Shown here one piece after another: positions 1 to 64,000 of a DNA stretch of 64,000 nt. The stretch is from contig JADDTR010000022.1 in NCBI GenBank assembly GCA_015345905.1, positions 124,001 to 188,000 of the forward strand, in the 5' to 3' direction. The notes under the pieces are model-generated. The model made no database searches. It was not told the DNA's origin and worked only from the letters and a program-made list of their open reading frames with translations. How positions within the stretch are numbered: the stretch's first letter is position 1; each line of letters opens with the position of its first letter. Source of the stretch: Aotearoamyces nothofagi (Eukaryota; Ascomycota; Leotiomycetes; Leotiales; Tympanidaceae). Both the position numbers and the translations under genes were made by a program.

Positions 1-2
1 CA

Positions 3-359
3 GCAACTCTCCGGCGGCAGGAGGAGCAGTTCAAAATGGAAGGCAACACGGCAGGTCGTTTTGCGACTGGGGCCCCCATCATCGGCTCTACCGCTCGCAC
101 CACCCCGTCGGGCTGCTCGCACGACGGCTGGTGGCCCAAGCTCGAGGGGACGCGGCGGAGCAGATCTTGCCAGAAGTGCGGCGTGTCCAGGTACACGTTC
201 CTGCTCCGGTGTCCCGGCTGTAGTATGCTGGCGTGTGCCAGCTGCCAGCAGGCGCTGCGGCCGCGGAGGAGGAAGGCGGCTCGAAGATCCAAGCCCAGAG
301 CACCGCAGGAGTCGCAGACGGTCTTTGAGGATGACGAGTACTACGAGTACTACGATTAG
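3..359 (+). CDS. 3' end of a small zinc-ribbon-like hypothetical protein (5' partial)
   Basis: The frame is open from the left edge (base 3) to a stop at 357-359, so I read this as the last exon of a gene that starts outside the window. The visible ~118 residues contain a Cys4 arrangement, CQKCG then about 12 residues to CPGCS, followed by CASCQ, which could bind one or two zinc ions. After it come a basic stretch (RPRRRKAARRSK) and an acidic, tyrosine-rich tail ending DDEYYEYYD. An internal ATG at base 36 would give a 107-residue protein, but the reading frame continues upstream without a stop. I do not recognise the family; Cys-rich C-termini like this occur in many uncharacterised fungal proteins. 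Nothing downstream suggests an operon-like partner. Confidence 0.55.
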   Translation, partial: ATLRRQEEQFKMEGNTAGRFATGAPIIGSTARTTPSGCSHDGWWPKLEGTRRSRSCQKCGVSRYTFLLRCPGCSMLACASCQQALRPRRRKAARRSKPRAPQESQTVFEDDEYYEYYD

Positions 360-1095
360 GAGGATTAGGATTTGATCCGGTTGGTGTTCCGGGGCGTGGC
401 TGTCTAGCTCGTTCTCAAGGGCCTGTTATCCAGGACAGAGATGTCTGTCCAGGGGTCATTTTGTCCTGGGCCTGAAGCGTTGTTGGAATAAGGTTCTGCA
501 TGACAGAGGTAATCATGCTAGAGTTTCTCTAAATCTTCGATTTTCTAATTAACAACTTGGCCACGGCGTAGGCGTTCGAACTCGCCGAGTTTGAATCTCA
601 GCTCTCCTAGAGACCTTTTGGGATTCCATCGACAGCACAAATGTGATACCTAGCAGAGGCGTTCTCCTGACCTCAATCATGCAGCTTCACGAATCAGATG
701 CAAGCGGTACACGCCAATTAGACTGAGACTGTGATAGTACCCCACCTATGATTGCAATGTGTGCATATCGAAGGGTCAAGGATCTTGACCGAAGCCTGAA
801 AGTTACTGCTAGTTGGATTTCCTTTGGAAGTTCAGGCTGGAAATAAGTACTTGAAATGAGCGCGAGTACTCTAGGTCGTAGCAAAGTAACATTATTAAAA
901 CGCCTGGCTTCGTTACGACCAGTATTGCCAGTTGTTGGTCTTGGCACTGTATATAAGAAGAGCGCGCCCATCCCGCTGCCCTCTAGAGAAGAAAGGGGGT
1001 CGAGAAGTTAGGATCACCAGAGACGCCACGGTCTTGGCGTCGGAACATGGTTCCTCCGTGCTCCCGTTCTCACCTCCCTTCCAGGTCCAGACCAT
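360..1095. other. Intergenic, nothing recognised
   Basis: This lies between the zinc-ribbon-like gene and the convergent dehydrogenase. It should hold both 3' UTRs. Short open frames on the minus strand here show no family resemblance. I see no repeat or RNA gene. Confidence 0.5.
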
Positions 1096-2279
1096 CTAAT
1101 AATTAAACTCTTGGCCAACAAGCTTCTCGCTCAACTTCCACAATTTCTCTGCCTCGACAGACTCTCTGGCCCAAACGTGGATGACATCTGTCCAGGGGTC
1201 GGCAACATGACATCCCGTGAGGTAACTACCATTGTGGGCTATACTCTGTCAGTGGTTTTCTCAACCTCAATATGAGAACAAGGACGTCAATATTCACCTG
1301 CAATATCCGGATCAAAAGCTGCCATTACATGTTGGGCTACACCTTCGTCGGGTCCGAAGTATTCGTATGTTGTCTGCCAGCCGCAAGGGTATCCACACTC
1401 GCGGTCGACCGCAACTGTAAAGTTAATTAGTCCAAGTCCCAACTGGATCAGCGGGCCGCGTATAACTTACGGCAGCCAGAGAACTCCTTGACTAGATCGA
1501 AATGCGTTCCGAGGTTGGTAAACACAATCCCCGGATTCAAGCTGAATGCTGTGAGATTGCTCTTGGCGCCCAACTTCTTGGCTAGTGAGAGTGCCATCAA
1601 GGCATTTGCTGTCTTGGACTGGCCATAAGCCTTCCACCTGTTGTACACATCCCCATTCTAGAGAGATCGAGACTTGTTAGTCTGCATGACGGTCGCATAT
1701 GCCCAAAGAAACTTACATGGAAGTTATAGTCTTCGAAGCGAATAGGAGAGAGCCGATGGCCGTCACTGCTGACCGAAACCACTCGTGGTGCGGGAGACGC
1801 GAGGAGTTTATCCATGATGAGGTTCGTAAACAGAAAATGCCCCAGATGGTTCGCAGCAAAGTGAGTCTCGTATCCATCGACGGTGAGAGCGTAGTCAAGG
1901 GCCATAACGCCAGCGTTATTGACAACAACATCGATGTTTGGAATGCCATCCCATCCGTTAACTGTGGCTGCAGCGGTACGTACGGAAGCAAGTGAAGCGA
2001 GATCGAGCTCAAGCACACGTATTTCCACAGCGGCGTTTTCTGCCTTTAGAAGTCGAGCAGTCTCCCCAGACTTGGCGGTATTACGGCCAGCAAGGATAAG
2101 ATAAGAACACGCGGCTCTGCTTTTATGATAGCCTGGACAAAGATGGCCCCCAAGCCACCGGGGGACACACCCGTAGTAAGAATGACCTCTCCCTTGATTT
2201 TGTCGGCATGGGTACGGACCAGGCTGCTAGCTGAGTCCTTGGGGGGGTTTCTCTCCACGAATTTGGTCTGCGAGGCCAT
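1096..2279 (-). pseudogene. Short-chain dehydrogenase/reductase, frameshifted by a 5-bp duplication
   Basis: This is a classical SDR (NAD(P)-dependent oxidoreductase) gene with four exons: 2279-1717, 1657-1471, 1414-1298 and 1238-1096. The N-terminus carries the cofactor glycine motif (TTGVSPGGLGA). Later come the NNAG motif and the catalytic WKAYGQSK (YxxxK) in exon 2. The C-terminus ends AEKLWKLSEKLVGQEF, typical of fungal retinol-dehydrogenase-like SDRs. All three introns have GT-AG borders. In exon 1 the frame before about 2100 does not match the frame after it. At the junction the coding strand has ttatc twice in tandem (about 2095-2104); one copy would give the expected RVLILAGRN. So the gene is either a recent pseudogene or a sequencing/assembly error. 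Substrate unknown. A clustered duplication with otherwise intact splice sites points to very recent loss. Confidence 0.75.
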
Positions 2280-3279
2280 GATGCAGCTTACTGTCGTAAA
2301 CAGGTTGATGATGGTCCTTGGTAGAATGGGAAGCGATCTGACGATAGGTCGATGATAAGGATTCTGATTCTGAGAACCAAATTTATAATCCAGGTCAAGT
2401 TCACTGCATTTGTAAGCTCGCTAGCTACGTGGTATGATCAGGAAGAGGTTTAAGTGGGCCTCAGCATATGTTTGCTTCTGAAGGGAACTTTCCCCCTCTG
2501 TCTATCATGGTAAGTGTATGCCGAGTAACCGGTCCGCCATGCTCGTGTCATGCGCAGGCGATACTCTGGAGCAGGCCAGGCAGGATCACGGGGATGAGGC
2601 TCTACGTCCCGCGTCGGGGAAACCGCGGCACGCGCCAGCGAAGGACGGAAACTCGCCTAGCGAACCCCCCCCCCGAGTATATAACTGAATTCGCAAGGGA
2701 AGTAATCGCTATAGGATTCAGGCCGACAGGATTCAGATGATGACAGCGATGGTGCTCCCTGTCATGTATAACGTCCGCGGCGGGAAGAAAGAGCTGAAGC
2801 GTGGAAGCGGATGCTGATGCCCGGCAGGCGAGTATTACCTCGCGCCGCTACCATCCATGGTATTGTACAGTGCCGGAAGACCTGAGGCCACGCCTTGCAC
2901 CCAGCATGAGTGGTAAAGCCCAAACCGGCTGCCGAGAATCGGTTTTAGGAAAGTGTAGGTGATGTTTTTGCTCGGTGGTATGCCAGTGCTACGGCTTGCT
3001 TGCAAAGTCGTAATATACTGACCAGCACGTGAGCCCTGTCCCCAGGCCAAGCGAGCAGTTGCGGCTGCGCAGAACAGGCGTCCCAAGCGGCTGGATTCAG
3101 CCGCTGCAGCCGCCAAAGTCGGACATGTTGTTGCGATCTAGCATGTAGCTGTAGGCTGCTGCGGTGTTTTGTATGATTGGTGCTTGAGAGCTTGAGTTAC
3201 AGGTACTCCACTGAAGGTGACTCCCGCTACTGTTGCCTGAGGCGTTGCTCTACTGGACCGATACCTCTCGGATTTCAAC
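2280..3279. other. Intergenic; upstream region of the broken SDR plus a degenerate repeat copy
   Basis: The first ~150 bases are the likely SDR promoter. Short frames at 2468-2740 and 2835-3116 have no recognisable content. A degenerate repeat copy lies at 2791-2895 (listed separately). Confidence 0.4.
2791..2895 (+). repeat. Degenerate dispersed repeat, copy A
   Basis: This begins GAGCTGAAGCGTGGAAGC and includes GGCGAGTATTACCT. It aligns by eye at roughly 70% identity with 18489-18583 (GAGCTGAGGCGTAGAAGC ... GGCGAGTGTCACCT), and the similarity continues through a GGCCTNAGGCC-like end. Probably two decayed copies of one unidentified element. Confidence 0.4.
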
Positions 3280-4160
3280 AAATATCTATAATATACTGTC
3301 GTATTTGTAGATCACTTAAGCAATTGGCTATAAAAAAAACTGGTCATAGAATATAAATCACTATTATTCTCTTTATTCGCTGGCTTTGCTTTGAGGTTAC
3401 AGTGAAATCCAAGAGCCAGTATAATAATTGAATATAATAGAGTAGAATAATAACTACTACTCTATTCTATTTATATATATTCAAATAGTTGAATAGTAAA
3501 AATATATAACCTACTATACTTAATTAGATCCAGCTATAAATATATCTATATCCTCTTTACTTGATATAGATCTAGTAATAGATATATCCATTCTATACAA
3601 AGCAGCTTTACAAATAACTAGAGAGCTTTCTTTATCAATTAATAATGTAACAACCAATCTATTTATCAATAATCTATTTTAATACAAGTTTTTTTTCTAT
3701 CAATCCTATTGAATAAACTCTCTTGTTTTTTTTTTTTTTTAGATATATAGACTCTTATTATTATTCTTAAAAAAACTATTATCTATTTATAGTTTGACTT
3801 TTGATAATTAGTATATTTGAATAGTATATATAATTAGAATCAGTTGTATCTCTAGTCTTGTAGTTGAATAGTGGAATCTTATTTAGAATAAAATATTTAT
3901 ATTCTATTCTATTCAAAATATTATTGTTCAAATCCTATTCTGTTCTATTCAAATAATATTCAAATACTTTTTTGAGTATTTTTTTTGTTATACTGTAAAT
4001 AAACTACAGTTATTCCTCCTTATTCTCTAGCTTTGCTTCGAGGTTATAGTGAAAATCCAAGAGCTCTAGAGTCTATATAGAGCCGACCTATAGGATTCTA
4101 TATATACATTGCATTATACAATTTTTCCTATTCTCCCGGCCTCAATTTAAGATTTATTTA
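3280..4160. repeat. AT-rich island with a near-identical ~48-bp direct repeat pair
   Basis: Base composition drops sharply to strongly AT-rich sequence between GC-balanced flanks. Two copies of a ~48-bp unit (core GAGGTTAYAGTGAAA then TCCAAGAGC) lie at about 3369-3418 and 4016-4062, roughly 647 bp apart. They differ mainly by C/T and G/A changes. This composition and pattern resemble repeat-induced point mutation acting on an old repeat, but no coding remnant is visible, so I assign no element family. Confidence 0.5.
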
Positions 4161-7100
4161 CAAAATACATTCATACTACTGTATCGCACAACCAGCCAAC
4201 AGAACAAAGATCTCGCAGACCAAAGCTGCAACAGTATATATTCTATTGATCCTAACGACATCTACAGTACAGATTTCCCCAAGACCGGGAAAAAAAAAAA
4301 AAAAAAAACAGACTGGGGGGGGAAAGCCACCGCACGCTCATTGCCACCCGCACGTACCAGGCCGAAAGACTTCCGGCCAGCCAGCCAGCGTATATGCCTC
4401 GATGATAGATGGAACCGGCTCCGAACAGTGTACGAGAACAGAAGCTCTCGCGGAGCCAGAGTGGGGGGGTTTTTCTTATTACAGTATATAGGTGAGGAAT
4501 GCGGGGCGGAGGCGTGCGCCAGAACCAGACCGCTTGTTTCGAAAACCGAGGAGGAAGAGAAGAGACAACAACAACAGCAGAGAAGAGAACCGAAAAAATA
4601 AACAAGACGGGGAAAAAATGTGCTCGAGATGCGAATAAGTCGCGCATCCTTCAGAAGGTACCGTACCGTACCGTACCGTGCCTCGAGTAATCCGATCCCA
4701 TTCCGTTCCTCCTTGCCCCGCTCCATGCTTCTGTTCTTGTGTTTGATCGACAGCCAGTGGCATGTATACACTGCACTGTACTGCATCTTGTCCTAGATAG
4801 ATACGATACGATATAGTAGATACGATACACAGCATAGTGCCCAAGCAAGCAAGCAAGCATGTTTCAGGGCCTGGAGACGAAGTAGGACGAGAAGAGAAAA
4901 GCCGAGCCGCTGAAACGACAGGGCGGAATGGGGGGAGGGGGGCATATAGTGTGGAATGGCGTTGGAGGTGGGGGGGGAGGAGGAGGGCGTGGAATGACGA
5001 TGACGGTCGATGATGATGATGGCGCCCGACGACATATCGAGCGCAGGACAGGAATAGCCCAGGAATGTAGGAGGTGACCATCAGCCGTACGGTACGTGAT
5101 TTTTGTTTTTTTTCCCCCGACGATCGATTCCTCGCGGTTTTTTCTGTTGTGGTGGGTGGGATATATGTGTGTGGGATGATAGAGATGGATGGATAGACGG
5201 GAGATGGGATGCGGTGATAGGATGCGATGGACGCTAGATGAAGATATGTCTTCCGAGGGGGGTGTTCGGGATGGCAGACAGGATAGGATTAGATGACGAG
5301 AGAGGTTTAATTAACGGGATAATCAAAGCACCGCTCGCTGTCGAACAAAAAACCGCGGACCTGGGGGCCAGTCGAGACACATTCACGTCTGGAGCTACAG
5401 TAGGCAGACACAGCGGCCGACAGAATATCATATATAACTATCGTATAAAAAAACATCACATACATTCACGTCTCGGTATCCTAACCAAGCTCTCACGTGT
5501 GGATGGTTTTCTTTCCCTCGGAGGGCTGGCTGCGCGGCTTCGGAGAGCTGGATTTTCTTCTTCTTTTCTTTCTTTTGGGGAGGCTGCTCGTGCGAGGGAG
5601 AGGGGCGGTTGGGTTTGGAGGGTGGGAATGCTGGGGACTGACTGACTGGGTAGGTGTGTATGTATGGGCTGGGAGGGAGAGGGAGAGGGAGGATAGGTAA
5701 GAGGGGAGAATGGAGCGAGTCTGAAGCCTGGCGTTTTCCACTTTCTGGTTTTGGCCCTTGATTCAGCTTGGGAGCGTTGGTGGTTTGAAGTCTGTTTGAC
5801 GAGGCGGCTGAGGAGGCGGTTGGGGAGGCTGGAGGTGGAGAGGTGGGAGGCAGAGGCTGACGCCGCGGCCGGTATAGTGGACGACGAGGTGGTTGACTGC
5901 TTAATACATGTGCTGTGCAGTCTGCATGTATGCGCATGCAGTAATTATTGACTTTCGAGGGGGGTTTGCTACAGAGCACTACAGTGCGCTACAGTGCTAC
6001 AGCGATGCAAGCAGCAGCCAGCAGAAACAGGCTCGGTGAGAACGATTCATGCATCCCTCACCTCATAGGGCTGACCGACCTGCGAACATGACAGCCTCTT
6101 CCACCGGGGGGGGGCTGGATAACCACAGCACAGCACAGCACCGCATCTCGAGGCGTCGGCCTGCGTCGAGCGTGCATGCACAGTACAGACCTGGCGTTTC
6201 GACGAACAGAGGGATCTACAGCATAGCATCTCTCTCAGATGGAACGGACGGGACAAAGAGAGAGACAGAGAGCCAGGTGGCTGACGCGGCGGCGTCTGAG
6301 GGGCGGCCGAGGTCTCTGGGACGGGACGGGGCAGGGCAGGGCTTGTAGAGCCTCAAACAAGGGAAGCCAGAATGTCGCATGTTGGATGTTGGATGCCGGA
6401 GCTCAAAGAGCGGGAGCGGGAGTGCAAGGCGAGGGATCGTCGGCCTGAGAGGAGCGAACTGGTGGCTGTGGGTGGGGATGCACGGCGCCTCTGACATGAA
6501 GCTATTCGCAGTGCCGTCGTCGCCGTCGCCGTCGCCGTGCTGCGACCTTGCCTGGCCTTGCCTGACCTCCAAGTAGCACAGCTGTAGTAGCGTACTGAGC
6601 ACCGCACTGAGTGCCGGCCTGGCTGTCCGTCCTGAGAGAGAGACCAATCTGAGCAATATGACCAATCTGACCTACAGTACAACCCCGAACTGACTCGACG
6701 TTGTGCCCGTCTCGTCTCACCTCGCCATCTCGCTATCTCGCCATGCCGCCTTGCCTGACGCCCTTCCTTGGCCCCCGGGCACCCTCCCTCGCGCCCAGCC
6801 TCAGGCCATCCAGCCCGGCCAGCCAGGCAGCCAGCGAGGGCGCGGACCGAGATGAAAAAGCGAAGCTGCGAAATGCCAAACGGCGTCGACGACCCTTTAA
6901 TCTCGCTTGGGCCGGCCAGCGGACCCCTGCCGGGCGCGGAGCCCGCGAGCTACCCATCTCCTTGCGCGCCGGGCAGCTGGCGGGCCCAATCAGGGCGCGC
7001 GGCGCGGACAATGGGGACCGGGTGTTTTGCATCTCTTGTACCTCTCGCTAGTCGTGCTGGTGCCGTGCGTGGCGCTGGCCGCCCCACCGGTCCGCGCGAC

Positions 7101-7235
7101 GCCGGCTGCTCATAGGCCCGCTGCGGCTGCTGCGCCGCCCTCCTCTGCCGGCCCCCTGCCTGCGGTGCGGTGATTGCTGAACGGGCAATACGTACAGTAC
7201 TGTACAGCGTGCTGCTGTACAGGCAGTACAGGGCA

Positions 7236-7268
7236 TCCAGCGTCCAGCGTCCAGCGTCCAGCGTCCAG
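7236..7268 (+). repeat. 7-bp minisatellite (GCGTCCA)n
   Basis: About four and a half tandem copies of GCGTCCA, in the MSB2 upstream region, just after a cluster of GTACAG-type inverted motifs at 7191-7230. Confidence 0.8.
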
Positions 7269-7720
7269 CACCCAGTACACAGGACACCAGGCAGGTATAG
7301 ACGTGCCTAGGGACCTGCAGTGCTACTGCAGCGATCCTCTGGGCGGGAACGGCAGTGCGCGCAGTGCAGTGTGGCACTGTTTGTCCCGTCGGCCAGCAGC
7401 CAGCAGCCATACTGTCCACGCAGGCTGCCTCTCCTCTCGCAGGCTCCAGCGGCCCTCCCTCTCTGCCCAGTCCCCTCGTCGCTAGCCGGGCCGTGTGCAA
7501 ATTACAGTACTGCGCTTGCTGTCCTCTGGCCGCCTGCGCGCCCCGCAAGGATCAGCCAAGAATACACCGGCAGGGCCCCTGTGCGGGCCAAGCCCGGCCT
7601 AGACAGCCCAGCCGTGGCCCGGCTAGGCTGCTTCGGGGCGGTCGAGAGGTACCTGAGCGTCCAAGGCGCCGTAGCAAGGGTGAGGGGTCCGCTAGCGAGC
7701 GACCCAGCGTGTGCCAGAGG

Positions 7721-7791
7721 GCCAGGACAGGCCAGGACAGGCCAGGACAGGCCAGGACAGGCCAGACAGGACAGGACAGGACAGGACCGGA
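7721..7791 (+). repeat. 10-bp minisatellite (GCCAGGACAG)n grading into ACAGG repeats
   Basis: Four exact copies of GCCAGGACAG are followed by GCCAGACAGG and a run of ACAGG units ending in GACCGGACC. It is strongly strand-asymmetric. Confidence 0.9.
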
Positions 7792-7895
7792 CCGCCATCC
7801 ATCGCATCAACATTGCAGCCCAGAAATCTCATCTCGCTGGCTGCCAGGCCGCTGCGGGCACTACAGGCGCTGCGGTACAGGCGCTGCGGTACGCG

Positions 7896-7926
7896 CTCTC
7901 CAGGCTCTCCAGGCTCTCCAGGCTCT
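7896..7926 (+). repeat. 9-bp minisatellite (CTCTCCAGG)n
   Basis: Three exact tandem copies plus a partial copy. An 11-bp ACAGGCGCTGC pair sits immediately upstream at about 7862-7885. Confidence 0.85.
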
Positions 7927-8201
7927 GCACCCTCCCTCCCACCCGCCTCCCAGGGCCCTACAGGCACCACTGGCAGCTACTTGTAGGCACTGACAGGCAC
8001 CGACCGTTCCCCCAGGCACCGCCAGGGCCAAACCGGCTCACCTACCTGCCTGCCTGCTGCTGCGTGCTTGCTCCCTCATCTTACTTTTTACCTTTACCCT
8101 ACCGCCCCGACTGGGCCACCTTTGCACGCCGGCCCGCCCGCCATTCCAGCATTCCATTCGCTGGCCCTGTCCCACTGTTCATCTGACGGGCTGCCCCAAC
8201 T

Positions 8202-8224
8202 ACTGTTACTGTTACTGTTACTGT
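8202..8224 (+). repeat. Hexanucleotide repeat (ACTGTT)n
   Basis: Almost four tandem ACTGTT units, followed by a short CTGTCCA duplication at about 8243-8258. Confidence 0.85.
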
Positions 8225-8918
8225 ACGGTACCACTACCACTCTGTCCACTCTGTCCACTCTAACCTCTCTGACCACTCGGGCCACTTCACTTCCACTTGG
8301 GCCACTGTCCTGGCCTGCCTTGGCCCTCGACCTCCGCTCACCACCCGCTTCCTCTTTACCTCCTCCACCTCCACCTCCGCCCACGCCTCGTCCTTGCTCA
8401 TCCTGAATCCTCCCTCTTCGACCTCGCCCTTCACCCACGACGTGTGCAGCTTGCTGTCACGCTTTCGCCGCCTCGACACGTCAGATCCCACACTCGCAAC
8501 GGCCTCGGGAGGTCTGGGAGAATGGTCCATCTCTCATGATTCGAAACTGCACGAATTGAAGCTGCGCAGGCCGAACATCGCCATCTAGACGATTTATCGT
8601 CACGACACTCATTTAAATTTTGCGACACATCTACACGATCGGTCACTGACCTGTTCAAGTGAGTTGGCCCTTGAGAGAGAGAGTGAGAGAGAGTGAGAGA
8701 GACGGAGACATTCGCATCCTTGGTTTGGCTGGGTCTTGCGCGACGGAGGGGGGGGATGAGATCGCGCTGGGAGGGCATCGCGATATCCCCAAGGCTGATC
8801 TGCGGATTCATCTATGCAAAACATCCCCAAGGATCTGTGCTAATACGCCGCCCTCATTAGATACACTCGTTGACATCTTCGTCAAGTACGCTCGTTTCTC
8901 GATCAATTCTTCCTGACA

Positions 8919-8973
8919 GTGAGTCGTGGCCGCGACTGCTTCTGCCGCCGGTAGAGGGACTGACCGTCGCCAG
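8919..8973 (+). promoter_or_regulatory. Possible 5' UTR intron of MSB2
   Basis: A consensus donor GTGAGT (8919), an ACTGAC branch-like motif and a CAG acceptor (8971-8973) are spaced like the other introns here, 86 bases before the MSB2 ATG. No ATG lies between the acceptor and the start codon. Inferred from signals only. Confidence 0.3.
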
Positions 8974-9058
8974 ATACTAGACCTTACTTATATTCGATCC
9001 ATCTCTCGACTACATTTCTTACATATTAACCGCATTCTATACCATACATACTGCTAGG

Positions 9059-11704
9059 ATGCACACGCCTTCTCTTTTCCTGCTCGCGGTCGCCGTCCTG
9101 TCAACCTTCGCGGCCGCAGAGGCTGACCGCCCCAAGTTCTACTTTCCGCGACATGTCAAGCGCCAAATATTCACCAACAGCTCGACGACGCCGGCGGTGA
9201 CTTCTGACGCGCCCTCCACCATCGAGCCAACGTCGGATGCAACCAGCAGCACCGCAAAGCGTTCGAACCTGTTCAGTGAGATCATTTCTGGCCTGACTAG
9301 CAATGGCGTCTCGGCAGCCAGCTCCGCGGGTACAACAGGGGACTCCTCCTCCAACTCCGCAGGCACAACAGGGGACTCCTCATCCAACTCCGCAGGCACA
9401 ACAGGGGACTCTTCATCCAACTCCGCAGGCACGACGGGGGACTCTTCCCACAGCAATGGAGCGGCCGTGAGCGCGTCGGATTCGGCCGCTTCGACCTCGG
9501 CGTCTTCTGATTCGGTTGTCGTTGCAACTGTTTCGAATACCGTTGTTGTTGCTGGAGGTACTACTTCGACATTGGAGCCGGCCGCAGCTGCAACCACAAG
9601 CTCATCCGACGATGTGAGTCTTGCTGACAGTAGCGTTGGGACATCCGCATCCAACGCGGCTGCTACGACGGCAGCGGCAACGCCGACACCAGCTGCCACC
9701 ACAGAGGCGGCAGCGGCTTCCACCACGGACACATCGTCAGATGGCGGAATCACGTTTGCCCCTGGTGGGGTGGTCACCAGCTCGGATGCATCTTCAGCAG
9801 CAGACCCGACTACAGCCGCGGCATCTACTACATCGGCCTCTGCGACGGAAAGTGATGATGGACTGTCGTACTCTGCAAGTGCTACTGGTGCTGCCGCTTC
9901 ATCCACCCAGGGCGTACTCGACTCGATTTTGAGTGATGTGTCTACTGCATTGGCTGGGACCGCAGCATCAACTGGCTCATCAGGCTCTTCAGATCCCACA
10001 TCTGCTGCCACTACTTCTGTCTCGGATTCTGTCTCTGGTTCTGCTGCTACGTCGTCCGTTGCCAGCGGCTCAACAGCTGCTGCTACTGCTACAGCAACCG
10101 GTTCCAGTGCCTCTACCGCCTCTGCTGATGCCCTATCATCATTCCTGAGTGAGCTGTCGTCAGCATATTCGGTTGCCGCTACGGGTGCTTCTGCTTCCGC
10201 TTCTGCTTCGGGCTCTGCTGCAGCTACTGCAACCTCAAGCCCAGATGGAATTAGCGGTGCAGCTTCCACCGGGGCTACTGCCAGTGGCATCGCCACCGCT
10301 GCGGCCTCTGCTACAGCTACTTCTTCGTCTACTGGTCTGGGAAGTATTCTGTCCAGCATTCTGTCCGCGTCTGCTACTGGGACCGCTGCTGTTTCATCCA
10401 GCCCAAATGTGACGGACATCCTTCCTTCATCCACTGCTTCGGCGTTGGGTTCTGGCATCACTTCTGCGCCTACTAGTGTTGAGACAAACACCTCCACAGA
10501 CGTCAGTGGCCTTATCAGCGCCACTCTGGTATCTGAGAATGCGACTGCGGTTGCAGAGTCCACCATATCCTCCACACCTGGTGTCTTCCCATCAACCATC
10601 ACCCCAACACCAACCGAAACTGCAAGCAACGGTACTACAGCGGCTGGATCAGAGCCTCTCGCAACAGCGTCCGCTACTGCTAGCCAGTCAACAATCGTGG
10701 TCCCAGTCGTCTCTATCACCACGTCGGCCTCCATAGCCCCTGAGACGATCTTGCCAACTGGTACAAACACTGGTGCGTCTGCCTCGGAGTGGATTGCGTC
10801 TTCAATCGTCGCCCAGGCATCACCAACGGGCACGGAAACTGCCTCGACAACAGTTGCCACTGGAATCCCTACCAGCCTACCTCAGGTTATTTCACCATCA
10901 GGTGGAGTTCCAACGGCCCCAGCCGATAGCACACTTATTCAGGTTGGATTCTTGTACCCGTTGAATTACGCATTCGTTGTTGCCAACTCCATGTCATCTG
11001 CCCAGATCTTCTCCTACTTACCCCAGGGTATTGCCGATGGGCTCGGTATCTCGGAAGACGATGTCGTGATGAGCAGTCTCGTTCCTTACGATACCACGGC
11101 AAGCCTGGGCTACATTACAACCCTTGCTCTCGCGTATATCCCAACCAGCATGGTCGATACGCTCTCGCTTGATGTCCACACCCCTCTGTCGGCACTGTAC
11201 CAGAACACAGACACGAGCATCAGCACGATTGTGGGCTATATCAACCCAGCTATTCCGATTACGCCAGGTTCCACCCTCGGCAGCACAGCCACTAGTACAG
11301 CAGGCTCCGCAGCAACGTCCAGTGCCTCATCGAGCAATAGCGGTGTCTTTGATACCGATGATCAATCCTCGAGTGGAAGTGTCAAGGCATCGACTGCTGG
11401 AATTGCTGTTGGGGCTGTTGGAGCCGCCGCCGCTTATGGTGCTGCGATGTTCTTCATCGCTCGGAGGTACAAGAAGAAGAAGCTCGGACATCAGAGAGCA
11501 AGCTCAATGCCGAACCCCTCCGAGATGAGACAATCTGGCAGCCCTGCCATGATGGGAGGAGCTCTCATGTCGGGTGGCCGACAAACCCCTGGTTCAGGCC
11601 CGAACGACAGAAGCAGCAGAGGTAGTGGTAGAACTGGGAACTCGGCAAGAACTGCGCAAATTTCAGCACCAATGATGGCAGAGAATTCATTAGGCTGGAA
11701 CTGA
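9059..11704 (+). CDS. MSB2: MSB2-type signalling mucin (cell-surface osmo/surface sensor)
   Basis: Single exon, 881 residues. In characterised fungi Msb2 is a plasma-membrane mucin upstream of the filamentation/pathogenicity MAPK cascade and, in yeast, the HOG pathway. Residues 1-22 form a signal peptide (MHTPSLFLLAVAVLSTFAAA), and a dibasic KR around residue 37 may be a Kex2 site. Residues ~40-610 are Ser/Thr/Ala-rich, consistent with heavy O-glycosylation, and include four 11-residue repeats (SAGTTGDSSSN) encoded by a 33-bp array at 9323-9454. Residues ~620-745 form the Msb2/Hkr1 homology domain (GFLYPLNYAFVV, LVPYDTTASLGYITTLAL, HTPLSALY). One membrane helix lies near 778-800, followed by KKKK and an ~80-residue cytoplasmic tail ending MAENSLGWN, a hallmark of filamentous-fungal Msb2. 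The downstream neighbour on the same strand is a chitin synthase. Confidence 0.93.
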   Translation: MHTPSLFLLAVAVLSTFAAAEADRPKFYFPRHVKRQIFTNSSTTPAVTSDAPSTIEPTSDATSSTAKRSNLFSEIISGLTSNGVSAASSAGTTGDSSSNSAGTTGDSSSNSAGTTGDSSSNSAGTTGDSSHSNGAAVSASDSAASTSASSDSVVVATVSNTVVVAGGTTSTLEPAAAATTSSSDDVSLADSSVGTSASNAAATTAAATPTPAATTEAAAASTTDTSSDGGITFAPGGVVTSSDASSAADPTTAAASTTSASATESDDGLSYSASATGAAASSTQGVLDSILSDVSTALAGTAASTGSSGSSDPTSAATTSVSDSVSGSAATSSVASGSTAAATATATGSSASTASADALSSFLSELSSAYSVAATGASASASASGSAAATATSSPDGISGAASTGATASGIATAAASATATSSSTGLGSILSSILSASATGTAAVSSSPNVTDILPSSTASALGSGITSAPTSVETNTSTDVSGLISATLVSENATAVAESTISSTPGVFPSTITPTPTETASNGTTAAGSEPLATASATASQSTIVVPVVSITTSASIAPETILPTGTNTGASASEWIASSIVAQASPTGTETASTTVATGIPTSLPQVISPSGGVPTAPADSTLIQVGFLYPLNYAFVVANSMSSAQIFSYLPQGIADGLGISEDDVVMSSLVPYDTTASLGYITTLALAYIPTSMVDTLSLDVHTPLSALYQNTDTSISTIVGYINPAIPITPGSTLGSTATSTAGSAATSSASSSNSGVFDTDDQSSSGSVKASTAGIAVGAVGAAAAYGAAMFFIARRYKKKKLGHQRASSMPNPSEMRQSGSPAMMGGALMSGGRQTPGSGPNDRSSRGSGRTGNSARTAQISAPMMAENSLGWN
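9323..9454 (+). repeat. 33-bp in-frame coding repeat of the MSB2 mucin domain
   Basis: Four tandem 33-bp units encode SAGTTGDSSSN, the last one diverged (DSSHSN). The differences between units are mostly synonymous third-position changes, so the array is under length rather than sequence change. Confidence 0.85.
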
Positions 11705-12327
11705 ACGTCGGCAAGCGGTGCATCGGCCTCGTCTCGTCCCTACGATACCTATCTCGAGTGGCTGGTCTCCCATACACCACTCCTGTGTCATATTAGAAGA
11801 CTTCAACACGGTCTGATTATTTTTGCCACCCGCCATTTTCATAGTCGTAACTTCATTGGGGGGCGTTCGGTACCGCCACCATACCCCCTCTGTATCATTA
11901 AAAGATCTATACTATTTTTTTCAGCTATAGATCTGATCAGGGGATTTAAAAGAGTGCCATAGGATTTTGAGGCGATTGAAGAAGGGAAAGAGGAGCAGAT
12001 GGGGGGAAGCTCATGTACATTTATGCTAGATGAAAGAGGGCGAGATATCTTTTAGAACGCTGACATCCTCGTGGAACAGTCCAGATGGGATGTAGCGAGA
12101 TATGGGGGATTATTTTACAGTGCCGCTGGCCTGCAATTAGCGACTCGCATAGTAATGGCATGGCATTTGAACAATAGACATTTTTTTCTACCTTCAAAAG
12201 ATGATCGTTGCATATGTATAATTGTGATGGAGCGCCCGTAGTCGACACCGACTGTACGCCCGCTGATTACCCCCCTCTACCTCTTTGCCGCTCTTCTACG
12301 GTCTGCTCCAATGCTACCGACCGACTC

Positions 12328-12370
12328 TGACGCTCCGCTGGCCCTCCGGGGGCCGCTGCCGCGGAGGCCG
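12328..12370 (+). repeat. 43-nt GC-rich dispersed element, copy 1
   Basis: Begins TGACGCTCCGCTGGCCC. It matches the reverse complement of 63117-63159 at 39 of 43 positions, and all four differences are C/T or G/A transitions. It sits directly upstream of the 135-bp tandem array. Confidence 0.75.
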
Positions 12371-12393
12371 ACCAGGGCTGGATACCATATACC

Positions 12394-12720
12394 AGCGAGC
12401 GCAGCGAGGACAGGGGGTTTGGGGGAGGATCCCCCATGGAGAACCAGGCTCTATAGTGCGGTGTTGGATTGGATTAGGGTTGAGTGTAGCTATTATACTG
12501 AATCGAAATACTGTAGTTGATTGATGAAAGCGAGCGTAGCGAGGATAGGGGGTTTGGGGGAGGATCCCCCATGGAGAACCAGGCTCTATAGTGCGGTGTT
12601 GGATTGGATTAGGGTTGAGTGTAGCTATTATACTGAATCGAAATACTGTAGTTGATTGATGAAAGCGAGCGCAGCGAGGACAGGGGGGTTGGGGGAGGAT
12701 CCCCCATGGAGATAGGGGTC
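12394..12720 (+). repeat. 135-bp tandem repeat, about 2.4 copies
   Basis: Units start at 12394, 12529 and 12664 (AGCGAGCGYAGCGAGG), an exact 135-bp period. The first two copies are nearly identical; the third stops after about 57 bases. Each has a G-rich run followed by GGGGGAGGATCCCCC, an imperfect palindrome that could form a short hairpin. Confidence 0.9.
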
Positions 12721-13132
12721 TTCTTTTGTGCAGTGATCTGTGCACGAGCTATTGAGTATAAGTATTATTATGCGCCGTATCTCGGATGTGACGAGCAAAT
12801 GATGTTGCGGCCTCAGGACGTAAAATTGGTTGCCAGGCCGACTACACCCCTGCGCTCGTCGTAAGCAGAGCACCACAAGGCTTGCGAGGAGAAGCAAGTA
12901 TACAAGACAATCAAGGACAAGCACAGACACGACTTGCTCGAGAAACGTCTGTCTGGGTCCAGAAGAGATATATATACCTTCTTCCTCCGTGGAAGCAAGA
13001 GCCTGTTCTCCAAGGCGGCCGACCAATTGCCTTTCTTATAAGTTCTTGTATGAAGTAAGAATAAACACAACATTCCTCTCGAGCGGCCAACCGCATTCTT
13101 CGTCACAGACCACACCGGCACGCCGATTCATA

Positions 13133-16100
13133 ATGTATTTTCCAAACACGCCGTCGCAGCCTCCGCTGTACTCTGCATCTTCCTATGCCGAGGAGGACAT
13201 CTTGACGCCTACAGACCAAGCCAACAATGCCTCTGCAATCCGGCTGTTGACATCTATGGATGATTCAAACACTCGACCGTATGTACCACCATATCTAGTA
13301 CCTCGCCCTCTGGCCGTGCACAAAGCCCGTCAGACTTCTACTCCGGAACACCTGGCCACTCTTAGGGAAGAGGAGGCGGCAATATCTACCTGCAAGCTGC
13401 AGACTCTCCCGTCAAAGCAGGAGACAGATATCTCACAGCTTCTGCCATCTCTACCAGATGGACCTTCCCGGAGAAGGTCTCTGAGGAGCCAATTTAACTC
13501 TCATATCTCTTCTGTAGCAAGTAAGAACAAGCAGCGCTTACACATCCCTGATCTTCACAGTCCTAGCACACCTCGCAGATCATACCAGCCCACTGTTGTT
13601 TCTGCGCATTCGCGACCCGCGTCCATCATAGACGGAGCACCTGCAATGCATCCACCGGAGAGCGTCTATGCGCCATACTCGCCCAGCGGACGCACATCAC
13701 CTTCGCGGCCATGGACCCCTTCTCGAGGATCGGGTTCCAATGCATTTAGCAGACCTCCACCTCCTGCAAATGTACAGTTCGAGTCGGCCGAAATCAACGG
13801 CACGCCTCGACCCGGCACGCCTTCTTCAGCATACGGCGGTAGCCCTCGACGACCGCTACCTCCCGCGCCTCTGTTCTCGGGCCCAGGTGCTGGTGCGCGA
13901 AACTCGACGTTCGCGGACGACGCGACCGTCTCAATCCCACTTGATGGCGACGATGACGTTTTTGGTCCCCCCAGTGGCACTGACTCGGAAGCTAGAAAAA
14001 GTCTCAAGTCTAGGGAATCATACGCCTCAGAATCTACATACAACGAGGAAGGCGACGAGCAGGAGAAGTACGAACACTATGGTCCAGCACCCTCTGGTCG
14101 ACAGGAGAGAAGAGGAGCTCGACAGGCACATATGGCGAAAAAGGAAGTACGGCTTATCAATGGTGAGCTCATTCTCGAGTGTAAGATCCCAACAATCCTC
14201 TATAGTTTCTTGCCGCGGAGAGACGAAACCGAGTTCACTCATATGCGATACACGGCCGTGACATGCGACCCCAATGAGTTTGTGGAGAGGGGCTATAAGC
14301 TGCGCCAGAACATTGGCACCACGGCGAGAGACACGGAGCTATTCATCTGTATCACTATGTACAATGAAGACGAGGTAAACTTCACGCGAACCATGCATGC
14401 GGTTATGAAGAACATTGCGCACTTCTGCTCACGGTCAAAGTCCCGGACATGGGGCGAGGAGGGATGGAAGAAGATCGTTGTGTGCATCGTCTCGGATGGA
14501 AGACAGAAGATCAATCCTCGGACGCTGGATGTGCTTGCGGCCATGGGAGTCTACCAGGACGGCATTGCGAAGAACTTGGTCAATCAGCGCGAAGTCCAAG
14601 CTCACGTTTACGAGTACACTACCCAGGTATCTCTGGATTCTGATCTGAAATTCAAGGGTGCCGAGAAGGGTATTGTGCCGGTGCAGATGATCTTCTGTCT
14701 GAAGGAGAAGAACGCCAAGAAGCTGAATTCACATCGCTGGTTCTTTAACGCTTTCGGGAGAGCCTTGACACCCAACATCTGCATTCTCCTAGATGTCGGT
14801 ACGAAGCCTACCAGCACGTCGCTCTATCATCTATGGAAGGCTTTCGATACCGACTCCAACGTGGCAGGTGCTTGTGGAGAGATCGTAGCCATGAAAGGCA
14901 AGGCTTGGCTGGGACTCCTCAACCCGCTAGTGGCAGCTCAGAATTTCGAATACAAGATGTCGAATATTATGGACAAGCCACTCGAGAGTGTGTTTGGATA
15001 CATCACGGTGCTGCCCGGCGCTCTGAGCGCCTATCGCTACCACGCGTTGCAGAATGATCATACGGGCCACGGACCGTTGAGCCAGTACTTCAAGGGAGAG
15101 ACCCTCCATGGCAAGGATGCAGATGTCTTCACTGCCAATATGTATTTGGCCGAAGATCGCATCTTGTGTTGGGAGCTGGTCGCTAAGAGGAATGAGAAGT
15201 GGGTGCTGAAGTACGTGAAGAATTGTAAAGGAGAGACTGATGTGCCTGGTAAGCCTTCCTATGTGACCTGGTCAATACCTGCTAACCCTCAAAGATACCG
15301 TCCCGGAGTTTGTGCTACAACGTCGTCGCTGGCTGAACGGTGCCTTTTTCGCTGCCGTCTACTCGCTGGTTCACTTTCGCCAGATCTGGAAGACTGACCA
15401 CAGCGTCTGGCGCAAGATCCTTCTACACATCGAATTCGTGTATCAGTTCGTCCAACTGCTCTTTACCTTCTTCTCACTCGCCAACTTCTACCTAATCTTC
15501 TTCTTCATCGCTGGCTCACTTGCGGATTCCTCAGTCGACCCGTTCGGCCACAGCATTGGAAAGGTCATCTTCTACATCTTAAAGTACATTTGCATCCTCC
15601 TCATCTGCACACAATTCATCCTCTCGATGGGCAATCGCCCACAGGGCGCGAAGAGATTGTACTTCTCATCTATGATCATCTACGCCATCATCATGGCGTA
15701 TACCACATTCGCATGCATCTACATCATCGTGCGAGAATTTACCGACAGCGACATTGACCTGAGCTTCGGATCCAACGTCTTCACCAACCTAGTCATCAGC
15801 ATAGCATCTACCACCGGGCTATACTTCTTCATGTCTTTCCTCTACTTCGACCCCTGGCACATGTTCACGTCGACAGCCCAGTACTTCGCCCTCCTCCCGT
15901 CGTACACCTGCATGCTGCAGACGTACGCCTTCTGCAACACGCACGACATCTCGTGGGGCACCAAGGGCGACAACGTGGTCAACACGGACCTCGGCGTGGC
16001 CGTGTCGGGCCCCAAGGGCTCGACGGTGGAGCTCGAGATGCCCAGCGAGCAGCTCGACATCGACTCGGGCTACGACGAAGCGCTCCGGAACCTCCGCGAC

Positions 16101-16469
16101 CGGCTCGAGGTGCCCGTGGCGCCCGTCAGCGAGGCGACGCAGCAGGAGGACTACTACCGCAGCGTGCGCACGTACATGGTGGTGACGTGGATGGTGTGCA
16201 ACGCCATACTCGCCATGTCCATCACGGAGGTCTACTCGGGCACCGACGTGTCGAACAACGTCTACCTGACCTTCATCCTCTGGAGCGTGGCGGTGGTGGC
16301 CTTCTTCCGCGGGCTGGGCAGCAGCACCTTCCGCATCATCCAGGCCGTCGAGGCGGTGGTGGACGGCCGGGCGAAGCTCAAGCTGGGCGTGCCGCAGAAG
16401 TGGGTCGGCGGGGTGAGGGAGAAGATCTCGGACAAGGTGAGCAGCCTCGGGGGGAGCGTGGGCAAGTGA
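13133..16469 (+). CDS. Chitin synthase, division 1 (probably class I or II)
   Basis: Two exons, 13133-15248 and 15295-16469, joined by a 46-nt intron (donor GTAAGC, branch CTAAC). The protein is 1096 residues. It is a GT2 membrane enzyme that polymerises UDP-GlcNAc into chitin at the plasma membrane. Residues ~1-330 are a Ser/Pro-rich disordered extension. The chitin synthase N domain and catalytic core follow, with TMYNEDE, LDVGTKP, AEDR (EDR near 674) and QRRRW near 714. At least six hydrophobic segments follow (for example [20 protein letters not shown]). The core resembles class I/II more than class III, but I could not settle the class by eye, so no symbol is given. The first ATG that precedes coding-like sequence was chosen. 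The upstream neighbour MSB2 signals to cell-wall genes in other fungi, so the adjacency is suggestive but unproven. Confidence 0.93.
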
Positions 16470-17248
16470 CGAGGAATCAGCCGTCTAGGACTGTTCTGTC
16501 TTGTTGCTGCGGAGGTGGGAGGTGGGCATTGGGGATGGCGTCGGGGGCGTTTGTTCTTGCTGTTTATTGCTGCTGTAGAGTATTGATCGAATGGGATGGG
16601 ATGGGGCAGAAGTTGAGAAGCGGTGCTTGCGGTCGGGATTGGGACTGCGACTTATCGGGACTTATCTGGACTTGGACTTGGACTTGTTGTATAGGATCGT
16701 TTGTGAGGCTTGTATCTGATTGAATGGCTGGGTGTTGGATGCTGGATGTTGGATGTGGAGCTTGAGGCTTGGGTGGAGAGGGGAGGGGGAGAGGGGTGGA
16801 GGGATGTAATGTAATGAATGAAAATGCAATCTGCTCCATCTGTCTGTCTATTTGGCTTGATGGGTTGGATTTTGGCTTGATTTTAAAGACTATCCATTCT
16901 ATAACTTGTATTGATTTCCAGCTACCCAACTCTGTATTCGGGAACCCCTGAGATCGATCCGTGAATCGAACGGTGAATCGAACAGTGAATCGAACGGTGA
17001 ATCGATATACACCCAGCGACCGCAACCAGAAAAGTCAGATTCAGAGCTTATGATTTCTCTACGATCTCCGCGGCGAAGACCAAACATGGGCTGGTGGATG
17101 ATGCCGCGCGGAGGGCCCTTGGTGTAGATGATACTGTACGTCCGGCGCTGCCTAAAAGCAGGTAGGTAGAGGGCGGATAGGATGGAAGGGGGATAGATGG
17201 CGGCGAGAGGGGAGGTTGGTGGCGAGGAGGCAGACGGTGAGGTGGTAT
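16470..17248. other. Chitin synthase 3' region with a 12-bp minisatellite
   Basis: 16470-16900 is a low-complexity G/T-rich trailer. 16961-17005 is a 12-bp minisatellite. A minus-strand frame with a signal-peptide-like start (16899-17306) crosses it and is listed separately. Confidence 0.5.
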
Positions 17249-17306
17249 TCATCTGAGTCTTAACCAGAGTAGCAAAAAGCCCTGCAAGCCAAATAGCGCG
17301 AGCCAT
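16899..17306 (-). CDS. Doubtful small secreted-protein frame
   Basis: 135 residues from an ATG at 17306. The start MARAIWLAGLFATLVKTQ is signal-peptide-like, followed by a Ser/Pro-rich stretch, then a basic region. Near the end is a short repeat of DSPFDS that simply translates the 12-bp minisatellite at 16961-17005. The first third lies in the most divergent unit of the 210-219 bp array to its right, and the array units read in the same frame contain related residues (for example LTELFATLVQALHQ). No family recognised. It may be chance coding in repetitive DNA. Confidence 0.2.
   Translation of the reverse strand: MARAIWLAGLFATLVKTQMNTTSPSASSPPTSPLAAIYPPSILSALYLPAFRQRRTYSIIYTKGPPRGIIHQPMFGLRRGDRREIISSESDFSGCGRWVYIDSPFDSLFDSPFDSRIDLRGSRIQSWVAGNQYKL
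16961..17005 (+). repeat. 12-bp minisatellite (GTGAATCGAACG)n
   Basis: Three full tandem copies plus a 9-base partial; the middle copy has A instead of G at the last position. Confidence 0.9.
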
Positions 17307-18060
17307 TTTGTCGAAGTTGTCCAGCGACCTAATGCTAGTCGAAGTATAGTCACGCTTAGGAATAATCCGAATGTTGCTGCCGCAAGCACATAATTGCTCC
17401 TGAGCAGTTGGACGATCCAATCAGCTCTACAAATAGGTCCCGAGTATGCTGTATATGTTGTATTGGTGCAGAGCCTGAACCAGAGTCGCAAAAAGTTCAG
17501 TAAGACAAGTGATGTACAAATCTTTGTAAAAATTGTCCAGCGACCTAATGCCAGTCGATGTACAGTTATGCTTAGGAATAATACCAATGTTGTTGCCGGA
17601 AGGAAACGATCGTTTCTGGACAGTTGGACGATCCAATCAGCTCTACAAATAGGTCCCGAGTATGCTCTATATGATGTTGTATTGGTGCAGAGCCTGAACC
17701 AGAGTCGCAAAAAGTTCAGTAAGACAAGTGATGTACAAATCTTTGTAAAAATTGTCCAGCGACCTAAAGCCAGTCGATGTACAGCCACGCTTAGGAATAA
17801 TCCGAATGTTGTTGCCGGAAGTACACGATCGTTTCTGAGTAGTTGGAAGATCCAATCAGCTCTGCAAAGAGGTCCCGAATATGCTGTATATGAGGTGCAG
17901 AGCCTGGACCAGAGTCGCAAAAAGTTCAGTAAAACAAGTGATGTACAAATCTTTGTAAAAGTTGTCCAGCGACCTAATGCCAGTCGATGTACAGCCACGC
18001 TTAGGAATAATCCGAATGTTGTTGCCGGAAGTACACGATCGTTTCTGAGCAGTTGGACGA
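17250..18060 (-). repeat. Four-unit 210-219 bp tandem array, open on both strands
   Basis: Recognisable unit starts (CAGTTGGACGATCCAATC-type) are at 17405, 17621, 17840 and 18050, giving spacings of 216, 219 and 210 bp, all multiples of three. A more divergent partial unit covers 17250-17404. A 330-residue frame runs through the whole array on the minus strand (17249-18241) and a 252-residue frame on the plus strand (17394-18152). Each unit of the minus frame carries a hydrophobic segment (ATTFGLFLSVAVHRLALGRW). No family is recognisable, so I cannot say whether either frame is expressed; unit lengths in multiples of three keep any frame open. Confidence 0.6.
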
Positions 18061-18488
18061 TCCAGCCAGCTCCAAACATGAGCCCCGAATGTGTTGTATG
18101 TGATATTGTACTAGTGCAGCTATCTTGTAATCGAACTGTCTCGCAGCAGTGAAGAGAAGTGTTGACTTGATTCAGTAGGTACTCGGAACTGGGTTTCAAC
18201 GCCATATTTATATGTCTGCCCCTAAAACAAGTAACAGGCAAGTTGGAGCAAGTCCGAGGAAGTCGGCCTTTCCTGTTCTAAAGGAGCTGCAGTCGAATGG
18301 ATACATACTATCTTTGGTAAGAGGGGCTCGAGTAGTGTTGGACGAAGCGTCACGGGATCAGCCGATGGACTCGGAAGGTATGCTATAATGCCTCGTCAAT
18401 GGGCATTGACGTCCAAGGTAGGAAGGAAGATAAATGGGTGCTAATATCAAAGATGGAAAAGAAAGATAGAAAGAAAGATAGAAAGAAA

Positions 18489-18583
18489 GAGCTGAGGCGT
18501 AGAAGCCGAAGGTGATGTATACTCGATAGGCGAGTGTCACCTGATGCCACTATGTTACATGGTGCTTGTCGGCCTAAGGCCAG
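18489..18583 (+). repeat. Degenerate dispersed repeat, copy B
   Basis: Partner of 2791-2895. It is preceded by GAAAGAAAGA-type sequence in both places, so the similarity may extend slightly left. Confidence 0.4.
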
Positions 18584-19948
18584 GTACCTGATAAGTGGAA
18601 CCTAGACCATACTAGGAGACCTATTTCTGCCCCACCTTGAACCTGTTGTATCATAATGATGTAACCTGGACGAGGGCATTTCCAAAATTGAAGGCACTCC
18701 TGTGAATACCAAAGATATACAGTTTCTGACAGCACAGTACCACCAGAGAATGGAGGGCGAATTTCCTGAAGCCACCACCAGAGATTCAGAAGAGCAGTTC
18801 TATCTCTGCACCAAATTATGGGAATTCAACCAAGGCTGTTGTCGTGTTACGCGTTACGACCGTTGCAATACCGTGCTTGACTGAAAGTTGGCTGCCAAAG
18901 CGTGCCTTCACTTCAATCTTGCTTGTAAGTTACTTGGCCTCGGTACGCTAGCCTTACCGCGAGTATCACGTGTTAATAATTAGACTACATGAGGCGGTAC
19001 CCCACCAGTGCGCAAGTGTCGTCACAACGTCACAACGTCACAACGCGACAATTTGCAGTGACTCTGTTCTTCAACCATCTACCATCTATCCCGAGACCTC
19101 AAGTTCTCTACCTGGACCCCGAGAGAGACCGTCCCCGAAAGGTGCTTCGTTTCGACCGTGCTGCATCATTCTGAGAGGGGTCTCGAAGGTGCATAGGAAA
19201 CAGCGAATTTAAATTGTTCCGCAATTGATGCTTGATCCACCGGCGATATCCATGGCATGATCCTCTGCCTCGGTGGATTCCAGATTCCTCCTCTAACCTA
19301 TTCCATGACATGACATCCACCGAACCTGCCACCAGCAAGATGTACTGCATTCAGCAAGTATATGGCGGAGCACATGGGGCCGTGGCTTCAAGCCGAGCCT
19401 TAAGCATGGGAATGTCGTCGTAGAGTGCGCTTCAAGGACGAGAATGTTAAATCACCCCCCGTTACTCTTTAACAAACCTCTTTGAATGCAAATACGAGGC
19501 GGAGAGTTGGATACCTGGCGTAGTTGCACTATCGTCCCAAGCTCCCGAGTATTCTGCTATCAACAATGATTTCTTGAACAGGAAGAAGGGCTGTGCTATT
19601 CCATAATGCCTACCGAGTCTGCAACAAATCTCGCAAAATACTAAATGCAGAGCACGAATTACTGACAGAGCTTCTTGTCGACCCAAGCAGAACTATCATT
19701 CTCAGGCCTATATATAAAATAAAATACGCAGACTCCCCCAATCACTGTAAGAATCTGACTGCTACGGTTCACCGAGGTATATTAACTAGGGCACTAGGCA
19801 CTAGGGAATCACTGGTATAGCGTAGGCAACAGCCTGTATAGCAGTAGGTAAAGATAATATAAAGATTGATTCTTGAAGTGCTTCCGAAAGGAGCGCGCTT
19901 CACTATTTACATCATTATCCAGGGTAGTATAAGTGTTCCGCCAGTGTA

Positions 19949-20218
19949 TCATCGGAGCCTAGGAAACGAGATCACATGACCTAAACTCATATCCCCATTT
20001 GCATACCCGGAACAGTCATTGTAACAATGTTTTTGGGCTGTGGTAAGGAGCTGGTTCTGGTCACTATTGCTAAAACATTCAGTGCTGTTTGACTTACGGA
20101 GGCGGCGGGTTAAAGTGGTTTTGCCAACGCCAAATTTAAGTGCAACAGAGGGTATAGGACTATAAGAATTGGTATTATAATAGCTATATGCTTCATGAAT
20201 TTGTTGCTCTATAGTGGC
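19949..20218 (-). mobile_element. Relic of a pogo/Fot1-like (Tc1-mariner superfamily) transposase N-terminus
   Basis: The minus strand is open for about 89 codons. Its first part reads as the helix-turn-helix DNA-binding start of fungal pogo-family transposases: a YNTNSYSPIPSVALKFGV stretch followed by KTTLTRRLRK. No start codon is in frame directly upstream (TGATAA precedes it). After the HTH the frame loses family resemblance, and the DDE catalytic core is absent nearby. So this is a decayed fragment of a plain DNA transposon. I could not find terminal inverted repeats. Confidence 0.6.
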
Positions 20219-21005
20219 TTATCATGTTTGTCACTTACTACATTTACTCAGACGTCGTTGCTCCCGAAAACATCGGTTAAGCACACGTGACTGACCCATT
20301 GCGCTTACGCTGACCACCGGATAGCCAGTATACTGACAATTAGCTATTAATATAGATTCTCGATATAGGTCTCTTATTTTGTTGGATATATCTGACGCCT
20401 TGTAGCTCGTATACCTCTTCCAATCTAATGTACCCAATAGCGCAAGTATGCTAGGTATTGAAATTTGAATCACCTTGACTCTTGAAAGTTGATAGGCTTG
20501 GCATGTCGGGTGCATATCCCTCCAGTTGAATTCCTGAGAAAGGCTACATTGGGCGACACGTGGGAGGGCTTACCGACGTGCTGGGCTTGCTTAGTAGACA
20601 TCGCCCTTAAAAGATATACTGGTAGCCAAGCCACCAGGCTTGCCCAACCGTGTGTTGAAGTGCTTTGGCGCGAAATTATGTTACCTCGCCTACAACGAGC
20701 CGCAAACGTCCTTCCACATAACAATTGTCTGAGAATGCTTGCAACAAGACGGATTAAACACCGACACAGAAGCACGTACCGAGGATGGGGCAGTTTAAGC
20801 TTAGATATATTGATTTGGCGGCGCGAACCTTTAGACTTCTACTGCGCTGTCAAGTACCCCCCCTAACTGCGGAGATAAGCATATCCCTAGAATGGCGTAC
20901 ATTCCGACTTATTATAAGCAGTGCTCCTGGGACGGCAGGTAATCAGTCAAATACCTTTGAAAGAAGGTTCTTTGCTATTGCCATCTACGTCGATCAGTTG
21001 CCAGA

Positions 21006-23783
21006 ATGAAGTCTCTCGTCCCTAATCTACTGGCAGCTGTGACCCTTGCGGCACATGGCGTAGACGCGTTCTGGCGAAGTATGCCTTTATTCCGAAACAT
21101 AAATGCATGTTATGCTGACGCTACGTAGTGAGCTGTGGTATCATTCAGACCGGAAGAGTCGACCCTGTCGTATCATTTGGTTCTGCGGCATCGCATGTTC
21201 ATAAGATCGCAGGCGCATCTAGTGCGTCCCCCACACTTGAGATATTGGGACCTCACTGATCGTTGACTAGCTATTAACATCGACTCGACTTTCAACAGCC
21301 TCCAAGCGGCATCATGCACGTCGTGCACAATCCAGGCAGACAAATCTGCATATTGGACACCAGGGCTGTACTATGCGCATACGGATGGAACCTTTGAGGA
21401 AGTACCCAACTCTGGGATGACTGTCTACTACCTCGGCCGCGGTAATGATGATAACCGTGGCTTCTCGACCTTTCCTACAGGCTTGAAGATGCTGTCAGGA
21501 AATAATGCTGCTCGTTCATATGATGCTACCACCCTGACTGTTCCTACTGGTGGTCGACCTATTGCTGATCGGGTATGCCGCAAGACTATCATAGGTTATA
21601 GATATTTGCTGATAGAAAAAGGTATCATTTGCATGCATAAATGACGCCAATCCTCAAGCAGAAACCCAAGGCATGACCAACTTGAATTGCCCACAGGGAT
21701 TGAGAGCTCAGAGTAAGTCCGACCTCTGCTTGATCCAGAAGAAATAAATTAATACCATGTAGTTCAGATGGTATTTTACCGCAAAATATTTATGTTTGAG
21801 AAGAATCCTAACATATTTTGTGCAGCAAAGTTGCTGGAATGGTGTAGACCTCTACAAGTCGGACCAATCCCATGTCGCATACCTCTCGCAGATTGATAAT
21901 GGTGTCTGCCCTCCTGGTATGCCTCTCGACCTTGTATACTACAGGCGTCATTGACATCAATAGGTTATCCTGTCTTACTTCCCCATTTGTTCTATGAAGT
22001 CTTATATCCTATGGATGCTGTCGACACTTCAGACGGTGGAAAATACACGTAAGATGCCAATGATATCTACATTTAGTCAATACTGACATGTGGCAATAGA
22101 TTCGCAAACGGAGAGTGAGTACAGTGGTTCCCCTGGGCTTGACTTATAGCTGACCTAGATAGTACAACTGGATATGGTTTCCACGGAGATGTGAGGACCC
22201 CTTTTGCCATTGCTTCATTTGCTGACGTTAAATAGTTCATCGACGGCTGGGATAATGCTACCCTAGCTGATGCCATTGCAAACTGCCTCGTTGAAAATAC
22301 CTCTGGCGTCGTTGAATCATGTTCAGTATTTTCGAAGACAAATGATCCCCAATCTTCTTCTACATGCCCAGAGAGGAGTCCTATCTATCCTTGTGAAAAG
22401 GTCCATGGTATCCTACAGAACCTCCCGGGCTGTTTGACTTCAGGCGGCTCGACATCTTGCCCTGGTGGAGTTCAGCCTACTTGTGCGGCAGATTCAGCAC
22501 CAGTTGGTTTATCAGCATCACCAGGAAATGCCCAGTTTTCTTCAATTGGATGCTACAATGAACCTTCGGGCGCAAGAGCCTTGACTGCTAAGACTTACAC
22601 AAATAGTACTGGGATGACAGTTGATACTTGTCTGGCTTTCTGTGCTGGCTATCAATACGCGGGTGTCGAGTATGGCCAAGAGGTGTGTAGTAATGCGGCA
22701 TGATACTGGGCTGTTGCTGACATTTTAACTATAGTGCTACTGCGGTAATAGCCTTACAGCTGGAACTGTCAATACGACATTGAGTACATGTTCCATGGCA
22801 TGCAAAGGCAACCAATACATTACCTGCGGTGGAAGCTCCAAGTTAAATGTTTGTGGTCTAACATCTATCCAGGATAACATTACTGACCACTTTAGATGTA
22901 CGAAGCAAATTTGTTTGCAGCCTCTATAACGCAGTCGTCTTCCACCCTTACTCGCTCTACTAAAACCTCATCCGCGAGCACAGCAACATCCTCTCCAACT
23001 GGCCCTGCAATTGTGCAGTCGGTAGGCGACTACAACTACATTGGATGCTACACCGAGGCTACTAATAGCCGCGCCTTCACCGTTGCATCAGAGGCTAGCA
23101 ATGCAATGACAGTCGACATGTGTGCCGCATTTTGTAGCTCCAAGCAACTACCCATATTTGGTGTCGAGTACAGCACTGAGGCACGTGAATTTATCCATCC
23201 CTTCTTCCCATATGCTGACCCATAAAGTGTTTCTGCGGAACATACGCCCATCCTGGTTCTGTCATTGCTCCCAACACAGACTGCACAATGACCTGCGCGG
23301 GATCAGCGAACACTTACTGCGGCGGAAGCAACAGGCTCTCCTCCTACGCACTGCAAAACTACACTGCTCCCTCCATCCCAAAGACAGTCGGCGCATACTC
23401 ATACGCTGGATGCTACACCGAAGCTACGAATGCGCGCGCGTTGGGCTTGGCGACCAAGATCGACTACACAGCCATGACCCTTCAGATATGCGCCGCATTC
23501 TGCAAAGCATATAGCATGTTCGGGGTTGAATATGGCGGAGAGGCGAGCCCTACTGTTCAAGCATCTGCGTGCCCTTCTGCTAACACTCAAACAGTGCTAC
23601 TGCGGCAACGCCCTCGCGCCAGGCAGCGTCCTCGCTGCCAGCACCGACTGCTCGACCACCTGTCCAGGCAACTACACGCAGCTTGCTTGCGGCGCTGGCA
23701 ACCGCCTGAACGTGTACCAGACGGCGAATCTGACGGCGATGCCGCGACAACTGCATCGATTGGAACGAGACAGCTATTCTTAA
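21006..23783 (+). CDS. Secreted DUF1996 protein with three WSC domains
   Basis: Fourteen exons encode 711 residues: 21006-21078, 21129-21221, 21271-21572, 21622-21712, 21763-21770, 21826-21916, 21964-22048, 22100-22114, 22163-22190, 22236-22682, 22735-22848, 22896-23180, 23228-23542, 23595-23783. A signal peptide (MKSLVPNLLAAVTLAAHGVDA) is followed by a DUF1996 domain (FWRMSCG, SHVHKIAG, YWTPGLYY, QSCWNGVDLY, GYGFHGDFIDGWD). Then come three cysteine-rich WSC carbohydrate-binding domains (GCYNEPSGARAL, GCYTEATNSRAF, GCYTEATNARAL), each ending in a C-Y/F-CG half encoded after a conserved-position intron. A Ser/Thr-rich linker lies between WSC1 and WSC2. Such proteins are secreted or wall-bound glycan binders; no enzymatic activity is established for DUF1996. 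Exon 5 is only 8 nt and exon 8 only 15 nt, and the introns after WSC2 and WSC3 have GC donors. The gene stands alone in a gene-poor region. Confidence 0.87.
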
Positions 23784-26700
23784 GCGGTGCTTTGTTACGA
23801 GACTATCTCGACATCGCAGGAATTTTTCTTCCTTTCTTTCTTCTTCGATGTTAGATGACCTGGCCAACAAGGCGATATAGCAACGGCGTAGATTTATTCT
23901 AGCTAGAGCGGGTGGTTACGCAGGCCGTTACTTTGTTACGTTAGCTTACCCCTTGAGGCGGATGACGACTAGAACACGGGATGAGAAACTTGTGATGATA
24001 GGAGTATGATTTCATAGCCAATAAATATAATCACTGAACCAAGAGTATTATCTCTGCCCCAGTCTCTACAACCACAGCCCCCCTCCCCATCTAGCCAATT
24101 CTCCAACCGCCAGAAAAGCTTCCCGACCCATAAGTCTAGCGTATCCAGAAAACGCCCTGCAGCTCTCCTCAGCCCCAGGCTCCCCAAGCCTCCTCGCGGC
24201 CATCTTGCTCATCTCGGCGATCTTAACGTCGAGAAGCTGTCCGGTCGCCGCTGGCATGGCTGGGGCAACGGAAGGAGGTCGGCGTACTTCGTGCGAGGCT
24301 ATGCGAGGAATCACCAGCCCGCGCCATGCTGGGCGGAAGGCAAGAAAGCCGAAATTCACATGTGCAGAAGGACTCCTGGACCTGATGCCGGCTGCGGAAG
24401 CGTCGGAGACGCCGACGCCATCGCAGCTCCTGCAACCCGCGAGTCTGTGGGCTGGATTTCGGCGAGAGCGCCCTTCTCCCACTGAGATTGGATTACGCTA
24501 CTTGGGTCGAGTTGGTCGCTGAGATCTACCAGAGATTATACTCTCGGTCTTCTGGTCCAAGCCGCCTTCTTCTCTTGCTCTGTCCCACCCGACCTCGGTT
24601 CTCTAGCATAGCCCGCCTTCCACACCCTGGTGCCCTCTCCCCGCCCCCATGCTCGCGAGAAGCAGACGCGCTGGGCTACCATGCTTCGCACCGCGGAGCC
24701 GCGCATACGTTCGGTACGGGCCGTCTCCGCCGACTGTCGCGGGGGATGAATCTGGCGGATCTTTCTTCTTCTCTTGCTCTAGCTGGTGCCGTCTGCCGAA
24801 TGTCTGAAAGATATGATGAAAGGCTGGGTTATTGCTGTCGTCTCTTTCGACTGCTTCGAACTTCTGGTGCTGTTCTATACCGTCTTGTCTAGGCTGCTTT
24901 CGCTGTTCTACTACTTTAGGAGAGAGACAATACGTCCGCGTGCTCTACTTCCGAATACCTTGTGGCAGAAGGAGTAGGTGACATCATCGATCTCTCTCTC
25001 CTCCAAGATGACCTTTGTCATGTTGTTGTGCTGCCTGCCGAACGCTTACGCAAATCAGTCCGAGCATCTCGCGGACCTATGCCGACTGCTTCAACGCCCC
25101 CAGCTGCGATCTCGTCGTCGAGATCGATGTATTGGATAGCTCCTCGCTTGGTACGCGAGTCCTTGTACCTCGAATGCCGTCTGTTGTGTAGCGGTCGACG
25201 GGCCGGCGGTTTGGCTAAGCCGATCGACGTCGCGGTCAAGGTTAACATCGGTGCCGTTGAGGTGTCTCTGTCCCTATCCTTATTGCCAACATTGCTACGG
25301 GCCTCAAGGAATCCCCGACGTTAAAGAATTAGAAAAATGTTTGGAGAAATGAGTATTTATATATTTTGAGCTATCCAAGCGGGCTGGTGCCGAGGCATCA
25401 CTTCGGGGAAAGGTATGTCATATATAACCATGCGATATTAGCTAGGTTTGCCGATTGCTCTAGATACGGCGTTATTTGGTATAATAGAGGTGCAAATCAT
25501 TCCCAAACAATTCCGAGTGTTGAAACAGTGTACGTACTCCATGGCAGCCGTAGCATATACAGCCTGTAGATCTCTGCTCCTAGACATCTTCAATGCATCA
25601 AGCTGTTGACCTCCACCCAAACTAGTTGAGTTAAAAAGTACAGCACTGACAGCGACGCGGCTGTGTCACGTGACAGCAATAAATTTGCCACGTGATGCAC
25701 TAAATTCCAGGCGCGTTCAAGGGTTTTCGGGCAGGATTTGTATTCAGCCTATGTATCGTCGCAATGGATCTGTTTGGAATTTGTTGTGGCGGCCAAGCCC
25801 AATCGTTGGCAGAGACAAGACGCCGGGAGAGGGCGCAGTCGACTTGGCGCAGTCGACTTGGCACACCGCCCAGAACTGCACCGGAAGGATAAAACAAACG
25901 CCGGAGACGAAGCGCCGGTAGAAATGCTTGCCAAAACGGATCTGAGCCAGCCACTCGTCGACTTCATCGCTGTTTCTATGCTGCCCAGAGCACTGCCACC
26001 TTTTCCTTCGGACCCTTCGGAGGCAAGATGGATTGATGGCGATGTTCTGGGCAACGACAAGCATCGATGGCGGCTATGACGACGACCACGGCACTGGCAT
26101 TGTGCTGTCATCGCGACTTTGCTCGTGGCGATGTCTTTGCCTCGGCCAAACCTGCAAACCGTATGTACCAAGGCGCATATATTGAAGCCGCGAAGCCATA
26201 GGGGCCATGCTGAGGCGGTGAAGTAGGTAGCAGGCAGAATGTCCATAAGCTCAGTCAACAACAGCCTTGCTCAGCCTGCGACGCAATAAGCAAACGAATG
26301 CGGCAGTCGTATGACTACAGTCTTGATTTATACTTCAGCATCGCTGGCCACCTTATCATTGGTATTGCAAGCAAGCAGTCTAAACCGAACCCCCGGAGCA
26401 ATCAAAAGACTGGTTTGCCTTGAACGAGGCAATTTTTTCACCTGGTGGGTCCATATATGCTATGTATGTCATGTCCTAAGCAGAATTTGCGTTGTGCGAA
26501 TCTACAAACCTACAGTAGCACCTGTTCCTTTCTATATGATTTCATAGCTTAGAGAGCTTGAAGAGCAGAGAGAATGTTGCTTGAGGGATTTCCTGTCGAC
26601 AAATGATATGCGCCAAGAATTCTACGAGTCTGGGGCGAAGATTGGCGGCGTCTTGGAGTTTCAACTATCCCTGACGTATGTACTGAGACGAGGCGGTAGA

Positions 26701-26982
26701 ACGCCTTGCTGAACCTCGGATTGGACTGTACATGCCAACATTCTCTCCCAAGCAGGAAGAAGGCAGAACGCTCGTTTATCGTTAGCCGCTACTTGGCAAT
26801 GATTGGCGTTTAGCAGCAGAGACGCAGTTGGCACTGCACAGCCTCGTTGCCACGGTCTGAAGTATATACCTGCCCATCAGCAGAGAAATTTAGCAGAACT
26901 TTTCAGATACCCAAATAGAATAAAACTTATTCGTTGATTTTGTTATTTTAATTTTGAAGCGTTGCGTTCTTCTATTACAAAT
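23784..26982. other. 3.2-kb spacer with weak coding relics
   Basis: No intact gene. A 139-residue minus-strand frame (24066-24482) has a protein-like stretch (LLDVKIAEMSKMAARRLG) that could be the C-terminus of a decayed transcription-factor-like gene, but no zinc-cluster motif follows upstream. Frames at 25700-26261 overlap on both strands without family content. 26548-26675 looks like an isolated exon remnant. Confidence 0.35.
26548..26675 (+). pseudogene. Possible isolated exon relic
   Basis: A plus frame between an in-frame TAG and a consensus donor GTATGT at 26676 reads LRELEEQRECCLRDFLST and continues to GGVLEFQLSLT, with helical, charged, protein-like composition. No flanking exon could be found and no family is recognised. 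It may be a fragment of a larger lost gene. Confidence 0.2.
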
Positions 26983-29900
26983 ATGCTTTCTGTGCCAAAA
27001 ATACAAATAGGCAAAGCCCCGGTAAGCCGATTCCAGACATTCTCTGAATATCTTTCTGATATCAAAGTAGGAAGGCGAGGCAGGTAGCGAGACATCACAG
27101 ACTCGTGAAAGGGCATATTCGGACGCTTCTTTCTTAAGCATACAGCCATCATCCCCGGGAGGAGCGAGTATAACTTCATCCGATGCACCCCTTATTCGGA
27201 CCGAAGATGCCCTCCTACCAGATCCCGGAACCGAGGCCGACTTTGAAGTTGAGAGAAACACATTTGCTTTCAGTCCCGGACAACTAAATAAATTGTTAAA
27301 TCCAAAATCGCTACCCGCTTTTGTTGCTCTCGGAGGTTTAGTTGGGATTGAGCGCGGCTTAAGAACAAGCGTCGAGGCCGGGTTGAGTATCGACGAAACA
27401 ACACTTGATGGATCTATCTCTCTCGACGATGTGGTACACCTGCGAAAAGACTTTAATGAACTTAAGGGATCGGCATCTAATGGCGTCGATAAAAGTGGTA
27501 CACAGCGTGAAGCACATCGAAGTTCAGAACCTTATGCCGATCGTATTAGAGTTTATGGCCGAAATCATATTCCAGCCAAGAAGGCCACGCCATTGTGGAA
27601 GCTGATGTGGGCTGCATATAATGATAAGGTTTTAATTCTTCTGACTGCGGCTGCCGTTATAAGTTTGGCTCTGGGGGTATGTATTTGACTCTACTCCGAA
27701 CAGGACACAGAAGCTGACTATATTAGCTGTATGAAACTTTTAGAACAGATCAGGATCCCGATGATCCGACATCGGTTGACTGGGTAGAAGGTCTGGCAAT
27801 CTGTATTGCTATCATCATTGTTGTCTTAGTCGGGAGTCTAAATGATTGGCAAAAGGAACGAGCCTTTGTTCGGTTGAACACGAAGGTAAGGTCGTTGTTT
27901 GATATTATGATATGCTATACTGATTACCTGGTCTACAGAAAGATGACAGAGAGGTTAAAGTGATTCGATCTGGGAAATCCATTATGATAAATGTTCATGA
28001 TCTTCTTGCTGGCGATGTACTACATCTCGAGGTATGTAACGTAACCTACGAACAATACAATAACTAAGTTTCTTCTAGCCTGGAGATATGATCCCAGCCG
28101 ATGGAATATTTATTACTGGCCACAACGTCAAATGCGACGAGTCTTCAGCAACAGGTGAATCTGATCAGCTCAAGAAGACAGGTGGCGAACAGGTCATGCG
28201 CCTTATTGAACGTGGCCACACAAACCCAAAAGACCTCGACCCTTTCATCATATCTGGCTCCAAGGTCTTAGAGGGTGTTGGCACTTATGTTGTTACCTCG
28301 GTTGGTGTCAACTCCAGCTTTGGAAAGATCATGATGTCGATGAGAACGGAACCTGAAATGACACCTCTGCAAGCAAAGCTTGATGGCCTCGCTACAGCTA
28401 TTGCGAAACTTGGCGGAGCGTAAGAACGCCCCATCATCTTTAGAGAGCCAACTAACAGTATCCAGCGCTGCCGCCCTACTATTCTTTGTTCTACTCTTCC
28501 GGTTCTGCGCCAATCTGCCTTCCGACGACCGAAAGGCTGCCGAAAAGGCTTCGAGTTTCATGGACATCCTAATTGTCGCAATCACAGTTATTGTCGTCGC
28601 TGTTCCCGAAGGTCTTCCTCTAGCCGTTACACTTGCTCTTGCATTTGCCACTACCCGTCTCCTAAAAGAGAACAATCTAGTTAGGATTCTTAAGGCATGT
28701 GAGGTTATGGGAAATGCAACAACAGTATGCTCCGACAAGACTGGAACACTTACCACGAACAAAATGTCCGTGGTTGCCGGCACATTTGGTGGACACAAGA
28801 CCTTCGAAGGGAACGAAAGTAATACATTCGCACAGGATATCCCAAAGGACATTAAAGACTTGCTCATCAAGTCTATCGCGATTAACTCGACTGCCTTCGA
28901 AGGCGAGGAGGACGGCAAAAAGACCTTCATTGGATCCAAGACTGAAATGGCCTTGCTCAACTTTGCCAAAGACAATCTGGCAATGGATACTCTATCCTAC
29001 GAACGCTCCAGTACCGAAGTCGTGCAGATGTTCCCATTCGACTCGAACAAGAAATGCATGGGTGCTGCGATTAAAACTCCGGAAGGCTATCGGCTCTTTG
29101 TGAAGGGCGCTTCAGAGATCTTGGTTAAGACCTGCTCTTCTATCATTGACATTACGACTGGTGAGATCTCAGAGCTTTTAGAAGATGAACGCGATTCATT
29201 GGAGTCCACTATTGATGCGTATGCGAAGAGATCTCTGCGTACTATTGGCCTTGTGTATAAGGACTTTGAGTCATGGCCGCCAGCTGGATGCCAGACTTCA
29301 GCAGACCCATCTTCTGCGGATTTCGATGCAGTTTTGAAGGATATGGTCTTCAAGGGCATTGTCGGAATCATGGACCCTGTCCGGCCAGGAGGCAAGTCTT
29401 TTGATTTCCTCGATCTATGCTTGTTACTGATTATTTTATAGTCCCCGAAGCTGTTGCGAAATGTCAGATGGCCGGTGTCAAGATTCGTATGGTGACTGGC
29501 GACAACCTCGTCACCGCAAAGAGCATTGCTGCAGATTGTGGGATTATAAAATCCGGCGATGACGACTTGGTCATGGAAGGACCAGAATTCCGTAGACTCT
29601 CGGAACAGCAGATGACTGACCTCCTGCCTCGCCTCGCTGTCCTTGCTCGCTCATCACCACAGGATAAGCAGATCCTCGTCCAGCGATTACGAGCTATGGG
29701 AGAGACGGTGGCTGTCACTGGCGACGGAACCAATGATGGACCTGCACTCAAGGCTGCAGATGTTGGCTTCTCTATGGGTATTGCTGGCACCGAAGTTGCC
29801 AAGGAAGCTTCAGCAATTGTGCTTATGGACGACAACTTTGCATCGATTGTGAAAGCTTTGATGTGGGGACGAGCAGTCAACGACGCCGTCAGCAAATTTC

Positions 29901-30727
29901 TCCAGTTCCAGATTACCGTCAACATCACAGCCGTCCTGCTAACATTCGTCTCGGCCGTCTCGAACGACGAAATGACATCAGTCCTCACCGCCGTGCAACT
30001 CCTCTGGGTCAATCTCATCATGGACACCTTTGCCGCCCTCGCCCTCGCAACTGACGCGCCGACTCCGGAAATCCTAAACCGCAAGCCGGCAGGCAAGAAG
30101 GCGCCGCTCATCACCACCAACATGTGGAAGATGATCGTCGGCCAAGCCATCTTCCAACTCACAGTCACATTCGTGCTCTATTTTGCCGGTGCCAAGATCC
30201 TAGGATATGGCAGCAGCGAACAACACCGACTCGAGCTGTCGACGATGGTCTTCAACACGTTCGTCTGGATGCAGATCTTTAACGAATTCAATAACCGTCG
30301 GCTGGATAATAAACTCAACATCTTCACTGGCATCCACAGGAATTACTTCTTCATCGGCATCAACTGCATCATGGTCGGTGCGCAGATCGCCATCGTCTTC
30401 GTCGGCGGAGACGCCTTCTCCATCACGAAAATCGACGGCGTCCAGTGGGCCATCTGTATCGTTCTCGCAGCCCTCTCACTCCCCATGGCTGTCCTCATCC
30501 GCTTCTTCCCCGATCCGTGGTTTGAGAGAATCGCTACCGTTGTTGGAGGACCGTTTGCGCGGCTCTATCGTGCCGTGGGCCGAGGTTTCGCGAGAATCCG
30601 CACGAGGATGCCGTGGAGGAAGGCAGCGGTGGGGAGTACGTCGTCGGTGGCTGATGTCCCCGAGATTATGGTTTTGGGCGAGGATAAGAGTGTCGTTGAA
30701 AATGATCCGGAAAAGGGCCTGAAGTAG
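26983..30727 (+). CDS. PMC1: P-type Ca2+-transporting ATPase, PMC1-like (type IIB)
   Basis: Seven exons (26983-27021, 27071-27676, 27727-27885, 27939-28031, 28079-28419, 28466-29391, 29442-30727) encode 1149 residues. PMC1-type pumps move cytosolic Ca2+ into the vacuole using ATP and act downstream of calcineurin signalling. Evidence: PEGLPLAVTLALAF in the M4 region, the phosphorylation loop CSDKTGTLT (Asp near 503), FVKGASE in the nucleotide-binding domain, TGDGTNDGPALKAADVG near 814 and GTEVAKEAS. The C-terminal membrane helices follow, then a charged tail. Exon 1 codes only 13 residues; it was chosen because its donor and the AG at 27070 restore one frame through an otherwise stop-bounded second exon. 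The intron at 29392-29441 has a GC donor (GCAAGT), the canonical GC-AG consensus; reading through it hits a stop. The intron positions and phases make the full frame divisible by three. Confidence 0.93.
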
Positions 30728-31465
30728 AGCAGATTTAGAGGAGATTTAGAGACAAGAGATAACGTGCCCTTTTTAACATATTTAGAACGAACCAACTTCG
30801 AATCAATATACCAATACAAATGCAGAGAACCGCACCATGAATGTGTGACACATGTATTCGATGCTTCCAGTCTGCCTTTCCAACCATTTTGGATCCTATT
30901 TTGAAAATGAGGATCTTTGCAGATGAGTCTGATATTTTTCCAAATTATCTAAAGCCATGGGAAAATCCAGCGCAACAACTAGCTTAATTCAAATTATAAT
31001 TGAGAGAATATCTGATTATATATAATATTGTAATTTGTCAAAATTAGAGAAGTAGAAATTTACGATTGAAAAAGACAGGAGGGTCTGGAAATAAAGGATA
31101 TTATCAGAGAAGCGTAGGTTGTACTTCCGTATAAATAGAGGAGCTACAGTAGGGTTTGAGATAGGTATAGACACTTGCGGGGGTAGGGTATTCATGATTG
31201 ACATACCAGTAAACATTTCTCGACGATACGAAATAGAGACACGTCAGTACGACCCACTGGCAAATGCACCGATAAAGTAGAGTCTACTGCAAGACAATCA
31301 CCAAGATATGCTCCGGACATATATGAAAGACTGGAATTTTGCATGACAATAAATGCTAAATAACATACTATACAATTTATATCTTCATCTATATCTTCAG
31401 ATCTACTGCGACCAGTCCCATTCTCATTACTTTTTCTTTCCAGGAAACGTGACAACCTCCAAACC
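30728..31465. other. Intergenic, AT-rich in the middle
   Basis: The ATPase trailer, an AT-rich segment at about 30960-31130, then the promoter of the SnoaL-like gene. Nothing else recognised. Confidence 0.5.
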
Positions 31466-31942
31466 ATGTCGGACTCCGAGATGATCAAATCCATTCTCCA
31501 ACGGCTCCAGATTCTCGAAGACAAAGAAGCACTCACCTCGCTCCTCAACCACTACTGCAACATCGCCGACGCCCACGACTGGGAAGGGTACGCCGACACA
31601 TACCTCGACGACGCCGTGATGACGTTCGAAGAATGGGGCGACATCCACGGCAAGCAAGCCATCGCCGCCGCCGCAAGCGTCGAGCAGAGATTCCACGGCC
31701 TGCAGCACTCGATGACGAACATGCAATTCGCGGTCGACGGATCCGACACGGCGACCGGCACGGCGAACCTCTGGTTCTGTGCCACGCCCGACACGCAGGA
31801 GCCGCAGGTGAATTACGCGTTTGGTGGGCCGTATCATTTCCAGTTTTGGAGGACGGAGAGGGTCTGGAAGATTGAGAGGATGAGGCTGAGGAAGATTTGG
31901 GCGATGGGACGGGATACGGAGGGAGTTTTCACGGCGGCGTAG
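31466..31942 (+). CDS. SnoaL-like (NTF2-fold) protein
   Basis: Single exon, 158 residues. It has the layout of the SnoaL_4/NTF2-like superfamily: an N-terminal helix with ILEDKEALTSLLNHYCNIAD, the DWEGYADTYLDDAVMTFEEWG segment, a mid-chain QHSMTNMQF strand with the conserved His, and a C-terminal Trp-rich strand (FQFWRTERVWKIERMRL). Members include small-molecule cyclases, dehydratases and binding proteins, so the exact reaction cannot be inferred. No signal peptide; probably cytosolic. The first ATG of the frame was used; upstream sequence is AT-rich leader. The downstream gene on the same strand is an SDR, a common partner type in small metabolic clusters, but no other pathway genes are present. 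Confidence 0.8.
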   Translation: MSDSEMIKSILQRLQILEDKEALTSLLNHYCNIADAHDWEGYADTYLDDAVMTFEEWGDIHGKQAIAAAASVEQRFHGLQHSMTNMQFAVDGSDTATGTANLWFCATPDTQEPQVNYAFGGPYHFQFWRTERVWKIERMRLRKIWAMGRDTEGVFTAA

Positions 31943-32606
31943 GATGGTGTGCTTTGGCTGCAGCGTTGCAGGTGTGCATTTTGGAGGAAGTATGCCTGCT
32001 GCTCTATTTACACTGCAAAGTAATCTAGTATTGAGCTATCATTTACATAGAAATGGTGTTTACAACCCTAACCCTACGAAGTTCATGTCCATGGACCTGG
32101 GCACTCTCTTCTATCTCTTTACAAGCAATCTAGGTTGGACCGGCCAAGAAACTTTTATATCATATCTCATGGGACTGGTCGGGGATGGGGGAGTCCATCA
32201 TAACGAGCCGGTAGACAGAAGTCTGTGGACAGTACACCACCAAAATTCAGCGTCAAGTGCCCACGAACTTGTGCCTACCGGCTCCGGCCTTTGTGATTGA
32301 AGGTCACGGATGCGGGGATGGTCCTGAGCAGCGGTGAGTGGAGGTGGTGGGGACTTCGGACATCATTACCCCATTCTGATGGAACCCAGTCATCCCGCCG
32401 GCAATTCCTATATTCCTATCCTTGATAAACTGCATTGTATCTTGCAAGAGAGTTGACCAGAAGTCTTAGAACACCAACGCCGTGACCGGTCGAAGAGTCG
32501 TGTATCGTGCTCTTCATACTTAAATCACACAGCTTACTTTGAGTGCTGTTACAAAATCTCGAGTGCCCGATTACCATACTCTTCCTCGCTCCTAATATCC
32601 CAAACC
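31943..32606. other. Intergenic, promoter of the second SDR
   Basis: No gene or repeat recognised; short frames here lack coding character. Confidence 0.5.
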
Positions 32607-33667
32607 ATGGCATTGAACGGCCGCGCACGAGCAGCCCAGCAGCTCCTCCGAGGCCGAGTAGGAATCGTCACCGGCGCAGGATCACCATATGGAATTGGCC
32701 GGTCGCTGGTGACAGCACTTGCCGCAGCCGGCGCCAAGGCCATCTACGCCTGCGATCTGAACATGGGCAACATCCCTTCGCTACAGCAAGAGATCAAGGA
32801 TGCCGGACACGCAAGTCAAGTCGAAGGACGATTCCTCGATGTATCCTCGGAAAAGGAGACGGTGGATGTTCTGAAAGAAATCACCAAGGCGCACGGCCGG
32901 TTTGATTTCTTCTTTGCGAATGCTGGCTATGCAAATTACAGGTATGCCGCTCCTGCTGTAGCTTGGCTTCCTTTGATAGCAGAAAGAAAGATTTGAACTG
33001 GTTTTCTAGAAACTTGGACCAATTAGAGGTATCCCAGTTCCAGCGCCAAGTAGCCGTGATGCAGACATCGGCCTTCCTCGCCATCAAGTACGGCAGCAAA
33101 GCCATGATGGTCACGTCCAGCGAGAAGCCCAAGCCAGGCGGAGTCCTCGTCATGACGTCCTCTTGTGCCGCATTTCTAGGATCCTACTCCGACATTGGCT
33201 ACAGTAAGCCCCCGAAAAGCCATCCAAAAGACCCCCCTAACGTGAGTCTTCCAGCCGCAGTAAAGAGCGCAATAAACGGCCTCGTCTCGGGCGGTTCTGT
33301 GATGCTCTCGAGCAGCAATGTTCGCGTCAACGGTATCGCCCCAGGCTTCACACAGAGCAGCATCTTCACCGTGAGCGAATATTCCGAGAAAGGAGGCTCG
33401 TATAGGGTCGATTCGGATGAAAAGAAGGTCAAGGAGGACCATCGGTGGTTCTTTGAGCGTGCGGGGCTCTTGGATAATAGTCAGTACTATCATAATCGTA
33501 TTGCGGCACCGAGTGAAATTGCAAACCTGGGTGTTTTCTTAGCTTCGGATCTGTCGTCTGCTATTAATGGACACGTTATACTGGCTGATAGTGGCAAAAC
33601 TGCGGCTGCGACTGGGGATGCAGTTACTGGACCAATCCCTCCAGTGGAGCCGCTGGACCTCTCATAA
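32607..33667 (+). CDS. Short-chain dehydrogenase/reductase
   Basis: Three exons (32607-32941, 33010-33203, 33255-33667) encode 313 residues. Cofactor motif TGAGSPYGIG near residue 24, an acidic residue after strand 2 (ACDLN) suggesting NAD preference, FANAGYA (NAG motif), SSCAAFLGS with the catalytic Ser, and YTAVK (YxxxK) created across the second intron. Exon 3 continues VRVNGIAPGF and ends with the usual ASDLSSAINGHVI segment. The second intron is 51 nt, a multiple of three without an in-frame stop. An unspliced message would therefore still be open but would lose the YxxxK spacing. Likely a soluble oxidoreductase of unknown substrate. It is unrelated in position and subtype to the broken SDR at 1096-2279. 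Confidence 0.88.
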
Positions 33668-33899
33668 TTTAATACAGCCATGCTAATTTACTAATAGGAA
33701 ATCGAGTCTTTCGAACTGTCCGGTGCGTTTTGTCTAACCTTTCCTTTTTTCTATTTTTACCGCTCCTATCTAGCTATATATTCTAGCTATATATCTGTAT
33801 TTAAAATATTGAAATGAAGCTTTATGCTAGAAGGAACTTGTAGCTGTCAGCCACGCCATCATGTCTACAACACTATTCCGCAGTCATTCCGACAGGAGC

Positions 33900-36596
33900 T
33901 TATAGACCATTCCACCAAACAGTTTCTTTGACCTCAAAACCAGTCTTCAATAGCTTATCATCGGCAGAACTAGACCCGACCAACACATCAAAAGTATCCT
34001 CCTCCATACACCAAGCATGCCTAATCTCGTCCCAAAAACTAGCCGCATACTTCCTGCTTATATCAATCCCAACGCGCTTCGCTTCGCCCTTCTCAAGAGC
34101 AACTTTCGCAAACCCTTTAAGCTCTTTCGGGGGTCTATTGATAGAAGGGTTTTGCTGCGATACATATACCTGGACGACATGTGAACCAGCACGCGATCCC
34201 TTGTTTGAGACTGTCACAGAGACATTAATAGTATCTTGATCACCGCTGTTCGGAACAGAGAGCTCGAGATCATCGATAGAAAACTCGGTATAGGAGAGGC
34301 CGTGACCGAACGGGAACAGGACATCTCGCTTTGTCTTTTCGTAGAATCGATAGCCGATGTAGATGTCCTCGCCGTAGATTGTGCGTCCGCCTTCTGAGCG
34401 GTAGTTGAGGAAAGCAGGGTTATCTTCGACGCGGATGGGGAAGGTCAAGGGGAGTTTTCCCCCGGGGTTTACGTCGCCGTAGAGGATGTCTGCGATTGCA
34501 TTTCCGGTCTCGTTCCCTCCGTACCACGCTTGCAAGATTGCGGGAGCTGATGATGCCCATGGCATGGCAACTGGGGTGCCGGATTGGATGACGATTGCGG
34601 TGTTGGGGTTGACTGCTAGGATTGCACTGATGAGGCGGTCTGTGTTTCCTGGAAGGTCCATGTTCTTGCGGTCATAGCCCTCCGATTCCCAGTCAGACTA
34701 GTTGGATGGATCAGTACGTATGTAGTTTCAACAAAGCTGTATACAAAACTGCTCTCTCTAACAAAGTTACTCACATTTAGTCCGGCGCAAATGATGACTT
34801 GGTCAACCTCTCTAGCAATAGCTACTGCCTTCTCAAGCTCTTCTTCAGCGTCTAGCTGCGGTGCGCATCCAATGCGTATACCGGCACCTTGAGTAGTTAT
34901 AGAGCTACCCCCTTGTAGTGAGCTAGATGTCGAAGAGCAATATTCTATTTTAATTGTGTATGATTTTCCCTTTTCAAGCTCCAAGCTGCCGTGTTCTTCG
35001 ATAGTTCCATAGCCAAAAAAGCTGTCACCTTGGGTTTGTTTAGTAGCATTATCAACGACAAGGTTGCCGTCTACGAAGAGTTGTGCTGTTCCCAGTACAC
35101 TAAGACTAAATTTATACCATGCTGTCGAATCCGGGGTCATTTCCCCCACAAATTCAGCGTACCATGGCCCTTTGAACATGTCCGGAAGTGGCGGGGCATA
35201 GTCAAATAGAAATATGTCGGTATTGGTGACGTTGATTTCTTCGATCTTTATTCGGTCTTTGGCTGATGGTGGCGCTGTATAGACGTTCATTTGGATTTCT
35301 GGAATCAAGTTGCTGATAAGTGGTAGCTTGTTATACCCTGTGCAGCCCTCGGCATACTTTACAGCTCCCGTTGCTTGAGAGGAAATTCCATCAAATGGCG
35401 TAATAGTGTAGGATGGTGAGAGACTAGCACTCCCACCTCCTGAATACGCTGCAATCTTGGCATTGGGGCCGATGATAACAATCTAGTGATGGAGTGTAAG
35501 TATATTAAAATAACTCTACTTGGTTCGACAATGAAACACAGGGGATACGCACAGATTTATCCTTTTTAAATGGAAGAATATTATTCTCGTTTTTGAGAAG
35601 AACAAGAGACGACGATGCTACTTCTCTAAGGTACGGCGCTATGTCTTCAGCGGCAGTTGTCTTCTCTGGCGCGTTTTCGGGAATTCCAAGAGGTAGAATT
35701 CTGTTAATGCATTGCAGGATCCTTCTAACACAGGCGTCGAGGTCATTTGGAGTGAGCTTCTCGCATACAAGTGCGTGAGAGATTTGACTTCCTCGGATAT
35801 ATGATGGTCCTGGCATCTCAAGATCGAGGCCGGCCTTGATTGCCTCTGTTGTCGAATACGTTCCAAACCTATAAAGTCAGAAAATACAATGTGCAAAGAT
35901 AGTTGTGACTTACCAGTCGCTCATCACCATCCCGTCAAAGCCCCATTCCCCTCGAAGGATATCTTTCAACAGGTGCATATCTTCGCTGGCATGAGTGCCA
36001 TTGAGTCTGTTGTAACTTGTCATATATATCCAGGGTTTTGCTTTGAGCTGGGCAATCTGGAAAGGCAAGGTATATATCTCTCTCAAAGCCCGCTCACTCA
36101 CACGTGAGTCTTGGCTCATACGCTTGTGCTCCTGATCATTACAGACAAAATGCTTGATAGTTGCAGCAACACCTTTAGATTGAATACCAGCTACTGTCGC
36201 CGCAGCCATGTCTCCTGCCAAGACCGGGTCTTCGCTGAAAGATTCAAAGCCTCGTCCGCCTAACGGACCTCTCTGCATATTGACCGTTGGGCCCAGAAGA
36301 ATTGATGCCCCTTTGGCAATGGCCTCATCACCCTGGAGCTCCCCACCGCGTCTGATTAGCTCCGTGTCCCATGTTGCTGCCAGTGCTGTGCCACACGGAA
36401 GACATGCTGCCTTTGTGCCGTTGAACATCTTTGTACCGCGTACTCCATTTGGCCCATCTGATGTACGAATAGCTGGTATTCCTAAACGCGCAATCGCTGC
36501 CGTGTGCCAATTATCAGCACCGGAGAGCAGGTTTACCTTCTCATCTATCGTCAATTGTTTGAGGATATCCTCAACATCGAGCTGTTTGGGAGCCAT
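33900..36596 (-). CDS. Glycoside hydrolase family 3 beta-glucosidase with PA14 insert (intracellular)
   Basis: Four exons (36596-35914, 35868-35553, 35482-34775, 34697-33900) encode 834 residues. GH3 beta-glucosidases release glucose from cellobiose and other beta-glucosides. The N-terminal TIM-like domain has [33 protein letters not shown] split over exon 1, KHFVCNDQE, and the nucleophile Asp of MVMSDW (about residue 227), interrupted by intron 1. A PA14 domain ([26 protein letters not shown]) sits inside the C-terminal alpha/beta domain. A fibronectin-III-like domain closes the protein ([18 protein letters not shown]). There is no signal peptide, so it should act inside the cell on imported sugar. 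It is divergent from the sugar transporter at 37256 with a 659-bp shared promoter, consistent with a co-regulated uptake-and-cleavage pair. Confidence 0.93.
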
Positions 36597-37255
36597 AACC
36601 TTGTGCCTGTGTCATAAAGCACACAATAAGGTGTGTTGGGTCTAGAGAGGAAAGCAATGGGCGAGATGAGGATTGGAACAGTGTTGACATGCGCGGACTT
36701 GGGCTAGACTTGCAATCAAAGTATCGTCGAGGCTGAAGTTATAAAGGAAGACGATGATAAGGCGACGCCGATATTAGTAACGGTCGCAAGAGGTTCCACA
36801 ATCTCTTCAGAGGTGGCAGGGATCGGGCATTATGCTGTACTGCACTATGCCCACATTTCTCTCTAATCAACGTGTTCGCTCTCCCGCGGGCAACTTGAAG
36901 ATCGCCTTTTCGCTATCTTGTCTTGCCCGCGGGCAACTCTAACGAGCGCATCCGTTCCCTATCTTCTCACACCCATGCTACTACACAAACCCCACTCTGC
37001 AGCGAAAGGGGATCTGATAGGTTAATCAACTATTTAACTCTCCGATTATCTTCTCAATTATCAGATGGACCAAGACCCCTTGCTTATCGCATGCCCATGG
37101 AATGAGCATATATATCTACAATCTATCTATAACATTCAATGTGACGATCAGAACCATCTCGTAAGTCATTGTCTTCTCCTCAAACCTTCTTTGTGTGCTT
37201 TAGATAATTCTTTCGATACGAAGTCACCGCGCCATATTTGTCGTGTCTTTCCTCG
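36597..37255. promoter_or_regulatory. Bidirectional promoter between GH3 beta-glucosidase and MFS transporter
   Basis: Contains two identical boxes CCCGCGGGCAAC at 36883-36894 and 36926-36937, each with an 8-bp palindrome (the second is a 10-bp perfect palindrome GCCCGCGGGC). The start-to-start distance is 43 bp, about four helical turns. This looks like a paired operator for a zinc-cluster type regulator. A possible 43-nt 5' UTR intron of the transporter lies at 37161-37203. Confidence 0.5.
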
Positions 37256-39028
37256 ATGGCTACTCTGGAGTACAAGCATGTGGGGAGATGGGTCCCAAAG
37301 AACCCAAACGCAATAGCAGTACTCCTATTGTTTGTTGGCGTCGTCAACTCCGCTGTAAGAAATATGATCAAGTCCCCATCTCCTGCATGCCTCTAACAGA
37401 CAACAATCAGACTCTGGGATATGACTCTGCAATGATGAATGGACTGAGCATTCTTCCGCAATATAAAGATTACTTCCATCTCAATACAGCAACTACGGGC
37501 TTAAACAACGGCGCCCTTTGGATGGGTTCCGTCCTTGGAGCATGCTTAATCCAGCCAGTTAGTGATCGTCTTGGTCGCAAAAATGGAATCCTCGTTGCCA
37601 GTGTAATCTGTATCATTGGCACGATCATCCAGGCCGCGGCGCACAACATCGCAACCTTCGTTATTGGCAGAATCATCGTCGGCATTGGATCCGAGCTTGC
37701 CAGCGGACCTGCGCCGACGCTGATAGGAGAGACTATCCCTGCTCATCAACGAGGCCCTCTTCTTGGTCTGTACTTCACCTGCTTCTATATTGGTTCAATC
37801 GCCAGTGCTGGCATAAATTACCGTGTCGTGAATGTCTCGACTACCTGGGCTTGGAGAATTCCTTCCATCTTCCAAGCGGTACCAAGTCTCCTGTCTATGG
37901 CTCTTCTACCTTTCGTGCCCGAATCTCCTCGTTGGCTTCTGGCAAATGGCAAGCCGGATGAAGCCCGTGAGGTCTTTGCTATCATGCATGGCAGTAACGA
38001 CATTACCAGCTATGCTACCACGGCCGTGTTCGATGAAGTTAGTCGTGTTTTAAAAAAGGAGGAGGAGCTGCATCCAGCAAACCCTTGGAAGGAGCTTATA
38101 TCGACCAAGGCAAATCGCCACCGACTGTTGATTATAGTTAGCTTTGGAGTTATGGTTGAGATGTTTGGAAACTTTGTCATCTCGTGAGTAGCCTACCTCC
38201 ATTTGTTTGCCTTGAGCAGTTTGGCTAACAATAGTTGCCATAATAGATACTACCTCACCGATATGTTGACACAGGCCGGAATCACGAATACAACAAAACA
38301 GCTACAAGTCAACATAATTTTGAGCTGTTGGTCATTTGTTATTGCCGTTGTCGGAAGTCTTCTCATGGACGTTTGTGGACGCCGGCCTTTGACTTTGTTC
38401 TCTATCTCAGGAATGATTATCATGCTTTTTCTCTTTGGAGGACTCAGCAAAAGTAAGACTCTCCTTTGCGCTTAACATCTCGAAATATAGAGCTAATCAA
38501 AGCCGTGTTAAAGCGTTCGGTACCAGCGGGAATCAAAGCGCGGTGTATGGTACACTTGCAGTTATGTTTCTCTTCCAAGGCTTCTATGCCATAGCCATCA
38601 CGCCAATGACAAGTCTTTACCCGCCAGAATTCTTGCCCTATAAAATCCGCAACACGGGGATTTCACTTTTCCGCATCATTGATAGCTCTTTTGGGTAAGT
38701 GGAGAACTCCTTTCTTTGGAGTCCTCAATACTATCTCACAAAAGACAAATATCTTACTGATTCTATTTGTCTCGATAGCCTCATGGCCTCCTTTGCAATG
38801 TCCTATGCTATGGCGAACCTTGGCTGGAAGTTCTACATGATCAACGCCTCGTGGAATATCATATTCCTTGCAGTCGTGTACTTCTCCTGGGTGGAAACTA
38901 GACGTATTCCACTTGAAGAAATTGCGTTAAAGTTCGGAGACCTTGATAATGAGGATATTTTAGGCACGAGCCCAGAAAATGTTACAGAGCCGCTTGGAGT
39001 GGAGGAGATCAGCATTGAGAAGAAGTAG
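37256..39028 (+). CDS. MFS sugar transporter
   Basis: Five exons (37256-37354, 37411-38183, 38247-38452, 38514-38694, 38779-39028) encode 502 residues of the sugar-porter family (12 membrane helices). Signatures: LGYDSAMMNGL in helix 1, SDRLGRKNG after helix 2, GRIIVGIGSELASGPAP in helix 4, GETIPAHQRG, PESPRWLLANGKPDEA, VCGRRPL after helix 8, and the C-terminal LYPPEFLPYKIRNTG. The C-terminus is cytosolic and acidic. The start MATLEYKHVG was preferred because the first exon then joins exon 2 through a standard 56-nt intron and gives the family's N-terminus; an ATG at 37065 is probably in the leader. Acceptors of introns 3 and 4 were fixed by family alignment. Divergent pairing with an intracellular beta-glucosidase suggests a disaccharide such as cellobiose or lactose as substrate. 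Confidence 0.9.
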
Positions 39029-39258
39029 AAATCCGGCTATTGTGTGATTGGCATCACTGTAACGAGGCAAGGAAACAAATCGGGAGATGAAGAAATACAT
39101 ACAGTGCCGTTCAAAGGAGTCCCTCGCAGCTAAGTTTCGCCAATGGTACGAATATATAATCCGTCTTTGCCGTAGAAGTTGAACACGTCCATAACTGCCT
39201 GGGTCTAAACAGAAAATCATATTAGAGGGTCTTGTAGAAGAAAAGTAGATTTCATGCT

Positions 39259-40333
39259 TCAACGAGTTGGAATAAAGCTATCTGAGTCATCCTCTTGCTC
39301 ACTGGTCGTCTCGGGAAATGCAGCTATTCCAGCAATAATACCCGCGATCATGAGAAGAAGCGATATAATGGACCAAATAACACCCCAACATTGGGAAGAA
39401 CCTCCATACTTCTCAGCAAATACACTAGCATCCGATGTATTTACTTTACGCAGGATGAGATCGTCGCACTATTCCAGAAATTAGTAGGGTGATATAAGAC
39501 AAACGTAGAGGCGATCTTACAATATCCCAGACACTGTAAAGAGCTGACATAACGCCTATGAAAAGCTATATGATAGCACTTATATTAGCTTCTCTATTCT
39601 GACATTAGCAGTAGGTTAAACACTTACCACCACATATTTCAGCGGCTCAGCATGGTCAATAAACCAGAAAGCTACCAGAATTCCAACAGCAAAAGTGATA
39701 GTAAGAATCGTGAGCCAGTCCTTCCTTGCCCACCAAAGCGTAAGCAAAAAGCAGACACCCAAAATAATACTAGCAACTTTGCTAGCAACAATATCAAAAC
39801 CACAAAAGATCAACAGAGCCCCAATAAGGGAGGACCCGAGATATCCTGCGGGGAGAGTAATCGCGCTGATTCCTCCTTGCATGTGCGTCACGCCGCCCTC
39901 GCGAGGATCAAGGGAGATGGATTTAACACGTCCTCCCGTACAGCACGCGGTGATTGCATGACCAAATTCATGGAAAGCAATAACGAGCATCTTTCGCACC
40001 AATTCAGCAAACGTCCCCAGCAAAAAGAATTCTCTTCAACAAATGAAGCTTATAAGCACTTACCTTAAAAGGCCATAATGACCAACGAACATATGGCAAA
40101 TTCCAGAGGAGCGCGATAATTACCACATAGGCAGCAATGACGCCCAATGTCACTCCCTGCGTACTATTCACGCTCAAACCGCGCCGCAAAAGCAGTTTAT
40201 GAGTTGATGCTTTCACAATGTCGGGGCCGGCTGCTACGACTGCTCGCTTTGCGCTCCAGATCAAGCGTTTAGTGAGCGCTTGCGATTTAACATCCGCAAG
40301 GAGCAAATGCGCGGTCGTGTATAAAGGAGCCAT
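39259..40333 (-). CDS. Peptidase M50B-like membrane protein
   Basis: Four exons (40333-40064, 39990-39628, 39565-39521, 39468-39259) encode 295 residues. The zinc-binding HEFGHA motif (HExxH) follows directly after intron 1 in the segment MLVIAFHEFGHAIT. It is followed by SLDPREGGVTHMQGG and several hydrophobic helices (LGSSLIGALLIFCG, ASIILGVCFLLTLWW, ILTITFAVGILVAFW). This is the fungal M50B-like family related to plant and bacterial intramembrane or membrane-bound metalloproteases; its substrate in fungi is not known. The N-terminal ~75 residues precede the first helix (GVIAAYVVIIALLW). The C-terminal exons code another helix (SIISLLLMIAGIIAGIAAF) and an acidic tail. It is tail-to-tail with the MFS transporter 230 bp away. 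Confidence 0.85.
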
Positions 40334-41420
40334 GACTCTCCTGTGCAGTGGAAATGTGCAAAGGAGGTTGCGGCCGGCAGCCTCAATGTTATATTAATTT
40401 GCTGACAAGTGTGGTGGTGAGTACGTGTACGTTTCACATTCCGGCTGCTGCGCCTCACCCCCTAGATTGATAGCGGTGGCTGGAAATGCCCTATTTTTAA
40501 CACTTCAGCCTCTGGGGTCTCCGGGACCCCTGATCACAACACCTCGGGGCATTGGTGACAAAAAGATCTTTGAGGTGGTTTTTTGCGATAGGTCTTCAAG
40601 AGCACAGGGAGATATTAGAGAGATACAACGAAGTCAAGTGGATAGGTGTGGAAAGAGGTGAAGGTCACGTGCTGAACCCGTGGCGCGTAAGTACCCCTCC
40701 AAGGCCTCGTGAGAACAATCAATTTGCCAGAGCTAAATTTTGATAATTCTCTTTAAGTCCAATCCAGCAATTAGATTCATCTGATATAGAACAATTAACC
40801 TTAAAATTTATTATTATTCAGCTTCGACTTAATGCTTAATTCTAACTTTTAAGCTTTAAGTTTTAATAGCTTGGCTATTCTCTATCTACTAGGATACTAC
40901 AACAAGCATATATATACTGACGCAGCGACGCTAAAGTATTTTTTAGTATTACTGTAATAGGCTGGAAATTCGGTTTGCATTAGTTTATATTGTTAGATAT
41001 GCGCTCTTGAGCTGGCTTCATAGTGCATTGTATATACACGCCTAGTTTGCTGAGTCTCCCTAGAGACATGAAAATAAGATTAGGAAAGTGAGATACCGCC
41101 ACACGATTTCGGAGATTAGTGATGCATGAAAGCAGTATCTCTTGATACAAGATGAGTAGACGGCTGAAACACTCCTTTATGTCCTCTAGTTGTTAGTGAG
41201 TGGGTGGTCCTTGTGCACCTGGGATAATTCGCATAAATCCGGCACTTGCATCATAGACCCCAGCTTGTCCTGTTTGTGCCTGAAATACCAGTTGTGAATG
41301 CCCCACCACAAGCTCCCCATGCACCCTTGGCTGTTACCGCCACAATAGCATCGTCTACGTGTCTCCCCATAACAGCTCAACCAACTAAGAGGCATTCGAC
41401 TGTTTCATCAATACCGCAAT
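40334..41420. other. Intergenic with AT-rich core
   Basis: About 40740-40960 is strongly AT-rich without recognisable element ends. The rest is promoter sequence of the divergent M50-like and GLTP genes. Short frames around 40425-40743 and 41186-41506 have no family content. Confidence 0.5.
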
Positions 41421-42379
41421 ATGGCCGCAGTACAAATCCCTCCCGGCGGAACCTTCCTAGACACACTCAGAAAGAGCTTCAAAGATGTCCCTGTAGATCA
41501 GGATAAGGACAATGCAATTAGCACGGCTGAGTTCCTGGAGGCTGCTGAGAGTCTGACCACACTTTTTGGTATGTATAGTCCTGATTCCTAACCTATGGGC
41601 CTATTCTCCGGGAAGCCTGGGCTAGAAATAAAAAACGACCGCGTCGTGAAAGACGACCGAATAATAAAAAGGGAAGGGGCCATGGGCTAATTACTCACGA
41701 CAACAGACGTCTTGGGCTCAGTAGCTTTCACTCCAGTCAAGAGTGATATGCTCGGAAATGTCAAGGTACGCTCTTCCCCAGGGAAGGCAGAGCATTGCTA
41801 AAGAAGACAAGCTCAATTGAAGCTGACGCCTGCCCTGGATAGAAACTTAGAGACAGAATGCTCGCCGCACCACTCGACTCACTGACAATTCAAGATTTGG
41901 TTACAAACGAGCTCAAGACAAAGAAGCACACTGCTACAGAAGGCCTGGTCTGGCTTGTTCGGTACGTTCTATATTGCTCCTTGGGCTCTCACCTCCCCTT
42001 GCCGAGTTACCCCTCTCGCTATTGCGACATCTGCAACATCAGTTAAATAGAGATTCGGAAACTAACAGCGACTCTCTGTTTTAGTGGCCTCGACTTTACT
42101 TGTATCGCCCTGTCAGCCAACGTTGCAGCTCCTACCGAGGAACTCTCGACCTCCTTCCGAAATTCCTATGGCAAAACCCTTAAACCATTCCACAGCTTCA
42201 TGGTGAAGCCAGTTTTCAGCGCTGCCATGAGTGCATGCCCATACAGGAAGGACTTCTATGCCAAGCTTGGCAGTGATCAGGAAAAGGTGGCTAGTGAGCT
42301 GAGAATCTGGCTGAAGGCACTGGAGACACAAGTCGCAGTGTTGAAGGGATTCTTGGACAGGAAGGAGAACAAGTGGTAG
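41421..42379 (+). CDS. Glycolipid transfer protein (HET-C2 type)
   Basis: Four exons (41421-41568, 41707-41765, 41843-41961, 42085-42379) encode 206 residues, the normal GLTP length. GLTP-fold proteins carry glycosphingolipids between membranes in the cytosol. The protein starts with GGTFLDTLRKSFKDVPV, contains the FDVLGSVAFTPVKSDM... block with the Asp and Lys that contact the sugar headgroup (DVLGS; VKSDMLGNVKKL), ATEGLVWLVRGLDFT with the stacking Trp, and LKPFHSFMVKPVFSAAM. It ends in KGFLDRKENKW. It is closest to the Podospora HET-C2 group, where allelic variants at het-c trigger heterokaryon incompatibility with NLR-like partners. No STAND/NLR gene is in this window, so an incompatibility role here is inference only. 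Intron 1 is unusually long (138 nt). Confidence 0.9.
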
Positions 42380-42571
42380 AAGTTGCACAGAATGCATTTG
42401 CGATATTTGGCTATACCATGGTTGGTAGGCTAGAGATACGGAGGGCCTGTAGATAGTTATAAAGCTAAAAACATTAGAAGCCTCGACTTGTAACCGTCCT
42501 AGGCCTGCTCTCTACTTGGTTTTATGAGCATATTTATTATTCATAATTCATTTGTACCTCTTCCGAATATC

Positions 42572-44230
42572 CTATTGTTGCTCAAGTTTCCTTTTAACCA
42601 TCCCGCAGAAGCTCTCGAATACGACGCTATCATTTCCCTTGACCCAGCGTATGGTGACTTCTAACCTAGGCTGTGGTTCAGCCATCTTCTTGATAAGAAC
42701 CTCGAACCCAAAAGCCGTCTTATCTTCACCATCTTCTTCCGCAACTCCATTAATGTCCCTTTTCGCGCTCCGCCGACGCGCAGCACGTGACCATACGTTA
42801 TTAGGGGCGAATACAATACCAGTTGACAGCTTAGGATTCCACTGCCACTGGAGCGGTAATTCCTTGAGAGTATCATTTAGATCTGTGATACTGCTGTGAT
42901 GAAGACTCTCGGGATCACCAGGAAGCTGTGCCTGTTAGCAAAATTATCCGAATGGGATGGCAGATACCGACTCGACATACCGTGATCATATATTCACTAG
43001 GAAAGGGCAACAACTCCTTCCTCAAGCTCCCAACACCCCTCGCCACACTCATCTTCGGTCTTAAATCATCCAAGCTCCAGCCAATAGCCCATCTCCTAGT
43101 TTTACTCCCTTGAATAAACTCGGTAACTGCATAGTTAGTCACTCCTGATTTCCTAAGTTTCTCCACCAGTAGCGAAACGCTGGAGAATTTGCCAAGCATA
43201 GATGTATACCATTGTACCCTGTGTTTAAGAACTAGGCTCTCATCGATCATGCGCGTTACGAAGGCTACTTCGCCGCCTGGGGTCACCATCTCGATGGCGG
43301 AGCCGGTGCAGGCGGACATTGGCGGACGCAGCTTCAGTAGTGCGGAAGAGATCATTTCAGAAGCTGATTCGTAGAATGGTGGGTTGCACATTGTGAAATC
43401 AATTCTGGGAATCTGGTTCAGTATGGCTGGGGAAGAAGGGGATGGTATCTGGTAGATATACCTTTCCAAACCTAAATCCTGTAATGGGAGGATGGATCCT
43501 TTAGGGATGGATTTCATGAGGTTGATTCGACCATCCAGGCTGTTGAGATTGATATTTTCTCGGGCAAATTTAAGACTGAGATCGTCGATATCTATTATAC
43601 GATGAGTATGGAGTTTGAGATAGGGATAAAGGGTAGGAACCTGTGGCGGCAAATTTCCAGCTCGGATACTGTGCACATCCCAATAGTGGATAAATGCAAC
43701 TTGCTCCTGTACCGATATCTAAACCAACAACTTCTCGATTGGGATCATGCTGAGTAGAGAAAGAGGAACTACTTGTTGTATCCAGGAGATCTTGTATCCA
43801 CAAGAGGTAGTTGAGTCTATTCGGCACCTAGGTCGTGTGAGTGATGACAGAAAGAAGTTTTCACATCATTGCGATAAGGAGACAACTTACTGGAGGACAG
43901 AGCCTATCAGGAGGTAGAGTAATATTCAACCCAAAATCCCTCTTTAGTAGAGATTTAGTGAGCTGTTGGACAGACTCCGGATCACTGAAATCGACTTGGC
44001 CGTTGGGCTTCAGGCTAGCATTGCCATCAGCACTTGATCTATGAAATGTATTTGGGCATCATAAAAGCATCATCAAAACCAAAGAAACAGTCATAAAAGC
44101 CGATAGATAAGGCTAAGCTGTAGTACTGCAACAAAAGCACCTAGACTTACACATTAGCAAAATCGGCATCTTGGCTAGCGAGTTTGGCAAAGTCGACATC
44201 CTCCTTGTAGATATTTTTGGATGATTCCAT
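42572..44230 (-). CDS. METTL16-type RNA N6-adenine methyltransferase (DUF890)
   Basis: Five exons (44230-44151, 44038-43891, 43827-43641, 43591-42981, 42931-42572) encode 461 residues. The METTL16/METT10 family methylates adenosine in U6 snRNA and some mRNA hairpins in the nucleus. Seen: FSDPESVQQLTKSLLKRDFG and PDRLCPPVPNRLNYLLWI at the start, the SAM-binding GLDIGTGASCIYPLLG, the acidic DIDD after the next strand, the catalytic NPPF at about residue 208, PGGEVAFVTRMIDES, and RRWAIGWS. The last exon, beyond the catalytic fold, carries an RRRSAKR basic stretch and a strand-rich end that may bind RNA. Intron positions restore the motif order and the total frame. Two frames appear separately on the unspliced strand, but both belong to this one gene. 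Confidence 0.9.
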
Positions 44231-44768
44231 GGTATGTTAGTCGATATAAACATTATAAGGTAGATAATTCTAGGAATTAAGGTCGTTATTGACTAATGCA
44301 TGATGTATTTGTTGAGCCATAGAAATCGAAATCGACGACCTTATTGGCGTTGTTCTTGCCTTATATATTAGGGTCAATTATATGCATTAGACTGGGAGAT
44401 GCATCATAGAAGTAATAACAACTACTAACAAAAAATAGAGACGATCTAAATGATTTAAAATTGTTTTATTAGATATAAACTGCTGAGTGCGGTGTTTTCC
44501 GTCGCCATTAGGTGAAATATTTCCGGCATCTCGTAATATGGTCACGCGGCGCAAAGTTCGAACTTGAATGTAGAGTAATCGTCAGAACTGACCACAAACA
44601 ATTTTGACGATTATGTGCCATTGATCTTTTGTTTAATTCCTCATTTTGGAGGAATATTTATATAGTGTGCATAAAATGCTCCTAGAGGGCAAATCTCTTC
44701 GATGTAGACACCAAGTCAAGCCCCATCCTCGCGGGTTGATTTCTGTTTCTTCGGTTAGGGCCTTAACT
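44231..44768. other. Intergenic, partly AT-rich
   Basis: 44240-44480 is AT-rich and lies upstream of the METTL16-type gene. The rest is the 3' trailer of the macro-domain gene. Nothing else recognised. Confidence 0.5.
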
Positions 44769-45621
44769 TCATGGTTCTGTGGAAGAAACCTTTGGGAAGT
44801 CTTCGACCACAGCCTTCTTATCGCACATATCCTCCGGTACACCGTTTTCTACAGACAGCCCGCCCTCGACTTTCTCCCAGTCGTCCCCCTTCTCTTCACC
44901 CACCTCCTCTTCGTCCTTTTGAACATGTTCGGCGGGGGGGAAAAACTCGCTGCCCTAGGTTAGCAACATCCGGAAATTTGCATTGTTGGAGCTATTACGG
45001 AATCCACTCATTGTATGCAATAACATCCTTCATCTCAAAAGTGCAGAAGATAACTCTATCGATCTTGTCTCGATTTTCACCTTCCAAGAAATCTTTTACC
45101 GCCTTAATAGCCACAGGTGCAGCTTTCTGACTAGGATATCCATACACACCGGTGCTGAGAGCACTGAATGCAATGCTCTTGCAGTCGTTTTCCGCTGCTA
45201 GTTCTAGACTGGTTCTATAGCATTCTCTCAATAGACGGGTGCAGCGAGCCTTCTTTGACGAGCTGTAAACTGGACCAACTGCATGTATCACTTTCTTGGA
45301 TGGGAGGTTGTATGCTTTAGTAATCTTTGCAGAGCCCGTTTCACATCCATTTAACGTGCAACATTCTGCCAGGAGTTCAGGGCCGGCGGCTCTATGGATA
45401 GCACCATCAACTCCTCCACCACCCAGAAGAGATGTGTTCGCTGCGTTGACGATCGCATCGACCTCAAGTCTCGTAATGTCGCCTCTGTAGATGGAAATCT
45501 TGTTATTGAATAGGGTGTACGAGGTGTCATTTGGTAATATCTCATTGGATTCGGTAGGAACAAGCTCCTTGGAACGATATAGTGACGCGATAGTGGGAAT
45601 CTCGTTCAGTGGTACCGACAT
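44769..45621 (-). CDS. Macro-domain (ADP-ribose-binding) protein
   Basis: Two exons (45621-44999 and 44949-44769) encode 267 residues. The macro domain begins [39 protein letters not shown], with the conserved GDIT, NAAN and [10 protein letters not shown] loops that bind ADP-ribose. It continues with HAVGPVY and [11 protein letters not shown]. Such proteins hydrolyse or read mono-ADP-ribose or process ADP-ribose-1''-phosphate. Reading straight on gives a stop after NEWIP. A 49-nt intron (donor GTAATA, acceptor GGGCAG) instead joins a 60-residue acidic tail ([16 protein letters not shown]). I prefer the spliced form because of the tail's clear coding character. A start at 45714 is possible, but 45621 ([11 protein letters not shown] at -3) fits the fungal family better. 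The gene is divergent from glutaminyl-tRNA synthetase. Confidence 0.87.
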
Positions 45622-46042
45622 TATCGCCCCCGTGTAGTGCCGAATCTGTAGAATTTTTGATCTTATCATTCGTCTCAAGATGACAACCGTACGATTGTGT
45701 CGCCTGAATATCACAGAATGGATTATGAGATGTGAAGATGTGAAGATGCTGACAATGAAGGAGCTTCTTGATGCGGGGAAGCTGGAAGCTTTACTCGCAC
45801 GGCCCGCTAATAAGCTCTTATCGCCTTATCTTATCATTCTCGCTTAAAATTAGCAAGGCTGAACTGAAACTGTCATATTTGGTTCAGCATCATTTTTTGA
45901 GTCACAGATGCGGTCTGCCCACCAACACTACAGCAGCCTCTAAGCGCTCGAATTTACACCAGACTACCAATTCAAGCGCATAGCTGAAATCTTGCTTCAT
46001 TAAGAATTGTCATCCTCTTTTGGCCTTGGACGCCTGCATACA
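45622..46042. promoter_or_regulatory. Bidirectional promoter, macro-domain gene and GlnRS
   Basis: 421 bp between two divergent start codons. No obvious paired motif or TATA box seen. Confidence 0.4.
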
Positions 46043-48015
46043 ATGGCGGACGCCATCACGGAAAGCACAGCCAAGCTGCAGCTCGATGAGGAGACTGGAG
46101 AGATGGTCTCCAAAGGAGAACTCAAGAAGAGGTTAGCCAAGCGATCAAAGAAAGCCGCTCAAGCGAAAGCAAAGAGCGAAGCGCCATCGAAGTCTGCCGC
46201 TGTTCCAAAACCTGCGGAAAAGAAAGAAGACGTCGTAATCGATACCACGGCGATTTTCAAAGAAGGCTTTCTCGACAAAGTCTACAAAGAACGCCCGGTC
46301 AAGAATGTCGTCACTCGTTTTCCACCTGAGCCCAATGGCTTTCTTCACATCGGCCATGCGAAAGCGATCGCTGTGAACTTTGGATTCGCTAGGTTCCATG
46401 GTGGTGTATGCAATCTGCGATTTGACGACACGAACCCAGAGGCGGAAGAGGAAATTTACTTCACTGCGATTAAGGATATGATAAAGTGGCTTGGATTTAC
46501 ACCACATGCCATCACGTATTCTAGTGATAATTTCGATAAGCTGTATGAATTAGCGGAAGATCTCATTAGGAGAGATAAGGGCTATGTCTGCCACTGCTCC
46601 GGTATGCAAAACCCCTTAGAAGATTCATGTTATGTGAGCTAATAGTTTTAAAGATACGGAGATCAAAAAACAAAGAGGTGGCGAGGAACACGGCCCGCGA
46701 TATCGATGCGAACATGCCAACCGTACGGTCGAGGTCAACTTGGCCGAGTTCAGAGATATGCGTGATGGCAAATACAAGCCAAAGGAAGCCTTTCTACGAA
46801 TGAAGCAAGATATTGAGAATGGCAACCCACAAATGTGGGACTTAGCGGCATACAGAATTCTTGATGCGGAACATTACAGAACAGGAGACAAATGGAAGAT
46901 ATATCCAACCTACGACTTCACCCATTGTCTTTGTGACAGTTTTGAGGGTATCACTCATTCGCTCTGTACAACAGAATTCATTCAGTCAAGAGTCTCATAC
47001 GAGTGGCTCAATTCTACCCTTGAAGTCTACGAGCCCATGCAACGAGAATACGGCCGGCTAAATATCACTGGCACTATTTTGTCAAAGAGAAAGATTGCTA
47101 AGTTAGTCAATGAGGGATATGTTCGCGGCTGGAACGACCCTAGACTCTACACACTAATTGGAATCCGCCGACGTGGTGTTCCACCTGGGGCGATTCTCGA
47201 ATTCGTGAATGAGCTAGGGGTCACCACTGCACCGACAAATATTCAGGTGGCAAGATTCGACCAGACTGTGAGAAGATATCTGGAGCGAACTGTACCGCGA
47301 TTAATGCTGGTCCTGGACCCGATTCCAGTCTTTATCGAGGATGCTGAGGAAACAGAACTTGAAATTCCTTTCTCTCCAAAGAACCCTGCTATGGGCAGCC
47401 ACAAAGTAAAGCTAACGAAGACGGTCTATATTGATCGAAGTGACTTCAGAGAGGTTGATAGCAAGGAATACTTCCGTCTAGCTCCGGGAAAATCAGTTGG
47501 ATTACTCCAGCTCCCGTACCCGGTTAAAGCAACGTCGTTCTCCAAGGAAGGCGACAAAGTCACAGAGATCCGAGCGGTGTATGACAAGGAGGGAAAGAAA
47601 CCAAAGACATATATCCAATGGGTCCCAGAAGGATCTAAAGAGGTGGAAGTACGTATGTATAATTCACTTTTCAAAAGCGAAAGGCCAGAAGATGTAGAGG
47701 GTGGCTTTTTAAACGACATAAATCCGGATAGCGAGCACATCTATTCACATGCCTTGATTGAGTCTGGCCTCGAAGAAGTGAGGAGACGTGCTCCTTGGCC
47801 AGAAGCAGAGAATACATCTGAAAGTGAGCTTGGAAGCGGCGGGGTTGAATCGGTACGATTCCAGGCTATGAGGGTAAGCTCAACAGATCCAGACCATGTG
47901 AACAATGTGCTGATTTTATGACTAGGTCGCGTATTTCACCTTAGACCAAGACAGTGTGGGGGACAAGGTCGTCCTAAACAGGATTGTGAGTCTGAAGGAG
48001 GATTCTAGCAAGTAG
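46043..48015 (+). CDS. GLN4: Glutaminyl-tRNA synthetase, cytoplasmic
   Basis: Three exons (46043-46601, 46654-47873, 47926-48015) encode 622 residues. It is a class I synthetase that charges tRNA-Gln in the cytosol. After a Lys/Ala-rich N-terminal appendix (residues 1-65) comes [20 protein letters not shown] with the HIGH motif near 102. Then [35 protein letters not shown] and the KMSKS-equivalent LSKRK near 330. The beta-barrel anticodon-binding part contains [22 protein letters not shown]. The protein ends [15 protein letters not shown]. The acceptor of intron 1 (46651-46653) lies 9 nt beyond an apparent TAG acceptor that would shift frame. The eukaryotic-type N-terminal tRNA-binding GlnRS domain seen in yeast Gln4 appears to be missing or reduced to the short appendix. 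Confidence 0.94.
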
Positions 48016-48388
48016 GCTATGGTTATCGGCAGTCATGTTGGTATATCGGAAGACCGTGGGTTGCTTTGAGCTCTTTGCTGTTCAACGTTTATGAAAACGC
48101 TGAAGACACTTTTTCCAACGCAATAAAGTCACGATTATACCCTTGTCTTCTAGCCTTGTTGCTTTAAATCTTTTGAATGCCACCTTGCCAAGAAGCCTTG
48201 AACTATTTGCTATACTACTTTTCGATTCAAGAAGAAAATCCAAAAGGCCCTACTATTAATGGGCTATACTAAAAGGCTTGCAGTTGCCTATCACAAGGTC
48301 TTAAATTCACGTACTTGTCTATCCTCTACTTGTCTATCCTCCTTCCGCACACAGTATCAACTCATATTTCTCATCCCTGACCGTCCCG
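48016..48388. other. Short intergenic gap between convergent genes
   Basis: The shared trailer of GlnRS and the helical-repeat gene. Includes a short tandem TACTTGTCTATCCTC duplication at about 48311-48340. No gene seen. Confidence 0.5.
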
Positions 48389-50883
48389 TTATTGTACCAC
48401 TGGTAAGTGGCTGCACTCTCCTCTCCTACGTTTACACCCCTGATCACCTTGATCACTGCTCTGCTTTCTCTTCTGTCCCGCGGCGCCGAAGTCCAGGAAC
48501 CCCTCGAGCAATGCCGCCGCAGCTCTACACGTAGCCTGCAGCTTCCCGTCGCGGGGACTCTCAGATGCCAACCTATGGTATATATCCAGCGCGTGCCTAG
48601 CATGCGACCCCTGATCCTCTCGGCGGCTGACCGATGCGAGAATCACGTGCGCCGAGGCCCGCAGATTATCGTGGACGCCGCGCTGGCCTAGCAGGTCGGA
48701 GCACAGCTCGCTGCTGTATCCGGGATCGGTGAACAGCAGCTCTCTGGCCTCTACCAGCGTCGCGTGGTGGTGCTTGTAGAGCTCCTCGGCCTCCCTCGCC
48801 GCGCAGACGCCTTCGGCAAGGAGCCGGACCTTCCTGAACCCAGCTGCGACTGCGTCGTCGGCTGTGCTGAGCTCGCAGTCTAGGAAGATCTCTACGGCTC
48901 GAATGGAATGCCCCAGGCGGTGCTTTGTGCCGGGCATGCGCGCCAGGTATAGATGGGCCCATCCAACTACCGATGGGTGAGCATCCTGCTTTTCTAACAT
49001 TTCCTTTGAAAGCAAGGCGCATTGAGTGAAGTCCTTGTTTACCCACGACTCCTCAGTTCGCCACCTCAGCCATCGGTAGCCTTTGAAGTCCTCGTCTTCG
49101 TTGTTATCCTCTTGTATACCTTGAGGTCTGGCACCTGGACCTGCGGCAGTGGGTTCTTCCAAGAAGACACTTCTTAACAAGCTTTCCGTTATTATCCGTC
49201 TCGTTGCTAAGGCTTGGGAATCCGGATTGTAGGTTTCTATCTCTTGGTATATAGAAATCGCGCGATTTGCGCGTATGGCCCTGTCGCTTCTTCTGCTTAG
49301 CATTGCTAGCAGCACGTTGGCTTGTGCCTTCAACAGCTGATGAGCATCTACTTGTTTCAAAAGATCCAAGCAGCGTGATTCGCATAGTTCAGGGTCGCTG
49401 TCGAGCACTGCCCGAGCTTCACATACCGCAACTTGATGGCGCTGATTGCGTGTCCTGATGGTCTTTTCGCGCTCTTTTTTCGGTTCAGCTTGTCCTTGGT
49501 GTCCCTCAGGTTTTGCCTCTGGGTGCAACACTGTTCTTTCTCTACGCTCTTCCCAGAAAGCGGCGCGTAAAGCCTTCTCTGCCCGCTTTGCATGTTTCCT
49601 GTCACCAGCATTCCCATATAGGGCCCTGGCATGATGTGCATGGCGAATCTTGTCGAATACCCCATACAAACGCCCACTAAGTAAGAGATGTGCCTTAGCT
49701 CTGCAAGATAACCCGTTGTGGAATTCATCCCTCGAAAAGGCTTGGAGGGTTCTGATACACAATTCATCCTCCATCAAGTTATTCTCGTACGCTTCTTTAG
49801 CATTCCTGAAGAGACTCAGATATTTCTTCTGTCGTTGCGTAAAGTCGGCATTTGCTCTGTCGGCTTGCGATTCTGGCGAGAGAGCCCTGAATTTAGCAGC
49901 TGCTCGATCTTCCGATAGAGTGTCTGGTCAAAAGTCAGTTTTCTCACACACAAAGTTTCATATGGCTGCATATACTCACGTCTCGTAAGCAATAATTTTA
50001 AATTCTCCTCTGCCCGGAGTCTGTCGTCCGACAGCTGTACATCTGCCAGGACAGAAGTTTCTTCGGCGTGTTTGTATAACCTCACACTTTCGTAGGCATT
50101 CCAAAGGGCGTCTTTGGCGTCATATAATATTATGCCGAGATAGAAATGGGCTGCAGCAAGGATGCGATGACCTGCATCTAATCCGATGTCGAGGATCTCC
50201 TCGCAAAACTCATGGCAATGTGCGTTATTGTTAAAACTGAATGCCTGCGCCGCATTATCGAGCATTTCCTGAGCATAGGGAACAAGTAATTCCTTTGTTT
50301 CGAGATCTTCCTGTGAAGATGTCGATGGTTCCCTTGAGACTCTATCCAGATCATATCTGAGGTTCTCATATTGTTTGAGCACCAGTTGGGATGAAGCAAG
50401 AAGTGTAGATGTCAGAGCCGTCTCGACAAGATCTCGTGCCTTCTTGCAACCCGCACTATTCACATCCAATAGGCTTTGACGGTAATCGTTGTACTCCTCA
50501 CTTTCTAGCCAGTCGAGTCGGAGGAAATCCTTCACATATTCTTCGTGCAATTTAGCATCCAGTATCGCAAGAATAAGGACATCATCTTGCTTCCTGATCT
50601 CTCGAACGCGTATTACCCAGGGAAGGCTTTCCTTGGGGTTGTTAGCTTGCTGATCGGGCTCGTGTGCCCCGGTGTCCGTTTCTAAACGGACTTTCTCCTG
50701 TCGAGTAGCCATAGGATGAGAGGTTTCTTCGGGTTGACGGATTTGAGCTCTAGCTATCCTGTGCGCTTTGAAATCGAGTAAAGATATATCAACAACGCTT
50801 TCGATGTTCATCACCCTGGTAGCACTCACCCAGGAATATATAGTTTTTGGAACTCTGCTAGGCTCTCTAGAGTATACTTTCAT
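48389..50883 (-). CDS. Unrecognised helical-repeat protein with bipartite nuclear signal
   Basis: Two exons (50883-49980 and 49923-48389) encode 812 residues; a 56-nt intron (donor GTGAGT, acceptor CAG) joins two long open frames. I do not recognise the family. What can be seen: repeated helical pairs of TPR-like length. Several recurrences of a Cys-x-L/Ile-Leu pattern include LCESRCLDLLKQVDAHQLLKAQ, ELCSDLLGQRGVHDNLRASA and HEFCEEILDIGLDAGHRILA. Each is followed by A-x-x-x-L-A and a stretch like ARHALDIYHR or RANRAISIYQE. The N-terminal ~60 residues lack this pattern, and the true start may be the internal MATRQEKVRL. The C-terminus has KRKQSSDQGDQGCKRRR, an ideal bipartite nuclear localisation signal. 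Coding quality is even across the gene. Possibly a scaffold protein in the nucleus; function unknown. Confidence 0.75.
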
Positions 50884-51105
50884 GCTCGCATTAGTGTAAC
50901 GTTCATCCCCAACTAAAACGCCTTGGCTACCACCTTTCTACCGCAATGGCCGAAGAGGCTTTTTTTTTAGATCTAATTTACGTAGAAAACTAAAAACCGC
51001 TGATATATGCTCAAGCTATCATACCTAGCGCCATAAAGCCAAGATGTCCACCAGAGCGCAATTCCAACTCGAAACCACGCTCAGCAGGTCGAGTCGACCC
51101 TAGCC

Positions 51106-52644
51106 TCAAGCCTTCCTCAGTTTGGCGTGATTTCGCAAGATATCATTCAAGCCCTCGCGCTTGACACAGTTCGAATAGGCAAAGCTTTTGGCGCACTCGT
51201 CCAGCTGCGCCATGGTCAGGCCCTCAAACTGCCTCGCGAACTCCATTTCCAGAGTCCGGCTGACGAACGTCTGGAGAGTAGATCTGCGAACGTGGCGCTC
51301 GACATCCCAGACCCTTGCTTCGCGCATCAGCTCTTGGTCTCGGCGTCGATGGGGGCAGGAGCTTGGACTTACGTGGGATACTCGTCGTCTGCGGTGGGCG
51401 AGATCTTCCTGATCACGTCAACCAGCGGCTTGATCGCCTTCTCGACTTCTGCCGAGGGATAGGTGCCCCATCCGTCGAGCTGCGCCCAGTGCTTCTTCTC
51501 AAGGAATTTCGCGATGGTGGTGTTCCACTTGCTCTTCGGGTCCGTATAGACCATTCCCTGGAGACCGATATCCTTGTAGAGCCAAATACTCCAGGAAATC
51601 TCATACTTGTCGTAGATATTCAACTGCTCGCCGAGGAGGCTGTAGCGATGAGAATTGATGAGTTCTGATTCTTTTGAGTGTGCCGGGTTTTCATACACGG
51701 GTCCGAATTCGCCATTCCATGCCGGGACGTTGTATTTGGCCATGAACTCTGCCTTCCTTAGATACCCCTTCTCGAGTTTCAGTTTCTGTTCTGGGCTGCC
51801 AACGTATGTGCCGCCAGACGGGAATCCCATAATGGAGTAGTCGTGCATGCTATAAGCGGTATTCTGCAACTTGCCAGGCCCGTCGACAAGCGGCTCGAAG
51901 AATTTCCATTCCATGGCAAACGTGTTGCCGTCGAGCCATAAGATGTGCTCTGGGTCGATCTTACGGATTGCTTTCTCGAAGACTGCGTAGAATTCCGGGA
52001 GACGGTGGTGTTGAGGATCGCAGGGCTCGTTTATGGGATTGTATCCTGCCACCCAGGGGTTGTGCCTGTAGCGCTTGGCGATTTCAGACCACAGCCAGAT
52101 AGTCCGGTCTTGGTGATCCTTGTAGTCCCAGAACGATGCATGCGAGGTGGGATTGTCCGAGTGCCAGTCGGGATTCTGCCCACCTGGCACAGTATGCATG
52201 TCTAGGATAGTATAGACGTGATGTTTAGCACACTGCGCACAATTAGCCCTGATTTCCCTCCAACCTGGGGCGAATACATGCCAGGTCAATAACGCGATCG
52301 AGATGTTTGAATCCCTCAACCTTCAAGACTCTCGGGTTCATATCATCTTCGAAATGCCGAAAGTTGAACGGGAGTCTTAAGCAATTCAATCCCAGGCTTG
52401 CAAAGAAAGCGGCGTCTTCTTCGGTGAAGAAATACTCCAGCCACTTGTCGAAGAAATACTCGTACTTCTCTTTCCCTAGAACCGCGAGCATGGCGGCGCG
52501 GTGCTCGGATTCTTGGCCTGGATAACCCGTGATGAAATTCTCCATGTTCATCCATCCTCCCAGTGCGGCGCCGCGGAGCACGACTTGCTCGCCATGTCCA
52601 TCCACGATCTTAGTACCTTCTGTGTGAAGGATGCCGGCAGACAT
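51106..52644 (-). CDS. Glycoside hydrolase family 5 (glucanase/beta-glucosidase type)
   Basis: Three exons (52644-52282, 52232-51373, 51313-51106) encode 476 residues. GH5 retaining hydrolases act on beta-glucans or glycosides. Seen: GEQVVLRGAALGGWMNMENF at the start, ASLGLNCLRLPFNFRHF, TILDMHTVPGGQNPDWHSDN, the acid/base Glu in NPINEP, LWLDGNTFAMEW, YSMHDYSIMG, and the nucleophile Glu in WNGEFGPVY. No signal peptide, so probably intracellular. Intron 1 has a GC donor (GCATGT at 52281) with acceptor GCGCAG: it joins DRVIDL to CAKHHVYTILDMH exactly where the family expects VIDLCAKH, and no GT donor keeps the frame. Intron 2 uses the acceptor GCAAG at 51314-51316, which restores the conserved W-VE-HV segment. 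It is divergent from nothing close; the next gene rightwards is almost 2 kb away. Confidence 0.88.
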
Positions 52645-54610
52645 AGTGGCTCACTCAATGATGCTATTTTCTACAATGTATTTTGGGAGAGACGCGGAGT
52701 CTTGATCATCTACAACTCTTCCACGGCTCCCCTGCTTCTTATGGGACATGAAGGTCCCTCAGGAGAGCAGTCACGTTACAGCGCATGGTGGGGTAGCCGC
52801 CGCGGCAGGATGCGCTCCAGTTAGAGATGTCGTGAGAACGAACTTCAGGCTAATATCGGCCGATCCGGCACCGACTGACATATGCCATGACCGGCTGCCG
52901 GATAAATGTAATCAGCCTGCAAGATTTAAACTAATTATCACCGTTGAGCCTTACAAGTTGGGACACAAGATCCACGTAGACATATTCATTAGGATGTATA
53001 ATTAGATGCAGGAGAATATCACATATCTCCAATGCATAAATCTTAGAGTCTTGGAGCTGCTTAGTGACGAGTAGCTGACTGCCCATACAACGAAGACGGA
53101 GACGATATAAAGCTCTGGTTTGGCGGCTGCGGACAATCTTCGGCCCGGCCGGAATACGCTTCCGCCGATACTAGCTGCCGTACAATACAATATATGCGTT
53201 CATCACCAGCCTTACAGACACTCGTGACTGCTTGACGCTCCAGGAGAATAGACCATAGTGGCACGAGGCTGGAGAAGTACGCGCTGATCAAGATCCCACG
53301 TGCTGTCGGCATTTTGCAGGATGGCAGAGTTTTCGCGAACAGAACTAGGCAACGAACTGTCGACACTACAGCCTCTTCGCGAGGCTGACGTTTGTACTGT
53401 ACTGGCGACGCACATCCCTGGGCGCGATGAGCTCTGTCTGACATGTTGGAGTAATGTCGGGTAGCCACAGAAGACTGTTTGAAATATGGACCGAGTCATC
53501 TCCCTTACCAGGGCTCCTGGCCAGACTGTCTTCTGCTGTCAGATACTCTCTTGCCTGCCAGGTAGACCGGAACAGACGCCAGACTCTGGCCTGCCTTGTC
53601 TGCTACGAACTGTCGTAAAAACGGAATTGAGTTCGAAACTCGATGTCCAGATCGCTAATTATGATAGAATGGCTACAGGAATGCCAGCTCCGTATATATC
53701 GAGGTCGAGGCCGTAGTCACGTTCTGCCCCTCGAAGAGTGTTGCTAACTATCACGTGGAGCATGATGCGGAGAGGCACGTGTAGTACTGTAGCTGCACAT
53801 GCACGGTGATCTCTCTCGCTGTCCCGCTCTCCCACCCCCCTGACCGCTTCGCTTCCCGGGCTCGTCGGCTCATCGCGCCGTACCTTACTGCTTCTGCCTG
53901 AGGTTCTCACGTGGTCTTGTAGCACCGATCTGAGATGGCACGAGATCCGCGGTATGCAAGTTACGGAAGCAAGTAGGGAGCCGCTGAGGCAGGACGAGGA
54001 TCGCGCAGCTGAGCATTGCTCGTCACGTGCCCCTCAGCCGTTGTCGGCGCCCTGGAAACCTGAATCTGCCTGCTGCCATGTCCGACTGCCATGATTGATG
54101 GCCATTGGCGAATGGGGCGTCGGTGTTCTGTCGCCCCGGGGCTTGGCCTCGCGCGCCCAGCCTCGCAGCCCCCCTGTGTGACGCCATGGCGCATGAAGCC
54201 TCCGCCGCAAACCTGTAACTCCCTGGAAAGCGTCAGCGCTGTGCCACACGGCAATTCAATCCAGCACCGGCCTTTCTGCGCACATCCACCGTGTCGCGGG
54301 TATATCAGCACGTCAGCACATCAGCACATCAGCACCGTCAGCACACGCCATACAGCTAGCAGGTCATACGCCGGGGTAGGGTCCGACCGGGAAGGAAGAC
54401 CCCCAAAATTATACGAGAGCCCGCACGCTTAGCACCTTCTCCCAGAACGCGTGAACTTCGAAGCAGAAAGGGACGTCCGCACTGTAGATATCCATCTGTC
54501 TCTCCGCATTTGTTCTCCTGTTTGCCCTAGCTCCATGCCACGACCACGTCTCGCGAACATCTCTCCCTTCTCCCTACATCTCCTAGCTTGCCGTACTGCC
54601 TAGCCTCACC
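52645..54610. other. 2-kb intergenic region
   Basis: Holds the promoters of the GH5 and PLD genes. Short-period CAGCACRTCAG repeats occur at 54306-54345. Overlapping frames near 53061-53925 and 53961-54432 are not coding-like. No RNA gene or element recognised. Confidence 0.5.
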
Positions 54611-57494
54611 ATGTCTGCCACAGTTGGCCAAGACCAAGGTCCGAAGGACAGGTTGAAGCATCCGTTTGCAGGATTGAGGCAGAAGTTTCACGAGGCTACG
54701 TTGGAAGACGTGAAGGTTGCGATTATACACAAGAAGTGAGTCCAGCACCTACAGTGTGCATACGGAGCGGAGCATCTAACCGACTTCAGGAATACAATTG
54801 GGAAGTTTGCTAATGTAAGTATACTCATGCCTCTGCCTCTGCCTCTGCCTCCTCCTTTAAAATCATCATATTCTAACCAGTGTGTAGCTGTTCAACACGA
54901 ACCATCGCCACGACGAAGAGCATGAGAAGATCACCGACGAGAAGAGAAAGAAGATCGCCGAGTCGCACCGATTCCACTCCTTTGCTCCCGAGCGCGATAA
55001 TAACAACATCAAGTGGTATGTCGATGGAAGGGATTACTTCTGGGTAAGGCATATATTCTCAATAGGCAGTTTACCGTCTAATCGTGCTCCAGGCAGTATC
55101 CGTCGCACTTGAGCAAGCGAAAGAGACTATATATATTGAGGATTGGTGGCTCTCCCCGGAACTCTTCTTACGACGACCTCCATACTATAATCAAGAATAC
55201 AGACTGGATCAAATATTGAAGCGCCGAGCGGAAGCAGGAGTTAAGATATTCGTTATTGTCTACCGTGAGGTGAGTAGTCGTGATAATGCACTATACCAGC
55301 ACCGACCACTAACAAAATTCCCCAGGTCGAAGCAGCCTTAACATGCAACTCGCTGCACACGAAGCATGCTTTGCAAGCCCTGTGTCCAAAAGGCACCCCA
55401 GGCTATGGCAATATAACGGTGATGCGCCATCCAGACCACAATGTCTTGGAGAACGCTGCGGATATGATATTCTATTGGGCACACCACGAGAAGTTCATTG
55501 TTATTGACTATAATACAGCATTCATTGGTGGATTGGATCTCTGCTTTGGTAGATGGGATACCCATCAACATCCTTTGGCAGATGTTCATCCTGCTGGAGT
55601 TGTTAGCGAGGTCTGGCCAGGACAAGACTTTAATAACAATCGTATCATGGATTTCCAGAGGGTCGCCGATTGGAAGGACAATGAGCTTAGTAAGGCAGAG
55701 TTTGGCCGAATGCCATGGCATGACGTTGCTATGGGGTTAGTAGGAGATTGCGTCTTCGACATCGCCGAGCACTTTGTTCTCAGATGGAACTTTGTTAAGC
55801 GCGACAAGTACAAGCGCGACCCTGAATTCTGCTGGTTGACTATGCCCGGTCGAACAGGAGAAGATGAAGATCTCGTTGGAGTCCAAAGACCGCAGCATCC
55901 CGTCGGAGAGTATGTTCACCATCCCCTCAGCCCGATCGAGACCAAAACTCTAGGAAACCAAGGCACTGTCCATGCACAAGTCGTCCGAAGTAGCTGCGAT
56001 TGGAGTAGTGGTATCTTGGTCGAACACAGTATCCAAAACGCATACTGCGAGTTGATTCGCAGCGCGGAACACTATGTCTATATTGAAAATCAGTTCTTCA
56101 TCACAGCTACGGGGGAGCACCAAAACCCGATTCACAACCAGATTGGCAGAGCTATTGTTGATGCTGTCGTGCGTGCCGGGAAAGAAGAGAGGAAATTCAG
56201 AGTCATTGCAGTTATTCCTGCTGTTCCTGGATTCGCTGGGGACCTGCGAGACGATGCCGCCGAAGGTACCCGAGCTATCATGGATTATCAATACAAGTCA
56301 ATCTGTCGAGGAGAGCACTCTATCTTCGAGCAAGTCAGAGCACAAGGTGTAGATCCAGAAAAATATATCTTCTTCTTCAATCTTAGGTCATATGACCGTC
56401 TCAACGTCACACCGGCTATCAAAAGGCAAGAGGAAAAATCTGGTGTCTCATACCAAGAAGTGCAAAGAGCTGAGGCTCATGAGATTATGGGAGATGGAAT
56501 TGATGGTTCAACGGATGTTGATGGAGAGGCCGATAAGCATATGGGAAAACATAAGCACCCCAACCTTCATGCATCCACCTACAAGAACCATCTCCCAAAT
56601 CATGATGACAATTCAGGCGACGAAGAGGTAGAGGCCAAGACCGACGCCAAACGAAAGTTTGAAGCTGCACGAGAGGATACAGGAGATGCACATGGCCCTT
56701 CGAGCTCTGATAGCGTCGCCAAGAATGCCATGCTAACTACTTCGAAGCTATCCGATGAACCCTGGGAGGGCGAAGATCAAGCCGAGGTAGACCTTTGGAT
56801 TCAGGAGGAGCTCTATATCCATGGAAAAACTTGTATCATTGACGATAAGACTGTTATATGTGGTAGTTCAAATATCAACGACCGATCACAGTTGGGAATT
56901 CATGATAGTGAATTATCGATTGTTATGACAGACACAAAAATACTGGATAGCAAGATGGACGGAAAGCCTTATGAAGCTGGTTATCATGCAGCGACTCTCC
57001 GGAGGTATCTTTGGAGGGAGCACTTGGGATTACTGCCTCCACAAAAGATGGATGCCGACAAAGACCCGAATGCACAGCCTCCGGATGTTCCTCTTGATCC
57101 ACAGGAAGACGAGAATTACGAATTTGTAGCGGATCCTTTGAGTGACGAGGTTTGGGATATGTGGACGCATAGAGCGACTAGAAATACCCAGGTCTTCCGG
57201 CAGCTATTCCATGCTGATCCTGATAATATTGGTATGCACAGACTATAGAAGAGGAAATCTCATCGCTAACATCAAGCAGTTAAAACCTTTGACGACTATA
57301 ACAAGTATCTTCCACCGAGGGGTACAAAATCAGGACACATTTTTGACCAGATAACTCCACCGGAAGAGATTAGAAAGAAGCTCGATGACATCAAAGGCCA
57401 TCTAGTATGGATGCCATTGGATTTCTTGAAGGATGCGAATATGGCCGAGACAGGAATGACACTCAATTCATGGACAGAGAGTATCTATACTTGA
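54611..57494 (+). CDS. Phospholipase D (two HKD motifs, lacking PX/PH)
   Basis: Six exons (54611-54735, 54790-54814, 54888-55043, 55093-55269, 55326-57231, 57280-57494) encode 867 residues. PLD hydrolyses phosphatidylcholine to phosphatidic acid and choline on membranes. Seen: KWYVDGRDYFWAVSVAL, ETIYIEDWWLSPELFLRRP, the first HKD (HHEKFIVID, residues ~214-222), IGGLDLCFGRWDTHQHPL, CDWSSGILVEHSIQNAY, YVYIENQFF, and the second HKD (IHGKTCIIDDK, His near 660) with GSSNINDRS. A disordered acidic, Asp/Glu/Lys-rich insert (about residues 520-630) separates the halves. Compared with yeast Spo14, the N-terminal PX and PH domains are absent, which matches the shorter PLD type of filamentous fungi. Intron 2 contains a GCCTCT microsatellite (54829-54852). 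The final exon was joined through the 48-nt intron at 57232. Confidence 0.93.
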
Positions 57495-58734
57495 GTGGCA
57501 TTTTTTGGTCTGGAAAATTGGTCGTTAAGGGAGTAAAAGGCTTATGATTTGGCGTCGCTTTGCCATGATTGCTGGCAGGGTTTAGGCAGAGATATGGTAG
57601 CTTGTGTTTCAATGATACCGGCATTGAGTATAGCAATGAATGAAAGGAGCTTTTTGTCCCTTACATGCCCGAATATAAAAACAGCATACGAAAAAGCAAT
57701 CTAGAACCAACTAGTAACGGCTCTCAATAAGAAGTATGAAGTGTCTGGCTGCGGATTCGAGGTGAAGGATTTCCGACACTGACTACCTCGCTAGGCACTG
57801 ATATCCGATTTCTCGTCGCTGCTCGCTCTCTCGCCGTTTAGCTGCTCGCGGTTTCTGAATCCTGTCGCCGTTGGTTACTCTCGCCGAAAGAATAGATCCT
57901 GACAGCAGGGTTTGCTGGATGTTTGAACGGGTGATTGTATAAGTACAAGCAAATTGAAGGCGTCAGGCTGCAGATTCAAGGTGCCGGATTTCCGACACTA
58001 ACCGTCTCGCTAGGTACTAATAATATCCAACCTCTCGCCGTTGCTCGCTCTCTCGCCGTTTAGCTGCTCGCGGTTTCTGAATCTTGTCGCCGCTGGTTAC
58101 TCTCGCCGAAAGAAAGATTCTGACAACAGGGTTTGCTGGGTGTTTGAACGGGTGCTTGTACTTGTACAAGCAAATTGAAGGCGTCAGGCTGCAGGTTCAC
58201 GGAACTAAAAGGGGACACCCGATTTGTGGTTTGCGGAGTTGGTTGCTGTAATGGGCTGGTGTCGGGGGTGTTGGGAGATGTTTTATATACTGGAGTTGAG
58301 GCTTGATGATATTCACTGTATCGGGCTGATGGGTGGGTTAGAGGGGTTGAGGATTGTTTGGAGGGCTGGGATTTTGGGATTTTATATATAGGATAGATGA
58401 GATGAGATGAGATGGATATGATATTTGATTCTTTAATAATAACGTGCTTGGGCGCTTAAGGTCTTATAGTGAGTGCTCTTTGTTCAGCTGAGATTATACT
58501 GTAGGTTGGGCGAACGTCGCGTTAACGATTACGAACCTGGTATCTATCCTTCACCGTAAGATACGGTCTAATCGCCAGATCACGTGCCATTGGTAATCGG
58601 AGATTTTTGGAACCATGATGATGACAAAAGAGAGCTCCGCAGTTCAAGCTTGCTTTCCAATCACCACATACACCTTTCCTTTGTACATGTGGCAATCCGA
58701 CTGCCACTGAGTTTACCGTCTCTGAGCTCAAGCA
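57495..58734. other. Intergenic with a 219-bp tandem duplication
   Basis: 57495-57740 is the PLD trailer. 57741-58200 is the tandem duplication listed separately. 58200-58734 is the MIA40 promoter, with GAGAT repeats at about 58396-58420. No gene seen. Confidence 0.5.
57741..58200 (+). repeat. 219-bp tandem duplication (two copies plus a partial third)
   Basis: Anchor GGATTTCCGACACT occurs at 57767 and 57986, period 219 bp. Both copies share GCTCGCTCTCTCGCCGTTTA and GGTTTGCTGG. A third start (GGCGTCAGGCTGCAGG) is seen near 58180. The copies differ by a few transitions and short indels. Confidence 0.85.
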
Positions 58735-59726
58735 ATGTTTCAATCGTCAGCCCGAGCGGCATCGAGAAGGCTTCTAGCCTCCAAGCTCCCGTTCAACGCC
58801 TCTGGCACCCGCAGATTCCTGAGCACAGCTCCGCCGGCGCTGAAGTCGCGGAGCTGGAAGAGCGCGGCGGCGAGATGGGCGGTTGCAGCTGGTGCGGTCT
58901 ACTACTACAACACAAGCTCGGTATTTGCTGAGGAGCCCGAGGGTGAGTTCGAAACTACCTGCTCGTCCGGTTCCATGACTGATGACTGCTAGCGGCCATC
59001 CAGAGGCTCGACAAGTCGATACATCACATCCAAGACTCGAAGCTCCCGACGGTCGATGCGATTTTGGAAGAGAAGCGTGAGCGGCAAGGAGTGCAGAAGG
59101 CTCTAGAGGCGCAAAAGGCCAAGGCGGCACAACCGCCGCCGGAAGCTGGGGATGGGGCGGAGGGAGAGGGGACGTTAGATGGGCTGGAGGATGAGGCTGG
59201 CCAGCAGGGTGCGTTCAATCCCGAGACGGGCGAGATCAATTGGGATTGTCCTTGTCTGGGAGGCATGGCTCACGGTCCTTGCGGGGAGGAATTTAAGACG
59301 GCGTTCAGCTGCTTCGTTCACTCTACAGAAGAACCCAAGGGGATGGAGTGCATTGAGAAATTCAAGTGAGTTGAAACCGCGCGGTGGAAGAGTTGCCGGG
59401 GAGATGCTAACAGCGCGGATAGGGGTATGCAGGATTGTTTCCGCCAACATCCTGAGATGTACGGCTCGGAGCTCGAGGATGACGAGGATGAGGTCGAGCA
59501 GGAATTGAACGCTGATGCTTCGGCGGAAACACCCCAGGAATTGATTGCCGACGCTTCGGCGGAAACATCCCAGGAATCATCACCGCCGACGGCGCTAAAA
59601 CCCGCGGAGCCACATCCGGACTCTGAGAAGATAGCGGAGACTGTTGTTGTCGTGCCGGATATGGGCGGTGACGGTGAAGAGCTCATACCGAAGGCTATGC
59701 ATGATGCTACCGAGAAGAAGAATTAG
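58735..59726 (+). CDS. MIA40: MIA40/TIM40, mitochondrial intermembrane-space import oxidoreductase
   Basis: Three exons (58735-58942, 58993-59365, 59423-59726) encode 294 residues. Mia40 catalyses disulfide relay import of small Cys-motif proteins into the intermembrane space, re-oxidised by Erv1. Residues 1-~45 form an Arg/Ser-rich mitochondrial presequence, followed by a membrane anchor ([17 protein letters not shown]). The conserved core reads [17 protein letters not shown] (redox-active CPC) then [11 protein letters not shown] and the second CX9C partner [16 protein letters not shown], split by intron 2. The acidic C-terminal tail contains a tandem duplicate of [11 protein letters not shown] / [11 protein letters not shown], a short coding repeat. 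Acceptor choice at 59422 is forced by KFKGMQDC. Membrane-anchored long forms like this are typical of fungi. Confidence 0.94.
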
Positions 59727-60104
59727 AAGGCGGGTGGCGCGGTGTATAACATGGAGAAAAGAAATGGGAAGGAAACTGCATTTGCATAAGGAAGAAGCGT
59801 ATTGTGTATTCTATGGTATCGTTGTTGTAGGTTATATATGCTAATGCTATTTACCTCTCTGGACTAATGTCTGAGTTCTTGTCTGTTGCAGCTTATTCTT
59901 GATTGATATCTACTGGGCTTAAGGACTGCCATCGTGGAGTACCTAGAGATTGCACAGTGCTGGGTGGCGGTGGAGTCTCGATCCACTGTCCGAATATGGA
60001 ATTGCCCCTTACCAGCGTGATGGAGTTCTCTGATCTCCTTTCCTATCGCATGAGCGATATAACCCGTCACGTGCCAACATAACATCCTCAGAGCAGGCCA
60101 GGCT
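59727..60104. other. Short intergenic gap (convergent genes)
   Basis: The trailers of MIA40 and the TIM-barrel gene. Nothing else recognised. Confidence 0.5.
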
Positions 60105-61226
60105 CTACCCACCAGCTATCCTGATCTCCTTGAACACCCTCGTATTCTCCGTAATGGCGACCTCGACGGGCAGACGCTCCATACTCGACGCTCCGTAAAA
60201 GCCGTGGACGCCTCTCGTCCTGCTCAGGAGATACCTGGCATCGTCGGGCGACGCCAGCGGTCCACCATGGCACAGGACGATGATATCCGGCCGGATCCTC
60301 ACCGCCGCATCGCGGATCTGCTGCGTCAGAGCCACGCACTCGTCGAGACTGGGGCCGGCGGTCGCGCCGACGCTTCCCGATGTCGTCAGGCCCATGTGGG
60401 CGACCAGGACGTCGGCATTAGCTCTCGTCATCTGCTCGGCCTCTCCGGCGCTGAAGACATAGGGCGTGGTAAGGAGGCCGAGCTCCGCTGCGGTCTTGAT
60501 CATGGCTACCTCTTGGCCGTAGCCCATGCCTGTGTCTTCGAGGTTTTGCCGGAATCTGCCGTCGATCAGGCCGACCGTCGGGACTGTGGCGGGGCTGGGG
60601 TTAGGAGGCGCGAGGGGAGCAGGAGGGGGGACGGGACGGACAGTTTTGGACGCCGCAGAACCCGAGGTCTTTGAGCTGGTGTAGGAAGGAGGGCATTTGG
60701 CGGAAGGGGTCTGATGCGCATACTCCTGCGATGACGCCGGTGTTTTGCACGACGGGGAGAACTTCTCTTGCCTGAGATATATAGAGCTTCTGTTAGCCTT
60801 CCAAGGCCTCGATTATCCGACTTTGTAGCATTTTGTTCTTTCTGCCACAGTTTATTTTGAGGTGGGACAAGACGAGGGAGAGGTATTTACAATAACAGAG
60901 AACTTGGCCGTGGGAGAGAGAAAGGCCCTACCATTGATACCACGACTTCATTTGCATCACTATAAGGCATGAGGCCTGCCAAGGAGCCGCGACCAGCCAT
61001 ACGAAAGCGTCCAGAGTTGTAGATTATGATCAGGTCGGCGCCCCCTTTCTCGACGAACTTGGCTGATAATCCAATGCCTGCTCTCAGCTATTAGCGGGAC
61101 ATATTCAACAGAACAGTCGCTAACGATGGGTTTCATACCGGCTCCTGCACCGATGATGGCTCGGCCTTCTGCTATACTTTTGCGAAGCCGCTCGAGAACT
61201 ACTTTTCTTTCCGTGACAGGCGCCAT
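60105..61226 (-). CDS. PEP-hydrolase-like TIM-barrel protein (Tm-1 C-terminal domain homologue)
   Basis: Four exons (61226-61139, 61077-60932, 60771-60642, 60583-60105) encode 280 residues of the PEP_hydrolase/IGPS-like TIM-barrel family. Seen: [125 protein letters not shown], and [14 protein letters not shown]. Intron 3 has an unusual donor, GTCCGT, with branch CTAAC and acceptor CACAG; it is needed to join QNF to PTVGLIDG. Intron 2 is long for this genome (160 nt). In the plant Tm-1 protein the homologous barrel is fused C-terminally to a UPF0261 domain; here that domain is the divergent neighbour. The enzymatic reaction is not established for this group. Confidence 0.88.
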
Positions 61227-61691
61227 GGACGCTTCTGGGGGAGTGACGAAAGGCTTATCGAGTATACAGGTTCATAAGATAATATGAAGAGATCTGCGGA
61301 AAGAAGTCGAGGAGTGAGAGGCTATCATCAAGCTGAGCATTTAGACCAATGCGTGCCAGAGAGCGGAAAGATGCATAATGGTGCGGGGAGTTTCCGCATC
61401 GACGTAAGGGCCCTCTTGTCTGCTGCGCTGGATACCGTGATCTATATTACGTGGCTCTATCTGATATTATAAGCGTACAAGTACAATCCGTACTGAGATG
61501 TTCAATTGATTATACGGACGGAGGCATGCCACGTGTATTTTGGGTTCGTAACACATGACGTATCTTCCACCCCTCTTTACCGAAGTATGCAAGAGAGGAA
61601 TATAACACATAACACGCCCGCACCGTACAGTACATGAGATGCCACCAAGCGTCTCCCGGCCGAGACATGGGACTGTACGATCCACCAAGCC
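61227..61691. promoter_or_regulatory. Bidirectional promoter of the TIM-barrel/UPF0261 pair
   Basis: 465 bp between two divergent start codons. No obvious symmetrical operator was seen. The short gap makes co-expression plausible. Confidence 0.45.
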
Positions 61692-63038
61692 ATGGCCGGA
61701 TCAGCGAAGCCTACAGTCCTGCTCTTCGGCACTTGCGATACGAAGCTCGATGAACTCCTCCACGCCCGCTCGAGCATCCTGGAGCACGGCCGGGCCGATG
61801 TTCTCCTGGCAGATGTCGGCAGAGTGCCCGCGACTTCGGACGAGATTGATATCCGTCAGCCGGATGTTCTGAAATACCATCCTGATCCGATTGCGGCAGG
61901 GGAAGTCAAGGCTCTGCCTCGAGGTAAGCTGATTGCCTACCTCGCGGAAGCTATGATTCCGCTAGTGGCGATGCTGTATCGCTCGAAAACAATTCATGGC
62001 GTCTTGGCTCTGGGGGGGAGCGGTGGGACGTCGCTTGCTTCTAATGTGATGCGTGCGGCGCTTCCGACTGGGTTTCCGAAGCTCATCGTTTCGACCGTGG
62101 CTGCAGGTGATGTGTCTTCTTTCGTTGGAGAGACCGACATCACCATGATGTACTCGGTGGTTGATATTTCTGGTCTAAACAGTATCCTTTCCAGCGTCCT
62201 TCAAAATGCCGCTGGTGCTATCAGCGGCATGGCGGAGGCCTTCCAGAGCCGCTCAATTCGGCCAGGTGGCAGCGAAAGGCGGATGGCTATCGCCTTGTCC
62301 ATGTTTGGTGTGACGACGCCGGCGGTTGCAGCTGCGCGGAAGTATATCGCCTCTTTGGGTGAATCTCTTTACGAGACTTTCGTCTTCCATGCGACTGGAG
62401 CGGGTGGAAAGGCCATGGAGCGTTTGATACGCGAAGGGAAAATCGATGGAGTATTGGACTTTACGACTACCGAGCTCGCAGATGAGCTGGTGGGTGGAAA
62501 CATGTCAGCGGGACCCGATCGACTGACTGCAGCTTCCAAACGAGGAATCCCGCAGATTGTCTCGGTTGGTGCACTTGATATGGTACTATAGCAATCACAC
62601 TTCCACTTCATGTTAGAGCAGCAGCTGACCGCAACGTAGGTGAACTTCGGGCCCCTATCGACAGTGCCAGAAAAGTTCAAGGAAAGAAGACTCGTTGAGC
62701 ACAACCCGAACGTGACGATCATGCGGACCAACGCCGCCGAGTGCAAGCAGCTAGGCACGATCCTCGGCCACAAGCTGCGCAAGCACGCAACAGACCAGAG
62801 CATGGTCCAGGTCTGGCTACCGGTCCATGGGGTGAGTGCGCTTTCCGAGAAAGACGGGCCGTTCCACGACGCGGAGGCTGATAGCGCGCTGTTTGGTGCC
62901 GTCGAGGAGGAGTTGAGGTATAGCACCATCGCGCTGGTGATGTATTGTGGCAAGATCAACGACGAGGAGTTTGCGGTGGATGCGACGAGGCGGCTGTTGG
63001 AGCTGATGGTTAAGAAGGAGACGGATGGCGGATTGTGA
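61692..63038 (+). CDS. UPF0261 / Tm-1-like ATP-binding domain protein
   Basis: Two exons (61692-62582 and 62640-63038) encode 429 residues. The chain starts KPTVLLFGTCDTKLDELL and contains the glycine loop LGGSGGTSLAS near residue 108. Also seen: PKLIVSTVAAGDVSSFVGETDITMMYSVVDISGLN, SMFGVTTPAVAAARKYI, FHATGAGGKAMERLI, LDFTTTELADELVGG, and in exon 2 NFGPLSTVPEKFKERRL and PVHGVSALSEKDGPFHD. This is the complete two-subdomain UPF0261 fold, whose plant member (Tm-1 N-terminus) binds ATP and the replication protein of tomato mosaic virus. Fungal and bacterial homologues exist with no assigned role. Tail-to-tail with an MFS-like gene. Confidence in family is high; in function, low. Confidence 0.9.
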
Positions 63039-63359
63039 TTGGGGGAGAGTATGATCCGTAAATTGGTGATCATGTTGGCCTCCATATTTCTATGCAAGTT
63101 ACTAAAAGCACGAGGACGGCCTCTGCGGCAGCAGCCCCCGGAGGACCAACGGAGCGTCATAACCCATTATAGATCAGGGTGATAGATTTCACTTGTCCGC
63201 CTAAATGAAGGTGAAAGATTGAAGACATGAATGCATAACTATTATGTAACATTGTAGCTCGTCTACAGAGAAAGAGGACATCCAAGGCTTTACATCCCAA
63301 TATTCAATTATGATCATTTGAATTACCCGTATAACATGGTAGTAGGGCAAAGTAGAATA
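63039..63359. other. Short intergenic gap with a 43-nt dispersed element
   Basis: Holds the inverted copy of the 43-nt element (63117-63159). No gene seen. Confidence 0.5.
63117..63159 (-). repeat. 43-nt GC-rich dispersed element, copy 2 (inverted)
   Basis: The reverse complement matches 12328-12370 at 39 of 43 positions; the four differences are transitions, with T or A in this copy where copy 1 has C or G. It lies just 3' of the UPF0261 stop codon. Confidence 0.75.
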
Positions 63360-64000
63360 TTATTGAGTAGGAGCATGAGACACAACATTGGGTTCCAATA
63401 TTTTCTCAGCAATATCATCCCCATGACTCATGCTTTCTACATTCCTCTCCTCGTCAGTCGGCCCATTCAAGTCCTCATCATCTAGCATCCTTGGGTTGAA
63501 CGAGAGAGCCCCACGCGGCACCAACGTAGCGGCGAGCACTACAGCCGCCAGAATCGTAAACTGGACGCCGGCGATGTTGCGGATGGCCTCGTGAACGTCA
63601 CCGCTGTTGTCGGCAGATACGCGATCGACGTATTTCCCAAGCAGGGGCGAGGCGATGGCGTAGAGGACGATGTATGTGGAATAGAGGAAGGCCATGACGG
63701 CGCCGAGGGCGGAGACGTGCTTGTGTTCACGTTCCTGGCGGTGGATCAGGGCTTGGATGTAGGCGGCGAGAGAGACGTCGCCGGCAGCCCAGCCGAAGGA
63801 GACGGGGATGAGGGAGCCCGCGACGGCCCATGCCTGGCTGACGTTGTTTTTGGATGGGTACCAGGAGGTGAGATACCAGACGATCATGAGCATGCAGGCG
63901 TCGAGACGCAGCCACGGTATGGGTGTGCGAATGACATTCGTAAAGAGGAAAACGAAGACCGCGCCGAGCAGTTCGCCGAAGTTGGAGCCGCCAACCATGA
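63360..64000 (-). CDS. MFS-like transporter, C-terminal half (5' partial at window edge)
   Basis: The minus frame ends with a stop at 63360 and is open to the right edge, so the N-terminal half lies beyond 64000. The visible ~213 residues show at least five hydrophobic helices (LLGAVFVFLFTNVI, LDACMLMIVWYLTSW, AWAVAGSLIPVSFGWAAGD, VMAFLYSTYIVLYAIASPLLG, GVQFTILAAVVLAATLVP). The end is a long acidic cytosolic tail (RMLDDEDLNGPTDEERNVES). This matches the C-terminal bundle of an uncharacterised fungal MFS-type group; the substrate is unknown. Confidence 0.75.
   Translation of the reverse strand, partial: MVGGSNFGELLGAVFVFLFTNVIRTPIPWLRLDACMLMIVWYLTSWYPSKNNVSQAWAVAGSLIPVSFGWAAGDVSLAAYIQALIHRQEREHKHVSALGAVMAFLYSTYIVLYAIASPLLGKYVDRVSADNSGDVHEAIRNIAGVQFTILAAVVLAATLVPRGALSFNPRMLDDEDLNGPTDEERNVESMSHGDDIAEKILEPNVVSHAPTQ

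Follow-up and report, generated by a model that had tools for sequence, protein, structure and literature searches.

A head-to-head UPF0261 and TIM-barrel gene pair in the fungus Aotearoamyces nothofagi as a candidate two-step metabolic module

What is the function of a UPF0261 protein and a PF09370 TIM-barrel protein in a fungus, and what does the close spacing of their genes mean? In the tomato antiviral protein Tm-1, a UPF0261 domain and a TIM barrel are fused in one polypeptide, whereas the stretch of 64,000 nucleotides from Aotearoamyces nothofagi that was analysed here (the window) carries them as two genes on opposite strands. Here, we describe this gene pair, follow the two families through prokaryotic genomes and weigh what the pair may do.

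Gene structures and conservation

The two genes lie head to head, with 465 bp (61227-61691) between their start codons. The UPF0261 gene on the plus strand comprises two exons and encodes 429 residues; the PF09370 TIM-barrel gene on the minus strand comprises four exons and encodes 280 residues. Their features, in window coordinates, are the following:

61692..62582, plus strand: UPF0261 exon 1, residues 1-297, with PF06792 and the start of PF23189
62583..62639, plus strand: UPF0261 intron, 57 bp, GTACTA...CGTAG, with a CTGAC element before the acceptor
62640..63038, plus strand: UPF0261 exon 2, residues 298-429 and stop
61227..61691, no strand: intergenic region, 465 bp, one CACGTG at 61530, GC 48.8%
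61139..61226, minus strand: TIM exon 1, PF09370 gene
61078..61138, minus strand: TIM intron 1, 61 bp, GTATGA...GCAG
60932..61077, minus strand: TIM exon 2, PF09370 gene
60772..60931, minus strand: TIM intron 2, 160 bp, GTAGGG...CTCAG, picked for the 13 protein letters that it gives
60642..60771, minus strand: TIM exon 3, PF09370 gene
60584..60641, minus strand: TIM intron 3, 58 bp, with an unusual donor, GTCCGT, and a CTAAC element before the CACAG acceptor
60105..60583, minus strand: TIM exon 4, most of the barrel, to the stop

The splice models were derived from the open frame and from homology, in that they restore conserved family residues (GAGx and 24 further protein letters); the TIM model was taken from the sequence, among the alternatives listed. 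Removal of the UPF0261 intron restores DMVNF, which is near-invariant among 50 homologues, and splicing out TIM intron 3 yields a stretch of 11 residues, 10 of which occupy invariant or near-invariant positions among 43 homologues. The divergent region of 465 bp is a putative promoter for both genes. In the genome, which spans 25.5 Mb in 55 contigs, a six-frame search found one locus per family among the best candidates, and a scan of the genome contigs likewise returned one locus. The pair is flanked by a CHCH-like gene and an MFS gene, i.e. neither a carboxylase nor a phosphatase gene stands directly beside it.

Both domains are well recognized by Pfam. The UPF0261 protein matches PF06792 with 205.7 bits and PF23189 with 290.8 bits (cut-off 27 each), both within the one protein, and the TIM protein matches PF09370 with 433.6 bits (cut-off 33.8) over profile positions 2-267 of 267. 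The latter is, in the Pfam scan, a free-standing protein without an output domain; the PEP_hydrolase-like name of PF09370 is an annotation. An initial annotation of this DNA had described two complete, separately encoded proteins of 429 and 280 residues at a distance of 465 bp, a description with which the gene models and the Pfam matches agree.

In an alignment with 50 prokaryotic homologues, the fungal UPF0261 protein keeps all 18 invariant and 62 of the 72 near-invariant columns. Its TIM-barrel neighbour, aligned with 43 homologues, keeps 55 of 58 invariant columns (three are replaced) and 51 of the 59 near-invariant ones. Because these invariant columns are retained, both proteins look functional and constrained for the ordinary work of their families. 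The domains begin at residues 7 and 10, leaving little room for a targeting peptide, and both proteins are thus predicted to be cytosolic.

Association of the two families across genomes

Yang et al. (2016, PMC5028733) reported separate UPF0261 and TIM-barrel (TBST) genes from bacteria and archaea as well as from fungi. Of the 68 fungal genomes with a TIM gene, 61 carry one of each; the evolution of the two families was found to be correlated, and an interaction was proposed. The pair described here resembles these published ones in its families, in their separate genes and in the mostly single copy of each per genome. Yet, the relevant part of that paper treats co-occurrence and correlated evolution, not fungal gene order or a shared divergent region. 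The present locus is one more fungal case, whose layout is now described.

The same study derives the plant gene from two transfers and a fusion, groups the fungal UPF0261 protein apart from the plant one while the fungal and plant TIM domains are sisters, and argues for a prokaryotic origin of the fungal genes; two Aspergillus genes are globally similar to the plant fusion (Yang et al. 2016, PMC5028733). Since the plant protein arose in this way, the two fungal genes do not represent a Tm-1 that was split; rather, the plant protein is the derived, fused form. The label 'split', used in the initial annotation, is misleading because separate genes are taken as the older state (PMC5028733). Its view that established knowledge covers the plant protein only is outdated, both by the work of Yang et al. 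and by the structure of a UPF0261 protein with acetovanillone (PDB 9mpy), and the 'conserved linkage' it claimed is not readable from the sequence of one genome. Linkage was, however, found in prokaryotes.

Each family was searched for in 294 Planctomycetota genomes; as scoring was limited to the best candidates of a genome, the counts that follow are lower bounds. UPF0261 is present in at least 57 of these genomes, with at least 70 genes, and PF09370 matches occur in at least 62, over the cut-off in at least 60. All 57 genomes with UPF0261 also have PF09370 among their best candidates, and three have PF09370 over the cut-off without UPF0261. As to adjacency and orientation, 57 of the 70 UPF0261 genes have a best-candidate PF09370 match on their own strand no more than 5 kb away, which lies downstream in 37 cases and upstream in 20. 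Among the 13 genes without such a match within 5 kb, two lie roughly 300 bases from the start of a contig, and for one (G110 contig 39) a PF09370 match lies 5.2 kb off, diverging on the opposite strand. Ten UPF0261 genes are accompanied by an extra, long PF09370 frame on the opposite strand, nine of them divergent and one convergent. All three long plasmid-borne PF09370 proteins that were scanned consist of PF09370, Sigma54_activat and HTH_8.

Similarly, a full-length same-strand pair is found in 16 of 26 plasmid regions, a non-random set assembled in part for its diversity; in three regions from haloarchaea, the UPF0261 and TIM genes are separated by a cupin gene. The remaining 10 show no pair in view (L014, L015, L071 with TIM only, L076, L077, L078 and L120-L123, the last four by annotation alone). 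No divergent full-length, free-standing pair within 5 kb appeared among the prokaryotic loci viewed, and no UPF0261-TIM fusion was found among the stop-to-stop frames of loci L005-L073. A short PF09370-like protein is, however, encoded divergently next to UPF0261 in NGR234 (L066 6971-7561), and Bradyrhizobium has another that matches weakly (L012 5757-6254). The head-to-head layout of the fungal pair, which presumably takes the role of the operon, differs from that of the full-length prokaryotic pairs viewed. The pair itself is real, intact, single-copy and of a known kind, and the prokaryotic co-occurrence and neighbourhood of the two families support the earlier suggestion that they act in one pathway.

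The neighbouring genes of 60 loci, 40 from planctomycetes and 20 from plasmids, were grouped by single-linkage clustering, which revealed no third universal gene beyond the two families. The next clusters comprise 11, 6, 5, 5, 4 and 4 of these 60 loci, counts that are low because the ORF caller dropped true UPF0261 frames (the UPF0261 cluster itself covers 41 of the 60 loci). L077 and L078 were grouped in the TIM cluster, which was rejected as chaining since neither matches TIM directly. What surrounds the TIM-paired genes differs greatly from locus to locus and includes sugar ABC transporters, cupins, Gfo/Idh/MocA and SRPBCC proteins. One query, run without a positive control, did not detect in the fungal genome the cupin that accompanies the pair in R. 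leguminosarum and haloarchaea.

In a tree of UPF0261 proteins, a clade that unites proteobacterial and planctomycete sequences with tomato Tm-1 is sister to the fungal protein (98/89); the fungal branch is long, leaving its exact place unsure. The TIM tree places the fungal TIM protein similarly (94/82). The tomato Tm-1 domain falls inside an otherwise planctomycete clade that excludes the fungal protein (100/98). This agrees with Yang et al. (2016, PMC5028733), although the nearest rows of the tomato domain within that clade are weakly supported (92/54).

Clues to function

A literature search, which covered few subscription journals, turned up no study of what the UPF0261-TIM pair does. The strongest lead comes from solved structures. 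Four solved sequences match the fungal UPF0261 protein, and the sole non-plant one among them is 9mpy (E 2e-50), i.e. the UPF0261 protein Saro_1862 of Novosphingobium aromaticivorans with acetovanillone bound. A Foldseek search with a planctomycete UPF0261 model (pLDDT 92.8) returned the tomato Tm-1 structures, followed by 9mpy at 7.8e-34. Acetovanillone catabolism in N. aromaticivorans begins with the single-component kinase MarK, as stated in a 2026 paper (PMC13101465), from which one sentence and the reference given there are our source for the kinase activity. Saro_1862 is probably MarK.

Genomic context points in the same direction. In N. humi, the gene for a protein 71% identical to 9mpy is followed by biotin carboxylase and PYC_OADA (carboxyltransferase) genes and, further on, by a VanA (vanillate O-demethylase) gene. 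The UPF0261 genes on plasmids of Sphingomonas bisphenolicum and Pseudomonas putida YC-AE1 precede three genes of the biotin-carboxylase type and one for a HAD hydrolase. This order matches the kinase, carboxylase and phosphatase order given for the hpeHI-CBA-D block (PMC9618137), albeit with a different order of the carboxylase subunits, and UPF0261 thus occupies the kinase slot in 9mpy-type operons. The HpeHI-CBA-D and AcvABCDEF hydroxyphenylethanone pathways, as outlined in that source, resemble the module proposed below in that a phenol is phosphorylated and its product then acted on. Their kinase, however, is a two-component enzyme homologous to phenylphosphate synthase and not to UPF0261, and it is followed by a carboxylase instead of a TIM barrel (PMC9618137). 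A second type of TIM-less UPF0261 gene lies beside aminotransferase genes and HAD hydrolase or phosphotransferase genes, twice adjoining homoprotocatechuate genes, which suggests phosphorylated intermediates in the breakdown of aromatics or amines. By these analogies, UPF0261 may be regarded as a family of small-molecule kinases that occurs in three or more contexts, of which the TIM-partnered one includes the fungal and plant proteins.

How far can this lead be carried over to the fungus? The likeness of Saro_1862 to the fungal protein is that of the UPF0261 family: 122 of 384 residues are identical, and 16 of the 18 invariant columns are kept. The 9mpy relatives differ from the fungal pair in having biotin carboxylase and HAD hydrolase genes and no TIM gene nearby (L076 by BLAST; L120 and L121 by annotation). 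When 9mpy is included in the tree, the fungal row falls, at no resolved position, within a clade of 18 rows (98/91) made up of 16 prokaryotic TIM-paired proteins, the tomato protein and the fungal one, while 9mpy and its N. humi relative are set apart from this clade (100/100); the fungal protein is not in the 9mpy clade. Given the modest identity and this grouping with TIM-paired proteins, the substrate and even the chemistry of the fungal UPF0261 protein may differ from those of 9mpy.

Less can be said of the barrel. The fungal TIM protein matches 2p10, the PF09370 barrel of Mll9387 from Mesorhizobium loti, with an E value of 4e-108. Mll9387 is titled a putative phosphonopyruvate hydrolase, yet we know of no tested activity. 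A model of the barrel (pLDDT 86.5) matches the fold of 2p10 and then, only remotely, lyases and barrels that handle phosphate, the nearest being methylisocitrate lyase, TrpC and Pdx1. On the simplest reading, the barrel would process the phosphorylated product of UPF0261. PEP was considered as the product of this step, since pyruvate kinase genes lie near the pair on two Bradyrhizobium plasmids and a PPDK_N gene does so in Thermomicrobium, and was dropped as resting on too few cases.

The plant proteins Tm-1 and Tm-1L (PDB 3wrw, 3wrx, 3wry) belong to the same UPF0261 family, with 164 of 404 residues of Tm-1 identical to the fungal protein, all 18 invariant columns kept and a C-terminal partner of the same kind as the fungal TIM protein. 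The virus-facing segment, in contrast, is poorly conserved. Positive selection acts on residues 79-112 of Tm-1, a stretch with an important part in inhibiting the virus (PMC3475678); here, the fungal protein and the tomato chain 3wry share 6 of 34 residues, as opposed to 163 of 391 over the whole alignment.

A proposed two-step pathway and its competitors

On balance, we consider it probable that the pair forms a cytosolic two-step metabolic module, consisting of a UPF0261 kinase and a TIM barrel, which fungi took from prokaryotes. UPF0261 would be an ATP-dependent small-molecule kinase acting on a hydroxyl group, which may plausibly be phenolic, as with MarK. The TIM barrel would then cleave or hydrolyse the phosphorylated product, replacing the carboxylase and phosphatase of MarK-type pathways, and the divergent region of 465 bp would allow both genes to be co-regulated without an operon. 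What was observed here is the gene structure, the families, the invariant residues, the association of the two families in prokaryotes, both in presence and in neighbourhood, and the position of the 9mpy relatives in a kinase slot. For the fungal pair, we infer kinase activity, substrate class, TIM reaction, co-regulation, cytosolic location and prokaryotic origin. In brown-rot fungi, one table line lists a UPF0261 gene as late-upregulated (PMC6867892), which fits a use on lignocellulose products. The varied neighbours of TIM-paired genes in prokaryotes fit sugar-like substrates at least as well as phenolics.

Could the two proteins instead be subunits of a single enzyme, an obligate heteromer in which neither is active alone? 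Plants fuse the domains, two Aspergillus genes match this fusion globally and the two families evolve in a correlated manner in bacteria, archaea and fungi (PMC5028733), all of which would be expected of such a complex, as would the 57 of 57 planctomycete UPF0261 genomes that also have PF09370 among their best candidates. Nevertheless, five loci (L014, L015, L076, L077 and L078) carry UPF0261 without a regional TIM match by BLAST, two of them (L014 and L015) without one in the whole plasmid record, and the three planctomycete genomes with PF09370 over the cut-off and without UPF0261 among the best candidates show the converse. MarK, moreover, is called single-component (PMC13101465). We therefore regard an obligate heteromer as unlikely. 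More doubtful still is a barrel that serves mainly as a ligand sensor or signalling protein reporting the substrate or product of UPF0261. This role is suggested by the old name of the family, TIM-barrel signal transduction, by the PF09370-Sigma54_activat-HTH_8 proteins near the pair (all three scanned) and by the nine planctomycete UPF0261 genes with a long divergent PF09370 frame upstream, besides the convergent one. The fungal barrel, however, stands free of any output domain and keeps 55 of 58 invariant columns, and free-standing relatives of the pair occur together with the regulator version, suggesting that the regulator is a derived copy.

That the adjacency is accidental in this fungus would accord with a head-to-head layout unlike that of full-length prokaryotic pairs within 5 kb. 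However, the two families are neighbours in prokaryotes too, and the chance that single copies in a genome of 25.5 Mb land 465 bp apart is, by our own estimate, of the order of 1e-4, so an accident is very improbable. An antiviral role touching mycovirus replication, as raised in the initial annotation, has only the homology to tomato Tm-1 in its favour and strikes us as scarcely credible. The segment at residues 79-112, with its 6 of 34 identities, is among the least conserved 6% of windows of 34 residues; inhibition by Tm-1 does not require the TIM half (PMC5028733), and virus binding was suggested to have been acquired incidentally (Ishibashi et al. 2012, PMC3475678). The family has a broad distribution among bacteria and archaea, neither protein matched anything in PADLOC, PHROGs gave no match for the UPF0261 protein, and no mycovirus link appeared among the literature matches listed for the family. 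The mycovirus idea is left without support, and we see no grounds for expecting the pair to act against viruses in fungi.

Implications

If the pair is a metabolic module of the kind favoured here, its wider relatives come into view. It is conceivable, albeit as a tentative proposal, that the TIM-paired group of UPF0261, with the fungal pair and Tm-1 among its members, provides a kinase plus a lyase or hydrolase for phenolics via phosphorylated intermediates. Fungi would then possess a phosphorylation route for aromatics, e.g. lignin-derived phenolics, a route that to our knowledge has not been described in fungi before. The antiviral action of Tm-1 would, by the same token, be a by-function of an aromatic small-molecule kinase, where the authors of the Tm-1 work, in the text concerned, wrote only that another primary function is suggested (PMC3475678).

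The normal function of Tm-1 is, as far as we know, open. The family link to an acetovanillone-binding protein that is probably a kinase gives this question a concrete assay, and the fungal pair lends itself well to such tests, since each half is a protein of its own and the two can be produced singly and combined.

Genes surrounding the UPF0261–TIM pair

The 465-bp region shared by the divergent fungal UPF0261 and PF09370 (TIM-barrel) genes contains a single CACGTG palindrome, at window position 61530. Beyond the pair lie an MFS transporter gene, convergent with the UPF0261 gene and 321 bp from its stop codon, and on the other flank a CHCH-type gene, which we take to be Mia40-like. It is possible that the MFS protein serves as a transporter for the pathway of the pair.

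Flanking genes in the window
63360-63998, running past the window end (7360-8982 in L074, the stretch carrying this gene): MFS transporter (MFS_1, 40.8 bits)
59064-59726: CHCH-type gene (17.7 bits, under the cut-off)

Elsewhere in the window, two neighbouring open frames of 462 and 355 aa (48389-50883, − strand), neither with a Pfam match, possibly represent a single gene or a local duplication.

Outside the fungus, the pair was examined in its surrounding sequence regions (L-numbers). Genes for pyruvate kinase or PPDK_N lie near it in three of these, suggesting that the TIM step might release PEP. A domain scan also revealed three nearby proteins in which a PF09370 barrel is joined to a sigma-54 activator and HTH_8; these fusions are probably regulators whose sensor domain was copied from the enzyme barrel. 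Small PF09370-like proteins (about 165-240 aa; matches partial or weak) likewise occur near full-length pairs.

Genes near UPF0261–TIM pairs
L012, 10891-12303: pyruvate kinase (Bradyrhizobium plasmid)
L079, 9808-11220: pyruvate kinase (Bradyrhizobium plasmid)
L006, 10633-11604: PPDK_N (Thermomicrobium)
L009, 5087-6868: PF09370–sigma-54 activator–HTH_8
L010, 2292-4142: PF09370–sigma-54 activator–HTH_8
L012, 3969-5744: PF09370–sigma-54 activator–HTH_8
L066, 6971-7561: short PF09370-like, divergent from UPF0261
L009, 4386-5105: short PF09370-like
L072, 10761-11261: short PF09370-like
L012, 5757-6254: short PF09370-like, divergent from UPF0261
L007, 6564-7001: small cupin
L008, 9068-9481: small cupin
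L067, 5567-5995: small cupin
L073, 5567-5995: small cupin

The linked small cupin gene accompanies the pair in haloarchaea and also in Rhizobium, and the two copies translated (L007 and L008) are similar when compared by eye; the cupin may belong to the module as its third component. No counterpart was found in the fungal genome (a weak negative, from one query without a positive control).

UPF0261 without a TIM partner

One type of UPF0261 gene that lacks a neighbouring PF09370 gene (L077 and L078 by BLAST, L122 and L123 by annotation only) lies among aminotransferase and HAD or phosphotransferase genes, with hpa genes adjoining in two cases. This aminotransferase-associated type may handle aromatic amines by a phosphorylation route that has yet to be described.
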